Part shown: in pieces, positions 1-50,134 of the stretch
Numbering within the stretch: position 1 is the first letter of the stretch
Layout: each line of letters starts with the position of its first letter
Source: Lentzea indica
GTDB taxonomy: Bacteria > Actinomycetota > Actinomycetes > Mycobacteriales > Pseudonocardiaceae
NCBI RefSeq assembly: GCF_012184385.1
Contig: NZ_VSRL01000044.1
Span: 1 to 50,134 of the forward strand
Length of the DNA: 50,134 bases
Direction of reading: 5' to 3'
Notes under the pieces: model-generated
Databases searched by the model: none
Seen by the model: the letters and a program-made list of their open reading frames with translations, nothing else
What the model was told of the DNA's origin: nothing
Made by a program: the position numbers and the translations under genes

Positions 1-9
1 CGAAGCCCT

Positions 10-78
10 GCCGCGCTCGGGATCTGGGGTCAAGTCGACACGCTTTTCGTCGACTTGACCCCAGATCCCGAGCGCGGC
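10..78. repeat. Perfect 30-bp inverted repeat (long hairpin)
   Basis: Bases 10-39 are exactly complementary to 49-78, leaving a 9-base loop that contains a run of four T. The perfect 30-bp match is far longer than an ordinary terminator stem. It lies 254 bp beyond the 3' end of the minus-strand gene at 333-905. It could be a strong bidirectional terminator, or one copy of a dispersed palindromic repeat of this genome. Its neighbour on the left lies outside the window, so the choice cannot be made here. Confidence 0.85.
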
Positions 79-332
79 TGCCTCTGGTGCGACTCGTGAC
101 GGGACCACCCCACGCAACAGCACCCCGCCCAACCCAACAGGCGTGCCATCAACCCGCGCACGGCGCTGGACCCCCGATCAGATTGCCGGGGGTCTGGGGG
201 CAGAGCCCCCAGGGAAAGCACGCAACCGCAACCCGCCAACGCAACACAACCACCTACGGACCCACGCTCACGCAGGCGTCCCCCCGATCCGGGAACCCCT
301 ACAACTCAACCTACTCAACACCCCCGACAAGA
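79..332. other. Intergenic stretch without a convincing gene
   Basis: C/A-rich stretch between the inverted repeat and the stop of the minus-strand gene at 333. Plus-strand open frames here are proline/histidine/arginine-rich low-complexity translations with no recognisable domain. The only structure seen is the small G/C hairpin at 194-212. Confidence 0.6.
194..212. terminator. Small G/C hairpin
   Basis: A 7-bp stem (CTGGGGG, 194-200, with CCCCCAG, 206-212) closes a 5-base loop. It lies downstream of the minus-strand gene ending at 333, where actinomycete terminators often consist of a G/C stem without a U-tract. Confidence 0.4.
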
Positions 333-905
333 TCAGCACTTCTCCATCTGAGGAGTCCGGTTCTCAGGAGCCTCATCCACCTTGAGCTCCCCACCCTCCC
401 AGACCATCACATACACCACACGCCACCGAATACATGGCTCAGGCAAGGCAACAGGAGCCTTGGCAACGTCCTGAGTGGACACGAACGAGATCAACACCCG
501 CAGCCGCCGCGAGACCACGTCGGACTCGATCCGCTGCACGACCATCCCGCCGTCCCGAGTGGTCTCGTACGCGGCCGCCCAGGTCGACTCCACGGCCTGC
601 GAGACACGCCGTGACGACACGACGGCCCGCCAAGCCCCGAAGTCACGGTCGTTGATCGAGTCGAAGTACTTCTGCAGCACCGTCTGCACGGAGGTCCGGT
701 CCGGGTGCGTGAACGAGTCCGGGCTCAGCCGCACCTCGGAGGTCCCCGGCAGCGGCCCGGCGACGGACGACGACGGCACCGCCGGCGCGCCCTTGGCCTC
801 CGCGGGACGCGAGTACACGGTCCGCCCCACCATCCCTGCCGCCACCGCGGCACCGGTGATCACCACCACGGCCGGCACCAGCCAGCGGCTTGCCACGCTC
901 CCCAC
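333..905 (-). CDS. Membrane-anchored protein with SnoaL/NTF2-like domain
   Basis: The 190-aa product has a single N-terminal hydrophobic segment (about residues 8-28, preceded by an Arg), then a Pro/Ser-rich linker to about residue 55. A C-terminal domain of about 130 aa follows; its opening (VQTVLQKYFDSINDRDFGAW) is typical of the SnoaL/NTF2-like fold of actinobacterial lipoprotein-like and Mce-associated proteins. There is no lipobox Cys near the hydrophobic segment, so it is probably an uncleaved anchor with the domain outside the cell. The role is unknown. It is transcribed away from the lanthipeptide locus and shares the AT-rich gap with it. The start is a fitting ATG, but no strong ribosome site decides it. 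Confidence 0.7.
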   Translation of the reverse strand: MGSVASRWLVPAVVVITGAAVAAGMVGRTVYSRPAEAKGAPAVPSSSVAGPLPGTSEVRLSPDSFTHPDRTSVQTVLQKYFDSINDRDFGAWRAVVSSRRVSQAVESTWAAAYETTRDGGMVVQRIESDVVSRRLRVLISFVSTQDVAKAPVALPEPCIRWRVVYVMVWEGGELKVDEAPENRTPQMEKC

Positions 906-1024
906 GCACGCAGCCTAGCCGCACCACCCCCAGAGGCAGCAGAGCACTGCTCACAAACGGGATTTGTTACATCAAAACATAAACTTCACCCGAAAGACTA
1001 CATTGCTTATCGATACAACTTGCA

Positions 1025-1048
1025 TGTAGCAAGACAATGATTGCTACA
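1025..1048. promoter_or_regulatory. Dyad TGTAGCAA-N8-TTGCTACA
   Basis: Perfect 8-bp inverted repeat (1025-1032 and 1041-1048) inside the AT-rich patch. The arm-spacer-arm geometry fits a dimeric repressor site. The cognate protein is unknown; no regulator gene is adjacent to the lanthipeptide locus in this window. Confidence 0.45.
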
Positions 1049-1450
1049 CAATTCCGGATGTCCAATCCCATACTCCGATTGAGTTCTTTCGGGGGTACCT
1101 CCACCACCGAACGGCGGCACTAAACGCGCATATGTCGCCATTTAAGGCTTCACCCGAAAAGAGCACAGGACACGGTGTGTGCACGAACGTTGCGGTCTGC
1201 CAACTATACGTCGAGACCGACTTGGAATACCGCAGCTCATCGACCCTGCACCAATATGGAACGATACAGTCCCGTTTAGCAAAAGCCCAGGACGGGTGGG
1301 CTGACTCACCAATCAGCAAACTTAGCAGGTGGGTGATCTGGCTCCAAACCTCATCACGAGGAGTGACATACGCGCCGGTAACCCACCCTCGTTCGGACGC
1401 GAACAGGCGACCCATATACCTCGAATGGCGGATTGGCCATAGGCGCTGAA

Positions 1451-1473
1451 TTGTGCGGGAATATGCCGCACAA
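1451..1473. promoter_or_regulatory. Dyad TTGTGCGG-N7-CCGCACAA upstream of lanKC
   Basis: Perfect 8-bp arms (1451-1458, 1466-1473) with a 7-base spacer that ends 32 bp before the lanKC GTG. At this position it could be an operator or a 5'-UTR hairpin. It is the closest regulatory candidate to the lanthipeptide biosynthetic genes. Confidence 0.5.
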
Positions 1474-1505
1474 CGAAATCGCACAAGAACCGAGGAGGGA
1501 ATTCG

Positions 1506-4073
1506 GTGGACCTCAGATACGAGGCGTTCTGCTTCGCGGATCGACGGTTCTACGATCTGCAGAGCAGCACCGAAAGCGACCTCCCCGGCGACGACTTTTC
1601 GCGTGAGCTGCCCGAACCGCCGGCTGACTGGGTGCAGATCGAACGCAACGTGTGGCGGCACCTGCACCCCCACGGAGTGCGGCTGCCGAAGCAGGGCTGG
1701 AAGATCCACGTCTCGGCAGGTCTCGACAACGCGAACAAGGTCCTCAAGGCGACCTTCGAGTATTGCGTCGAGCGGCGAATTCCGTTCAAGTACCTGCCGA
1801 CGATCTCGATCGTGCTGGCTCGCAACTCGAAGTACGCGCCCCGTGAGGGCAGCGGCAAGCTGATCACGATCTACCCCGCGGGCACGGACCAGCTCCAGCG
1901 GATCCTCACCGAGCTCGGCGCGATCCTCGCCGGTGAGCACGGGGCCTACATCCTCAGCGACCTGCGGTACGGCAAGGGTCCGCTCTACGTGCGCTACGGC
2001 GGGTTCTCCGAGCAGTGGCTCGAGGTCGACGGCCAGCAGGTGCTCGCGATCGAGGGACCGGACGGCGAGCTCGTCGCGGACAAGCGCAAGCCGGTCTTCA
2101 GCGTGCCGGAGTGGGTCGAGCTGCCGGACTTCCTGGCACCGCACCTCGCCGAGCGCAACGCCGGCGATCCCGAGGCCTTCCCGTACCAGATCAAGCGCTC
2201 GCTGCACTTCTCCAACGGCGGCGGCGTGTACCTGGCGACGCGCAAGAGCGACGGCAAGGAGGTCGTGCTCAAGGAGGCGCGGCCGCATGCCGGGCTCGAC
2301 CGCGAGGGCCGCGACGCCGTGGCACGGCTGGAGCGCGAGTACGAGATTCTCACCAGGCTCAGCGGCGTCAAGGGTGTGCCCGAGGTGTACGACCGCTTCA
2401 TCGAGTGGGAGCACTTGTTCGTGGCGATGGAGTTCATGCCGGGACGCTCGCTCGGGCAGTGGCTCGGCCACAACTACCCCTTGACGCACAAGGACACCGA
2501 CGACGAGAAGCTGGCCGAGTACCGCGAGCGGGCACTCACCCTCGTCGCCAAGGTCGAGGACCTGATGGCGCGGGTGCACGAACGCGGCGTTGTGTTCGGC
2601 GACCTGCACACGCTCAACATCCTGGTCGACGAGGACGACGAGGTCTCGCTGATCGACTTCGAGCTGTCGTCCACGATCGAGAACGTGCACCGGCCCACGC
2701 TCGGCGCGCCGGGGTTCCAGGCGCCGACCGATCGCGAGGGCTTCGACATCGACGAGTACCCGCTCACGGCGCTCAAGCTGTGGATCTTCCTGCCGCTCAA
2801 CGCGGTGCTCGAACTCTCGCCCGCGAAGCTGAAGCAGCACGTGCACGTCATCCAGCAGCGCTTCGGCCTCACCGAGGAGTACTGCCGGTCGATCGTCGAC
2901 GTGCTCACGCCGCGCGTGGACCCGCCGGAGGAGCCCGCGTTCACCGCGTTCGACGACCCGGAACCGGACTGGACGGTGGTCAGGAAGTCCATCGCGACGG
3001 CGATCCTGCACAGCGCGACGCCGCAGCGGACCGACCGGTTGTTCCCCGGCGACATCGAGCAGTTCGAAGTCGGCGGCACGTGCTTCGGCTACGGCGCGGC
3101 GGGCGTGCTGCACGCGCTCGACGTCAGCGGTGAGGGTCGCTACCCCGAGCACGAGGACTGGCTGATCAAGGCCGTGAAGAAGGACCCGCCGAAGCAGCCC
3201 GGCTTCTTCGTCGGCGCGCACGGCATCGCGCACGTGCTGGAGAACTTCGGCCACCACGACCTGGCGACCGAGCTCGTCGAGGACTACGCGCAGCTCGTCG
3301 CCACCACGCAGGACCACGGGTTGAGCGCGGGTCTGTCGGGCATCGGCCTCAACCTGCTGCACTTCGCGGACTCCCGGCACGACGACCGCTTCGCGACGCA
3401 GGCAGAGGAGCTGGCCGAACGGCTCGCGACGCAGCTGGCGGAAGCGCCGCAGGCCGGCGCCAAGGCGAAGGCCGGTCTGCTGCACGGGTGGTCGGGTCCC
3501 GCGCTGTTCTTCCTGCGGATGTTCGAGCACACCGGCGAACGGCGCTGGCTCAAGCTGTCGGAACAGGCACTGGAGCACGACCTGTCCGAGACGATGATCG
3601 CGCTCGACGGCTCGCTGCAGGTGCGGGACGGCACGTTCAGGACGCTGCCGTACGTCGGCATCGGCGGTGCGGGCATCGCACTGGTGCTCACCGAGTTCGC
3701 CGCGGTGGCGCCGGAACGCCCGTGCGTCGAGAAGCTGCCCGAGCTGCTCAGCGGCTGCACCGGCGAGTTCGTCATCCAGCCGGCGTTCTCGCTCGGCAGG
3801 GCCGGACTGCTCACCACGCTGGCTCAGGCGAGCAGGCACACACCGGACGAACGTCTCGACCGCGCAGTCCAGCGGCACCTGCGGGCCCTCGGCTGGCACG
3901 CCGTGCGCTACGGCGGTGGACTCGCGTTCCCCGGCGTGCAGCTGCGCCGGCTTTCCATGGACCTCAACACCGGCGGTGCGGGCGTCCTGCTCGCCATCGC
4001 CTCCACAGTGGACGGACGTCCACCCCTGCCCTTCCTGGGCAGGACCCAGGCCCCGGTCCTGGCGGACCGGTAG
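1506..4073 (+). CDS. lanKC: Class III lanthipeptide synthetase LanKC (RamC/AmfT family)
   Basis: The 855-aa trifunctional enzyme is predicted to phosphorylate Ser/Thr of the precursor, eliminate phosphate to dehydro-residues and cyclise onto Cys. The start MDLRYEAFCFADRRFYD matches the family N-terminus and follows GAGGAGGG, which fixes GTG 1506. The N-terminal lyase-like region is about 1-210. The kinase region is about 230-470, with a Gly-rich loop, Lys256 (VVLKEARPHAG), catalytic GDLHTLNIL (Asp366, Asn371) and metal-binding DFE (Asp384). The LanC-like cyclase region is about 510-855, with alpha-barrel repeats such as GLSAGLSGIGL and GLLHGWSGPALF, but without the Cys/Cys-His zinc ligands of class I/II LanC, as is normal for class III. 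Length is typical. The precursor gene follows after 42 bp, so the two are probably one transcript. Confidence 0.95.
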   Translation: MDLRYEAFCFADRRFYDLQSSTESDLPGDDFSRELPEPPADWVQIERNVWRHLHPHGVRLPKQGWKIHVSAGLDNANKVLKATFEYCVERRIPFKYLPTISIVLARNSKYAPREGSGKLITIYPAGTDQLQRILTELGAILAGEHGAYILSDLRYGKGPLYVRYGGFSEQWLEVDGQQVLAIEGPDGELVADKRKPVFSVPEWVELPDFLAPHLAERNAGDPEAFPYQIKRSLHFSNGGGVYLATRKSDGKEVVLKEARPHAGLDREGRDAVARLEREYEILTRLSGVKGVPEVYDRFIEWEHLFVAMEFMPGRSLGQWLGHNYPLTHKDTDDEKLAEYRERALTLVAKVEDLMARVHERGVVFGDLHTLNILVDEDDEVSLIDFELSSTIENVHRPTLGAPGFQAPTDREGFDIDEYPLTALKLWIFLPLNAVLELSPAKLKQHVHVIQQRFGLTEEYCRSIVDVLTPRVDPPEEPAFTAFDDPEPDWTVVRKSIATAILHSATPQRTDRLFPGDIEQFEVGGTCFGYGAAGVLHALDVSGEGRYPEHEDWLIKAVKKDPPKQPGFFVGAHGIAHVLENFGHHDLATELVEDYAQLVATTQDHGLSAGLSGIGLNLLHFADSRHDDRFATQAEELAERLATQLAEAPQAGAKAKAGLLHGWSGPALFFLRMFEHTGERRWLKLSEQALEHDLSETMIALDGSLQVRDGTFRTLPYVGIGGAGIALVLTEFAAVAPERPCVEKLPELLSGCTGEFVIQPAFSLGRAGLLTTLAQASRHTPDERLDRAVQRHLRALGWHAVRYGGGLAFPGVQLRRLSMDLNTGGAGVLLAIASTVDGRPPLPFLGRTQAPVLADR

Positions 4074-4115
4074 CAGTAACCCCCGAGATAGATCCCTCGA
4101 ACAAGGAGAGTTGTC

Positions 4116-4274
4116 ATGGGTTTCATCCTTGACATGCAGGACCTCGAGACGCCCGAGACCACGAACGTGATGGCGTCCGGTGGCTCCGGCGGTGGCGGCG
4201 GCTCCACGACCGCGTCGAACGCCTCGCTGCTGCTCCCCTGCTCGCACAGCACCGTCAGCCTGCTGGCCTGCTGA
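4116..4274 (+). CDS. lanA: Class III lanthipeptide precursor (SapB/AmfS-like)
   Basis: A 52-aa peptide, preceded by AAGGAGAG at 4103-4110. The leader carries the amphipathic LanKC-recognition motif ILDMQDLETPE at residues 4-14. A Gly/Ser linker (residues 21-30) follows, then a core with two tandem Ser/Ser/Cys ring motifs: Ser34-x2-Ser37-x4-Cys42 and Ser45-x2-Ser48-x3-Cys52. The second is the canonical SxxSxxxC. The first has an extra Pro41 before Cys, giving a ring one residue larger. Cys52 is the last residue, so the second ring would close at the C-terminus. Ser/Thr residues outside the rings (30-32, 43, 46) could also be dehydrated. The two half-transporters downstream support a secreted, SapB-like surface-active or signalling peptide; activity is inferred. 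Confidence 0.93.
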   Translation: MGFILDMQDLETPETTNVMASGGSGGGGGSTTASNASLLLPCSHSTVSLLAC

Positions 4275-4302
4275 GCTACGCCACAACTGATTCATCACGG
4301 CC

Positions 4303-4376
4303 GGTGAGCGGCATAGGCGAAGTATGCCGCTCACCCGCCAACTGCAGGGCCCGGCAGCCGGCCAGCTGTCGGGCCC
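4303..4376 (+). terminator. Two tandem hairpins between precursor and exporter genes
   Basis: Hairpin 1 is a perfect 12-bp stem (4303-4314 with 4324-4335, 9-base loop). Hairpin 2 is a 12-bp stem with one G-U pair (4347-4358 with 4365-4376, 6-base loop). There is no U-tract. Lying between the precursor stop (4274) and the ABC gene start (4418), they probably act as a partial terminator or 3' stabiliser that makes precursor mRNA more abundant than exporter mRNA. Confidence 0.7.
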
Positions 4377-4417
4377 TCGCTCATGATGCGCTCTCATGAC
4401 TTCCGGAGGAACAGCCG

Positions 4418-6040
4418 ATGGCCAAACCCGGTGACGCCCTGCTGTTCTCCGTGGTGCGCCGAGACCACCGCCCGTGGCTGCTGATGCTCAACGCCGCCGT
4501 CGCCACGACCGGCGGGCTGCTGATCCCCGCGGCGCTCGCCGACGCCGTCGACATGGCGCTCAGCGGCAAGTTCGCGCTGTTCACGCTGCTGTGGCTGCTC
4601 GGGATGGCGGCGACCGAGATCATCGGTGACGCGATCGGCATCGTGCTGGCCGCGAGCATCACCAGCCGTGCCACGGCCTGGCTGCGCAACCGCCTGTCCC
4701 GCCACCTGCTCGCGCTCGGGCACCCCTCGCCGTTCGCGGCAGGCGACGCGGTCAGCCGGATGACCGGTGACTGCAGCAACGCGGGCGGTGTCGTGGTCAC
4801 GCTGATCTCGCTGGCCATCGCCGCGGTGACCTCGGCAGGCTCCGTCGTGGCGCTGGCGTTGCTGGACTGGAGGCTCGCGGCCGTGTTCGTGGTGAGTGTG
4901 CCGCTGGCGATGTTCCTGGTCCGCACGCACATGCAGCTCACCGCGGATGACGTGCTGACCTATCAGGTGGTTTCCGGCGACGTGTCGGCGCGTCTGGTCG
5001 ACGCCGTGTCGGGCAAGCGCACGATCGCCGCGGCGGGCATCGCAGACCGCGAGGCCGGACGTGTGCTGCAGCCGCTGCCCCGGCTCGCCGCAGCCGGCGC
5101 GGGCATGTGGCGCACTCAGGCGAAGATGATGTGGCGAGCGGGCCTGCTGTTGCCGGCAGTGGAGGTCGTGGTGCTGATCACCGCCGGTTTCGGCGTGATG
5201 GCGGGCAGGCTGAGCGCCGGTGACGTGCTCGCCGCACTCGGCTACGCCGCACTGGGCATGAGCATCGTCGGCCAGGTCCCGCAGCTGACCGCGCTGGAAC
5301 GCACTCGCGCCTCCGCCACCAGGATCGCCGAGGTCCTCGACGTTCCGCCGGCAGAACGTGCCCGTACCACCACCACGAACGGGTCCGGCTCGATCGAGCT
5401 GCGGGACGTCAGCGTCGGCTGCGCCCTGCACGAGGTGAACCTGACCATCCCCGCCGGCACGTTCGCCGCGATCGTGGGCAGCTCCGGCGCCGGCAAGTCC
5501 ACGCTGGCCGCGGTGCTGGGCGGGTTGTCCGCTGTGGACTCGGGCGAGGTGCTGCGCGACGGTGAGGTCGGGTACGCCTTCGAACGCCCCGCGCTGCTCG
5601 GTACCACGGTCGGCCGTTCGATCGGCTACGGAACCGACGCGGACGGGGCCGAAGTGCGGGATGCGGCCGTTGCCGCCCAGGTTCACGACGTGCTGATCCG
5701 ACTGCCACAGGGCTACGAGACCCCGATCGCCGACGTTCCGCTCTCCGGCGGTGAGGCGCAACGGATCGGTCTGGCCCGCGCGATCGTGCGAGATCCCGAG
5801 GTGCTCGTGCTGGACGACGCCACCGCCAGCCTGGACACGGTGACCGAGGCCAAAGTGGACAAGGCGCTGACGACGGCTCTGCCGGGGCGGACGCGGGTGG
5901 TGGTGACGCACCGCGCGGCGACAGCGGCGCGGGCGGACATGGTGGTGTGGCTGGAGAACGGCCGGGTACGCGGCAGCGGCACGCACCGGGAGCTGTGGGA
6001 CGACGAGGACTACCGGGCCGTCTTCACCGGGGGCGAATGA
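4418..6040 (+). CDS. ABC exporter half-molecule, lanthipeptide transport (RamA-like)
   Basis: 540 aa: an N-terminal transmembrane domain (about residues 1-300, six hydrophobic segments) fused to an ATPase domain. The ATPase has Walker A GSSGAGKST, signature LSGGEAQR and Walker B VLVLDDATASLD, in which the residue after the Walker B Asp is Asp rather than the usual catalytic Glu (DDAT). Asymmetric ATP sites of this kind are common in heterodimeric exporters, so this half may carry the degenerate site. AGGAA precedes the ATG. Its stop overlaps the start of the next half-transporter (ATGA), which implies coupled translation and a heterodimer exporting the modified peptide across the cytoplasmic membrane. 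No peptidase C39 domain is present, so leader removal needs another protease. Confidence 0.9.
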   Translation: MAKPGDALLFSVVRRDHRPWLLMLNAAVATTGGLLIPAALADAVDMALSGKFALFTLLWLLGMAATEIIGDAIGIVLAASITSRATAWLRNRLSRHLLALGHPSPFAAGDAVSRMTGDCSNAGGVVVTLISLAIAAVTSAGSVVALALLDWRLAAVFVVSVPLAMFLVRTHMQLTADDVLTYQVVSGDVSARLVDAVSGKRTIAAAGIADREAGRVLQPLPRLAAAGAGMWRTQAKMMWRAGLLLPAVEVVVLITAGFGVMAGRLSAGDVLAALGYAALGMSIVGQVPQLTALERTRASATRIAEVLDVPPAERARTTTTNGSGSIELRDVSVGCALHEVNLTIPAGTFAAIVGSSGAGKSTLAAVLGGLSAVDSGEVLRDGEVGYAFERPALLGTTVGRSIGYGTDADGAEVRDAAVAAQVHDVLIRLPQGYETPIADVPLSGGEAQRIGLARAIVRDPEVLVLDDATASLDTVTEAKVDKALTTALPGRTRVVVTHRAATAARADMVVWLENGRVRGSGTHRELWDDEDYRAVFTGGE

Positions 6041-7758
6041 TGCGTTTCTACCTCTCCACTCTTGCCGGGCACCGCCGCGGCGTCCTCATGCTGCTCGCCT
6101 GGTCAGCGCTCGAAGGCGTGCCCGCGTTCTTCGGCGGCCGCCTCGTCGGCACGGCTGTCGACCAGGGTTTTGCCGCGGGCGAGCCGCTCACCGGCGTCCT
6201 GTGGCTACTGGCCTTCGCGGCCCTCGCGGTGGCGGGAGCGCTCGGTCAGCGCCAGGTGTTCGCGCGGCTCGGCGCCGTCGTCGAACCCATGCGCGACGCG
6301 CTGGTCACGCGGATCGTCAAGGGCGTGCTGAACGACCCGACGCACCGCAGGACACCGGACGCCAGCGCGGTCGCCATGATCACTCGGCACGTCGAGGTGG
6401 TCCGCGACGCCACGGCGGGCGTTCTGGTGCAGGCCCGCGCGCTCCTCGTCACGACGCTCGCCGCGCTCATCGGCCTGGCGACCACTGCCACCGCGCTGAT
6501 CTGGCTGGTGGTCCTCCCCATCGTGGCCGCTCTGGCGTTGTTCGCCCTGATGCTTCCCTCGCTGGCCAAACGGCAACGCGACGCCGTCATGGCGGACGAG
6601 CACACCGCCGAAGCGTCCGGCGCGGTGCTGACCGGGCTCCGGGACGTCGTCGCGTGCCGAGCCGCCGACGAGGCCTTCGAGGACATCTCCACCCAGGTCG
6701 GCAGGCAGGCCGACGCCACCGTCACCGTCGCGTGGGCGAACGCGTTGCGCGCCACCGTGATCGCGATCGGCGGCTTCACCCCGATCGTGTTGCTCGTGGC
6801 GTTCGCTCCCCCGCTCGTGGCCTCTGGCCAGCTGACCACGGGTGCGGTGCTCGCCGCGGTGGTGTACCTGACCAACAACGTGAATCCCGCGCTGCACGGG
6901 CTGGCCCGCACCACCAGCACCATCGTGATGCGCCTGATGGTCGCACTCAAACGACTTCAGGAGGCCGCACCACGAACGCGCGAGGAGGTCGGCGACGAGG
7001 TCCCCTCCAACGGCGAGTTCGTGCTGAGAGACGTCACGTTCGGCTGGAGCCCGGACGCGGAACCGGTGGTCCGCGGCCTGTCGCTCGACCTGCGTCCCGG
7101 CGACCACCTGGCCGTGGTCGGGCCGTCCGGCATCGGCAAGTCCACAATGGCCAGTCTGCTCACCGGCCTGATGCCACCGGACTTCGGCAGCGTCCTGTTC
7201 GGCGGCGCCCCCGTCGACCTGGTCGTACCGGTGGTGAGACACCACGCGATCGCGCTGATCCCGCAGGAGACGTACCTGTTCACGGGCACGGTGCGGGAGA
7301 ACCTCGCGCTGCTCGCCCCGTCGGCGACCGACCAGGATCTCATCGAGGCGGTGGACAAGGTTGGCGCCAAACCGCTTCTGGACCGGCTCGGCGGCCTCGA
7401 CGCCACGCTCGGCCACGCCGGTGAAGGACTTTCCGCTGGTGAGGCCCAGCTCCTGGCTCTCGCGAGGGTCTACGTGACGTCCGCGAGCGTCGTGATCCTC
7501 GACGAGGCGACCTCACACCTGGACCCCGCCGCGGAGGCCCGTGTCGAACGGGCTTTCTCGCAACGAGAAGGAATTCTCGTGGTGATCGCACACCGGCTGA
7601 GCTCGGCGTTGAGGGCGAATCGCGTGCTGGTCATGGACGGCGGCAAGCCGTTGCTCGGCACCCACGAGCACCTGCTGAAGACGTCCTCGCTTTACGGCCA
7701 GCTCATGCTGGCCTGGGACCCCACCCACCACGAGGAAGCCCCGCTGCCCAAACGGTAG
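6037..7758 (+). CDS. ABC exporter half-molecule, partner (RamB-like)
   Basis: 573 aa from ATG 6037, which overlaps the previous stop by 4 bp. A further ATG follows directly (MMRFYL). The membrane domain spans about residues 1-300. The ATPase has Walker A GPSGIGKST, Q-loop region IPQETYLF, a variant signature LSAGEAQ (usual LSGGQ) and Walker B VVILDEATSHLD with the catalytic Glu present. This half therefore likely supplies the active Glu lacking in its partner. Open frame extends upstream into the preceding gene, but the overlapping ATG and the family length favour 6037. A hairpin overlapping the stop (7739-7763) ends the locus. Confidence 0.9.
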   Translation: MMRFYLSTLAGHRRGVLMLLAWSALEGVPAFFGGRLVGTAVDQGFAAGEPLTGVLWLLAFAALAVAGALGQRQVFARLGAVVEPMRDALVTRIVKGVLNDPTHRRTPDASAVAMITRHVEVVRDATAGVLVQARALLVTTLAALIGLATTATALIWLVVLPIVAALALFALMLPSLAKRQRDAVMADEHTAEASGAVLTGLRDVVACRAADEAFEDISTQVGRQADATVTVAWANALRATVIAIGGFTPIVLLVAFAPPLVASGQLTTGAVLAAVVYLTNNVNPALHGLARTTSTIVMRLMVALKRLQEAAPRTREEVGDEVPSNGEFVLRDVTFGWSPDAEPVVRGLSLDLRPGDHLAVVGPSGIGKSTMASLLTGLMPPDFGSVLFGGAPVDLVVPVVRHHAIALIPQETYLFTGTVRENLALLAPSATDQDLIEAVDKVGAKPLLDRLGGLDATLGHAGEGLSAGEAQLLALARVYVTSASVVILDEATSHLDPAAEARVERAFSQREGILVVIAHRLSSALRANRVLVMDGGKPLLGTHEHLLKTSSLYGQLMLAWDPTHHEEAPLPKR

Positions 7759-7763
7759 CGGGG
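7739..7763 (+). terminator. Hairpin over the stop codon of the second ABC gene
   Basis: A 7-bp G/C stem, CCCCGCT (7739-7745) with AGCGGGG (7757-7763), spans the TAG stop at 7756-7758. It lies between convergent genes and probably ends the lanthipeptide transcript. Confidence 0.5.
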
Positions 7764-7775
7764 TCCACTCAGGAC

Positions 7776-8278
7776 TCAGCCGACCCGGTGCAACCAGGTC
7801 ACCGGCGCGCCGTCTCCCGCGCGGCGGAACGGTTCCAGCGCGTCGTCCCACGCCGCGCGAGCAGCTCGTCGACGCCGTGCGCGAAGGATTCGCCACCACG
7901 GGCTCTGACCGCGAGCGCGCGCAGCTGATCCTCGTTGACGACGATGTCGCCGTTGGCCGAGGTGCGGGCGTGCCACAGTCCCAAAACGGGCGCGAAGCAG
8001 AAGCGCTCGCCGTCCTGACCGGGGGATGGTTCCTCGGTCACCTCGAAGCGAAGCATTGGCCACGCGCGCAGCGCAGCCACGAGTTTGGCGCCGGTGCCGG
8101 CCTCCGCCGTCCATGCGCATTCAGCGCGCAACTGACCTGGTGCTGCGGGTTGCGCTGCCCACCTGAGGTCCACTCGCTCACCGAGGGTGCCCGAGATCGC
8201 CCACTCGACGTGCGGGCAGACCGCAGACGGCGACGAGTGGACGTAGACCACGCCACTGGTGCTGCCACGGGTGCTCAC
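7776..8278 (-). pseudogene. DUF3145 protein, interrupted by a 1-nt frameshift
   Basis: The GTG start at 8278 follows GGAGG. The frame gives STRGSTSGVVYVHSSPSAVC, then FEVTEEPSPG and GERFCFAPVLGLWHA, all typical of the actinobacterial DUF3145 family (function unknown, about 165 aa). Near 7850-7865 the frame leaves the family sequence, while another frame continues with the expected C-terminus AAWDDALEPFRRAGDGAPV, then WLHRVG, ending at 7776. Restoring one base rejoins the halves (LLARAWDDALEPFR). The break is therefore either a sequencing deletion or a recent mutation. The uninterrupted first frame stops at 7799. Confidence 0.85.
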
Positions 8279-8477
8279 TGCTGACCTCCGCTACTCGACG
8301 AGGGACGTCTTCCCCTACGCCTTTGTCGAGTGAGGTGATCACCGTGAAACCCGTTCGCTGCATTCTGCCTCGACTTGAGGCATGTCCGCCATAAGAACCA
8401 GCTCGATCATCACCCGACCGGGGCAGATACAGGCCTTAAGTCCCGATCTCCCCGGCCGAGTGATGCGTGATCGTGAT

Positions 8478-9824
8478 CTACAGAACGTTTACCGCGGCGA
8501 CCACGTCGACTAGACCCGTGCCCTTGTCGAACGACGAGGTGTAGGGCCCGGCCGGCTGGTAGCCGGTGCCGTACTTGTGGGCCGTCGCCTTCAGCGCCCG
8601 CTCGATGTCGGCGGGGGTCGCGGAAGGCTTGGCCTGGAACAGCTGTGCGACGATGCCGGCGATCTGAGGTGCCGCCATCGACGTACCGCTGATGGTGTTG
8701 TACGTGCCGAGGTCGAGCAGCCCGGGCCCGTTCTGCGGGGCCAGGCCGGTCGCGCAGATCGGCAGGTAGAGCCGGCAGGCCGAGACGATGTTCTCACCGG
8801 GTGCCGAGATGTCCGGCCAGGTGGCCGAGTTGGACGCCAGGCCGCGCGAGGAGAAGTCGGACAACGCGCCGTCGCGCGTTCCGGTCCCCTGGTCGTTGTA
8901 CGACGCCACCGAGATCACGCCGGGAGTCTGGTCCTGGCCGGGCGGGTTGGACAGGTTGGTCGCACCGTCGCCGCCGTCGTTGCCGTTCGCCCACACCACG
9001 ACGACGCCTTCGGCCACCAGCCGGCGCTGCAACTTGACCGTCACCGACTCAGGGTCGAACGCACCGCCGCCGGACGGACCATAGGAGTTGTTGATCACCT
9101 TGATCGGCGGGCAGGTCGCGGCCGGCACACCCGCACCGCACGGCGCCTTGTGGTTCTCCAGCACCCAGTTCAACGCGGCGTCCGCGCCGAGGATGAGGAT
9201 CGCCGCACCGGTCGAGATCACCACGCCCTTCGCACCCGGCGCGGAACCACCGACCTCGGTGCCGTCAGCGAGCTTGTAGGGGGTGCCGATCGCGATGCCG
9301 GTGACGTGCGTGCCGTGGCCACCCAGCGAGGTCGTGTCGGTGTCGATGATGTTCGGCACCGGCACGATGCATCCGGTGTCCGTGGACCCGTCCGCGACGC
9401 ACAGGCTCTTCAGGTTGCGGACGATCTTGCCGCCCGCGAACGCCGGGTGCGTCGGGTCCACGCCCGAGTCGATCACCGCGACCGAGACGCCGGCTCCGGT
9501 CAGTCCGGACGCCTGCTGGGCCTCACGGCTGCGCGTGGCGACGGTGCCCGACGAGCCCAGGAACTTGGCCCGCTTCGTCACCTCGACGTTCGTGACGCCC
9601 GGCTTGGCGCGTGCAGAGGAGATCTGCGTCGAGGTGCCGCGGGCGGCGACGACGCCGATCTTGCCGAAGCTCGCGAGCTTCTTCAGACCGGCCGCCTCCA
9701 CCGCGTGTTCGGCGGAGGTGAGATCAGTGCCGTGGACGTAGACCGTCGAGGCCGTCTCGGCTGCCCCGACAGGGGTAGAGGCGGCCACTAGCACTACGGC
9801 GAGCAGTGCGGCGCGTTTGAACAT
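8478..9824 (-). CDS. Secreted subtilisin-like serine protease (S8 family)
   Basis: 448 aa from ATG 9824, preceded by GGAGGG; an upstream in-frame start at 9872 lacks a ribosome site. The signal peptide is about residues 1-23 (MFKRAALLAVVLVAA, then GAA). A short inhibitor-like pro-region runs to about residue 95. The catalytic domain has Asp119 (VAVIDSGVD), His170 (GGHGTHV), oxyanion Asn about 246 (INNSYG) and Ser382 (SGTSMAAP). Four Cys residues in the catalytic domain could form disulfides. There is no C-terminal domain, so it should be released from the cell. It might remove the lanthipeptide leader outside the cell, but it is transcribed separately on the other strand and S8 proteases are abundant in actinomycetes, so this is only a possibility. 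Confidence 0.92.
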   Translation of the reverse strand: MFKRAALLAVVLVAASTPVGAAETASTVYVHGTDLTSAEHAVEAAGLKKLASFGKIGVVAARGTSTQISSARAKPGVTNVEVTKRAKFLGSSGTVATRSREAQQASGLTGAGVSVAVIDSGVDPTHPAFAGGKIVRNLKSLCVADGSTDTGCIVPVPNIIDTDTTSLGGHGTHVTGIAIGTPYKLADGTEVGGSAPGAKGVVISTGAAILILGADAALNWVLENHKAPCGAGVPAATCPPIKVINNSYGPSGGGAFDPESVTVKLQRRLVAEGVVVVWANGNDGGDGATNLSNPPGQDQTPGVISVASYNDQGTGTRDGALSDFSSRGLASNSATWPDISAPGENIVSACRLYLPICATGLAPQNGPGLLDLGTYNTISGTSMAAPQIAGIVAQLFQAKPSATPADIERALKATAHKYGTGYQPAGPYTSSFDKGTGLVDVVAAVNVL

Positions 9825-9967
9825 GAACCCTCCGTGAGCATAGGCAGGCAATCCATCTAACGAGTGATCCACTTATCGGTGACGGCCATCACGCAACGTC
9901 TCGACTGGGTGCGTTTGGACGACCCCGGACCGCTACCGTGTGCATCCGTGCGGAAAGGTGTGGTCCT

Positions 9968-11200
9968 GTGCGGCTGATCCGTCTGGGTGCTGAACCCTCG
10001 GCCATTGGGGCGGACGTCCGTGCCGCCCTCACGGCCTGCGGCGCGGGTACCGAAGTCCTCGGTGGCGTTGCGCTGACCGGCGTGCAGCCACCCGACTGCC
10101 CCGTGCCGCTGGACGCGATCGTCGTGCTGCCCAAGGGCGTTCTGGTGATCGTCGGCGTCGACCTGCCCGATCCCGCCGTGAAGCTCGAAGCTCCGCTCGG
10201 CGGTCAGTGGAAGATCGACGGCTGGCCGCTGGTGTCCCAGGACGGCGCGGCGAACCCCGCGACCGAGGCCGTGGCGGCGGCGACCGCGGTGGCGCAGCGG
10301 ATCCAGGCGATGCGCGCAGAACCGCTGCCGGTCAGCACCGTCGTGGCGGTCGGTCCGTTCGTGAGCCAGGTCGTGCAGCCGACGGTCGACCTCAACCGCG
10401 GCGTGCGGGTTCTGCACCCCAAACCGTCCACTGTGCTCAATGCGGCCCGTGAGCTCGCGACGTCGGCGGTGCCGTGCACGGCCGACCACGCGGCGAAACT
10501 CCTCGCGATCCTGCAGACCACCGGTACGCCACCGACCGCGGCGGCGCTGCTGGCCGAGGGGTTCAGCGACGCCGTCTCCCCCGACCTCGCGTCGGCCAGC
10601 ACGATGCTGATCCCGAAGATCGGCGTCCGGCCCGCGATCCGCAAACGTTTGCCCGCCAAGTTGCCGCTGCCCTACATCGCGGTGGGCGCGCTGGTCGCGT
10701 TGATCCTCATCGTCTGGCTTGTGGTGGCGTTGCCCGGCGACGGCAAGCCGGCCGACGCGACGCCCGCGCCGTCGGCGACATCGCCGACGACGGTGGTCGT
10801 GGACGGCACGACGTTCGTGCCGAAGGAGACGAAGAAGGACAAGGAGTGCCAGGGCCAGGCGATCGGTGACGTGAAGGCGTGGCTGATCGCGAACGAGTGC
10901 CGTGAGCTCCTGCGCGCCACGTACGAGACGACCGTGCAGGGCAAGCAGGCGACCGTGCTGGTGGCGGACCTGGACCTGCTGGACGTGCCGAGCGCGAAGG
11001 CGTTGCACTCGGTCGTCTCGCTGCCGGGTTCCGGTGGCGTGAACGGGCTGGACGGCAAACCGCTGGAGAACGCGGCGTTCGCGAGCGGCGTGAAGGGCAG
11101 CCACGTGCAGCTGGCGCTGGTGGTGTGGTCGGGCGGGCAGGGCGACCCCGCGCTCGACCCGATCGCCAAGCAGGCGTTGCGGCTGCCAGCCACCCGGTAG
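9968..11200 (+). CDS. Membrane protein with N-terminal NERD-like domain
   Basis: 410 aa from GTG 9968 (MRLIRLGAEPSAIGADV). Longer in-frame starts exist but code for less family-like sequence. The first about 120 residues (DAIVVLPKGVLVIVGVDLP, then GQWKIDGWPLV) resemble the core of nuclease-related NERD domains, which link a buried Asp to a strand-rich core. This match is by eye and tentative. One transmembrane helix lies at about residues 238-258 (PLPYIAVGALVALILIVWLV). A Ser/Thr/Pro linker and an extracellular domain of about 120 aa follow. It is divergent from the subtilase with about 140 bp between them. Function unknown. Confidence 0.65.
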   Translation: MRLIRLGAEPSAIGADVRAALTACGAGTEVLGGVALTGVQPPDCPVPLDAIVVLPKGVLVIVGVDLPDPAVKLEAPLGGQWKIDGWPLVSQDGAANPATEAVAAATAVAQRIQAMRAEPLPVSTVVAVGPFVSQVVQPTVDLNRGVRVLHPKPSTVLNAARELATSAVPCTADHAAKLLAILQTTGTPPTAAALLAEGFSDAVSPDLASASTMLIPKIGVRPAIRKRLPAKLPLPYIAVGALVALILIVWLVVALPGDGKPADATPAPSATSPTTVVVDGTTFVPKETKKDKECQGQAIGDVKAWLIANECRELLRATYETTVQGKQATVLVADLDLLDVPSAKALHSVVSLPGSGGVNGLDGKPLENAAFASGVKGSHVQLALVVWSGGQGDPALDPIAKQALRLPATR

Positions 11201-11212
11201 AGGGTGGAGGGC

Positions 11213-11572
11213 ATGGTCGGACAACTTCGTTCTGTCGTGCTCGACTGTCCTGATCCCTCCGAGCTGGCGTCGTTCTACGAGAAACTGCTCGGGGCCGATC
11301 GCCTGGCCGGTGATGACGAGACCTGGGTGGTGATCGTCGCGAACGGCACGAGGCTCGCGTTCCAGCGCAGCGACGACTACCGGCCGCCGGTGTTCCCCGA
11401 TCCGCACGGCTCGCAGCAGTTCCACCTCGACGTGCTGGTCGAGGACGTCGAGGAGGCCGAGCCGAAGGTGCTGGAGCTCGGCGCGCGGCTGGTGCAGAGG
11501 GACAACGACGACACGTTCCGGGTCTACGCGGACCCGGTGGGGCACCCGTTCTGCCTCGTGTGGCTTTCTTGA
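11213..11572 (+). CDS. VOC (glyoxalase-like) superfamily protein
   Basis: 119 aa from ATG 11213, close behind GGAGG. It starts MVGQLRSVVLDCPDPSELA, then FYEKLLG, the standard first beta-alpha unit of a VOC module. A second half (QQFHLDVLVEDVEEAEPKVL) ends with DPVGHPFCLVWLS. His and Glu positions suitable for metal binding are present, but the substrate cannot be told. It lies 12 bp after the NERD-like gene and 21 bp before the oxidoreductase, all on the plus strand, so they may be co-transcribed. Confidence 0.85.
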   Translation: MVGQLRSVVLDCPDPSELASFYEKLLGADRLAGDDETWVVIVANGTRLAFQRSDDYRPPVFPDPHGSQQFHLDVLVEDVEEAEPKVLELGARLVQRDNDDTFRVYADPVGHPFCLVWLS

Positions 11573-11593
11573 TCCGCGCCTAGTGTGGCGGCC

Positions 11594-12934
11594 ATGGACT
11601 TTGACGTCATCGTCATCGGTGGTGGCCCTGTTGGTGAGAACGTGGCGTGGCGGACGGCCGCGGGTGGCCTGTCCACGGCCATGATCGAGAAGGAGCTGGT
11701 CGGCGGCGAGTGCTCGTACTGGGCGTGCATGCCGTCGAAGGCGCTGCTCCGGCCCGGTCATGCCCTCGCGGCCGCCCAGCGCGTGCAAGGCGTGAACGCG
11801 GGCTCGCTCGACCCTGCCGCGGTGCTCGCACGGCGCACCAGCTTCACGTCCAACTGGGACGATTCCGGGCAGGTCAAGTGGGCAGAGTCGGAGAACATCC
11901 ACGTCATCCGCGGCGACGGTGAGGTGACCGGCGAGCGCGAAGTCACCGTCGGCGGTGAGGTCCACCGCGCCCGCCAGGCCGTGGTGGTGTGCACCGGCAG
12001 CGTGCCGAAGATGCCGCCGCTGGAAGGCATCGCCGACACTCCCGTGTGGACTTCGCGGGAGGCCACGTCAGCGCGCGAGGTGCCGGACTCGCTGGTCGTG
12101 CTGGGCGGCGGCGTGGTCGGTGTCGAGATGGCGCAGGCGTGGGCACGGCTCGGGTCGAAGGTGACGCTGGTGGTGTCCGGCGACAGGCCGTTGCCGCGGA
12201 TGGAGGAGTTCGTCGGGCCTCTGGTCGTCGAGGGTCTGCAGGAGGACGGCGTCGAGGTGCTGCTCAACGCCCGTGCGTCGGCTATAGCGCCGGGTGCGTT
12301 GACGCTGCAGGACGGCCGGGTGGTGAAGGGCTCCGAGATCCTCGTCGCGACAGGACGTGTGCCCGCGACCAAGGACCGCAAGCCGCTGACCATCGACGAC
12401 TCCGGCCTGGTGTCCGGTGTGGACGGACGCTGGCTGTACGCGGCCGGCGACGTCACCGGGCGCGCGCTGCTGACGCATCAGGGCAAGTACCAGGGACGGG
12501 CGGTCGGCACGGCGATCCTGGAACGCTCGCGCGGGTTCGAGCCCAAGCAGTGGTCGGCGGGACAGGCGTGGGCGGACCACGTGGCGGTGCCGCAGGTCGT
12601 GTTCACCGACCCCGAGGTGGCGTTCGTCGGGCACACCGCCGAGGAGGCACGGGCGGCAGGCCGCGAGATCAAGGTCGTCGACCTCGACATCGCTGTCGCC
12701 GGCTCTTCGCTGCACGCGGACGGGTACCGCGGCAAGACGCGAATGGTCGTGGACGAGCGCACGCGGACGTTGGTCGGCGTCACGTTCGTCGGCCAGGACG
12801 TGGCCGAGCTGCTGCACTCGGCCACCGTGGCGATCGTCGGGGAGGTCACGGTGGACCGGTTGTGGCACGCGGTGCCCTCATACCCGACGATCAGCGAGGT
12901 CTGGCTGCGGATGCTCGAGGCCTACGGCCTGTGA
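11594..12934 (+). CDS. Pyridine nucleotide-disulfide oxidoreductase (FAD, class I)
   Basis: 446 aa. The N-terminal FAD site is VIVIGGGPVGENVAWR. The redox-active disulfide motif is GGECSYWACMPSKAL (CxxxxC, as in dihydrolipoamide dehydrogenase and mercuric reductase). The NAD(P) fold has VVLGGGVVGVEMAQAW, with Glu in place of the Arg-rich NADP pattern. A second FAD motif ends LYAAGDVTG. The dimerisation domain has the C-terminal base region HAVPSYPTISE. All catalytic elements look intact. GGECSYWAC differs from the lipoamide dehydrogenase pattern GG-TC-N-GC, so a quinone or small-disulfide substrate is as likely as lipoamide. The 3' end overlaps the convergent TetR gene by 13 bp. Confidence 0.88.
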   Translation: MDFDVIVIGGGPVGENVAWRTAAGGLSTAMIEKELVGGECSYWACMPSKALLRPGHALAAAQRVQGVNAGSLDPAAVLARRTSFTSNWDDSGQVKWAESENIHVIRGDGEVTGEREVTVGGEVHRARQAVVVCTGSVPKMPPLEGIADTPVWTSREATSAREVPDSLVVLGGGVVGVEMAQAWARLGSKVTLVVSGDRPLPRMEEFVGPLVVEGLQEDGVEVLLNARASAIAPGALTLQDGRVVKGSEILVATGRVPATKDRKPLTIDDSGLVSGVDGRWLYAAGDVTGRALLTHQGKYQGRAVGTAILERSRGFEPKQWSAGQAWADHVAVPQVVFTDPEVAFVGHTAEEARAAGREIKVVDLDIAVAGSSLHADGYRGKTRMVVDERTRTLVGVTFVGQDVAELLHSATVAIVGEVTVDRLWHAVPSYPTISEVWLRMLEAYGL

Positions 12935-13605
12935 GGGGCCTCCAGCACTGAACCCAGCATGCCGGTGAGCAGTTCGTTCGCCGTGCCGACCACGTACGCG
13001 CGGTCGTCCTCGTCGACTCGTTCGGCGAGCTTGAACAGCGCGTCCGCGGTCTGCACGGCGATCCGGAACGTCAGCATCACCGGGGCGTCGCCGTTCGCGC
13101 CGAACCGGTTGACGAACATCTCCGCCAGCCGTTCGGCCATGAGCTCGTACTGGTCGACGCTGGAGTCGAGCCGGTGGCTGTCCAGCATGTCGCTGAACCG
13201 CACCCGGCCGAAGCCCGGCACGTCGGTCAGCATCCTCATGTAGACGCTGACGGTCTGCGCCATGGCCTCACGCCACGTGTCCGCGATCAGATCGGCGGCG
13301 AACAGCTCCTCGACCTCGCGGAGATAGGTCTCCATCCCGCGAAGTGCCAGAGCGTGCACAACCGATCGTTTGTCGGGAAAGTACTGATAGAAGGAACCAA
13401 TGGGCACTCCGGCCACATCGACGATGCGCGCCGTGGTGATGTCGTCGTAGTCGTATTCGTTCAGCAGGCTCGCACAAGCGTCCAGGATGGCGGAGACGGT
13501 AGCCGCGCCACGCTGTTGCACCGGCTGTCGACGCATCACCCTGGCTAATCTGTCCCTAGCCGGGTCTTCATGCACGTGAACATCTTTATCCATATGGGCC
13601 GTCAT
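12922..13605 (-). CDS. TetR/AcrR-family transcriptional regulator
   Basis: About 227 aa. The helix-turn-helix (TTARIVDVAGVPIGSFYQYF) at about residues 58-77 is canonical TetR. The N-terminal tail is longer than usual (about 35 residues). The start is uncertain: TTG 13611, ATG 13605 and ATG 13593 are in frame and none has a strong ribosome site. The C-terminal helical domain (YMRMLTDVPGF, then FRIAVQTADALFKLAERV) should bind a ligand. It is convergent with the flavin oxidoreductase, so its target is not obvious from layout. Confidence 0.88.
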   Translation of the reverse strand: MTAHMDKDVHVHEDPARDRLARVMRRQPVQQRGAATVSAILDACASLLNEYDYDDITTARIVDVAGVPIGSFYQYFPDKRSVVHALALRGMETYLREVEELFAADLIADTWREAMAQTVSVYMRMLTDVPGFGRVRFSDMLDSHRLDSSVDQYELMAERLAEMFVNRFGANGDAPVMLTFRIAVQTADALFKLAERVDEDDRAYVVGTANELLTGMLGSVLEAPHRP

Positions 13606-13631
13606 GCCCAAGCACAGGTTCCCGACAGGTT

Positions 13632-13850
13632 TCAGCCCGGATCGCCGCGACGTTTGCGGTGAACTACCCAGCCGAAGTCCACAACGCAGACAACGGCGAG
13701 TAGTAAAAGCAGGACCCCGAGCCAGACGAGGTCAGCTCTGACCGCGAGCCACCCGGCCACCGAGTTGAAGACCAGGCCGAACCCGGCAAGCCACAACCGC
13801 AAAGTCAGCGCACTCCTCGGCGGCGCCGGGGGTGGCAGGTAGTCGCTCAC
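13632..13850 (-). CDS. Small two-helix membrane protein
   Basis: 72 aa from GTG 13850 (VSDYLPPPAPPRSALTLRLW), which begins one base after the stop of the upstream membrane gene; this coupling decides the start. Two hydrophobic segments (about residues 18-36 and 40-62) are followed by a short basic tail (HRKRRGDPG). No family recognised. It probably acts with, or is assembled next to, the upstream membrane protein. Confidence 0.6.
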   Translation of the reverse strand: MSDYLPPPAPPRSALTLRLWLAGFGLVFNSVAGWLAVRADLVWLGVLLLLLAVVCVVDFGWVVHRKRRGDPG

Positions 13851-13851
13851 A

Positions 13852-14454
13852 TCACCCGGTTTCCCGCAGCAACGGGGTCTCAACCCGCCTGAGCGGGCGT
13901 GGCGGTTTCGTCACATAGGGCCTAACGAGACGGGTCAGGGCCAGACCAGGGGCGATGAGCGGGACCACGGCGGTCAGCACGGCGGCTGTGACGCCGGCTC
14001 GCATCACGTCCTTCGGCATGACGGCGACGCGGTCGACGACGAACGCCCGCCGTCCGGTCAGGGACACCGCCGCGAGGATGACCAAGAACACGACCATGCT
14101 GAGCATCGCGCGTTGGACCGCATGCTCGTACCCGGCTGCTTCTCCCGCGACCAGGACCGCGAACCAGCCGGCGAGCGCGGGCAGCTGCCCCTGTTCGGTG
14201 GTGGCGGCCCAGCTCAGACCGCCGATCGTGGCGAGCCAGGCGAGGACGTCGGCGCGTTCCTGCGCCCAGACGGATGCCGCGTCGAGGGGAATACCGGTCC
14301 AGGCGAGTACGCCGAGCGGCCTGATCGGGGTGTCGGCGAGTTGGCCGAGCACCCAGGCGAGTGTCCACGCGGACATCAGCACCGCGACGGCCAGCTGCCA
14401 CCGAGGCCTTCGCACCACACAGCGGGCGAGCCGGACGATCTCCGCACGCGTCAT
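13852..14454 (-). CDS. Multi-pass membrane protein of unknown function
   Basis: 200 aa from ATG 14454, preceded by GGTGGGGGG; a longer frame from 14511 has no ribosome site. About five or six hydrophobic segments are visible, for example AVAVLMSAWTLAWVLGQL, MLSMVVFLVILAAVSL and AGVTAAVLTAVVPLIAPGLA. The C-terminus is basic and cytoplasmic-like. No catalytic motif is recognised. It forms a two-gene unit with the small membrane protein that follows. Confidence 0.65.
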   Translation of the reverse strand: MTRAEIVRLARCVVRRPRWQLAVAVLMSAWTLAWVLGQLADTPIRPLGVLAWTGIPLDAASVWAQERADVLAWLATIGGLSWAATTEQGQLPALAGWFAVLVAGEAAGYEHAVQRAMLSMVVFLVILAAVSLTGRRAFVVDRVAVMPKDVMRAGVTAAVLTAVVPLIAPGLALTRLVRPYVTKPPRPLRRVETPLLRETG

Positions 14455-14578
14455 ACCCCCCACCATGCCGTTTCCAGGTGGTTTGCGGAGAAACGTCACC
14501 CCAACGCTCACCCGCCCGGCCCCCGTCCGAGCGCGTTCATCACGCAGCGCAATCCACGATCGGGGGACAGATCTTTCC

Positions 14579-14593
14579 TATGCTGAGTACATG
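14579..14593 (+). promoter_or_regulatory. -10 box of a leaderless marR transcript
   Basis: TATGCT at 14579-14584 lies six bases before the ATG of the MarR gene. No Shine-Dalgarno sequence fits in between, so transcription probably starts at or next to the ATG. Leaderless genes are common in actinomycetes. Confidence 0.5.
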
Positions 14594-15031
14594 AGCATCG
14601 ATCAACTTCTGCGTCTTCCCAGCTACCTGATGCTCCAGCTCGTGCGGGAAGCACGCAGGATCGGCCGTGCCGACCTGTCCCAAGGTCTCCACTGGCCTCA
14701 CCTGACGGTGCTCGCGTACCTCGCGGAGCAGGAAGCCGTGGCGCAGAAGCGGATCAGCGACAGGGTGCGGATGGACGCCAGCGACCTCGTAGCAACCCTG
14801 GATGATCTTGAAGGTTGGGGGTTCGCCCAGCGCAAGAGGGATGAGCGGGATCGGCGGCGGTTCACCGTGGCGATCACGGACGAGGGCAGAGAGGCCCTGC
14901 GCGAGCGGTTGGAGGCGGCACGGGCGCATGAGGAGGAGCTGCTGGCGCCGTTGACGCCGCACGAGCGCATCGTGTTGACCACACTGCTGCGGAAGGCGTA
15001 CCTACACCACGCTGATTTGCGTGTAGATTAG
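14591..15031 (+). CDS. MarR-family transcriptional regulator
   Basis: 146 aa. Winged-helix core: WPHLTVLAYLAEQEAVAQKR, then ISDRVRMDASDLVATLDDLE as recognition helix, then the wing KRDERDRRRFTVAITDEG. It likely binds as a dimer and responds to a small phenolic or antibiotic ligand. It appears leaderless (see 14579). It lies 100 bp upstream of, and on the same strand as, the HelD-type helicase and two NACHT genes, so it is the best candidate regulator of that set. Confidence 0.88.
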   Translation: MSIDQLLRLPSYLMLQLVREARRIGRADLSQGLHWPHLTVLAYLAEQEAVAQKRISDRVRMDASDLVATLDDLEGWGFAQRKRDERDRRRFTVAITDEGREALRERLEAARAHEEELLAPLTPHERIVLTTLLRKAYLHHADLRVD

Positions 15032-15131
15032 ACAGTCTGCGCTCACGCGAACCCGGCGCGGGCAGTGCGCATTAACTACAGTTCTACCAGGGCGATACCT
15101 GATAGAGCACAGTATCGAGAAAAGAGGCACG

Positions 15132-17399
15132 TTGTCAAGCCCCTCCGATGACCTCCGGCTCGCCGAAATGGAGCCGGAGCAGGAATACGTGGCCATGTTG
15201 TACGGCCGGCTCGACGACCTCCGCGAACAGACGTCGAAACGACTCGCACAATCGTTGCGACAAACTGGCGGCACGCACCAGATGCGGTCCGAGCGCGACA
15301 CCTCCGTCGCGATGTACACAGATCAATTGGCTCAGTACAGCGCGGTCGAGAACGGACTCGCCTTCGGCCGGCTCGATTTCCACAACGGTGACCGCTTCTA
15401 CATCGGCCGAATCGGTCTCTTCGACGAGGACAAGGAATACGAGCCGCTGCTGATGGACTGGCGCGCACCCGCCGCCAGGCCGTTCTACCTCGCCACCGCC
15501 GCCTCGCCCGACGGTGTGCGGCGGCGCAGGCACCTGCGGACCCGCTCGCGCAAGGTGATCGGCCTCGACGACGAAGTGCTCGACATCAACTCGGTCCACG
15601 CGTCGCGCAGCGAGAGCCTGACCGGCGAGGCGACGCTGCTGGCGGCGTTGAACGAGTCGCGCACCGGCCAGATGAGCGACATCGTCGCGACGATCCAGGC
15701 GGAGCAGGACGTCATCATCCGGTCCGAGCTGAACGGCGTCGTCGTCGTGCAGGGCGGTCCGGGTACCGGCAAGACCGCGGTGGCCCTGCACCGTGCCGCC
15801 TACCTGCTGTACACGCATCGCCGGCAGCTGGCGAAGCGCGGTGTGCTCGTGGTGGGCCCGAACACGACGTTCCTGCGCTACATCAGTCAGGTTCTGCCGT
15901 CGCTGGGTGAGACCGGCGTGCTGCTGTCGACCGTGGGCGAGCTCTACCCCAACCTGACGGCGACGGGCCGCGAGTCCGCCGACGTCGCCGCCATCAAGGG
16001 CCGCATCCAGATGGCGGACGTGATCGCCGCGGCCGTGCGCGACCGCCAGGAGGCGCCGCCGTTCGTCGAGATCCGTTTCGACAACGACGTGCTGCGCCTG
16101 GACCGGCGAGCGATCTCCGACGCGCGGGGCAGGGCGCGCCGGACCCGCCGCCCGCACAACGAGGCGCGCCGCACGTTCGCCCGCGAGATCATCTCGACGC
16201 TGGCCTCGATGGTGTCCTCCCGTCTTGGTGGGCATCTGCTCGACAAGGCGGACATGGACGACATCCGCCGCGAGCTGCGCGAGTCCGAGGAGGTCCAGGC
16301 CGTGATCTCGTCGCTGTGGCCGGTGCTGACGCCGTTCTCACTGCTCTCCGAGCTCTACGCGAACCCGAAGCGCCGCAACCGCGCGATGTCGAAGTTCACC
16401 CGCGAGGAACGCGATCTGCTGCAGCGCGTTGGTGATGACTGGACTCCGGCGGACGTGCCGCTGCTGGACGAGGCCGCGGAGCTGCTCGGCGAGGACGACA
16501 CGGAGGCCAAGGCCCGCGCCGAACGCCAGCGGCGCCAGGCCATCGAGTACGCCCAGGGCGTTCTCGACATCCTCGACCTCGAGGACGACGCGGACCCGGA
16601 CATCCTGATGGCCACGGACCTGATGGACGCGTACCGGCTGGCCGAGCGCCACGGCGTGGACCGCTACGAGACCGCCGCGGAACGTGCCGCCGCCGACCGC
16701 ACCTGGACGTTCGGCCACATCATCGTGGACGAGGCCCAGGAGCTCTCGGCGATGGCGTGGCGCACGCTGATGCGCCGCTGCCCCAGCAAGTCCATGACGG
16801 TTGTCGGTGACATCGCACAGACCGGTGACATCGGCGGCGCCACCTCGTGGGGTTCCGTCCTGTCGCCGTACGTGCAGAACCGCTGGCGTCTGACCGAGCT
16901 GACCGTCAATTACCGCACGCCCGCCGAGATCATGGAGGTGGCCGCGGACGTGCTCGGTTCCGTCGGCTCCTCCCTGGTGCCACCGACGTCCGTGCGGGAA
17001 ACCGGTGTGGCGCCTTGGGTTTCCTCGGTGTCGTCGTTCGACGCGGAGGTGCCGGGCTTGATCGCCTCGGAGGTCACCGCCGTCGGTGACGGCAAGATCG
17101 CGGTGATCGTGCCCGGCGCGCTGCTGTCGTCGGTGGGTTCGTCCGTGGTCGCTTCGGTGCCGGGGGCGTCGCTGGGCAACGACCTGGAGGAGGCTCAGGT
17201 CGTGGTGCTCGGGGTGACCGACGCGAAGGGCCTGGAGTTCGACTCCGTGGTCGTGGTCGATCCGGATGGAATTCTCGAGGAGTCGCCGCGCGGCGCTTCG
17301 GATCTGTACGTCGCGTTGACTCGTGCCACGCAACGACTTGGCGTCGTGCACACCGGATCGCTGCCCGATGTGCTATCCCGGCTGAAGGACGTTTCGTAA
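15132..17399 (+). CDS. helD: HelD/HelR-type RNA polymerase-associated SF1 helicase
   Basis: 755 aa from TTG 15132, behind AGAGG. The N-terminal arm (about residues 10-75, EPEQEYVAMLYGRLDDLREQ) is the coiled-coil that in HelD enters the polymerase channel. RIGLFDEDKEYEPLLMDWRA is the conserved HelD strand region. Walker A is GGPGTGKT (208-215) and Walker B is HIIVDEAQEL (about 533-542). Further motifs are VVGDIAQTGDI, LTVNYRTPAEIMEVA and C-terminal YVALTRATQRLGV. HelD proteins displace nucleic acid and rescue stalled RNA polymerase; the Streptomyces relative HelR also confers rifamycin tolerance. Length is near that of actinobacterial members. The stop is 19 bp before the first NACHT gene, which suggests co-transcription. 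Confidence 0.88.
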   Translation: MSSPSDDLRLAEMEPEQEYVAMLYGRLDDLREQTSKRLAQSLRQTGGTHQMRSERDTSVAMYTDQLAQYSAVENGLAFGRLDFHNGDRFYIGRIGLFDEDKEYEPLLMDWRAPAARPFYLATAASPDGVRRRRHLRTRSRKVIGLDDEVLDINSVHASRSESLTGEATLLAALNESRTGQMSDIVATIQAEQDVIIRSELNGVVVVQGGPGTGKTAVALHRAAYLLYTHRRQLAKRGVLVVGPNTTFLRYISQVLPSLGETGVLLSTVGELYPNLTATGRESADVAAIKGRIQMADVIAAAVRDRQEAPPFVEIRFDNDVLRLDRRAISDARGRARRTRRPHNEARRTFAREIISTLASMVSSRLGGHLLDKADMDDIRRELRESEEVQAVISSLWPVLTPFSLLSELYANPKRRNRAMSKFTREERDLLQRVGDDWTPADVPLLDEAAELLGEDDTEAKARAERQRRQAIEYAQGVLDILDLEDDADPDILMATDLMDAYRLAERHGVDRYETAAERAAADRTWTFGHIIVDEAQELSAMAWRTLMRRCPSKSMTVVGDIAQTGDIGGATSWGSVLSPYVQNRWRLTELTVNYRTPAEIMEVAADVLGSVGSSLVPPTSVRETGVAPWVSSVSSFDAEVPGLIASEVTAVGDGKIAVIVPGALLSSVGSSVVASVPGASLGNDLEEAQVVVLGVTDAKGLEFDSVVVVDPDGILEESPRGASDLYVALTRATQRLGVVHTGSLPDVLSRLKDVS

Positions 17400-17418
17400 C
17401 GAACGTTTGGAGGCCTGG

Positions 17419-20031
17419 GTGGCGAGCGTGGACGCGGCGGTCGGCCGCATCGTCGTGTCCGTGAGCAACCAGCTCGCCCCCAGGCTCTCCCAGCTCGTTC
17501 CTCCCCCACCGCCGGACGTCGACCCGGTGTTGCTCGGCTACCTGGAGTCCCCCGACTTCGCCGAGGTGGCGCGCCAGGTCGTGCTGTGGCGGGCGATGCG
17601 CGGTTCGCTCGACTCCGGCCTGTCCGCCGACCTGCGCGAGCAGATCGTCCAGGGCCTGCGCCTGTCCGGTGCGTCGGCTGACCCGAAGGCGGTCTTGGAG
17701 GCACTGAGTTCCGCGGAACCGTTGCGGACGGGCGACCTCGACACTCCGACCGCGGTCGGGGTCGCGCACCTGGCGAGTGCCGTCAAGAACAACACTCTCG
17801 TGCTGCGGCGAGCGCCGTCGCTGGCCGACTTCCACGACTACGCCCGCCAGTTGCGTGCTCGCATCGCCGCCATGCACGGCGAGATGCGATTACCTCACAT
17901 CGGGGTCAGTCGCTCCGTGCCGTACGACGAGCTGTACGTGCGGCCGACTTTGTCGCCCGACATCGCGGTCTCCGACCTGACTTCGCCTGGCCGTCGCACC
18001 GTGCTGCTCGGCGATCCCGGCGCCGGAAAGTCCACCCTGGCAGGAAAACTCACCCACGACATCGCTCTGGGTGCTGACGAGCGGGTCCCGTTCCTGTTGG
18101 TGCTGCGCGACTTCACCACGTCGTTCCGCCAAGGCGGCCGCGAGCTGCTGAAGTACTTCGAACACATCTGCAGCGACCCGTACAACCTCACGCCCCCGCG
18201 CGACGCCGTGGAATACCTGCTGCGCAACGGCCGCGCCGTCGTCGTCCTGGACGGCCTGGACGAGCTCGTTCAGCCCGAACTGCGGCGCCGCGTGGTCCGG
18301 CTGGTCGAGGGCTTCACGCACCAGTACCCGTTGACCCCGATCGTCGTGACCGCCCGCAAAGTCGGCTATCTCGAAGCGCCCCTGAGCGAGTCGCTGTTCA
18401 CCGTGGGCAGCGTCGACGACTTCGACTCCGGCCAGGTCGCCGACTACGCCACGCGCTGGTTCGCACTGGACGCCGCAACGCCTTCGCACCAACGGGCCCG
18501 GCTCGCGGACGCGTTCCTGAGCGAGAGCTCCGAGATCGAGGAGCTGCGCCGCAACCCGTTGCTGCTGGCCCTTTTGTGCGCCATGTACTCGAGCGAGCAC
18601 TACCTGCCGCGCAACCTCGCCCAGGTCTACGAGCGGTGCGCCGTGATGCTGTTCGACCGCTGGGACTCCATGCGCGGCATAGCCCTACCCGTGCAGTTCC
18701 AAGGTCGGTTGAGGGCTGCGGTGCAACACCTCGCGTGGTACCTGTTCGCCGGCCCCGAGCCCGGCAGTGCGTTGCCGCGCAGCAGAATCGTGAAGCTGCT
18801 CGCCAACTACCTCGTGACGAAGTCGTTCGACCCGGACGAGGCGGAGGGCGCGGCGGAGCGTTTCACCGAGTTCTGCACCGGCCGGGCGTGGATCCTGACC
18901 GATGTCGGCGCGAACGCGAGCGAGCCGTTGTTCGGCTTCACCCACCGGACTTTCATGGAGTACTTCGCGGCCGAACACCTGGTCCGCAAGCACACCACCG
19001 CTTCCTCGCTGTGGACCGCCCTGCGCTCACACGTGTCGGAGGGTTCTTGGGACGTCGTCTGCCGCGTCGCTCTGCAGCTGCACGACCGCAACGTCGAGGA
19101 CGGTGCGGACGACGTGCTGTCGCTGGCGATCCGCGACGGTGAGCTCGTCTTCGCGGCGGAGGCACTCCGCTACCTGACGCCCCGGCCGGACATCGTCCGC
19201 GGCATCGCCATGGCCTCCCTCCGCCAAGCGGTGGCTGTTCCTCGTCAGAGCCGCGTCTCCTACACCCTGCGTGTTCATTCGGCCATGGCGGATCTTCCCC
19301 TGACGAGCTGCCTCCTGCTGAGCCTTCCGGCGAACGCCACCATCGTCTGCCACGCAGTGGTCGAGGAGGTCAGCCGGCTTTACGACGAACGGAACACGGC
19401 GATCCCCCACCTCGTCCGTGGCATGCTCGGGCACACAGCGCTGTCGGGCACAGAGCTGCAGTCACAGGTGCACGACATCTATTGGCGAGCGACTGACGGG
19501 GATCTGCTCCAGGCACCGGGGCCATGGCTGAGTGACATGGACGGCCTGGCCGACCTCACCGCACTCGTGAAGAACCTCGGCCCTCGGACCCTGTTCGAGG
19601 GCTACTCGTTCCTCGGCCGGACCACCCCAGCGCCGGTGGTGACACTCCTGTTGTTCCCCAACAACTTCACACCCGCCAGCCGCGCGGTTCTGCGCCTGAC
19701 CGCGGAGATGGCCCGATCGCGGCGACCGTGGATCCAGTACGAGCACTGGGCTCGTGACCACGCCGTTGGGCTGAGTCTGGCACTGGAGCCACGTGGTGAG
19801 CTCGGTGCCGACCTCGAACACCTGCTCTGCCTGCCCTACCTCGAGGCCTACGTCGACTTCGACTTCGAGCTGCCGTTCGAGCTGACACCGGCTCTTGACG
19901 ACCTGGTCGACAGCCGCACCGCGGAGCCCAGCGGCGCCGCCATCCCCTGGACACCGCCGGAAGGCATGTCCGAGGAGGTGGCCGACCTGCTGGCCATGTG
20001 GACCACAAGGGACTTCAACGTCTTCGAATAG
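17419..20031 (+). CDS. NACHT-domain STAND NTPase, first of a tandem pair
   Basis: 870 aa from GTG 17419, five bases behind GGAGG. This start aligns the N-terminus exactly with that of the next gene (ASVDAAVGRIVVSVSNQLAP against PSIESAVIRVVVDVSDQLSP). The N-terminal helical domain is about 1-190, ending LPHIGVSRSVPYDELYVRP. NACHT NTPase: Walker A LGDPGAGKST (about 197-206) and Walker B VVVLDGLDEL (about 274-283), then a helical region with RRNPLLLALLCAMYS. A winged-helix segment near 510 has FTHRTFMEYFAAEHL. A C-terminal region of about 300 aa carries no recognised repeat and is probably the sensor. Bacterial NACHT proteins are known anti-phage sensors. No enzymatic effector domain is seen at the N-terminus. 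Confidence 0.9.
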   Translation: MASVDAAVGRIVVSVSNQLAPRLSQLVPPPPPDVDPVLLGYLESPDFAEVARQVVLWRAMRGSLDSGLSADLREQIVQGLRLSGASADPKAVLEALSSAEPLRTGDLDTPTAVGVAHLASAVKNNTLVLRRAPSLADFHDYARQLRARIAAMHGEMRLPHIGVSRSVPYDELYVRPTLSPDIAVSDLTSPGRRTVLLGDPGAGKSTLAGKLTHDIALGADERVPFLLVLRDFTTSFRQGGRELLKYFEHICSDPYNLTPPRDAVEYLLRNGRAVVVLDGLDELVQPELRRRVVRLVEGFTHQYPLTPIVVTARKVGYLEAPLSESLFTVGSVDDFDSGQVADYATRWFALDAATPSHQRARLADAFLSESSEIEELRRNPLLLALLCAMYSSEHYLPRNLAQVYERCAVMLFDRWDSMRGIALPVQFQGRLRAAVQHLAWYLFAGPEPGSALPRSRIVKLLANYLVTKSFDPDEAEGAAERFTEFCTGRAWILTDVGANASEPLFGFTHRTFMEYFAAEHLVRKHTTASSLWTALRSHVSEGSWDVVCRVALQLHDRNVEDGADDVLSLAIRDGELVFAAEALRYLTPRPDIVRGIAMASLRQAVAVPRQSRVSYTLRVHSAMADLPLTSCLLLSLPANATIVCHAVVEEVSRLYDERNTAIPHLVRGMLGHTALSGTELQSQVHDIYWRATDGDLLQAPGPWLSDMDGLADLTALVKNLGPRTLFEGYSFLGRTTPAPVVTLLLFPNNFTPASRAVLRLTAEMARSRRPWIQYEHWARDHAVGLSLALEPRGELGADLEHLLCLPYLEAYVDFDFELPFELTPALDDLVDSRTAEPSGAAIPWTPPEGMSEEVADLLAMWTTRDFNVFE

Positions 20032-20040
20032 GAGCTCTCG

Positions 20041-22605
20041 TTGCCCAGCATCGAGTCGGCGGTCATCCGGGTCGTCGTCGACGTGAGCGACCAGCTCTCG
20101 CCGCGACTGGCCGACAAGGTGGAGCTGCGACAGGCATCGGCGACGAGCGCGGCGACCGAGGCTCTCTTCAAGGACCTCCATCGTGCGGACGTGGAAGCGT
20201 TGGAGGCCTACCTGGACTCACCCGACTTCGCCACGGTCGTCGTCCAGAAGCGCATCGGCAACATGATGGGCAAAGCCGCCAAAGACCAGCTGCGCGAGGG
20301 ACTTCGGCTCGCAGGCCTGTCCGACCACCTGCTCACGCGGGTCACCGCCATCGTGCACGACGTCATGGTCGCGGCCTGCCAGGAGGCGGCGCCCCAGTTC
20401 AGCGGGCCCAGCGCCAAGATCGACCGCACCGATCTGTTCACCGCGGCTTCCGTCAACGGCCTCGTGCTCAAGCGGCTCAAGTCGTCCGCCCGCATCCACG
20501 CCTTCGCCGCCCGCATGCGAGACCAGGTCGCCGCGCTGCACAGCAGGATCAGGCTGCCGCACGTCGGGGTCAGCCGATCAGTCCGGTTCGACCAGCTGTA
20601 CGTGGAGCCCACGCTGGCCTCGCCGTTCGCCATGAGGCTCGGCGCTCCCGGCGAACGCGTCCTGGTGCAGGGCGATCCCGGTGCCGGCAAGTCGACGCTG
20701 GCCGCGAAGTTCGCGCACGACATCGCCGTGGACGGGTCCGGACGGGTGCCGTTCCTGTTGGTGCTGCGGGAGTTCGCCACCTCGTTCGACGGAGGTGGCC
20801 GCGATCTCGTCTACTACCTGGAGAAGCTTTGCCATGCGCCGTACAACGTGAAGCCACCGCGCGATGGCGTCGAGTATCTCCTGCGGACCGGTCGTGCGGT
20901 CGTGATCCTGGACGGGTTGGACGAGCTGGTGCAGACCGAGCTGCGCCGACGGGTTGTGTCGCTGGTGGAGGGATTCGCGCACCTGTACCCGTTGGTGCCG
21001 ATCCTCGTGACCGCGCGCAAGGTCGGCTATGAGGACGCGCCGCTGAGCGTGGACATGTTCATCCCGAGCCACATCGCGGAGTTCAGCGACAGACAGGTCG
21101 CCGACTACGTGACGCGGTGGTTCGAGCTGGATGAAGCCACCTCGCCTGCCGAACGCGAACAACTGATCAGGTCGTTCATGGAGGACAGCCGGCAGATCCC
21201 CGAACTACGCAGCAACCCGTTGCTGCTCACGTTGTTGTGCGCCATGTACTCCAGTGATCGGTACCTGCCGCGCAACCTCGCCCAGGTCTACGAGCGGTGC
21301 GCGTTGATGCTGTTCGAGCAGTGGGACTCGAAACGTGGCATCGCGCTGCCGCTCAAGTTCCACGGGCGGCTACGAGGTGCGGTGCAACACCTCGCCTGGA
21401 GGATGTTCAACGCCGCGGAGTCCGGCAAAGCGTTGTCGCGCACAAGAATCGTCAACATCCTCACCAGTTACCTGGACACCAAGCTCGACGACCGTGACGA
21501 GTCGGTGGCCATGGCGGAGGAGTTCCTCGCGTTCTGCACCGGCCGCGCGTGGATCCTCACGGACATGGGCGCGACCGAGTCCGAACCGCAGTTCGGCTTC
21601 ACCCACCGGACGTTCCTCGAGTACTTCGCCGCCGAGTACCTGGTGCGCACGCACCGCACCGCCGCCGAGCTGTGGGAGGTGCTGCGGCCGGAGGGCAGCC
21701 AGTGGGACGTCGTCGCGCAGATCGTGCTCCAGCTCTACGACCGCAACGTCGAAGACGGCGTGGACGAGCTGCTGACCGAAGCACTCGGCCGCGACGGGCT
21801 GGACTTTGCCGCCAGAGCGCTGCACTACACGCACCCCAGCACACGCGTCGTGCGGGCGATCACGACCAAAGCGCTGGGCATGGCGGTGGGCTTCCCGATC
21901 CAGCAGCGAATCACCGTGCACCACCAGCGGCAGGTTCTGACTGACGCCGCACTGGTCGCCTGCATGGTCAACGCCTCGCCCGTGAACCTGCCGATCGTCG
22001 AACAGATCGTCGCGGAGCATCTCGGCGAGCTGATCGCGCAACGGCACGAGGGCGCCGCGCTGGTGCTGGACCTCATGCTCAAGCCGGTGCGAGATGCGCA
22101 CCAGCGTTGGCAAGCAGTTCAACGCGATCTCGCGATCACACGCGCGGAAGACCTCGGCAAGTTGCGGATGGCGTCGACTTGGGCGGCGCCGCTCGCGCAC
22201 TCCGATCCCTCATTGCTGGAAGCGATCATTCGGCACCACGGTGTGAAGGCGCTGTACCACCGCTGCAGTTACTTCGACTGGACGGCGCCCAGCGTCGCGG
22301 AACAACTTCTCTGGTCGAAGGAGCTCACCTCGACTCAGGCGGCTGACCAGCTCGCTGTCACGATGACCGAGCAGGGCAGGCCCTGGTTCAACGGATCCGA
22401 GTTCAGGAGCTCGGACCTGCCGACGATTCCGGAGCTCGACCGCGAGGTCAGCGCGTTGGTGTTGATGCTCAGCCTGCCCTACCTCGAAGTCGACGGCAGG
22501 GCCCTGCACCAGCTGCCGCAGGACGCCAAGCTGCCCGAACCCGTGCGCGCATTCGTCAACGCCTGGATGAAGAACGAGCTCAGCGTGATAGACCGAGAGC
22601 GATAG
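20041..22605 (+). CDS. NACHT-domain STAND NTPase, second of a tandem pair
   Basis: 854 aa from TTG 20041, behind AGGAG, nine bases after the stop of its paralogue. Architecture is the same: N-terminal helical domain about 1-200 (LPHVGVSRSVRFDQLYVEP), Walker A GDPGAGKST (211-219), Walker B VVILDGLDEL (about 285-294), RSNPLLLTLLCAMYSSDRYL, and winged helix FTHRTFLEYFAAEYLV. The NTPase core is clearly more than half identical to the upstream protein, while the first about 140 and last about 250 residues diverge much more. This is the pattern of a duplication with diversified sensing or effector ends. The 3' end overlaps convergent crcB by 26 bp. Confidence 0.9.
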   Translation: MPSIESAVIRVVVDVSDQLSPRLADKVELRQASATSAATEALFKDLHRADVEALEAYLDSPDFATVVVQKRIGNMMGKAAKDQLREGLRLAGLSDHLLTRVTAIVHDVMVAACQEAAPQFSGPSAKIDRTDLFTAASVNGLVLKRLKSSARIHAFAARMRDQVAALHSRIRLPHVGVSRSVRFDQLYVEPTLASPFAMRLGAPGERVLVQGDPGAGKSTLAAKFAHDIAVDGSGRVPFLLVLREFATSFDGGGRDLVYYLEKLCHAPYNVKPPRDGVEYLLRTGRAVVILDGLDELVQTELRRRVVSLVEGFAHLYPLVPILVTARKVGYEDAPLSVDMFIPSHIAEFSDRQVADYVTRWFELDEATSPAEREQLIRSFMEDSRQIPELRSNPLLLTLLCAMYSSDRYLPRNLAQVYERCALMLFEQWDSKRGIALPLKFHGRLRGAVQHLAWRMFNAAESGKALSRTRIVNILTSYLDTKLDDRDESVAMAEEFLAFCTGRAWILTDMGATESEPQFGFTHRTFLEYFAAEYLVRTHRTAAELWEVLRPEGSQWDVVAQIVLQLYDRNVEDGVDELLTEALGRDGLDFAARALHYTHPSTRVVRAITTKALGMAVGFPIQQRITVHHQRQVLTDAALVACMVNASPVNLPIVEQIVAEHLGELIAQRHEGAALVLDLMLKPVRDAHQRWQAVQRDLAITRAEDLGKLRMASTWAAPLAHSDPSLLEAIIRHHGVKALYHRCSYFDWTAPSVAEQLLWSKELTSTQAADQLAVTMTEQGRPWFNGSEFRSSDLPTIPELDREVSALVLMLSLPYLEVDGRALHQLPQDAKLPEPVRAFVNAWMKNELSVIDRER

Positions 22606-22918
22606 CCGCCGCTCCTACACCGAGCACCACGCTGACCACGACGTTCTGCAGCGCCAGTCGGTACTTTTCCTGCTCCAGCAGCTTCACCGTCTCATAGCTG
22701 AAAGTCGAATACGTCGTCAGCCCGCCGCAGAACCCCAGCCCGAGCAACGGCATCCAAGACGTACCAACGACGAACCCGATGAGGAAGCACCCGACGACGT
22801 TCACCGTCAGCGTGCCCCAAGGGAAGTCCGACGAGTGCCGCGACTGCACGAACCGGTCGAGCAGGTACCGGCAAGGAGCCCCGAGAGCGGCACCGAGGAA
22901 CACCGCCAAGACGGTCAT
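22580..22918 (-). CDS. crcB: Fluoride channel subunit CrcB/Fluc
   Basis: 112 aa from ATG 22918, overlapping the upstream crcB stop by 4 bp; the longer frame from 22990 lies inside that gene. Conserved features: GAPCRYLLD, WGTLTVNVVGCFLIGFVVG (pore Asn), and GFCGGLTTYSTFSYETVKLL, which holds the Phe-box and Na+-site Thr/Ser. Four hydrophobic segments fit the family. Two adjacent unequal crcB genes usually encode an antiparallel heterodimer exporting fluoride down its gradient. It is co-transcribed after marR and crcB2. Confidence 0.93.
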   Translation of the reverse strand: MTVLAVFLGAALGAPCRYLLDRFVQSRHSSDFPWGTLTVNVVGCFLIGFVVGTSWMPLLGLGFCGGLTTYSTFSYETVKLLEQEKYRLALQNVVVSVVLGVGAAAIALGLSR

Positions 22919-23286
22919 CGCGTCACCCGCAATCCGATGAACGCCGCCGCCACAGCACAAACGGGCGTCAGCAACAGGTACGGCGACCACGACACCGCGT
23001 ACGACGAGAAGGTCGTGAAGCCGCCCAGCAGACCGACCCCGAAGAAGGCCCGCACCAACGGCCGCGGCACCAGTCCCATCAGCACGCCGATCAGGAACGA
23101 CCCCAGCACGTTGATGACGAACAGCCCCAACGGTCCCGGTACGAACGACGACAAGCCGTAGCGCGCCACGCCGCCGAGCCCGCCGCCCAAGGACACCAAC
23201 GCGACGAAGGGCAGGCCGAGCTCGCGGCGTTGGGCCGGGACGTGCAGGTCGACGTCGGGGTCTATCGGGTCAGGTTGGTTCGGCAA
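22915..23286 (-). CDS. crcB: Fluoride channel subunit CrcB/Fluc, partner
   Basis: 123 aa from TTG 23286, which overlaps the end of the MarR gene by 17 bp. A polar N-terminal tail of about 23 residues precedes the first helix. Conserved features: LGGGLGGVARYGLSS, GLFVINVLGSFLIGVLMG and GVGLLGGFTTFSSYAVS. It is the partner of the following crcB, with ATGA-type coupling. No crcB (fluoride) riboswitch was recognised before the operon. Confidence 0.92.
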   Translation of the reverse strand: MPNQPDPIDPDVDLHVPAQRRELGLPFVALVSLGGGLGGVARYGLSSFVPGPLGLFVINVLGSFLIGVLMGLVPRPLVRAFFGVGLLGGFTTFSSYAVSWSPYLLLTPVCAVAAAFIGLRVTR

Positions 23287-23710
23287 GGTGCTCGACCAGG
23301 TGGTCCAGGGCCTTCAGCGCGCGCACGACGTCTTCGCGCTCCGATGGCTCGAGTTTCGACAACGCGGAGCCGATTCGCTTCTCGTGTTCGCGCTGCCAGA
23401 CGAGGAGCTGTTCGTGTCCACGTTGTGAGACGGACAGTCGCGCTACCCGTCTGTCCTTGGGGTCTCCGCCGCGTACGACCAGGCCCGAATCGATCAGCTG
23501 GGACACCAGTCCCGACACGGTGTTGGGGGCGAGCCGGAGGACCCCGGCAAGATCGCCGACCTTCATCGGCGGGCGTTCCGCGAGGGTCTGCAGCAGCTCT
23601 ACCTGCGCCATCGGCAGGGATTCCCACGGCCAGTCCGCCCGGATGCTCGTCCGCAACGCCCTGCGCAGGCGTGTGACGACGTCGGTGAGCGTGCGGGCTT
23701 CGTCTGACAT
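23270..23710 (-). CDS. MarR-family transcriptional regulator
   Basis: 146 aa from ATG 23710. Winged-helix: PMAQVELLQTLAERPPMKVG, recognition helix APNTVSGLVSQLIDSGLV, and wing RGGDPKDRRVARLSVSQRG. It heads the marR-crcB-crcB operon by overlap, an unusual regulator for fluoride export. AGGA precedes the start. Its promoter would lie in, or next to, the right end of the TnpB element, so expression may have been altered by that insertion. Confidence 0.88.
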   Translation of the reverse strand: MSDEARTLTDVVTRLRRALRTSIRADWPWESLPMAQVELLQTLAERPPMKVGDLAGVLRLAPNTVSGLVSQLIDSGLVVRGGDPKDRRVARLSVSQRGHEQLLVWQREHEKRIGSALSKLEPSEREDVVRALKALDHLVEHLAEPT

Positions 23711-23719
23711 GCAGAAATC

Positions 23720-23839
23720 CTAGTCAACTTCTCAGCCCTGAAGCTCCGAGCGTGATCGCTCGCCTCCTCAAGCCGGGTCGCGTTCCTGTCCACGACTGGC
23801 TGTCGCGTACAGAACGCATCCACCCTGTTCCCGCCTCGC
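23720..23839 (-). ncRNA. Candidate omega-RNA / right end of the TnpB element
   Basis: This is the non-coding segment directly 3' of tnpB. On the minus strand it contains a small hairpin (GAGCG-N4-CGCTC) and then CTTC-N8-GAAG just before the marR leader. Right ends of IS605-type elements encode the guide (omega) RNA over the 3' end of tnpB and its flank. The position fits, but neither the RNA nor the exact end was proven; the guide would be the bases just before marR. Confidence 0.35.
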
Positions 23840-25006
23840 TCATGCGGCGGCGGAGTCGGGTGCGGGTCCGTTGACAAGAACCCACGCGCGCCGTGCTCGG
23901 TTGCGGATGTTCACGGCGGCGACGTGGTCGGCAGGTCCAGCGAGACCGCACCGACGACAGCAGAAATCGCCCCGAGCAGGCCGGTTGGCTTTCTCGGTGT
24001 GGCCGCAGCGCGGGCAACGCTGCGAGGTGTAAGCCGGGTCAACCTTGATTACCGGGATCCCGGCTCGGCGTGCCTTGTAGGCAATGACCCGTTGGAGATA
24101 AGCGAAGGGCCACGAGGACAAAGTGGCTCGCTGGTGCCGGGGAACCGTGACCCGGTCGCGGATACCGCCCAGTTCTTCCATGGCGATACCGCGGTCGGTG
24201 CGTTCGGCAACAGCCACAACGTCCTTCGCGATCCGATGGTTCACATGCTGGGCGTGCCGCCGCTCACGACGAGCGCGACGTTTCAGGCGCCGTCGGGCAG
24301 ATCCGGTCTGCTTGGTTTGGAGCCGGGTCCGCAGCCGGGCTTGCCACCGGCGATAGCGGCCCAGCCTGCGACCTGAATAGTTCGCGCCGTCGCTGGTGGT
24401 CGCCAGATTGGCGATGCCACAATCGATACCAAGCCAGTCGACCGGCTCGATCAGAGCCGGCTCGGGTATCTCACACGTCGCGATCAGAAGCCACATCCCG
24501 CCGCGGCACACCAGATCCGATTCGCCTCGCCGATGTTCACGCAGGAATCCCAACTGCTCGGCCGAGCCGGTGAACCGGAGACCCTTCACCCTGCCCATCA
24601 GAGTCCAGATGCTCACGGTCCGCTGGTCGTGGTTCCACGACAGACACCGGTCGTCGTAGGTGTGTGCGGCCTCGGCGCGGAACGTGACCGGCTTCGACTC
24701 CGCCTTGCGGCGTCGCTTCGACGCCGTGCCGCCGAGGTTCCCGGCACGGATGTTCGCGCGCAGCGCGGTACAGGCGTCGGCGACGCGTTTGATGACGTGC
24801 TGCGCTGCCTGCGCCCCTAGCCCACGGGCCTTCAGCTCGCCGTAGCAGAGCCTCCGCAGCTCGTGGACCGAGGCTCTGAGTCCGTGGCGTTCGAACCCGA
24901 CCGCGGATACCCAGTTCGCCCCGTCGTTGGCTGCGGACAGGGTCGCTGCCAGCGCCGACGCCTGCCCGGCGTCCGGCAGCAGCTTCACCTGCACGACGAT
25001 CTTCAC
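23840..25006 (-). CDS. tnpB: TnpB RNA-guided nuclease (IS605 OrfB family)
   Basis: 388 aa from GTG 25006 (MKIVVQVKLLPDAGQ, the usual TnpB opening). The RuvC site is present: Asp in LGIDCGIANLATTSDG, Glu in AMEELGGIRDR and the last acidic residue in PADHVAAVNIRNRARRAW. Zinc ribbon: CPRCGH and CCRRCG. A basic bridge region (RRRLKRRARRERRHAQHVNH) fits RNA binding. In IS605-type elements TnpB cuts DNA guided by an omega-RNA from the element's right end. All catalytic residues look intact, so the protein may be active, although no transposase accompanies it. In the third RuvC motif His-Val replaces the more common polar/Asn residues after Asp. Confidence 0.92.
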   Translation of the reverse strand: MKIVVQVKLLPDAGQASALAATLSAANDGANWVSAVGFERHGLRASVHELRRLCYGELKARGLGAQAAQHVIKRVADACTALRANIRAGNLGGTASKRRRKAESKPVTFRAEAAHTYDDRCLSWNHDQRTVSIWTLMGRVKGLRFTGSAEQLGFLREHRRGESDLVCRGGMWLLIATCEIPEPALIEPVDWLGIDCGIANLATTSDGANYSGRRLGRYRRWQARLRTRLQTKQTGSARRRLKRRARRERRHAQHVNHRIAKDVVAVAERTDRGIAMEELGGIRDRVTVPRHQRATLSSWPFAYLQRVIAYKARRAGIPVIKVDPAYTSQRCPRCGHTEKANRPARGDFCCRRCGLAGPADHVAAVNIRNRARRAWVLVNGPAPDSAAA

Positions 25007-25062
25007 AACATGACCGTAGCGAACACGCGTTCGAACCGGGATCGGAGGGGCAATAGCTCTGT

Positions 25063-25079
25063 GTCAGATATAATCTGAC
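25063..25079. promoter_or_regulatory. Palindrome over a consensus TATAAT, leaderless MFS promoter
   Basis: GTCAGAT-ATA-ATCTGAC is a perfect 7-bp dyad with a 3-base spacer. It contains TATAAT at 25069-25074, nine bases before the MFS ATG at 25084. There is no Shine-Dalgarno sequence, so the transcript is probably leaderless. The dyad over the -10 box is an ideal repressor site, or it is the subterminal palindrome of the TnpB element serving as promoter. Confidence 0.6.
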
Positions 25080-25083
25080 TACG

Positions 25084-26118
25084 ATGAACTGGTTCGTCAC
25101 GGAGTCCCCCAGACCGGCGTGGATCGCACGCAGGTCGTACGCGCCGTGGCTGGTCATCGCGACGGTCTGCTTCGGGGCGTTCATGGGGCAGCTCGACGCC
25201 TCGATCGTCACGCTGGCGTTCCCGGCCATGAGCGCGCACTTCGGCAGCGATCCCGAGTGGATCTCGCTCAGCTACCTGATCACTCTCGTGGCACTGCTCG
25301 TCCCAATGGGCAGGATCGCGGACCGCGTCGGGCGCAAGATCGTCTACATCTACGGCTTCGCGCTGTTCACGGGAGCGTCCATCGCGTGTGTGTACGCGCC
25401 TGGTTTCGACGCCCTCATCGCCGCCCGCGTCGCGCAGGCGGTGGGTGCGGCGATGTTGCAGGCCAACAGCGTCGCGCTGGTCACCACGGCGGTCGCGCCC
25501 GAGCAGAGGAGGAAGGCGCTCGGCGTCCAGGCTGCGGCTCAGGCGGCGGGGCTGGCGGCCGGACCGTTGCTCGGCGGGTATCTCACCGAGCACCACGGCT
25601 GGCAGGCGGTGTTCGCGATCAACGTGCCCATCGGCGTCACGGCCATGATCGCGGGCCACTACCTGCTTCCCCGCACGAAAACGAAGCCCGAACGCACGAA
25701 GCCGAACTGGAAGGTCCTGCCTGGGCTGGCAGGCGTGCTGCTCACTTACGCCGCGTTGTTCGCGCCGATGACCTTGCTTCCGTTCACCATGCGACAACCG
25801 TTGGCTCACATAGGATTCACGACGGCGGCCCTGCCGCTCGGGTTCGCGCTGGCGGCGACGTTGCTCAGCAAGCCGGGCATCAGAACCGGAGCACTGATCA
25901 CCGCGGTCGCACTGATTCTGCCTGTGCCGCAAGTGCTTCAACTCGTCACAGCTGGCATCGGGCTCGGGATCATCGCGCCGGCCTGCACGAAACGGGTGAT
26001 GAGCGCATTGCCGGAGGCGTCAGCGGGTGTCGGGAGCGGACTGGTCAACGTCGCGCGAGGACTCGGCACGGCGCTGGGCGTCGCCGTGGCCACGGTGCTG
26101 ATTCGCACCTTCCAGTGA
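25084..26118 (+). CDS. MFS transporter, DHA2-like drug exporter (short)
   Basis: 344 aa. TM1 holds FMGQLDASIVTLAFPAM (the DHA2-type LDxxIV motif). The loop 2-3 motif is GRIADRVGRKIVYIYG. Motif C-like AAGLAAGPLLGGYLTEHHGW and NVPIGVTAMIAG follow. The usual length is 450-500 aa; here roughly the first six helices are intact and the second half is compressed into about four or five hydrophobic segments, with no visible frame break. It may be an internally shortened member with altered or lost function. The start is fixed by the leaderless promoter. Confidence 0.85.
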   Translation: MNWFVTESPRPAWIARRSYAPWLVIATVCFGAFMGQLDASIVTLAFPAMSAHFGSDPEWISLSYLITLVALLVPMGRIADRVGRKIVYIYGFALFTGASIACVYAPGFDALIAARVAQAVGAAMLQANSVALVTTAVAPEQRRKALGVQAAAQAAGLAAGPLLGGYLTEHHGWQAVFAINVPIGVTAMIAGHYLLPRTKTKPERTKPNWKVLPGLAGVLLTYAALFAPMTLLPFTMRQPLAHIGFTTAALPLGFALAATLLSKPGIRTGALITAVALILPVPQVLQLVTAGIGLGIIAPACTKRVMSALPEASAGVGSGLVNVARGLGTALGVAVATVLIRTFQ

Positions 26119-26127
26119 CAGCAGCAG

Positions 26128-26158
26128 GTTCTACTAGAACAAAAGGGGCTCCACCCCT
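26128..26158 (+). terminator. Paired small hairpins after the MFS gene
   Basis: GTTCT-ACT-AGAAC (26128-26140) and AGGGG-N5-CCCCT (26144-26158) lie just past the stop at 26118. They may end the MFS transcript before the methyltransferase gene. Confidence 0.45.
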
Positions 26159-26193
26159 GCCGCACGCGTGTGGCGCCTCAGTAGCCTGTGGCC

Positions 26194-26997
26194 ATGTCTG
26201 AACGGGTGAGCTGGGTTCCTGAAGGTCTCGACACCGGAAAGCCGAGTGCTGCTCGTCTCTACGACTACCTGCTCGGCGGCGGCCACAACTTCGCCGCCGA
26301 CCGGACACTCGCGGAGAAGTTCCTGCAGGCCCAGCCGAACGCGCGCACGATCGCACGGCTGAACAGGGCGTTCCTGCGCCGGGCCGTGCTGTTCATGATG
26401 GACAACGGGATCCGGCAGTTCCTCGACCTCGGCTCCGGCATCCCCACGGTCGGCAACGTGCACGAGATCGCGCAGAAAGCGGATCCGGAGACCAACGTCG
26501 TGTACGTGGACTTCGAGGAGGTCGCGGTCGCGCACAGTCAGCTCATCCTGGAGAACGACCCGCGCGCGACGATCATCGAGGAGGACATGACCCGCCCCGC
26601 AGACGTGCTGAAGGCCGCAGGAGAGAGCGATCTCATCGACTTCACGCGGCCCGTCGGCGTGCTGACCGCAGGTGTCTTCCACTTCGTGTCACCGGAGGCC
26701 GACCCGCGCGCGGTCGTGGCCGCCTACCGCGACGCCGTGCCCGAGGGCAGCTACCTGGCGTTCTCGCAGTTCACCCAAGACCTGCAGCCCGAGGAGATGG
26801 CCGGCGTCGTCGAGGTCATGAAGAAGAGCCAGAACCCGATGTTCCCGCGCACGAAAACGGAGATCGAGGGTCTCTTCGACGGCTTCGAACTGGTCGAGCC
26901 CGGCATCGTGCCGTTGCCGTTGTGGCGGCCGGAGGGCACGAACACCGACGATCCGGACAAGGCAGGCATTTACGCTGCTGTGGGCCGCAAGATCTAG
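26194..26997 (+). CDS. SAM-dependent methyltransferase, DUF574 family
   Basis: 267 aa from ATG 26194. The signature PSAARLYDYLLGGGHNFAAD opens the actinomycete-specific DUF574/S-adenosyl-methyltransferase family. The SAM-binding loop is FLDLGSGIPTVGNVHEIA, with acidic VVYVDFEEVAVAHSQ for the ribose hydroxyls. The family is expanded in actinomycetes and its substrates are generally unknown. It stands alone on the plus strand between two possible terminators, so context adds nothing about its substrate. Confidence 0.9.
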   Translation: MSERVSWVPEGLDTGKPSAARLYDYLLGGGHNFAADRTLAEKFLQAQPNARTIARLNRAFLRRAVLFMMDNGIRQFLDLGSGIPTVGNVHEIAQKADPETNVVYVDFEEVAVAHSQLILENDPRATIIEEDMTRPADVLKAAGESDLIDFTRPVGVLTAGVFHFVSPEADPRAVVAAYRDAVPEGSYLAFSQFTQDLQPEEMAGVVEVMKKSQNPMFPRTKTEIEGLFDGFELVEPGIVPLPLWRPEGTNTDDPDKAGIYAAVGRKI

Positions 26998-27042
26998 CCC
27001 GCTTGTCGATGTTGGCCAGGGGGCGGTGAATCCGTACGCTCT

Positions 27043-29018
27043 GTGAACAGGATGGAACTTCCGGAGCTCGCCGCCCGCTGGATGCACGCGCTGACGTCAA
27101 CCGCGTACATCCCGCTGTCCCACGCCGAAATCCAGCAGGTTCTTCTCGATGCGCTCGTGGAGCTGCCGGAGTCACCTGAGTCGGTGGCCACTCGATTGGT
27201 GTCACTGCACGCAACCGGCCCTGACTCCTTGCGTGCCACGATCGACGTTCTTTCGCCCAAGTTCGAACTACCTCTGCTCGCCCGGTTGAGCTCCGCGTAC
27301 GCACACGCCATGCGACTGGACGCGTTCGACCAGCAGGAGCAGATCAAGGTCGCGATCGTGCGGGCCAAACAGCGGGTCGAGCGCACGCTGAAGGTCAGCC
27401 AGGCGCGGTTCCAGGAGGTGTTCGCCTCTTCCGCGCTGGGCATCGCGATCACCGGCTTCGACGGCAAGTGCGTCGAGGCGAACGACACGCTCGCCGAGAT
27501 CGTGGGCCTGGAGTCGGGCACCGACCTCATCGGGCGGCAGCTGATCGACTTCTTCCACCCGGAGGACAAGACCGCGCTGGCCGCCTCGTACCGGCAGGTG
27601 CGCGAGGGTCAGGTCGACAGGTTCCGCGACCAGCGCAAGCTGATCCGCGAGGACGAGGAGCCGGTGTGGGTGTACCTCGCGGCGTCGCTGGTGCGTGACG
27701 CGGACGGCGAGCCGGCGCACCACGTGACGATGGTCGAGGACATCAGCGACCTGCACCTGTTGCAGCGCAACCTGGACCACCAGCTGCTGCACGACTCGCT
27801 CACCGGGTTGTCGAACCGCCAGCACTTCATGACGCGGGTGGAACGAGGGCTCGGGGGCGACCCGATCACGTTGTACCACCTGGGTTTGGACGCGTTCTCG
27901 GTCGTGAACAACGGCCTGGGCCACGACACCGGCGACAAGCTGCTCAAGATCGTCGCCAACCGGCTCGGCAAGCTCGCCGGCGAGAAGAAGGCCGTGCTGG
28001 CACGGATCGGCGGCGACGAGTTCGCGATGATGACGTTCTCGGACAACGTCACCTCGACCATCGAGGAGATCCAGGACGCGCTCGCCGAACCGACCTTTGT
28101 GGACGATCACGGCATCGCACTGTCGGCGAGCATCGGCGTGGTCGACCGGCCGCCGGCGTTCGCGACAGCGGCCGAGCTGATGCGGTGTGCCAATGCCGCG
28201 CTGCGCCAGGCGAAAGCGCGCGGCAAGCGGCAGTGGGCCCTGCACGACCCGCACGACGACGCCCGCCGCCGCGGCAAGTACGCGCTGGCCGCGTCGATGC
28301 CGGGTGCGTGGGAGCACGGTGAGCTGGAGATCGTCTACGCGCCGGCGCACGACCTGGAGACCCGCGAGGTGCTCGGTGCCGTCGCCCGCCTGCACTGGGA
28401 CGACCTGAGCCACAACGACACGATGGCGCTCGCCGACTCGACGGGCCTGTCGCTGCCGATCGGCAGGTGGCTCCTGCGCGAGGCGTGCGCTCAGGCGGCG
28501 AGATGGGTGGCCGAGTTCGGCGACAGGGCGCCCGCGCTGCACATCGCGTTGGGCGCTTGCAGTCCCGCAACGAGGATCTCGTCGCCGACGTCAAGCGAGC
28601 GCTCGACGAGACCGGTCTGCCGCCGGAACGGCTGCGGATCGCGCTCGACATCTCGTCGGTGCTGGCCGGGGACGACAACGCGGTGGTGCTGCACGACAGC
28701 GGCATCGTGACGGCGCTGGACGGGTTCCACGGCGGGCACGACGAACTGTCCGTCCTGACCGAGGTACCGGTCCGCGCGGTGATCACGCGCGCACCCGCAC
28801 CGAGACCGGATTCCCCGCTGCGCCAGGCGATGCGGGACCTCATCGCGACAGTGCACAGCTTCGGCGTGCGATTCGGCGTCGACGAGGTGCACACCCTCGA
28901 GGAAGCCGAGCACTGGCGGTCGGCCGGCGCGGACGGCGTGATCGGGCTGCTGCCCGCCCTGACCGCGGCCGAGGTGACCGAACTGCTGGCGGCGTGGCCT
29001 GGAACGTTGCCGAGGTGA
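27043..29018 (+). pseudogene. PAS-GGDEF-EAL(degenerate) protein, interrupted by a 1-nt frameshift
   Basis: A helical N-terminal region (about 1-115) leads to a PAS domain (about 120-245, FQEVFASSALGIAITGFDGK). A GGDEF domain follows, with intact RIGGDEFAMM and no RxxD inhibitory site, so diguanylate cyclase activity looks possible. The EAL domain is degenerate: GAVARLHW stands where EALVRW is expected. Near 28550 the frame turns to nonsense, whereas another frame continues the EAL fold (LQSRNEDLVADVKRALDETG, then LPPERLRIALDISSVLA) to 29018. One missing base restores it, so sequencing error is likely. TTGGCC-N17-TACGCT (27012-27040) is a possible promoter. GTG 27043 or ATG 27052 may be the start. 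Confidence 0.85.
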
Positions 29019-29046
29019 TTCGCGGTCAGGCGGGCGCATCGTGGTG

Positions 29047-29092
29047 CCGCCCCCGCGTCCTCATACTGGACCGTATGGGGGCGCGGGGGCGG
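29047..29092. terminator. Bidirectional terminator between convergent genes
   Basis: An 11-bp G/C stem, CCGCCCCCGCG (29047-29057) with CGCGGGGGCGG (29082-29092), encloses a second short stem CATAC/GTATG. It lies between the GGDEF gene stop (29018) and the pntB stop (29150), which converge. Confidence 0.75.
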
Positions 29093-29149
29093 TGCCGCGA
29101 GGCGTCCTACTGAGCGTGAATCAGCCGCCAACGTTCCTGGTCACGCCGC

Positions 29150-30507
29150 CTACAGCTGCTTCACCGCCGCCAGAAGTTTGGTGAGCGAGTCCTTCGCGTC
29201 CCCGAACAGCAACGTCGTCTTCGGGTTGTACAGCAACTCGTTGTCCACGCCCGCGAAGCCGGGCCGCATCGAGCGCTTCATGAACACCACGGACTTCGCG
29301 CGGTCCACGTCGAAGATCGGCATGCCGTAGATCGGGCTGGACGGCTCGTCCCGTGCGCCGGGGTTCACCACGTCGTTCGCGCCGACCACCAGCGCGACGT
29401 CGATCGACGAGATGCCGGGGTTGATGTCGTCGAGCTCCTTGAGCTGCTCGTACGGAACGTCGGCCTCGGCCAGCAACACGTTCATGTGCCCCGGCATGCG
29501 CCCCGCGACGGGATGAATCCCGTACGACACGCTGACTCCGCGCCGTTCGAGCTGCGACACGAGCTCCCGTGCCGCGTGCTGTGCCTGCGCCACCGCGAGC
29601 CCGTAGCCGGGTACGACGACCACGTTGTTCGCGTATCCCAACAGGATCGCGACGTCCTCGACCGTGCCCGACTTGACCGACCGCTGCTCGTCCTGGTGCG
29701 CGGCAACGGTCGTCGCCTTGAACGCGCCGAACAGGATGTTCGCGAGCGATCGTCCCATCGCCTGCGCCATCAACCGGGTCAGGATGGTGCCGGACGCGCC
29801 GACGAGCGTGCCGGCGACGATCAGCAGCGTGTTCGCCAGCACGTAACCGGACGCGGCGACCGCGAGACCGGTGAACGCGTTGAGCAACGAGATCGCGATC
29901 GGCACGTCCGCGCCGCCGACCGGCAGCACGAACAGCACACCGAGCGCGAGCCCGACGACCGCCAGCAGCCACAGCAGGAAGCCGTTCGGCACCGCCATCG
30001 TCAAAGCGCACAGGCAACCGAGGAGGCACCGGCGGCGATCGCGAGCTGCTGCCCCGCCGGCAGGAGCACCGGCCGCGTGGTCATCAGCTCCTGCAGCTTC
30101 AGGAACGTGACCACCGAACCGGAGAAGCTGACCGAGCCGATCAGCACCGTCAGCACGGTCGCCAGCCGGAACATCACAGTGCTGTCCGGTACCGCGAAGA
30201 ACTCCGCCAACGCCACGAGAGCCGCCGCGGCACCACCGACTCCGTTGAACAGAGCCACCATCTGCGGGATGGCGGTCATCTTCACCGACCGGGCGGCCGG
30301 GATGCCCACCACCACACCGAGTGCGACGGCGACCAGGATCCACAGTCCGTTGTGGACTACGCCGTGCAGGTACGCGGTGACGACGGCGACCAGCATGCCG
30401 AACGCGCCGACGAAGTTGCCGTAGCGTGCGTATTTGGGTGAGCTCAAGCCTTTCAGCGCCAGGATGAAGCACAGCGCAGCGACGAGGTACATCAGCTGGA
30501 CGATCAT
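29150..30507 (-). pseudogene. pntB: NAD(P) transhydrogenase beta subunit, interrupted by a 1-nt frameshift
   Basis: The ATG start at 30507 overlaps pntAb by 4 bp. The N-terminal half (MIVQLMYLVAALCFILALKG, later TVLTVLIGSVSFSGSVVTFL) is the membrane domain. At about 30005-30020 this frame stops, and another frame carries on with NGFLLWLLAVVGLALGVLFV, the remaining helices and the NADP(H)-binding domain. The latter has GYGLAVAQAQHAARELVSQL, HPVAGRMPGHMNVLLAEADV and the C-terminus DSLTKLLAAVKQL. One missing base accounts for the break. With pntAa and pntAb it forms the proton-translocating enzyme that makes NADPH from NADH. The neighbours are intact and the family is conserved, so a sequencing error is the simplest reading. 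Confidence 0.9.
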
Positions 30508-30770
30508 TTCCTGAACATCTCCAGCATCCGGTCGGTCACCACGAAGCCGCCGACGACGTTGACCGTGGCGAGAAAGACCGCGAGCAGCCCGAGAACCAGC
30601 TCCAGGGTGCTCTCGGCGGACCCGGTGATCAGGATCGCGCCGACGAGGATCACGCCGTGGATGGCGTTCGCACCGGACATCAGCGGTGTGTGCAGGATCG
30701 TGGACACCTTCGAGACCACCTCGAAGCCCACGAACACGGCCAGCACGAAGATCGTCAGCAGGTCGATCAC
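30504..30770 (-). CDS. pntAb: NAD(P) transhydrogenase alpha-2 (membrane) subunit
   Basis: 88 aa with three hydrophobic segments: LTIFVLAVFVGFEVVSKVST, NAIHGVILVGAILITGS and LVLGLLAVFLATVNVVGGFV. It matches the membrane part of split-alpha transhydrogenases, with TPLMSGANAIHG conserved. It starts in the end of pntAa and ends in the start of pntB (4-bp overlaps on both sides), so the three are translationally coupled. Confidence 0.93.
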   Translation of the reverse strand: MIDLLTIFVLAVFVGFEVVSKVSTILHTPLMSGANAIHGVILVGAILITGSAESTLELVLGLLAVFLATVNVVGGFVVTDRMLEMFRK

Positions 30771-31873
30771 GGCAACTCCTTGCGGATCTGACCGTCGTGA
30801 GTGACGCAGCAGCCGTCGAGCACCTCGTCGTCGAGGTTCGGCACCACCGACCCGTCCACGATCATCAGCTTGAGCAGGTTGAGCACGTTGCGCGAGTACA
30901 GCCGGCTCGCGTGCACCGGCATCGACGACGGCAGGTTCAACGCGCCGTGCACCAGCACCTCGCCGACCCAGGTCTCTTTGCCGGCAACGGATGCGGCGCA
31001 GTTGCCGCCGGACTCCGCGGCCAGGTCGACCAGCACGGAACCGGGTGCCATCGCCTTGAGCATGTCGGTCGTGACGAGCACCGGGGCCTTGCGCCCGGGA
31101 ATCGCGGCCGTGGTGATCACGACGTCGGACGCCGCGACGTGTTCGCCGATCAGTTCTCGTTGGCGTTCAAGGAACTCCTCGGACTGCACGGACGCGTAGA
31201 CACCGGACTGCGTCTCCAGGTCCAGTTCGAGGAACTTCCCCCCGAGGCTGCGGACCTCCTCGCCCGCGGCCTTGCGCACGTCGTACGCCTCGACGACGGC
31301 ACCGAGCCTGCGCGCGGTCGCGATCGCCTGCAGTCCGGCGACACCGGCGCCCAGGACCAGCACCTTGGCAGGAGGCACGGTGCCGGCGGCGGTGGTGAAC
31401 ATGGGAAGGAAGCGCGGTAGTCGTTCGGCGGCGACCAGGACGGCCCGGTAGCCGGCCACCAACGCCTGTGAGGACAGGGCGTCCGCGCTCTGGGCGCGCG
31501 TGACCCGTGGCAGCAGGTCGAAGCTGAACGACGTGACGCGACGGTCGCGGTAGACCTCGAGGAGCTCTCGCTCGCTGCCCGGCTGCAGGAAGCTGATCGT
31601 GATCGCGCCGGGCTTGAGCAACCCGGCCTGTTCGATGGTCAACGGCTGCACGGACACGACGACGTCGGACTCCGGCGTCGGGTCCTCGGGCGTCACGGTC
31701 GCCCCGGCCGCGCGGTAGGCGGCGTCGAGGGCGTGGGCGTGACGGCCCGCGCCTTCCTGGACGTGCACGGTCAATCCGGCATCGACCAACGACGACACCG
31801 TCTCAGGTACACAGGCGACGCGACGCTCGGCGGGCCGCGACTCTGCGGGTGCTCCCACTTTCACCGTACGCAC
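30767..31873 (-). CDS. pntAa: NAD(P) transhydrogenase alpha-1 (NAD-binding) subunit
   Basis: 368 aa. The N-terminal domain has the family opening VGAPAESRPAERRVACVPET and ISFLQPG. The NAD fold has VLVLGAGVAGLQAIATARRL followed by YDVRKAAGEEVRSLGGKFLE. VDLAAESGGNC and the C-terminal YSRNVLNLLKLM are also typical. It binds NADH on the cytoplasmic side. GTG 31873 is the first good start (GTG 31864 is an alternative) and has no clear ribosome site, so it may have its own leaderless promoter in the 30-bp gap after the permease. Confidence 0.93.
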   Translation of the reverse strand: MRTVKVGAPAESRPAERRVACVPETVSSLVDAGLTVHVQEGAGRHAHALDAAYRAAGATVTPEDPTPESDVVVSVQPLTIEQAGLLKPGAITISFLQPGSERELLEVYRDRRVTSFSFDLLPRVTRAQSADALSSQALVAGYRAVLVAAERLPRFLPMFTTAAGTVPPAKVLVLGAGVAGLQAIATARRLGAVVEAYDVRKAAGEEVRSLGGKFLELDLETQSGVYASVQSEEFLERQRELIGEHVAASDVVITTAAIPGRKAPVLVTTDMLKAMAPGSVLVDLAAESGGNCAASVAGKETWVGEVLVHGALNLPSSMPVHASRLYSRNVLNLLKLMIVDGSVVPNLDDEVLDGCCVTHDGQIRKELP

Positions 31874-31903
31874 GTTACGCGATCAAAGGTGACCTGGGCC
31901 ACA

Positions 31904-32974
31904 TCACAGTTGCCAGAGAACCGCACCGGCGAGGACCAGGCACCCCACCAGCCCAATCGCGGGAACGACGCGCTTACCGAGCGTCCACGCGCTGGCGTTG
32001 GCGATCGCGTAGTAGAGCAGCACGCAGAACGAGCTGAACACGATCGCCCTGGTGACGTCGACGGCCAGTACCAGCGCGATCGTCACCAGCCCTGTGGTGA
32101 TCTCGGCGACGCGCAGGTCGGCCAGCTGCTTGGGCAGCCTGCGGTCGCGGGCCATGGCCAGCGCGGTCCGGCTCACTCCTAGTTGGAGAGACAGCAGCGA
32201 GCCGAGAGCGGCCAGGCAGGCGGCGACCCGGATGACGGGCGCGAAGGTCGGCGACACGTCGGCGAGGGTCTTCGTGGCGAGGTCGCTGCCGAGGGCGTTC
32301 AACGCGGTCACGGCCACGACCGCGTAGACGATCAACGTGATCGCCAGCGAGATGACCACGGCACGCGGGATCGTTCGCTGAGGTTCCTTGACCTCCTCTC
32401 CGAGGGTGGCGATGCGCGCGTAGCCCGCGAACGCGAAGAACAGCAACGCGGCGGCGGGAAGGATGCCGGTCGGGAGGAAGTCAGCCGGCTCCGCCGCGTC
32501 CTGAGCTGTGACGGTCGTCAAGGCCAGCACGAGCAGGACCGCGATCACGATGATCCTGGTGGCCAGCGCGGACTTCTGGACACCGGTCAGGTTCAGCACG
32601 GTCAACGCCACGACCGACGCCACCGCTACGAGTTTGGGCGCACCGACGTAGGTGCCGACCGTCAGCGCCATGGCCGCGCACGACGCCGTCTTGCCCAGCA
32701 CGAACGCCCAGCCGGCCAGGTCGCCCCAGATCCGGCCGAGCCGTTCGCGCCCGTAGACGTACGTGCCGCCGGACTGCGGGTACTTCGCCGCCAGCCAGGC
32801 GCTCGACAACGCGTTGCAACAGGCGATCACACCCGCGATGACGAGGCTGACGAGCAGCGCGGACCCGGCCGCCGCCGCGGCCGGGGCGAACACCGCGAAC
32901 ACGCCCGCGCCGATCATCGAGCCGAGCCCGACGAAGACGGCGTCGGTCACGCCCAGACTCCTGGTGAGCTGCAC
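31904..32974 (-). CDS. APC-family amino acid permease
   Basis: 356 aa, GTG start with GGAGG very close to it. TM1 motif: VFVGLGSMIGAGVFAVFAPA, the substrate-binding GSMIGAG of APC carriers. It continues YPQSGGTYVYGRERLG and a TM6 region FFAFAGYARIATLGEEVKEP, also typical. The protein is shorter than usual (about 420-480), ending after about 11 helices, with no frame break seen. Substrate cannot be read from sequence. It lies 39 bp after nitric oxide synthase and 30 bp before pntAa, all on the minus strand, which suggests it feeds that pathway, perhaps with arginine. Confidence 0.88.
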   Translation of the reverse strand: MQLTRSLGVTDAVFVGLGSMIGAGVFAVFAPAAAAAGSALLVSLVIAGVIACCNALSSAWLAAKYPQSGGTYVYGRERLGRIWGDLAGWAFVLGKTASCAAMALTVGTYVGAPKLVAVASVVALTVLNLTGVQKSALATRIIVIAVLLVLALTTVTAQDAAEPADFLPTGILPAAALLFFAFAGYARIATLGEEVKEPQRTIPRAVVISLAITLIVYAVVAVTALNALGSDLATKTLADVSPTFAPVIRVAACLAALGSLLSLQLGVSRTALAMARDRRLPKQLADLRVAEITTGLVTIALVLAVDVTRAIVFSSFCVLLYYAIANASAWTLGKRVVPAIGLVGCLVLAGAVLWQL

Positions 32975-33013
32975 ACCTCCATCCCACCCGGCACGGACCG
33001 TGCGGGCAAGCGA

Positions 33014-34189
33014 TCAGTGAGCGACCGGACACTTCCCGGGAGCCGCCGCGGGGAAGAAGTTCGGCAGCAGGTCCTGGGTGTCGTAGTAGCGGTGGTAGAC
33101 CGGCGTGAGGCCGCCCGACACGGGTGGCACGATCCACGACCAGTCAGCGGGACACGCCCGACCAGCCGCCTCCTCCTTCTCGAGGTGGGTGATGAACCGC
33201 TGAGCCTCGGTGTGGTGATCGGTGATCGTGACCCCGGCCTCGCCGAACGAGTGCAGGACGGCGCGATTGAGCTCGATCAACGCTCGGTCGCGCCACAACG
33301 TCGCCTCCGACGACATGTCCAGGCCCATCCGCTTGGCGATGTACGGCAGCAGGTCGTACCGGTCGTGGTCGGCGAGGTTGCGCGCACCGATCTCGGTGCC
33401 CATGTACCAGCCGTTGAACGGCGCCGACGGGTAGTCGACACCGCCGATGCGCAGTCGCATGTTGCTGATCGCGGGAACGGCGTGCCACTTCACGCCGAGC
33501 GCCCCGAGCCACGGGAGATCCGGGTGGGACAACGGCACCTCGAGCACCGCGTCGGCGGGGATCTCGACGAGTGCGGGGTCGTGCCCCTCGCAGGACACCA
33601 TCAGCGGCAGCACGTCGAACGGGCCGCGCGTGGCCGGCGGTTGCCAGCCGCGCTTCAACGCCAGCTCGGTCAACGCCAGATTTCGCGCATCACCGAGCAC
33701 ACCGCCGTCGGTGCCGCGGTAGGCGGCGTAGCGGACGATCTGCTCGTTGAGGATCTGCGGGGCGGGCATGCCGGGCTCAGCGGGGGCGAAGATCGTGATG
33801 ACGGGACGGATCTTGCCCTTGTTGGTGGCCACGCGGAGGTGCTCGACGCACTCCGCGGCCACGTCGGCGGGGGTGGAGACCTCGCGCAGGTCGCGCACTT
33901 TCAAGCTGCGCCAGTACAGGCGGCCGATGCAGCGGGAGCTGTTGCGCCAGGCCACGCGGGCGCCGAAGGTCAGTTCGGCGGTCGTGTGGCGGTAGGTGCC
34001 GGTGGCGGCGATCTCCGCGTGCACTTCGGCCAGCCTGTCCTCGACAGGGCCGAGGCCGGGGTGTTCGGCGTGGTGCTGGCGGACGAAGTCCTCCACCTCG
34101 GCAATGTCGATCTCGACGGTGTGCTCGACCTGCGCCGGGGGAAGCGCCGTGAGGGAACGGGGCATCACATCAGTCGGGACGGGGGTCAT
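33014..34189 (-). CDS. nos: Bacterial nitric oxide synthase oxygenase
   Basis: 391 aa, the usual size of bacterial NOS, which has only the oxygenase domain. The heme-ligand motif WRNSSRCIGRLYW holds the axial Cys. The substrate/pterin pocket regions are seen as FNGWYMGTEIGARNL and the C-terminal SWIVPPVSGGLTPVYHRYYD. It converts L-arginine to citrulline and NO, needing NADPH, a pterin/tetrahydrofolate and electrons from separate reductases. No reductase domain is fused. It heads a minus-strand run with an APC permease and the transhydrogenase genes. In streptomycetes NOS supplies NO for nitration or stress defence. Confidence 0.95.
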   Translation of the reverse strand: MTPVPTDVMPRSLTALPPAQVEHTVEIDIAEVEDFVRQHHAEHPGLGPVEDRLAEVHAEIAATGTYRHTTAELTFGARVAWRNSSRCIGRLYWRSLKVRDLREVSTPADVAAECVEHLRVATNKGKIRPVITIFAPAEPGMPAPQILNEQIVRYAAYRGTDGGVLGDARNLALTELALKRGWQPPATRGPFDVLPLMVSCEGHDPALVEIPADAVLEVPLSHPDLPWLGALGVKWHAVPAISNMRLRIGGVDYPSAPFNGWYMGTEIGARNLADHDRYDLLPYIAKRMGLDMSSEATLWRDRALIELNRAVLHSFGEAGVTITDHHTEAQRFITHLEKEEAAGRACPADWSWIVPPVSGGLTPVYHRYYDTQDLLPNFFPAAAPGKCPVAH

Positions 34190-34487
34190 GGCGAGGCACC
34201 GTAGTTGCGCTTTCGTGTGGCCGAAACCGCCTCTCGCGCTACGCCATCTGGATCACTGGACCGCGTCCGACACGCTCAGCGAGTGCTTGATACCGCAACC
34301 GGGTGACAAAGGGCGCGACAAAGGGTGGTTTTCGACTGTTATCTCACCGAGATCAAACATTGACCGGTGATCTAGTTCACCGGTGGATTCGACCCGTTCG
34401 AGTGAACCTTGCCGCGAGCAGCGACAGCGAGGTTCGTCGGTCGTCGCACGGGCCAAGCGAATCCACCGCACACCGTCCACTGTGTAC
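34190..34487. promoter_or_regulatory. Intergenic region upstream of nos with a dyad at 34363-34384
   Basis: 298 bp without a gene. It contains ACCGGTGA-N6-TCACCGGT (34363-34384), a perfect 8-bp dyad, and on the minus strand a direct repeat of CCCTTTGTC. It must hold the nos promoter and the end of the FAD monooxygenase transcript. The dyad is a candidate site for the regulator of nos; no known NO-sensor consensus was recognised. Confidence 0.5.
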
Positions 34488-35533
34488 TCACCAAGCACTC
34501 GCAGGCACTTCCCACGAAGAGAAACGGGTCATCCCGCGCACGGCCACCGAGCCGGGCAACGCCCGCAGCGCGAAGTTCCGCAACGCCAGCGCGATCGGCG
34601 ACCGCACCTCGATCCCGAACTTCCCCGCCAGCCGCGAGCCCTTCCACACCGCCTGGGTGCGAGGCCGCCGCAACGCGTCGTACCGGGCGAGATCACCGTC
34701 GACCGAAGCCAGCGTCACGGCGTCCTCCAGCGCCATGCACGCCCCCTGCCCCAGGTACGGCGTCATCGCGTGCGCCGCGTCGCCGAGCAGCGCCACCCGT
34801 CCGGACACGAACGTGGGCAACAGGGGCAGCTGGTAGATGTCGTGCCGGATCACGTCGGCGGTCGACGCCACCAGCTCCGGAAGCGGGTCGTGCCAGCCGG
34901 CGAACAACTCCGCCGGGTCCAGCGGGGCCGACGGCGGCGCGACGGCGGCGACGTACCAGCAGACCCTGCCGTCCCCCAGCGGCAGGATCCCCGCCTCGCC
35001 GCCGGGACCGAGTGCCTGCGTGATCGGCAGGTCGTAGGGACCCGGCGCCACCCCTCGCCACGCCGTGGCCCCCGCGTACACCGGTCCCGCGCGTCGGGCA
35101 GCAGCTCCGCGCGGAGGCGGCTGTTGATGCCGTCCGCCGCCACCACGAGGTCTGCGTCCAGCTCCTCAACGCCGGTCACCTCGACGTTGTTGAAAAGGAT
35201 CTCGGACGGCAACGCGCGCAGCAGGACACCGTGGAGATCGGCTCGATGCATCGCGATGACCTTCTCCTGGCCGACATCGGGCAAGTGCGCCAGCCAACGC
35301 CCATCAGACGCTCTGACACCGCCCGACACACGCGGAGTGCCCAGCCGTCGGACCTCGTCCGCGAGGCCCATCCACTCCAGCGCACGCAGCGCGTTGGGCA
35401 TCACGCCCACACCGGCGCCGATCTCGCCGAACTCGGCGGCACGTTCGTAGACGACGACCTCCCAGCCGACACGCCGCAACGACACCGCCGTCGCCAGTCC
35501 ACCGATGCCGCCGCCCACCACGATCGCTTTCAT
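34488..35533 (-). pseudogene. FAD-dependent monooxygenase, interrupted by a 1-nt frameshift
   Basis: The start ATG 35533 follows GAGG. The N-terminal frame has the FAD dinucleotide site AIVVGGGIGGLATAVSLRR and the DG motif DLVVAADGINSRLRAELLPD. Near 35080-35090 the family sequence moves to another frame: VYAGATAWRGVAPGPYDLPI, the GD motif VALLGDAAHAMTPYLGQGA and the C-terminus ending at 34488. One restored base joins them (LLPDARGPVYAGATAWRG or similar). The family (PHBH fold, about 350 aa) hydroxylates aromatic or polyketide substrates using NAD(P)H. It is divergent from a TetR gene, with three operator palindromes in between, so expression is likely induced by its substrate. Confidence 0.88.
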
Positions 35534-35542
35534 CCCGGCCTC

Positions 35543-35588
35543 CTCTACAGATGTAGAGGACTCTACACCTGTAGACTACAGCTGTAGA
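35543..35588. promoter_or_regulatory. Three tandem TetR operators, CTACA-N2-TGTAG type
   Basis: Three palindromes share the half-site CTACA/TGTAG with a 2-base spacer. Site 1 is CTCTACAGATGTAGAG (35543-35558). Site 2 is TCTACACCTGTAGA (35562-35575). Site 3 is CTACAGCTGTAG (35576-35587). Centres are 18 and 13 bp apart. They fill the divergent gap between the FAD monooxygenase start (35533) and the TetR start (35604), where a repressor would control both genes. Confidence 0.85.
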
Positions 35589-35603
35589 GAGACGAGGAGC
35601 ACG

Positions 35604-36140
35604 GTGCGCAAGGACCTGATCACCGACGCCGCGATCCGGATCGTGGCCGAACAAGGCATGCGCGGGCTCACCCATCGCGCGGTCGACCGCGAGGCGGGCC
35701 TGCCGGAAGGCTCCACCAGCGCGTACTTCCGCACGCGCAAGGCGTTGATCGAAGGGTTCGTGGAACGTCTCGCCGTCCAGGAGCAACAGGAGATCGTCCT
35801 CGACCAGGACGACCTCGCCGGCGGCATCGCGAAGACGATCGACGGCTGGCTCGTCGAGCGGAACCGGACGCTCGCCAGGTACGCGGCGATGCTCGAGGCC
35901 ACGCACCACCCGGAGCTCAAGTCGATCCTCGTCCACTCCCCTCGCGAACAGGCGACCGCGCTGGCCAGGGCGCTGGGCCACGAGAGCCCGGAACACGCCG
36001 GCGCACACTTCACCGCGTTCATCGAGGGCCTGCTCTTCTACCGGCTCGTCGGCGGGGGCAGCACGACCGGGCCGAGGCCGGGCACCGAGGAAAGCCTGCG
36101 GGACCTCAAGAAGGCCGTCGAAAAGGTGTTGCGACCGTAG
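35604..36140 (+). CDS. TetR-family transcriptional regulator
   Basis: 178 aa from GTG 35604, preceded by GAGGAG. The N-terminal DNA-binding domain reads RKDLITDAAIRIVAEQGMRG, LTHRAVDREAGLPEGSTSAY and FRTRKALIEGFVERL. The unusual helix-turn-helix (LPEGSTSAYF) is typical of the YcdC/TetR_C subgroup. A ligand domain follows to the C-terminus. It is divergent from the FAD monooxygenase and surely binds the three palindromes between them (inference from layout). The open frame extends to 35505, but this start has the ribosome site and lies after the operators. Confidence 0.92.
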   Translation: MRKDLITDAAIRIVAEQGMRGLTHRAVDREAGLPEGSTSAYFRTRKALIEGFVERLAVQEQQEIVLDQDDLAGGIAKTIDGWLVERNRTLARYAAMLEATHHPELKSILVHSPREQATALARALGHESPEHAGAHFTAFIEGLLFYRLVGGGSTTGPRPGTEESLRDLKKAVEKVLRP

Positions 36141-36154
36141 GTACCGTGAGTTTC

Positions 36155-36187
36155 ATGGGATTCGGGTACGGGGTCTTCTACCTCTGA
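36155..36187 (+). CDS. Leader peptide (10 codons) before the ABC-F gene
   Basis: ATG 36155 opens MGFGYGVFYL, followed by TGA at 36185. It is too short for ordinary gene calling. Position (60 bp before the ABC-F start), aromatic/Gly-rich composition and the surrounding inverted repeats fit an upstream leader ORF used for ribosome-stalling control of antibiotic-resistance ABC-F genes. Such leaders are established for the family, but this one is inferred. Confidence 0.6.
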   Translation: MGFGYGVFYL

Positions 36188-36241
36188 TCACGGACGTGTG
36201 CCACCACGCAACACGTCCTGATTTCGCGTACCCAAAAGAGG
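36164..36241 (+). promoter_or_regulatory. Attenuator-like RNA folds in the ABC-F leader
   Basis: Three complementarities are visible. GGACGTGT (36192-36199) pairs with ACACGTCC (36211-36218). GGGTACG (36164-36170, inside the leader ORF) pairs with CGTACCC (36227-36233). CCTCT (36181-36185, end of the leader ORF) pairs with AGAGG (36237-36241), the ribosome site of the ABC-F gene. The last two cross and so are alternatives or a pseudoknot. A ribosome stalled on the leader would free the ribosome site. Confidence 0.55.
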
Positions 36242-36247
36242 ATTCCC

Positions 36248-37807
<1,560 letters not shown>

Positions 37808-37838
37808 GTCCTCTGCCGAGCACTGGGAGGTGTGCGAG

Positions 37839-39044
37839 ATGACCGAACTGATCTCCGAAGAGCTGCCCACAACGCGCCAGAACCCGTTCGACCCGCCCGC
37901 CGAGGTCACCGCGATCCGGGACCAGGCCCGCATCAGCCGGCTGAAGTTCGCCGACGGTCACCTCGGCTGGCTGGTCACCGGCCACCACCAGGTGCGCGAG
38001 ATCCTGGGAAGTCCCAAGTTCAGCAACAACCCGGAGAAGCACCACATGCTCGACCGGCGCTTCCAGGGCGAGGTGCCCGAGGACAAGCGCAAGTCGGAGC
38101 CGGGCATGTTCCTCAGCCAGGACCCGCCGGACCACACGCGGCTGCGCAAGATGCTGCAGGGCCAGTTCACGGTCCGGCGGATGAACCAGCTGTCCGAGTG
38201 GATCGGCACGATCGTCGACGACCAGCTCGCACACATGCGGACGTTCGACGGCAAGGCGGACCTCGTGAAGGAGTTCGCGCTTCCGGTGCCGTCACTGGTG
38301 ATCTGCGCGTTGCTCGGCGTTGACTACGACGAGCGGCACAGGTTCCAGGAAGACACGGCGAAGATGCTGAGCCTGGACAGCACGTTCAAGGAAGCCATGG
38401 ACGCGATTGCGCGCATCCAGGACTTCATGCGCGAGCTGATCGCCCGCAAGAAGGCGAACCCCGGCGGCGACGACATGATCAGCGACCTGCTTGCCACCGG
38501 GGAGCCGACCGACGAGGAAGCGTCGAACATGGCGCTGCTGCTCCTGCTCGCCGGGCACGAGACCACCGCGAACATGCTGGGCATCGGCACGTTCACGCTG
38601 CTTCAGCACCCTGATCAGCTCAAGATCCTCAAGGACGAGCCGGAGGTCATCGACAACGCCGTCGAGGAGCTCATGCGGTACCTGTCGATCATCCACTTCG
38701 GACCGGTGCGCACCGCCGTCGAGGACGTGGAGATCGACGGGCACCTGATCAAGGCGGGCGACACCGTGCTGATGCACGTGCCTGCGGCGAACCGGGACCC
38801 GGAGAAGTTCACCGGCAACCCCGATGAGCTCGACCTGCGCCGGCCCGCGTCGGGGCACGTCGCGTTCGGGCACGGCATCCACCAGTGCCTGGGCCAGCAA
38901 CTCGCCCGCATCGAGATGCGGATCGGGTTCTCCAAGCTGTTCCAGGAGTTCCCCGACCTCCGGCTGGACGTGGAGCCGGAGGAGGTGCCACTGCGCACGG
39001 ACATGGGGATCTACGGAGTCCACTCGTTGCCAGTAGCGTGGTGA
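37839..39044 (+). CDS. Cytochrome P450 (CYP105-like)
   Basis: 401 aa, ATG 37839 eight bases behind GGGAGG. I-helix LLLAGHETTANMLG (acid-alcohol pair), K-helix ExxR in VEELMRYLS, and heme loop HVAFGHGIHQCLGQQLARIE with the axial Cys. It should be a soluble class I monooxygenase fed by a small ferredoxin; the partner gene begins two bases after the stop. Substrate is unknown; such pairs often oxidise terpenoids, macrolides or xenobiotics. Confidence 0.95.
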   Translation: MTELISEELPTTRQNPFDPPAEVTAIRDQARISRLKFADGHLGWLVTGHHQVREILGSPKFSNNPEKHHMLDRRFQGEVPEDKRKSEPGMFLSQDPPDHTRLRKMLQGQFTVRRMNQLSEWIGTIVDDQLAHMRTFDGKADLVKEFALPVPSLVICALLGVDYDERHRFQEDTAKMLSLDSTFKEAMDAIARIQDFMRELIARKKANPGGDDMISDLLATGEPTDEEASNMALLLLLAGHETTANMLGIGTFTLLQHPDQLKILKDEPEVIDNAVEELMRYLSIIHFGPVRTAVEDVEIDGHLIKAGDTVLMHVPAANRDPEKFTGNPDELDLRRPASGHVAFGHGIHQCLGQQLARIEMRIGFSKLFQEFPDLRLDVEPEEVPLRTDMGIYGVHSLPVAW

Positions 39045-39046
39045 AC

Positions 39047-39238
39047 ATGAAGATTTCCGTCGACCAGTCGAAGTGCTGCGGTTCGGGAATGTGCGTTCTG
39101 ACGGACCCGGACCTCTTCGACCAGAACGAAGAGGACGGCACGGTCGTGCTCCTTCAGGAGCACCCCGACGCCGAGCACGAGGCCACCGCGAAGGAAGCGG
39201 CGAGCCTGTGCCCGGCGGGCGCGATCACAGTCAGTTGA
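39047..39238 (+). CDS. 3Fe-4S ferredoxin, partner of the upstream P450
   Basis: 63 aa from ATG 39047 (an in-frame GTG lies at 39041). It reads MKISVDQSKCCGSGMCVLTD, with CCGSGMC and a later CPAGAI supplying three cluster Cys. The position of the fourth Cys of a 4Fe-4S site is Gly/Ser, so a 3Fe-4S cluster is expected. It carries electrons from a ferredoxin reductase to the P450. The 3' end overlaps the convergent TNT gene by 8 bp. Confidence 0.93.
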   Translation: MKISVDQSKCCGSGMCVLTDPDLFDQNEEDGTVVLLQEHPDAEHEATAKEAASLCPAGAITVS

Positions 39239-39860
39239 TCCGCACGAGGTAGCCGTTGGAGAGCAGCCAGGCGACATTCAGTGCCCCGTCGCCTGGCACC
39301 AGCGCCCTGTCCAGCTTCTGCTGCAGACCACCGCCTGGCTGCTCGAACCACGGCGCGATCGGGCCCTCCCACACCGCGAACGCCTTCGTCACCTTGTAGG
39401 CGTGGTAGTTGCAGCGATACGCGGGGTCGAACGTGTTCAGGCTCTGCGGCGGAATCGCACGCGTCGAGTAGTGCGCGCCCTTGTACGCCAGGAACCCGCC
39501 GTACTCGCTGCCGAACCGGTCGAGCTTCGTGTTGGCGCCGAGGGTCCTCCTGTACTTGATCGGCTCGCCGTCCGGCTTGAGCCAGAACCCGTCCTGCGGC
39601 GGGTAGTTCCAGCTCGTGCCGTTCCAGTACTTCGCCAGGAACGCGTCCGGGGTGAGGTTGCCGAACCTCTTGTACCCGGCCACGAGCGGGCCGACGGGCT
39701 GCTGCCACGGCCGGGGCAGCGTCTCCGGCCCGAGCCGGCTGTCGCCCTGGTAGGCGCCGGCACAGACTTCCGGAGCCGCGGTCGCGATTCCGGCATTGAC
39801 GCCGAACAGGACGAGTGTCGCGGTGAAGACCGCGACCAAGAATCGTTTGCCTGCGAACAT
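39231..39860 (-). CDS. Secreted TNT-domain (NAD+ glycohydrolase-like) protein
   Basis: 209 aa from ATG 39860. Signal peptide about 1-29 (FLVAVFTATLVLFGV, cleavage near ATAAP). The mature protein carries the tuberculosis-necrotizing-toxin (TNT/DUF4237) domain: LDRFGSEYGGFLAYKGAHYS, TRAIPPQSL, YHAYKVTKAFAVWEGPIAPW, and FEQPGGGLQQK, then NVAWLLSNGYL. These include the family Arg and the Gln of GGGxQ needed for NAD+ cleavage. It is a stand-alone secreted form, not fused to a channel or secretion module, resembling the extracellular NADases of fungi and actinomycetes. No neighbouring gene is recognised as its immunity protein. Confidence 0.88.
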   Translation of the reverse strand: MFAGKRFLVAVFTATLVLFGVNAGIATAAPEVCAGAYQGDSRLGPETLPRPWQQPVGPLVAGYKRFGNLTPDAFLAKYWNGTSWNYPPQDGFWLKPDGEPIKYRRTLGANTKLDRFGSEYGGFLAYKGAHYSTRAIPPQSLNTFDPAYRCNYHAYKVTKAFAVWEGPIAPWFEQPGGGLQQKLDRALVPGDGALNVAWLLSNGYLVRIN

Positions 39861-39909
39861 GCTTCGCATCCTGGCGCAGGTGAGCGACTTCCGCACTACC
39901 CTCATCCGC

Positions 39910-40710
39910 GTGAATCTCGCTCCCGGCTGGTATCCCGACAACGCCGACCCGCGCTTCGTCCGTTGGTGGGACGGCACCCAGTGGACGTCACACGTGCAGC
40001 CGCGCCAGCAGCAGACCGACGCCCACCACGCGGAAATGCAGATGGGCGGCACCGGCCAGGACCGCGTCGCGCAGCAGGTCCAGCGCGCCGGTGTCCAGGG
40101 AGTGGTGCAGGGCGGCGGCGGCACGTTGTTCACCGAGCCCGTCCTGGTCGTGAACCAGAAGGCGAAGCTCGTCGAGATGTCGAACTCCTACGTCATCTAC
40201 GACCAGCACGCCCGCCACATCGGCACCGTCGAGCAGGTCGGCCAGTCCGGTGCCGCCAAAGCGTTGCGGGCCTTCACCAAGCTCGACTCGATGCTCGACG
40301 TCCGGCTGGAGATCCGCGACGTCCAAGGCCATCCGGTGCTCCGCATCACGCGTCCGGCGACCATGTGGAAGTCCAAGGTCCTGGTCGAGCGCGGCGACGG
40401 CATGCCGATCGGCGAGATCATCCAGGAGAACGTGTTCGGCAAGGTCCGCTTCGCCTACGTCTGCAACGGAATGAAGGTCGGCGGCATCTACGCCGAGAAC
40501 TTCCGCGCGTGGAACTTCTCGTTGCGCGACCACACCGAGACCGAGGTCGCGCGGATCACCAAGACGTGGCAGGGCATGGCCAAGGCCATGTTCTCGACCG
40601 CCGACAACTACGTCGTGCAGTTCCACCGGCAGGTACCGGACCCGTTGCTGAGCATGATCGTGGCGTCCGGCGTCACGGTCGACACCGTGCTGAGCCAGAA
40701 CCAGGGCTAG
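39910..40710 (+). CDS. LURP-one/scramblase-like protein with N-terminal DUF2510
   Basis: 266 aa from GTG 39910. The N-terminus is a DUF2510 module (LAPGWYPDNADPRFVRWWDG, then TQWT), a putative surface or protein-binding motif. A Gln-rich linker and a phospholipid scramblase/LURP-one-like beta-barrel follow (LVVNQKAKLVEMSNSYVIYD, KALRAFTKLDSMLDVRLEIR, WNFSLRDHTETEVARITKTW). No Shine-Dalgarno sequence is seen; TACCCT eight bases before the GTG may be a leaderless -10. An ATG at 39859 would give a longer form overlapping the divergent TNT start. Function unknown. Confidence 0.8.
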   Translation: MNLAPGWYPDNADPRFVRWWDGTQWTSHVQPRQQQTDAHHAEMQMGGTGQDRVAQQVQRAGVQGVVQGGGGTLFTEPVLVVNQKAKLVEMSNSYVIYDQHARHIGTVEQVGQSGAAKALRAFTKLDSMLDVRLEIRDVQGHPVLRITRPATMWKSKVLVERGDGMPIGEIIQENVFGKVRFAYVCNGMKVGGIYAENFRAWNFSLRDHTETEVARITKTWQGMAKAMFSTADNYVVQFHRQVPDPLLSMIVASGVTVDTVLSQNQG

Positions 40711-40716
40711 ACCCCA

Positions 40717-40736
40717 GCAGGAAACGACGGTCCTGC
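40717..40736 (+). terminator. Short hairpin after the LURP-one-like gene
   Basis: GCAGGA (40717-40722) pairs with TCCTGC (40731-40736) just past the stop at 40710. The 6-bp stem has no U-tract. Confidence 0.35.
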
Positions 40737-40858
40737 GGTCATTGCGGAGGAAGGGCACATTTCCTGGCGCGGGGCGGTGTGTACAGGGTTGCACCTTCCG
40801 TAGCGGCATGTGGTCCAGTGGACTTACGTCCCGATCCCTTGAGGAAAGGTCCCTGCTC

Positions 40859-41770
40859 ATGCATTCGTCTTTCACGCCACCCCGCCAGGTCAAGATCGGT
40901 GACGCGGCGGCCTTCGCCGGCAGCACGCCACGGGCGATTCGCCATTACCACGAGATCGGCCTGCTCCCCGAGCCTGAGCGGGGCGGTGATGACCGCCGCC
41001 GCTACGGGTACGAGGACATGATCCGCCTGCTGTGGATTCGCAAGATGGCCAACGCCGGGATCGCCCTGGACGACATCCGTGACGCCTTTACCACCGGCAT
41101 GGCTTCCGCCGGTGCGGACAGCGGAGACGGTATCGCGGGCATCCTGGAGCGGTTGGAGGAAACCCTCGCCGAGCAGGAGGCGGAATTGCGGCGGCAACGG
41201 ACCGCCGTGCAGCGGATGCGCACCGAAGGCAGCCGGATGGGCCTGCTCTCCGACTTCGTCACCGAACGCCTCAAGAGCCTGCCCGAAGGCTCCCTGCGTC
41301 AGGCGGACCTGGACGATCTGCTGGTCACTGAGCGGATCTTCGGCCCGCTCGGCGCGGCCGTCCGGGCCACCCGCTTCGTCGTCCTGGCCACGCATCCCGC
41401 TCTGCGGGAGCATTCCGACCGCATCGATGACGCCGAGGAGGCACTCGATGACAGCGTCGCCGTCGATGATCCACGGGTGGCTCAAGTGGCCGTCGAGCGG
41501 CACGCCTTCGAAAGCGCCCTGCAGGCCGTCATCGAGGAGTCCGGCCTGGACAAGGACGACGACGCCCTCTTCGACGCCTGGGACACTTTGCACGCTGCTA
41601 CCGCCGATGACGGCGAGGACGAGGCCGACCTCAGCTCTGGCAGGCGGGAGGCTGACTCCATGAGCGCGTTGGAAGCCATCGGCAAGATGCCCTACGACTT
41701 CTCCCCAGCCCGCCTGCGCTGTATGGAACTGGCCGAAGAGCTGTCCGCCCAAGACTCACCCGCTACCTGA
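40859..41770 (+). CDS. MerR-family transcriptional regulator
   Basis: 303 aa from ATG 40859. N-terminal MerR domain: VKIGDAAAFAGSTPRAIRHY, HEIGLLPEPERGGDDRRRYG, and YEDMIRLLWIRKMANAGIAL. A dimerising coiled coil (GILERLEETLAEQEAELRRQ) follows. The 180-aa C-terminal effector region is helical, without Cys-rich metal sites or a TipA-type fold recognised by eye, so the inducer is unknown. It is flanked by convergent SARP. MerR proteins usually act on long-spacer promoters; GTTGCA near 40788 could be a -35 of its own promoter. Confidence 0.88.
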   Translation: MHSSFTPPRQVKIGDAAAFAGSTPRAIRHYHEIGLLPEPERGGDDRRRYGYEDMIRLLWIRKMANAGIALDDIRDAFTTGMASAGADSGDGIAGILERLEETLAEQEAELRRQRTAVQRMRTEGSRMGLLSDFVTERLKSLPEGSLRQADLDDLLVTERIFGPLGAAVRATRFVVLATHPALREHSDRIDDAEEALDDSVAVDDPRVAQVAVERHAFESALQAVIEESGLDKDDDALFDAWDTLHAATADDGEDEADLSSGRREADSMSALEAIGKMPYDFSPARLRCMELAEELSAQDSPAT

Positions 41771-41785
41771 AACACTGCCTGGTGC

Positions 41786-44713
41786 TCAGTAGGACGTCGC
41801 CAGGCGGAGTTCGTCGACCTCCGCCTGGAACCCGGCCGCGGTCAACGTCTCCTCGGCCTGCCGCCAGTGTTCCCGAGCCTCCTCGACCCGGCCTGCCCGC
41901 TCCAAAGCGTTGCCCAGCACGCGCAACGACCGGCCGAACTCCGGCGGCGAGTCCATCTCCCGGGCCTGGTCCAGCGCGAGCGACGCCAGGCGCACGGCTT
42001 CCTCCGGTGTCGCGGCCAAGCCGGAACGCAGCCGCCACACCCAGATCCTGCCTTGCCGGTCGTCGTGCTCCTCGAAGAACTCCCAGGCCTGCCGCAACTG
42101 TTCCTCGGCCAGGGAGATCTGCCCTGACCGGATCAACGTGTCCGCGAGGAACAACCGGATGTTCGCCGCCATGTCGGGATCCCCGAGCTTCTGCGCGGCG
42201 GCCAGCGAGGACCGCAGGAACTCCGCCGACATCCGCAGCTCACCCGTGAACTGGTGCAGCCGCCCCAGTTCGAGCGTCGCCATCAGCTCGCTCTGCTCGT
42301 CGCCCAGCTGCCCGGCGACTCGTCGCGCGCGCTCCAGGTACTCCTGCGCCGCGGCCAGACCACCGGCACGCCGTTCGATGGCGCCCAACGAGCACAGGAC
42401 CTCGATCTCGCCGTGCGGGTTGCCGGATGCGACGAACCGGCTCATCGCTTCACGATGCGCCTCACGGGCCTCCGCGGACCGGCCACTCCACTCGTGCATC
42501 CAGCCCATGCCGTACCAGGCGTAGGCCTCGCCCCACACGTCGCCGGCAAGGGCGAAACCTTCTTGGGCGGCCTGGAAGTTCTCCGACGCGGCGACGTAGT
42601 TGTGCAGCCGCGCGCACAGGATTCCGCGCTGCTGGAACAGGATCGGCTTGCGTTCGGGAGGCGCGCACGACAGCCCGAGGTCGTTGATCTGCTCCCAGTC
42701 GTCGAACCGCGCCCGCAGGTCGCAGAACGCCGTCGACCGGATCACCAGCTCGGCGGCCGTGGAACCCAGGCCGAGAGCGGCGGCCTGGGTGATCACGGCG
42801 TGGATGTTCTGCCACTCCGCGTCGAACCAGTCTGCCGCGTCGCCGAGGTCGAACCGTTCCAGCGCAAGGGGTTCCAGCCGGATCGCCTGGTGCGGCAGCT
42901 CCACGTCCGCCCGCGTGGCGAGGTCGAGCCACTGCTCGAACAGCGCCTTCAGGGCAACGGCCGGGTTCTCGGACGCGGCCTCACGGCCGAAAGCGCGCAG
43001 CAGATCGTGCAGCCGGTAGCGCACCTGCCCCAGCGCGTCGCGGCCCGCGTAGTCGACCAGGCGAGCGTCGACCAGTGCCTCGACGTGGTCTTCCGCGTCG
43101 TCGAGGTCCAGGCGCAGCAACGGCGACGCGACCCACGCCGGGAAGTCCGGGGTGTCGACCAGCGACAGCAGCCGGAACGCGGTTCGGTGCGTCTCGTCCA
43201 GGCCGTCGTAGGACAGCGCGAGGGAGGCACGCACGTCGAGGTCGCCCAGCGACAGCTCGTCGAAGCGGCGGCGTTCGTCGGACAACCGGCCGGCGAGCTT
43301 CGCGAGCTGCCAGTGCGGGCGCGCGACCAGGCGTGCCGCCGCCACCCGCAGCGCCAGCGGCAGCTTGCCGCAGTAGGTCACGATCTCCTGCGCCGCACCG
43401 GGTTCGGCGGCACAGCGGGTCTCGCCGACCGCCGCACGCAGCAGCGCCAGCGCATCAGATGACGGCAGCACGTCCAGAGGCACGACGTGAGCCGCCTCCA
43501 GGCCGGCCAGCGCCGCCCGTGACGTCACCAGGGCCGCGCCCGAGGTCGTTCCCGGCAGCAACGGCCGGACCTGGGCCTCGTTGATCGCGTTGTCCAGCAC
43601 GACCAGGATCCGCCGGTCCGACAGCAGATCCCGGTAGAGATCCACCCGATCCTCCACAGAGGACGGAATGGCACCACCGGAGACGCCGAGGCCGCGCAGC
43701 AACCGGTCGAGGGCGGCGGCGGGCTCGACGGGCTTCTGCTCGCCGCCGCGCAGGTTCAGGTACAGCTGGCCGTCCGGGAACGCGTCCCGCACGACATGCG
43801 CGCAATGGACGGCCAGCGAAGTCTTGCCCACACCGCCGGGGCCCGTGATCGTCCACGTCCCGCCGGAGCGCAAGCCGGCCGTGAGCCGCACGACCTCGTC
43901 GGCCCTGCCGGAGAAGTCACCCACCGCCGGCGGCAGCCAGGAGGGTCCTGACTGCACGGCGACCGGCGCGGAAGAGCCTGCCAGGACCTCCATGTGCAGG
44001 GCGCGCAGTTCCGCGTTCGGGTCGATGCCGAGCTCGTCGGCGAGCACCTCACTGGCCCGCCGGTACACGTCGAGCGCCTGCGCCTGCTGGCCGGTGCGGT
44101 GCAGGGCGAGCATCAGCTGGTACCAGAAGCGCTCGCGCAACGGGTGTTCCGCGACCAGCGAGCGCAGCTCGTCGACGATCTGGTCGTGCCGGCCGAGCTG
44201 CAGCTCGGCGTCGTTGCGGCGCTCCAGCACCTCCCAGCGCTGTTCGTTCAGACGCTGGACGTCGGTCTGTTCCATGCGCAGCGACGAGATCTGGTCCAGA
44301 GCGGGTCCGCGCCACAGCGCCGCGGCCTCGCCGAGAAGCCGGGCCTCGGTCTCCAGGTCGGGTGCGCGACGGGCTTCCGCACGCAGCCGCTGGAACGTCA
44401 GCAGGTCGAGCTGGTCGTCCTCGACGTGGATCGAGTAGCCGGTCGGCCACGTGCGGACGAGCTTGCGGTCGGCGAGGTCGTCCAGCGACTGTCTCAACCG
44501 CATGACGTACGTCTGCAGAGTCGCGCGCGCCGACCCGGACGGTTCCTCGCCCCAGAGATGTTCCATCAGCTCGTACGACGAGACCGGCGCGTTGGCTTTC
44601 ATCAGCAACGCGGCGAGCAGGACACGCTGTTTGGCCGAGCGGAGCTCCACCAGCCGGCCCGAGTCGATGACCTGCAACGATCCGAGAACCCTGAACCCCC
44701 ACCGCCGTTGCAT
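41786..44713 (-). CDS. SARP-type regulator with BTAD, NB-ARC and TPR domains (AfsR-like)
   Basis: 975 aa. OmpR-type DNA-binding domain about 10-95 (LRSAKQRVLLAALLMKANAP), BTAD about 100-245 (RFWYQLMLALHRTGQQAQAL, then DVYRRASEVLADELGIDP). NB-ARC P-loop ITGPGGVGKTS (291-298 core) with RILVVLDN as Walker B and GKLPLALRVAAA (GLPL-like). C-terminal TPRs run from about 640 to 975. This is the layout of AfsR-type large activators of secondary metabolism and development. Its target cluster may be one of the P450 or lanthipeptide loci nearby, but layout does not show which. It is divergent from a small secreted protein. Confidence 0.93.
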   Translation of the reverse strand: MQRRWGFRVLGSLQVIDSGRLVELRSAKQRVLLAALLMKANAPVSSYELMEHLWGEEPSGSARATLQTYVMRLRQSLDDLADRKLVRTWPTGYSIHVEDDQLDLLTFQRLRAEARRAPDLETEARLLGEAAALWRGPALDQISSLRMEQTDVQRLNEQRWEVLERRNDAELQLGRHDQIVDELRSLVAEHPLRERFWYQLMLALHRTGQQAQALDVYRRASEVLADELGIDPNAELRALHMEVLAGSSAPVAVQSGPSWLPPAVGDFSGRADEVVRLTAGLRSGGTWTITGPGGVGKTSLAVHCAHVVRDAFPDGQLYLNLRGGEQKPVEPAAALDRLLRGLGVSGGAIPSSVEDRVDLYRDLLSDRRILVVLDNAINEAQVRPLLPGTTSGAALVTSRAALAGLEAAHVVPLDVLPSSDALALLRAAVGETRCAAEPGAAQEIVTYCGKLPLALRVAAARLVARPHWQLAKLAGRLSDERRRFDELSLGDLDVRASLALSYDGLDETHRTAFRLLSLVDTPDFPAWVASPLLRLDLDDAEDHVEALVDARLVDYAGRDALGQVRYRLHDLLRAFGREAASENPAVALKALFEQWLDLATRADVELPHQAIRLEPLALERFDLGDAADWFDAEWQNIHAVITQAAALGLGSTAAELVIRSTAFCDLRARFDDWEQINDLGLSCAPPERKPILFQQRGILCARLHNYVAASENFQAAQEGFALAGDVWGEAYAWYGMGWMHEWSGRSAEAREAHREAMSRFVASGNPHGEIEVLCSLGAIERRAGGLAAAQEYLERARRVAGQLGDEQSELMATLELGRLHQFTGELRMSAEFLRSSLAAAQKLGDPDMAANIRLFLADTLIRSGQISLAEEQLRQAWEFFEEHDDRQGRIWVWRLRSGLAATPEEAVRLASLALDQAREMDSPPEFGRSLRVLGNALERAGRVEEAREHWRQAEETLTAAGFQAEVDELRLATSY

Positions 44714-44785
44714 GAGCCGATCCTAACCAGCCGGTAACCCGAGGTGTCAGCGAAATGTCAGCGGCCGTCGTGATGCTCACAGCTC

Positions 44786-45247
44786 ATGAAGAGGTCAGCA
44801 CTCATCGCCGCAGGTGCGGTGCTTCTCGGCTTGGTCACGGCGAACAACGCGCTGGCTGAGAGCGCTCCCGGCTGCGGACCCGTCACCCAGATCGGCAACA
44901 CCGCCTACGTCGGGGATCACGGGCAGCGGTGGGCGTCGGTGAAGCAGTTCAAGGGCTGTGGCAAGAACTGGGCCTACGTCTACACCTGGACGGAGACCCA
45001 CAACGCCGGTGCCCCGTACACCCCGGAACTCATCGTGATCGAGAAGTGGGCGCACAAGGACGCGCGTGAACCGTACGGGCACGAGGGTCTGAAGAAGGGC
45101 CGCTACCGCCAGAAGGAACTGTGGTCCGGCGGCGCCAACACCCTGGACACCTGCACGTCCGCCTACGTCGAGTGGAACTCCGGCGCCCAGACCTACCCGG
45201 TGCGCACGACATCCGCTGCTGACACACGAGCCGGAGCGGCATCTTAG
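44786..45247 (+). CDS. Small secreted protein of unknown function
   Basis: 153 aa. Signal peptide about 1-24 (KRSALIAAGAVLLGLVTANN, cleavage near ALAES). The mature part is rich in Trp/Tyr with four Cys (CGPVTQ, FKGCGKNW, and LDTCTSAYVEW near the end), probably two disulfides. No family is recognised. It is divergent from the SARP gene by 72 bp, so the SARP protein could control it. Confidence 0.75.
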   Translation: MKRSALIAAGAVLLGLVTANNALAESAPGCGPVTQIGNTAYVGDHGQRWASVKQFKGCGKNWAYVYTWTETHNAGAPYTPELIVIEKWAHKDAREPYGHEGLKKGRYRQKELWSGGANTLDTCTSAYVEWNSGAQTYPVRTTSAADTRAGAAS

Positions 45248-45275
45248 GCCCCCAGCTGGGTGCCGCTCTGTTCAT

Positions 45276-45326
45276 GGTGTCGCCGGGGCTCGAAGCCCAA
45301 ACCTCTCCTCGGGCCCCGGCGACGCC
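45276..45326. terminator. Bidirectional terminator, 13-bp G/C stem
   Basis: Bases 45276-45288 pair with 45314-45326 (13 bp, one G-U). It sits between the convergent stops at 45247 and 45333. Confidence 0.8.
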
Positions 45327-45332
45327 TTCCAC

Positions 45333-46292
45333 TCAGGCAGCCCCCTGCGACGCCGTCATGAAGCTCGTGAGCCGGGCCGAGAGCTCGTCCGCGGCCTCGT
45401 TGCCGCGCATCCGTTCCGCTTCCTGCTTCAACGGCCGCATCCGGTCCCGCGTGCGCGCCGAGCGGATCGGACCGGAGACCGCGATCGCCTGCTCCCCGAT
45501 GTCCCGCGCCTGCTCGGCCTCGTTCTGCACCAGGTAGTTCACCGCCAGCGCCGCGAGCCGGAAGGACTGGCTGCGTGACGCTTCCTCTCCCCCGGAGGAA
45601 ATGGCCCTGGTCAGCAACGGGATCGCGGACCGCGCGTACTTCACGTCGCAGGTGCGGGCGAGCTCGGTGTGCACCATGCCGCCGATCGACACCAGGTCGG
45701 CGAGGTCGAAGAACCGGGCCCACGGCGGTGCGTCCTCGCCCTCAGCGCGTTCGAACTCCTCCTCCGCGCGTGCGAACTGGCGCAACGCCTGCCTCTCGGC
45801 GCCCATCTTCGCGAACGCCCATGCCTCGTTGGCGTGCAGGATCGACAGGGCCAACGTGGATCCGCTGGCCTGCGCGATGGGCAGACCTCGTTGGAACGAC
45901 GCCAAAGCGTCCTCGGCCAGCTCATAGTGCAGGTGCACGCGGCCCATCCTGTAGTGGATGTTGGCCTCCAACGCGCTGTTGCCCGACGCACGGGCGAGGC
46001 TCATCGCACGGCCGAAGTGCAGGTGTGCCGACTCGAGAAGTCCCATGTCGAACGACGCCCAGCCGGCCAGGTTGTGCAGGTCGGCGATGGCCACCTGGAG
46101 CCGGTGCAGCACCCGTCCGGACGAGCCTGCGTCGAGCAGCGGGTTCGCCCAGTTCAACAACGCGACGCAGGCGTCACGGCAGGCGCCGCCGCCATATTCG
46201 TAATCCAGTGCCCGCAGTGCGCTGGTCAGTGTTTCCACGTGCCGCACGTCGGTTTTGTCCACGCGAGCTGGAAATGCGTCGCTGTTGACCAT
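45333..46292 (-). CDS. TPR protein, regulator-like without its DNA-binding domain
   Basis: 319 aa from ATG 46292, preceded by AGGAGGG. It begins VETLTSALRALDYEYGGGAC, a segment usually found after an XRE helix-turn-helix in actinomycete TPR regulators. TPR units follow (HLHFGRAMSLARASGNSALE, RQFARAEEEFERAEGEDAPP). No HTH is found upstream in any frame (46293-46560). The good ribosome site suggests a genuine stand-alone sensor-type protein rather than a broken gene. Confidence 0.8.
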   Translation of the reverse strand: MVNSDAFPARVDKTDVRHVETLTSALRALDYEYGGGACRDACVALLNWANPLLDAGSSGRVLHRLQVAIADLHNLAGWASFDMGLLESAHLHFGRAMSLARASGNSALEANIHYRMGRVHLHYELAEDALASFQRGLPIAQASGSTLALSILHANEAWAFAKMGAERQALRQFARAEEEFERAEGEDAPPWARFFDLADLVSIGGMVHTELARTCDVKYARSAIPLLTRAISSGGEEASRSQSFRLAALAVNYLVQNEAEQARDIGEQAIAVSGPIRSARTRDRMRPLKQEAERMRGNEAADELSARLTSFMTASQGAA

Positions 46293-46569
46293 AGCTGGCC
46301 CTCCTGACGTGCGCCGGACCCCCGCTGTACAGGTACCCGTTGCACACCACCGGTATTCACCGCGCCGCCGTCACCATCCCGCTGTCCGGCCTGGTCGGGA
46401 AGGGTCTTTCGACTCTCCCCGGACACGTTGGCGCGCCACCACAACGCCGTGGTGGTCGCGCTTACGATTCTGGACGGTGATGGTGACGGGAAAGGGGCCA
46501 ACGAGGTGCCGGCGAACAGGAACTGAATCAATTTCCAGTGATGGCACCTCACCGGAACGGCCGATCAAG
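46293..46569. other. Gene-free region with a short hairpin
   Basis: 277 bp without a convincing gene. A perfect 7-bp hairpin, CCACCAC (46436-46442) with GTGGTGG (46449-46455), is present, and promoter sequences for the TPR gene must lie here. Open frames in it have no domain. Confidence 0.5.
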
Positions 46570-46776
46570 TCACTCTTCCAGGCTCACCACCTGGGCAGGG
46601 CACCTCTCCACCGCGTCACGAACGCCCGGCAGCAGGTCGGCTGAGGGTTCCGGGATCAGCACGATGCCGAGCCCGTCGTCATCTGACTGATCGAACACGT
46701 CCGGTGCGGCGAGCACGCACTGGCCCGATCCGATGCACCCGGTCTGGTCTATCCGGACCGTCACGCTCCCTGGCAT
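46570..46776 (-). CDS. 3Fe-4S ferredoxin, partner of the second P450
   Basis: 68 aa from ATG 46776, whose A is shared with the P450 stop (TGATG), so translation is coupled. Motifs: CIGSGQCVLAAPDVFDQ and CPAQVV give three cluster Cys, as in the first ferredoxin. The two ferredoxins are paralogous in layout but differ in sequence. Confidence 0.93.
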   Translation of the reverse strand: MPGSVTVRIDQTGCIGSGQCVLAAPDVFDQSDDDGLGIVLIPEPSADLLPGVRDAVERCPAQVVSLEE

Positions 46777-47969
46777 CACCACACCACCGGGATCGCGGCC
46801 GCGCCGTAGGTGATCATGTCGTTGCGATAGCTCATCTCCGTCACCTGCACCGCCGGACGCAGGTTCGGGAACCGGGTGAAAAGTGACCGCAATCCGATCT
46901 GAAGCTCCGCACGGGCCAGGTTGGCGCCGAGGCACTGGTGAGGCCCGAAACCGAAGCCCAGGTGCGACACGGCATCGCGTTCCAGGTCGAGCTCCTCCGC
47001 ACGGGGGCAGAGCTCCTCGTCGAGGTTCGCCAGCAGCGACACGCTCACCCAGTCCCCTGCCTTGATCAGCACGCCGTCGACCTCGACGTCCTCGGTCGCC
47101 CTGCGGGTGATGCCGACGCCGCCCAGCTGGCCGACCGTGTACCGCATGAGCTCCTCGACGATCACGTCGGCGCGGCTCGGGTCGCGCCGCAGGATCTCCA
47201 GTTGGTCGGGCTGTTCGAACAGGTGCAGGGTGAACAGGCCCAGGAAGTTCGACGTCGTCTCGTGGCCGGCGGCGAGCAGCCCGATGCAGAGGAAGATCAG
47301 CTCCTGCATGCTGAAGTCGGTGTCGTTGGCCATCAGGCCGATCATGTCGTCGTTGGTGCCCGCGGCCTTCTTCTCCGCGACGATCGGCGACAGCACCTCG
47401 CCGAGCTTGGTGGCGTGCGCGATGTACTCGTCCTTGGAGCCGTTCTTGCCGAACATCTCCCTGGCGGTCGCCTGGAACAACTCCTGATGCTCGGGCGGCA
47501 CGCCCAGCAGCTCGGCGATCACCAGCGACGGCAGCGGCAGGCACAGCGAGCCGACCAGATCAGCCGGGGCGCCCTTGGCCTCCATGACGTCCAGGTGTTC
47601 GTCGACGATCTGCTGGATGCGCGGACGCAGCTCGTTCATGCGCTTGACCATGAAGCCGCGAGCCAGCGGACGGCGCAACCGCATGTGCGCCTCGCCGTCG
47701 ATGCCGTTGATGTTGCCCGGCTGGTCAGCGTCGACCACGGGCTCGCCCTCGTCGGTGCGCATCTCCGGGTGGCCACCCTTGCGGGTGCTGAAGCGCGGGT
47801 CGGACAGCACCTGCCGGACACCGGCGTAGCTGGACACGACCCAGGCCTCGACGCCGTTGGGCCAGAGCATCTTGACCGGGCCGTCGCTGACGGCCTCGGC
47901 GAATCCGACCGGCGGCTGCAGCGGGTGGTCGCGTTCGTGCATGACTGGGCAGACGGCAGCTTCGGTCAC
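46776..47969 (-). CDS. Cytochrome P450 (CYP105-like), second
   Basis: 397 aa from GTG 47969, behind GAGGGGA; the longer frame from 48032 lacks a ribosome site and runs into the operator. I-helix LLAAGHETTSNFLG, ExxR in VEELMRYTV, heme loop HLGFGFGPHQCLGANLARAE. It belongs to the same broad family as the P450 at 37839, again with its own ferredoxin. A divergent-type palindrome at 47986-48001 and a TetR gene upstream (same strand) suggest substrate-inducible control. Confidence 0.95.
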   Translation of the reverse strand: MTEAAVCPVMHERDHPLQPPVGFAEAVSDGPVKMLWPNGVEAWVVSSYAGVRQVLSDPRFSTRKGGHPEMRTDEGEPVVDADQPGNINGIDGEAHMRLRRPLARGFMVKRMNELRPRIQQIVDEHLDVMEAKGAPADLVGSLCLPLPSLVIAELLGVPPEHQELFQATAREMFGKNGSKDEYIAHATKLGEVLSPIVAEKKAAGTNDDMIGLMANDTDFSMQELIFLCIGLLAAGHETTSNFLGLFTLHLFEQPDQLEILRRDPSRADVIVEELMRYTVGQLGGVGITRRATEDVEVDGVLIKAGDWVSVSLLANLDEELCPRAEELDLERDAVSHLGFGFGPHQCLGANLARAELQIGLRSLFTRFPNLRPAVQVTEMSYRNDMITYGAAAIPVVW

Positions 47970-47985
47970 GAGAGTTCCCCTCAAC

Positions 47986-48001
47986 AGAACAAAACTGTTC
48001 T
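47986..48001. promoter_or_regulatory. Palindrome AGAACA-N4-TGTTCT upstream of the P450
   Basis: Perfect 6-bp arms with a 4-base spacer, between the TetR stop (48048) and the P450 start (47969). It is the likely operator of the TetR protein encoded just upstream. Confidence 0.65.
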
Positions 48002-48047
48002 TTTGACTCCATGACCGAACGTAGCGCAGCAACTACGATCTGACGAG

Positions 48048-48608
48048 TTAGTTGGTCCCTATCAGCGGTGTCAACAGGCCGTCGACGATGCCGTCGATCA
48101 CACCCTGCTCGTCGGAACGCAGGACGAAAGTCGAGATCAGCGCGGTGATGAGGATGCCGGCGTCGAGGCGCTCCGGCAGTTCGCCGCGCGCTTTCGCCCG
48201 ATCCACGGCGACCTGAAGATGCTCCGTGTAGGCGCGGTCGATGTGCTCCGCACGGAGGCATGCGAGGTCGGCGTCCTGGCGGCTTCCCTCGAGCAGCCCG
48301 AGGAAGATCCCTGCGGTGTCGAACGGCATCGGCTCGCCCCACGAGCGCAGGATCTGGCGCACGTCCTCGGCGAACGTTCCTTCGTCCGGCTGAGGCAGCT
48401 CCGGCAGGTTCGCCCTCAGAGCGTCCGTGATCAGCCGCGCCTTCGACGGCCAGCGCTGGTAGAGGCTCGCCTTGCTCGCGCGCGCCCTGGACGCGACGAG
48501 GTCCATGTTGAACCGGGCGTAGCCGACCTCGGCCAGCACGTCGAGCACGGCGGCGAAGACCTCCTGCTGACGCGCGGGCGCGTCCAAGGGAGTGCGACCC
48601 ACCCGCAT
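48048..48608 (-). CDS. TetR-family transcriptional regulator
   Basis: 186 aa from ATG 48608; GGAAGG lies only a base or two from this ATG, and GTG 48602 has better spacing. Helix-turn-helix: FNMDLVASRARASKASLYQR, then WPSKARLITDAL. The C-terminal domain is TetR-like. The gene precedes the P450-ferredoxin pair on the same strand, with a palindrome between, so it is probably their repressor and may regulate itself poorly or from upstream. Confidence 0.9.
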   Translation of the reverse strand: MRVGRTPLDAPARQQEVFAAVLDVLAEVGYARFNMDLVASRARASKASLYQRWPSKARLITDALRANLPELPQPDEGTFAEDVRQILRSWGEPMPFDTAGIFLGLLEGSRQDADLACLRAEHIDRAYTEHLQVAVDRAKARGELPERLDAGILITALISTFVLRSDEQGVIDGIVDGLLTPLIGTN

Positions 48609-48623
48609 TCCTTCCGACCGTGG

Positions 48624-50134
48624 CTAAGTGACGTGCACCGTACCGCCGGGCGCGTCCAAGAGCCGACCCGTTCGCCGCACCGACATCCACCGCAGCTGCG
48701 TGCCGTGCAGCGCGGTGATCAGCGACTGGATCACGACCGCGTACATCAGCTGCCTGTATACAATCTGCTGTAGGGGATATGCCCACAACGGCTTGAGCGA
48801 CTCGCCGTCGAGCCGCAGCGCGTAGCCCGCGCTCGCGGTCTGGATCAGCAGAAATACTGTCCACACGATCGCCGCGAGGGGCGCGTCCGCGACGAGGAAT
48901 CCGTACATCACATACAGATCCATCACCGGGGCGAGCAACGGCAACAGCAGGTGGAACGCCAACAGGTAGATGAGTCCGAACCGGCCCATCGGCCCGTTCT
49001 CGATCAACGCGCCGCGATGTTTCCACATCGCCTGGAAAGTGCCGTACGACCAGCGGTAACGCTGGCGGAACAGGCCGCGGACGGTGACCGGCGCCTCGGT
49101 CCACGCCTTGGCCTGTGGCCGGTACGCGACCCGCCAGCCCGCGCGCGTGACCGCCATCGTGAGGTCGGTGTCCTCGGCCAGCGTGTCGTCGCTGACGCCG
49201 CCGACGTCGGTGATCGCGGCCTTGCGGAACGCCCCGACCGCGCCCGGCACCGTCGGGATGCACCGCAGCCCGTGCAGGATCTGTCTGTCCAGATTGGACC
49301 CGGCGCAGTACTCCAGGTGCTGCCAGCGCCCGAGCAGACCCTGGCGGTTGCCGACCTTGGCGTTGCCGGAGACCGCGCCGACGCCGGTGTCCGCGAACGG
49401 CTGCACGAGCTGGCCGATCGTGTCCGGCTCGAAGATCGTGTCGCCGTCGAGCAGCACGAGCACGTCGTGCCTCGCCCGGCGGATGCCCGTGTTGAGCGCG
49501 GCGGGCTTGCCCTGGTTGACCTGCCGGATCACGGTGACACCCGGCAGGTTCAGCTCCTCGGCGCGGTCCGCGGTGCCGTCCGTGGAACCGTCGTCGACCA
49601 CGATCACCTCGACGTTCGGCGAGATGGTTGTTCGCGGCGATCGACCTCACCGTGGCGGCGATGTTCAGTGCCTCGTCGTACGCCGGGATGATCACCGAGA
49701 CCGGCGGCGCGAACCACGGCGGCGGTGCCTGGTCGCTCTCTCGTCGCAGCCGACGGTCGGTGTGTGCGAGACCGAGCTGCATGAGGGTCCGCAGGATGCC
49801 GAGCAGGGCGGCGATCGCGATCGCCGTGCCGAGCAGCACGAGCACGACGCCACCGTTGCGCTGCGACCACGTGGTGACCGCGCCGGTGAACCGTTCCGTC
49901 GCGGTGGCCTCGACCGGCTGGTCGCCGGTGACCGGGACGAACCGGTAGCCGGGCACCTTCGCCAGCTCAAGGGCGATGTCGGCGCCGATGCTGCCGTCGT
50001 CGTGCAGCCGGACGATGCCTCCCTGCTCCCGCAACGACATCCGCACCAGCGTGCCGATGTCCTGGAAGTCCCGGTCGCCGCTGTCGATCTCGGCCGCGCG
50101 CCGGTCAGCCGCGTGTGGACGCCGCAGCGCGTCG
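48624..50134 (-). pseudogene. Membrane glycosyltransferase family 2, partial, with a frame break
   Basis: The gene continues past the window's right edge. From the right: a cytoplasmic or deacetylase-like tail (REQGGIVRLHDDGSIGADIA), then a transmembrane helix (GGVVLVLLGTAIAIAALLGI). The GT2 domain begins PPVSVIIPAYDEALNIAATV. At about 49615-49625 the frame changes by one base (one extra or two missing), and VEVIVVDDGSTDGTAD, LLDGDTIFEP and EDTDLTM follow. The processive motif RQRYRW and about five helices lead to the stop at 48624. D, DxD, ED and QxxRW residues are all present across the break. It probably makes a cell-surface polysaccharide. The N-terminal part resembles fused NodB deacetylase-GT2 proteins only weakly. 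Confidence 0.82.

Follow-up and report, generated by a model that had tools for sequence, protein, structure and literature searches.

A pair of NLR-like NACHT genes was found behind the core gene HelD in Lentzea indica, likely co-transcribed with it, and we consider it somewhat probable (roughly 0.55) that the encoded proteins are predicted phage sensors that borrow the expression of HelD and not its activity. The genes lie in a window of 50,134 nucleotides (the whole stretch of DNA analyzed) from a genome of 9.97 Mb in 634 contigs. The two proteins, here termed NACHT-A and NACHT-B, are read as loss-prone predicted antiphage sensors carried on the HelD transcript. Counted in favor of this reading were the tandem itself, NACHT-like stretches in slots from which the genes are missing, the NACHT-B tree, the dN/dS of the C-terminal ends, the predicted NLR fold, TIR-fused relatives, and unlinked relatives placed shortly behind arbitrary genes. 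Counted against it were weak PADLOC and NCBIfam antiphage scores, ordinary whole-gene dN/dS, and the gaps of 81-246 bp in five slots that carry NACHT-B only.

HelD (15132..17399, + strand, 755 aa) starts at a TTG codon at 15132, upstream of which a GAGG was conserved in the alignment of 24 Lentzea genomes; based on the same upstream alignment, 15032..15131 is the presumed promoter/leader of the HelD-NACHT unit. NACHT-A occupies 17419..20031 (+) when read from GTG 17419, leaving a junction of 19 bp with GGAGG (17400..17418); an alternative TTG start at 17407 gives 874 aa and a gap of 7 bp. NACHT-B (20041..22605, +, 854 aa) follows after 9 bp. Its 3' end overlaps by 26 bp the first gene of a convergent crcB pair (22580-22918 and 22915-23286, - strand, both matching Pfam CRCB) that closes the slot at 22580..23286, and this crcB boundary was conserved in Lentzea and in the neighboring genus g6. 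The one-strand gaps of 19 and 9 bp reported by the first-pass annotation were thus confirmed, as was its naming of a HelD gene with two paralogous NACHT NTPases.

HelD, NACHT-A and NACHT-B are likely read as one message. A simple scan of 14400-23400, weak for Lentzea, detected neither promoter nor terminator on the + strand. With our own gene caller, the HelD-to-NACHT gap ranged from 7 to 246 bp across the 16 intact Lentzea slots; the five slots in which NACHT-B alone lies 81-246 bp behind HelD have room for a separate promoter.

The surroundings were not accepted as a defense island, since the named flank genes were ordinary. A TnpB/OrfB (IS605-type) gene lies at 23840-25006 (-) of the window between MarR-type and MFS genes; the latter two types lay near one another in many of the Lentzea loci retrieved, and TnpB/OrfB-like genes occurred elsewhere in locus L134 as well as, by reading, in L156. 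Two ORFs (282 and 168 aa) were called for the NAD(P) transhydrogenase beta gene at 29150-30507 (-), which is a single ORF of ~452 aa in relatives; this reflects either a frameshift or an assembly error. The GGDEF gene at 27052-28710 was called shorter than in relatives (552 vs ~657 aa).

HelD is a homologue of the class II RNA-polymerase recycling motors, as judged by full-length homology to the solved structure of Mycobacterium smegmatis HelD (PDB 6yxu; residues 12-751 to 9-721, 740 residues, E 3e-187). For the PCh-loop in the clamp-opening arm, the comparison covered this alignment, which crossed the middle of the protein with short gaps only. Matches to NCBIfam profiles were strong but below cut-off for motor_HelR_2 (776.5 bits, cut-off 1100, residues 12-751 to profile positions 4-713 of 713) and HelD_MYCSM (715.9 bits, equivalog cut-off 1051), and motor_HelR was below cut-off as well (466 bits, cut-off 750). 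The HelD product is likely to free RNA polymerase that has stalled. Removal of stalled polymerase is described for HelD proteins (PMC10719064), and class II HelD/HelR genes can be induced by rifampicin (PMC10719064, PMC8655204). PADLOC returned short UvrD-motif matches on HelD; assignment to Gabija was rejected, as the GajB models matched only such short stretches and the downstream genes had no GajA-type family match. A HelD paralogue elsewhere in the window's genome (L179, G000:C122:41000-54000) was split into ORFs of 156 and 559 aa, with one in-frame TGA reported.

Both NACHT proteins exceeded the Pfam NACHT cut-off of 26.7 bits (NACHT-A, 52.2; NACHT-B, 60.5) and were 47% identical to one another over 838 columns. 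The NACHT core maps to 17992-18465 in NACHT-A and to 20656..21126 in NACHT-B, where Walker A (GDPGAGKST) and Walker B (LDGLDEL) were evident, and these features place the proteins among bacterial NACHT/NLR-related proteins. An AlphaFold2 model of NACHT-B (pLDDT 88) had its best structural matches to NLRC4, NLRP3 and NOD2 over residues of about 148-684 and displayed the NLR-type layout of N-terminal domain, NACHT, winged helix and C-terminal repeats. The fold of NACHT-A and NACHT-B is predicted to be NLR-like. The N-terminal domain of NACHT-B (20041..20538) was all-helical in the predicted model and matched nothing in Pfam over cut-off (best E 0.08); modeled alone, it reached a pLDDT of 60, too poor for a structural search, and we make no claim on its fold. 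By Pfam, neither protein carried a recognized enzymatic domain besides the NTPase, nor a DNA-binding domain. PADLOC gave only weak matches (best E 0.0016), and scores were far below cut-off for the NCBIfam antiphage NACHT families EruA (29.7 of 1000 bits) and DS-8 (16.8 of 790 bits).

Among relatives of these NACHTs, two in Lentzea flava and L. terrae (L091:9362-12022 and L102:9314-11980) had a TIR/SEFIR domain fused before the same helical-NACHT-C core. A TIR/SEFIR domain ahead of such a core is an arrangement common in immune STAND proteins. Other relatives, not linked to HelD, trailed arbitrary genes, namely those for a short-chain dehydrogenase (45 bp), a VTT protein (42 bp), a GGDEF-EAL protein (74 bp) and an MFS protein (149 bp), or were found behind transporters or alone. 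In Cellulomonas sp. B6 (L093), a related NACHT gene lies between two ORFs whose translations resemble pieces of an M3-type peptidase gene, the downstream one carrying an HEFGH motif.

The domain content bears on two alternatives. In the first, the activated NACHTs, which are without the TIR of their relatives, would drive HelD to strip polymerase off DNA and so stop transcription. In its favor, NACHT-A and NACHT-B have no recognized enzymatic domain besides the NTPase whereas L091 and L102 add a TIR to the same core, and HelD proteins clear stalled polymerase (PMC10719064). We regard it as very unlikely, since five unlinked relatives (L087, L089, L094, L097 and L099) aligned over the same N-terminal domain at 21-30% identity with no HelD adjoining, and since HelD persists in genomes without the NACHTs. 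In the second, the NACHTs are non-immune regulators of the STAND type, with functions in stress, antibiotic response or development, whose expression would go along with that of HelD, as under rifamycin stress. A regulatory role is common among STAND proteins. Against this second alternative stand the lack of a Pfam DNA-binding domain in either protein, the NLR-type predicted fold, the TIR-fused relatives, and a history of loss combined with a fast-changing C-terminal end; we consider it improbable even with the rifampicin induction of class II HelD/HelR genes noted in PMC10719064 and PMC8655204.

Conservation of the arrangement was examined in loci fetched from the other 23 Lentzea genomes, from 17 further relatives and then from the remaining 14 g6 species, with genes in these relatives called by our own codon-usage caller trained on five window genes. 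HelD was present in all 24 Lentzea genomes (best match 88-100% identical). Between HelD and crcB, with the window's genome included, five genomes carried both NACHT-A and NACHT-B, nine NACHT-B only and two NACHT-A only; the remaining slots held a 274-aa fragment (one genome, G172) or nothing (seven). All 16 intact cases were oriented as HelD. The neighborhood, on whose conservation the first-pass annotation had made its proposal depend, was thus conserved, and 16 of the 24 Lentzea genomes carry an intact HelD-NACHT tandem. All 25 genomes of genus g6 had the HelD locus, with an intact NACHT in two (G243 and G365), a NACHT remnant in one (G394) and none in 22. Two g6 species (L147:6535-7771 and L153:6496-7747) had a gene for an ice-binding-like protein in the HelD-crcB slot instead of a NACHT gene; thus, the slot takes other cargo too.

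Similar counts were made over wider sets. Among named GTDB genomes, which overlap the genus set such that the two counts are not independent, HelD was upstream in the same row in 14 of 50 NACHT loci (13 labeled Lentzea and one labeled Nocardia sp. NRRL S-836, its HelD 92% identical), and no HelD was detected near the other 36 in the DNA examined around each. HelD appeared in the short flanks of 17 of 66 loci (L008-L073), every one of them a Lentzea slot locus. Among the matches listed for 249 family genomes, inspected by eye, no HelD/NACHT adjacency was seen beyond Lentzea and g6, and in the window's genome, the stretches of 12-13 kb retrieved for its three further HelD genes contained no NACHT.

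Most slots without intact NACHT genes retained NACHT-like traces. Six of the seven empty Lentzea slots had short stretches that matched NACHT ends: 49 of 51 bases matched the NACHT-B start in G161, and pieces of the NACHT-A start were matched, by small margins, in G171, G166, G156 and G154. For these five slots, none of 100 letter shuffles gave as good a match, and for G170 one of 100 did. The slot of G168, which is on the deepest branch, held no NACHT remnant (87 of 100 shuffles as good). The G172 fragment matched the NACHT-A start and the NACHT-B end (0 of 20 shuffles as good). Single-letter, not dinucleotide, shuffles were used, and outside of G161 and G172 the scores of 33-41 exceeded the shuffle maxima of 31-36 by little; B-only slots were not used for remnants because the stretch compared there included 20 bp from the start of NACHT-B. 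On a flank tree of ten proteins, G172, G161 and the group of G166, G156, G170 and G154 were on different branches. With slot states scattered in this way several losses are likely, the latter four genomes forming one clade that possibly records a single loss.

One clade of the tree built from flank genes was rejected by the NACHT-B tree (AU p 4.9e-5), which suggests exchange of NACHT-B between species; this clade had been chosen after the first NACHT tree was seen. NACHT dS was greater than HelD dS in 11 of 11 comparisons, and was the highest among all other flank genes tested in five of six comparisons for NACHT-B but in only one of five for NACHT-A; with the dS signal mixed, we take the case for exchange from the NACHT-B tree alone. 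Taken together, the NACHT cassette appears to have undergone loss and exchange next to a HelD gene that stayed stable.

The HelD-linked NACHTs did not form one clade (AU p 9e-5; at least two changes). Of 20 unlinked loci selected for the first NACHT tree, the 12 that yielded a gene were included. In a wider tree, built from 11 of the 23 HelD-linked rows with a simpler model and with long branches flagged, the g6 pair grouped with TIR-NACHTs (98/96) and the Lentzea rows grouped with unlinked rows of Amycolatopsis, Actinophytocola and Streptoalloteichus (96/94). When counted by hand on this wider tree, two captures behind HelD cost two changes and one old capture with departures cost three; thus, two separate captures are slightly favored, as far as these trees can indicate.

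The C-terminal ends of the NACHTs changed faster than the remainder. In NACHT-A, residue 601 to the end (counted from TTG 17407; 19207..20028) had a dN/dS of 0.43-0.58 compared to 0.07-0.14 for the NACHT-winged-helix part (five pairs); in NACHT-B, the same region (21841..22602), which is helical and the predicted sensor, had 0.49-0.71 compared to 0.10-0.17 (six pairs). The C-terminal value exceeded that for the NACHT core 3- to 8-fold in all 11 pairs, which share rows and are not independent, and the ratio is rough due to high C-terminal dS (up to 1.16). Column conservation likewise dropped at residue 601 in both proteins. The N-terminal domain of NACHT-B was also faster than the core (0.22-0.58). 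Over whole genes, dN/dS was 0.22-0.30 for NACHT-A and 0.26-0.39 for NACHT-B, not above two ordinary flank genes (GGDEF, 0.16-0.44; methyltransferase, 0.16-0.31), so only the C-terminal contrast within each protein counts. HelD had a dN/dS of 0.083-0.118 (seven of seven pairs), and 0 of 766 HelD columns distinguished the 16 Lentzea genomes with an intact NACHT in the slot from the remaining 8. A fast-changing ligand would fit the variable C-terminal end; the near-invariant HelD, which across the genus is 88-96% identical to the copy in the window, would not.

These results speak to the alternative that the NACHTs guard HelD, or RNA polymerase with HelD bound to it, and are triggered once a phage protein takes over the polymerase, the shared operon keeping guard and guarded protein in step. 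Host-dependent sensing has a precedent in bNACHT25 of E. coli, which depends on DnaJ and has been proposed to guard a host process (PMC12169576). The same NACHT subfamily is found behind HelD in two genera, the HelD 3' end was maybe captured twice given that the linked rows are not one clade, and sister NACHT clades follow recO and LigD-polymerase genes. On the other side, no HelD column tracks NACHT presence, HelD is near-invariant while the NACHT C-terminal end diversifies fast, NACHT relatives occur without an adjoining HelD, and HelD-type genes were found in all 24 Lentzea and all 25 g6 genomes, so that adjacency would be unneeded for guarding. We hold this alternative to be possible but rather unlikely: the evidence leans against HelD as the NACHT ligand. 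Of the first-pass annotation, the conserved tandem and the predicted immune type of the NACHTs (NLR-like model) stood, and its system for sensing or protecting RNA polymerase was not supported: HelD is kept without an intact NACHT in the slot in 8 of 24 Lentzea and none of its 766 columns follow NACHT presence, the stretches retrieved around the other three HelD genes of the genome contain no NACHT, the C-terminal ends diversify beside a near-invariant HelD, and relatives sit behind unrelated genes or alone. The possible double placement of NACHTs behind HelD counts against doubting the polymerase link.

The sister clades extend the question to other host genes. A second NACHT clade lay between recO and uppS (era-recO-NACHT-uppS) in 3 of 24 Lentzea (G152, G169 and G151) and also in Solihabitans fulvus, there with a GNAT-like gene (by reading) in between (loci L105, L106, L120, L121 and L211-L213). 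A third followed a LigD primase-polymerase gene with a gap of 31 bp in six of the seven Lentzea genomes with this clade (L113, L116, L117, L118, L122, L241-L245 and L247), the seventh (L246) being elsewhere. For the NACHT family of NACHT-A and NACHT-B, a post hoc hand count gave three maintenance hosts (HelD, RecO and LigD) among eight distinct contexts with a same-strand gap of ≤150 bp. Among the 32 NACHT-type matches listed for the window's genome, two are NACHT-A and NACHT-B; the neighbors of the other 30, three of them without a gene call, were viewed. Several of the weak matches resembled SARP/AfsR-type regulators by N-terminal sequence when their translations were read. One NACHT tail lay 66 bp behind a MerR-like gene (L184) and another 29 bp behind a CadD-like gene (L203), both named by reading translations; these two cases argue against genome-maintenance genes being the invariable hosts of such tails.

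With the sister clades behind recO and LigD-polymerase genes, the tailing of genome-maintenance genes by NACHTs may be a wider pattern, in which the NACHTs possibly serve as guards. It is conceivable, and in our estimate unlikely, that Lentzea carries a NACHT guard set in which each member tails the maintenance gene that it watches, i.e., HelD (for RNA polymerase), recO and the LigD polymerase gene. A phage that knocks out or takes over polymerase, a recombination factor or an end-joining factor would then trip the matching guard. The recO and LigD tails and the possible double joining to HelD would be odd if the host gene were irrelevant, and in this respect count against the sensor reading. 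Among the papers listed in literature searches, none described a link of HelD, RecO or LigD genes with NACHT genes, a weak result as 'HelD' also matches 'held'.

For the preferred reading, that of sensors expressed from the HelD transcript, the helical C-terminal part would bind a phage-derived or phage-altered ligand, the NACHT domain would drive ATP-dependent oligomerization, and the N-terminal helical domain would then halt or kill the cell. The duplicated NACHT-A and NACHT-B may split ligand ranges, and loss of one copy, or of the two together, would follow where cost exceeds benefit, with HelD staying. If the NACHTs are mere expression hitchhikers, then immune sensors can reside outside of defense islands, at the 3' ends of core genes, a location that co-localization methods would overlook. 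If they are instead guards of the preceding gene, gene order alone would reveal the machine watched by each bacterial NLR, the open question of bacterial NACHT ligands would become directly testable, and a true guard set would represent guard-guardee operons in bacteria.

Compared to known systems, Lentzea HelD shares a full-length alignment with M. smegmatis class II HelD (6yxu), and differs in scoring under the NCBIfam equivalog cut-off and in having NACHT genes behind it; it similarly covers the near-complete HelR profile (motor_HelR_2) with a sub-cut-off score. The Lentzea NACHTs have the NACHT core and NLR-like layout in common with bNACHT25, EruA and DS-8. They differ in scoring only weakly with the EruA and DS-8 families, in having no known effector domain and in tailing a core gene. 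With the animal NLRs NLRC4, NLRP3 and NOD2, the whole-chain Foldseek TM was only 0.17-0.35 by the query's length, and identity was 10-21% among the NLR matches listed; the N-terminal domain differs from that of the animal proteins, and the C-terminal part of the Lentzea NACHTs is, by contrast, helical.
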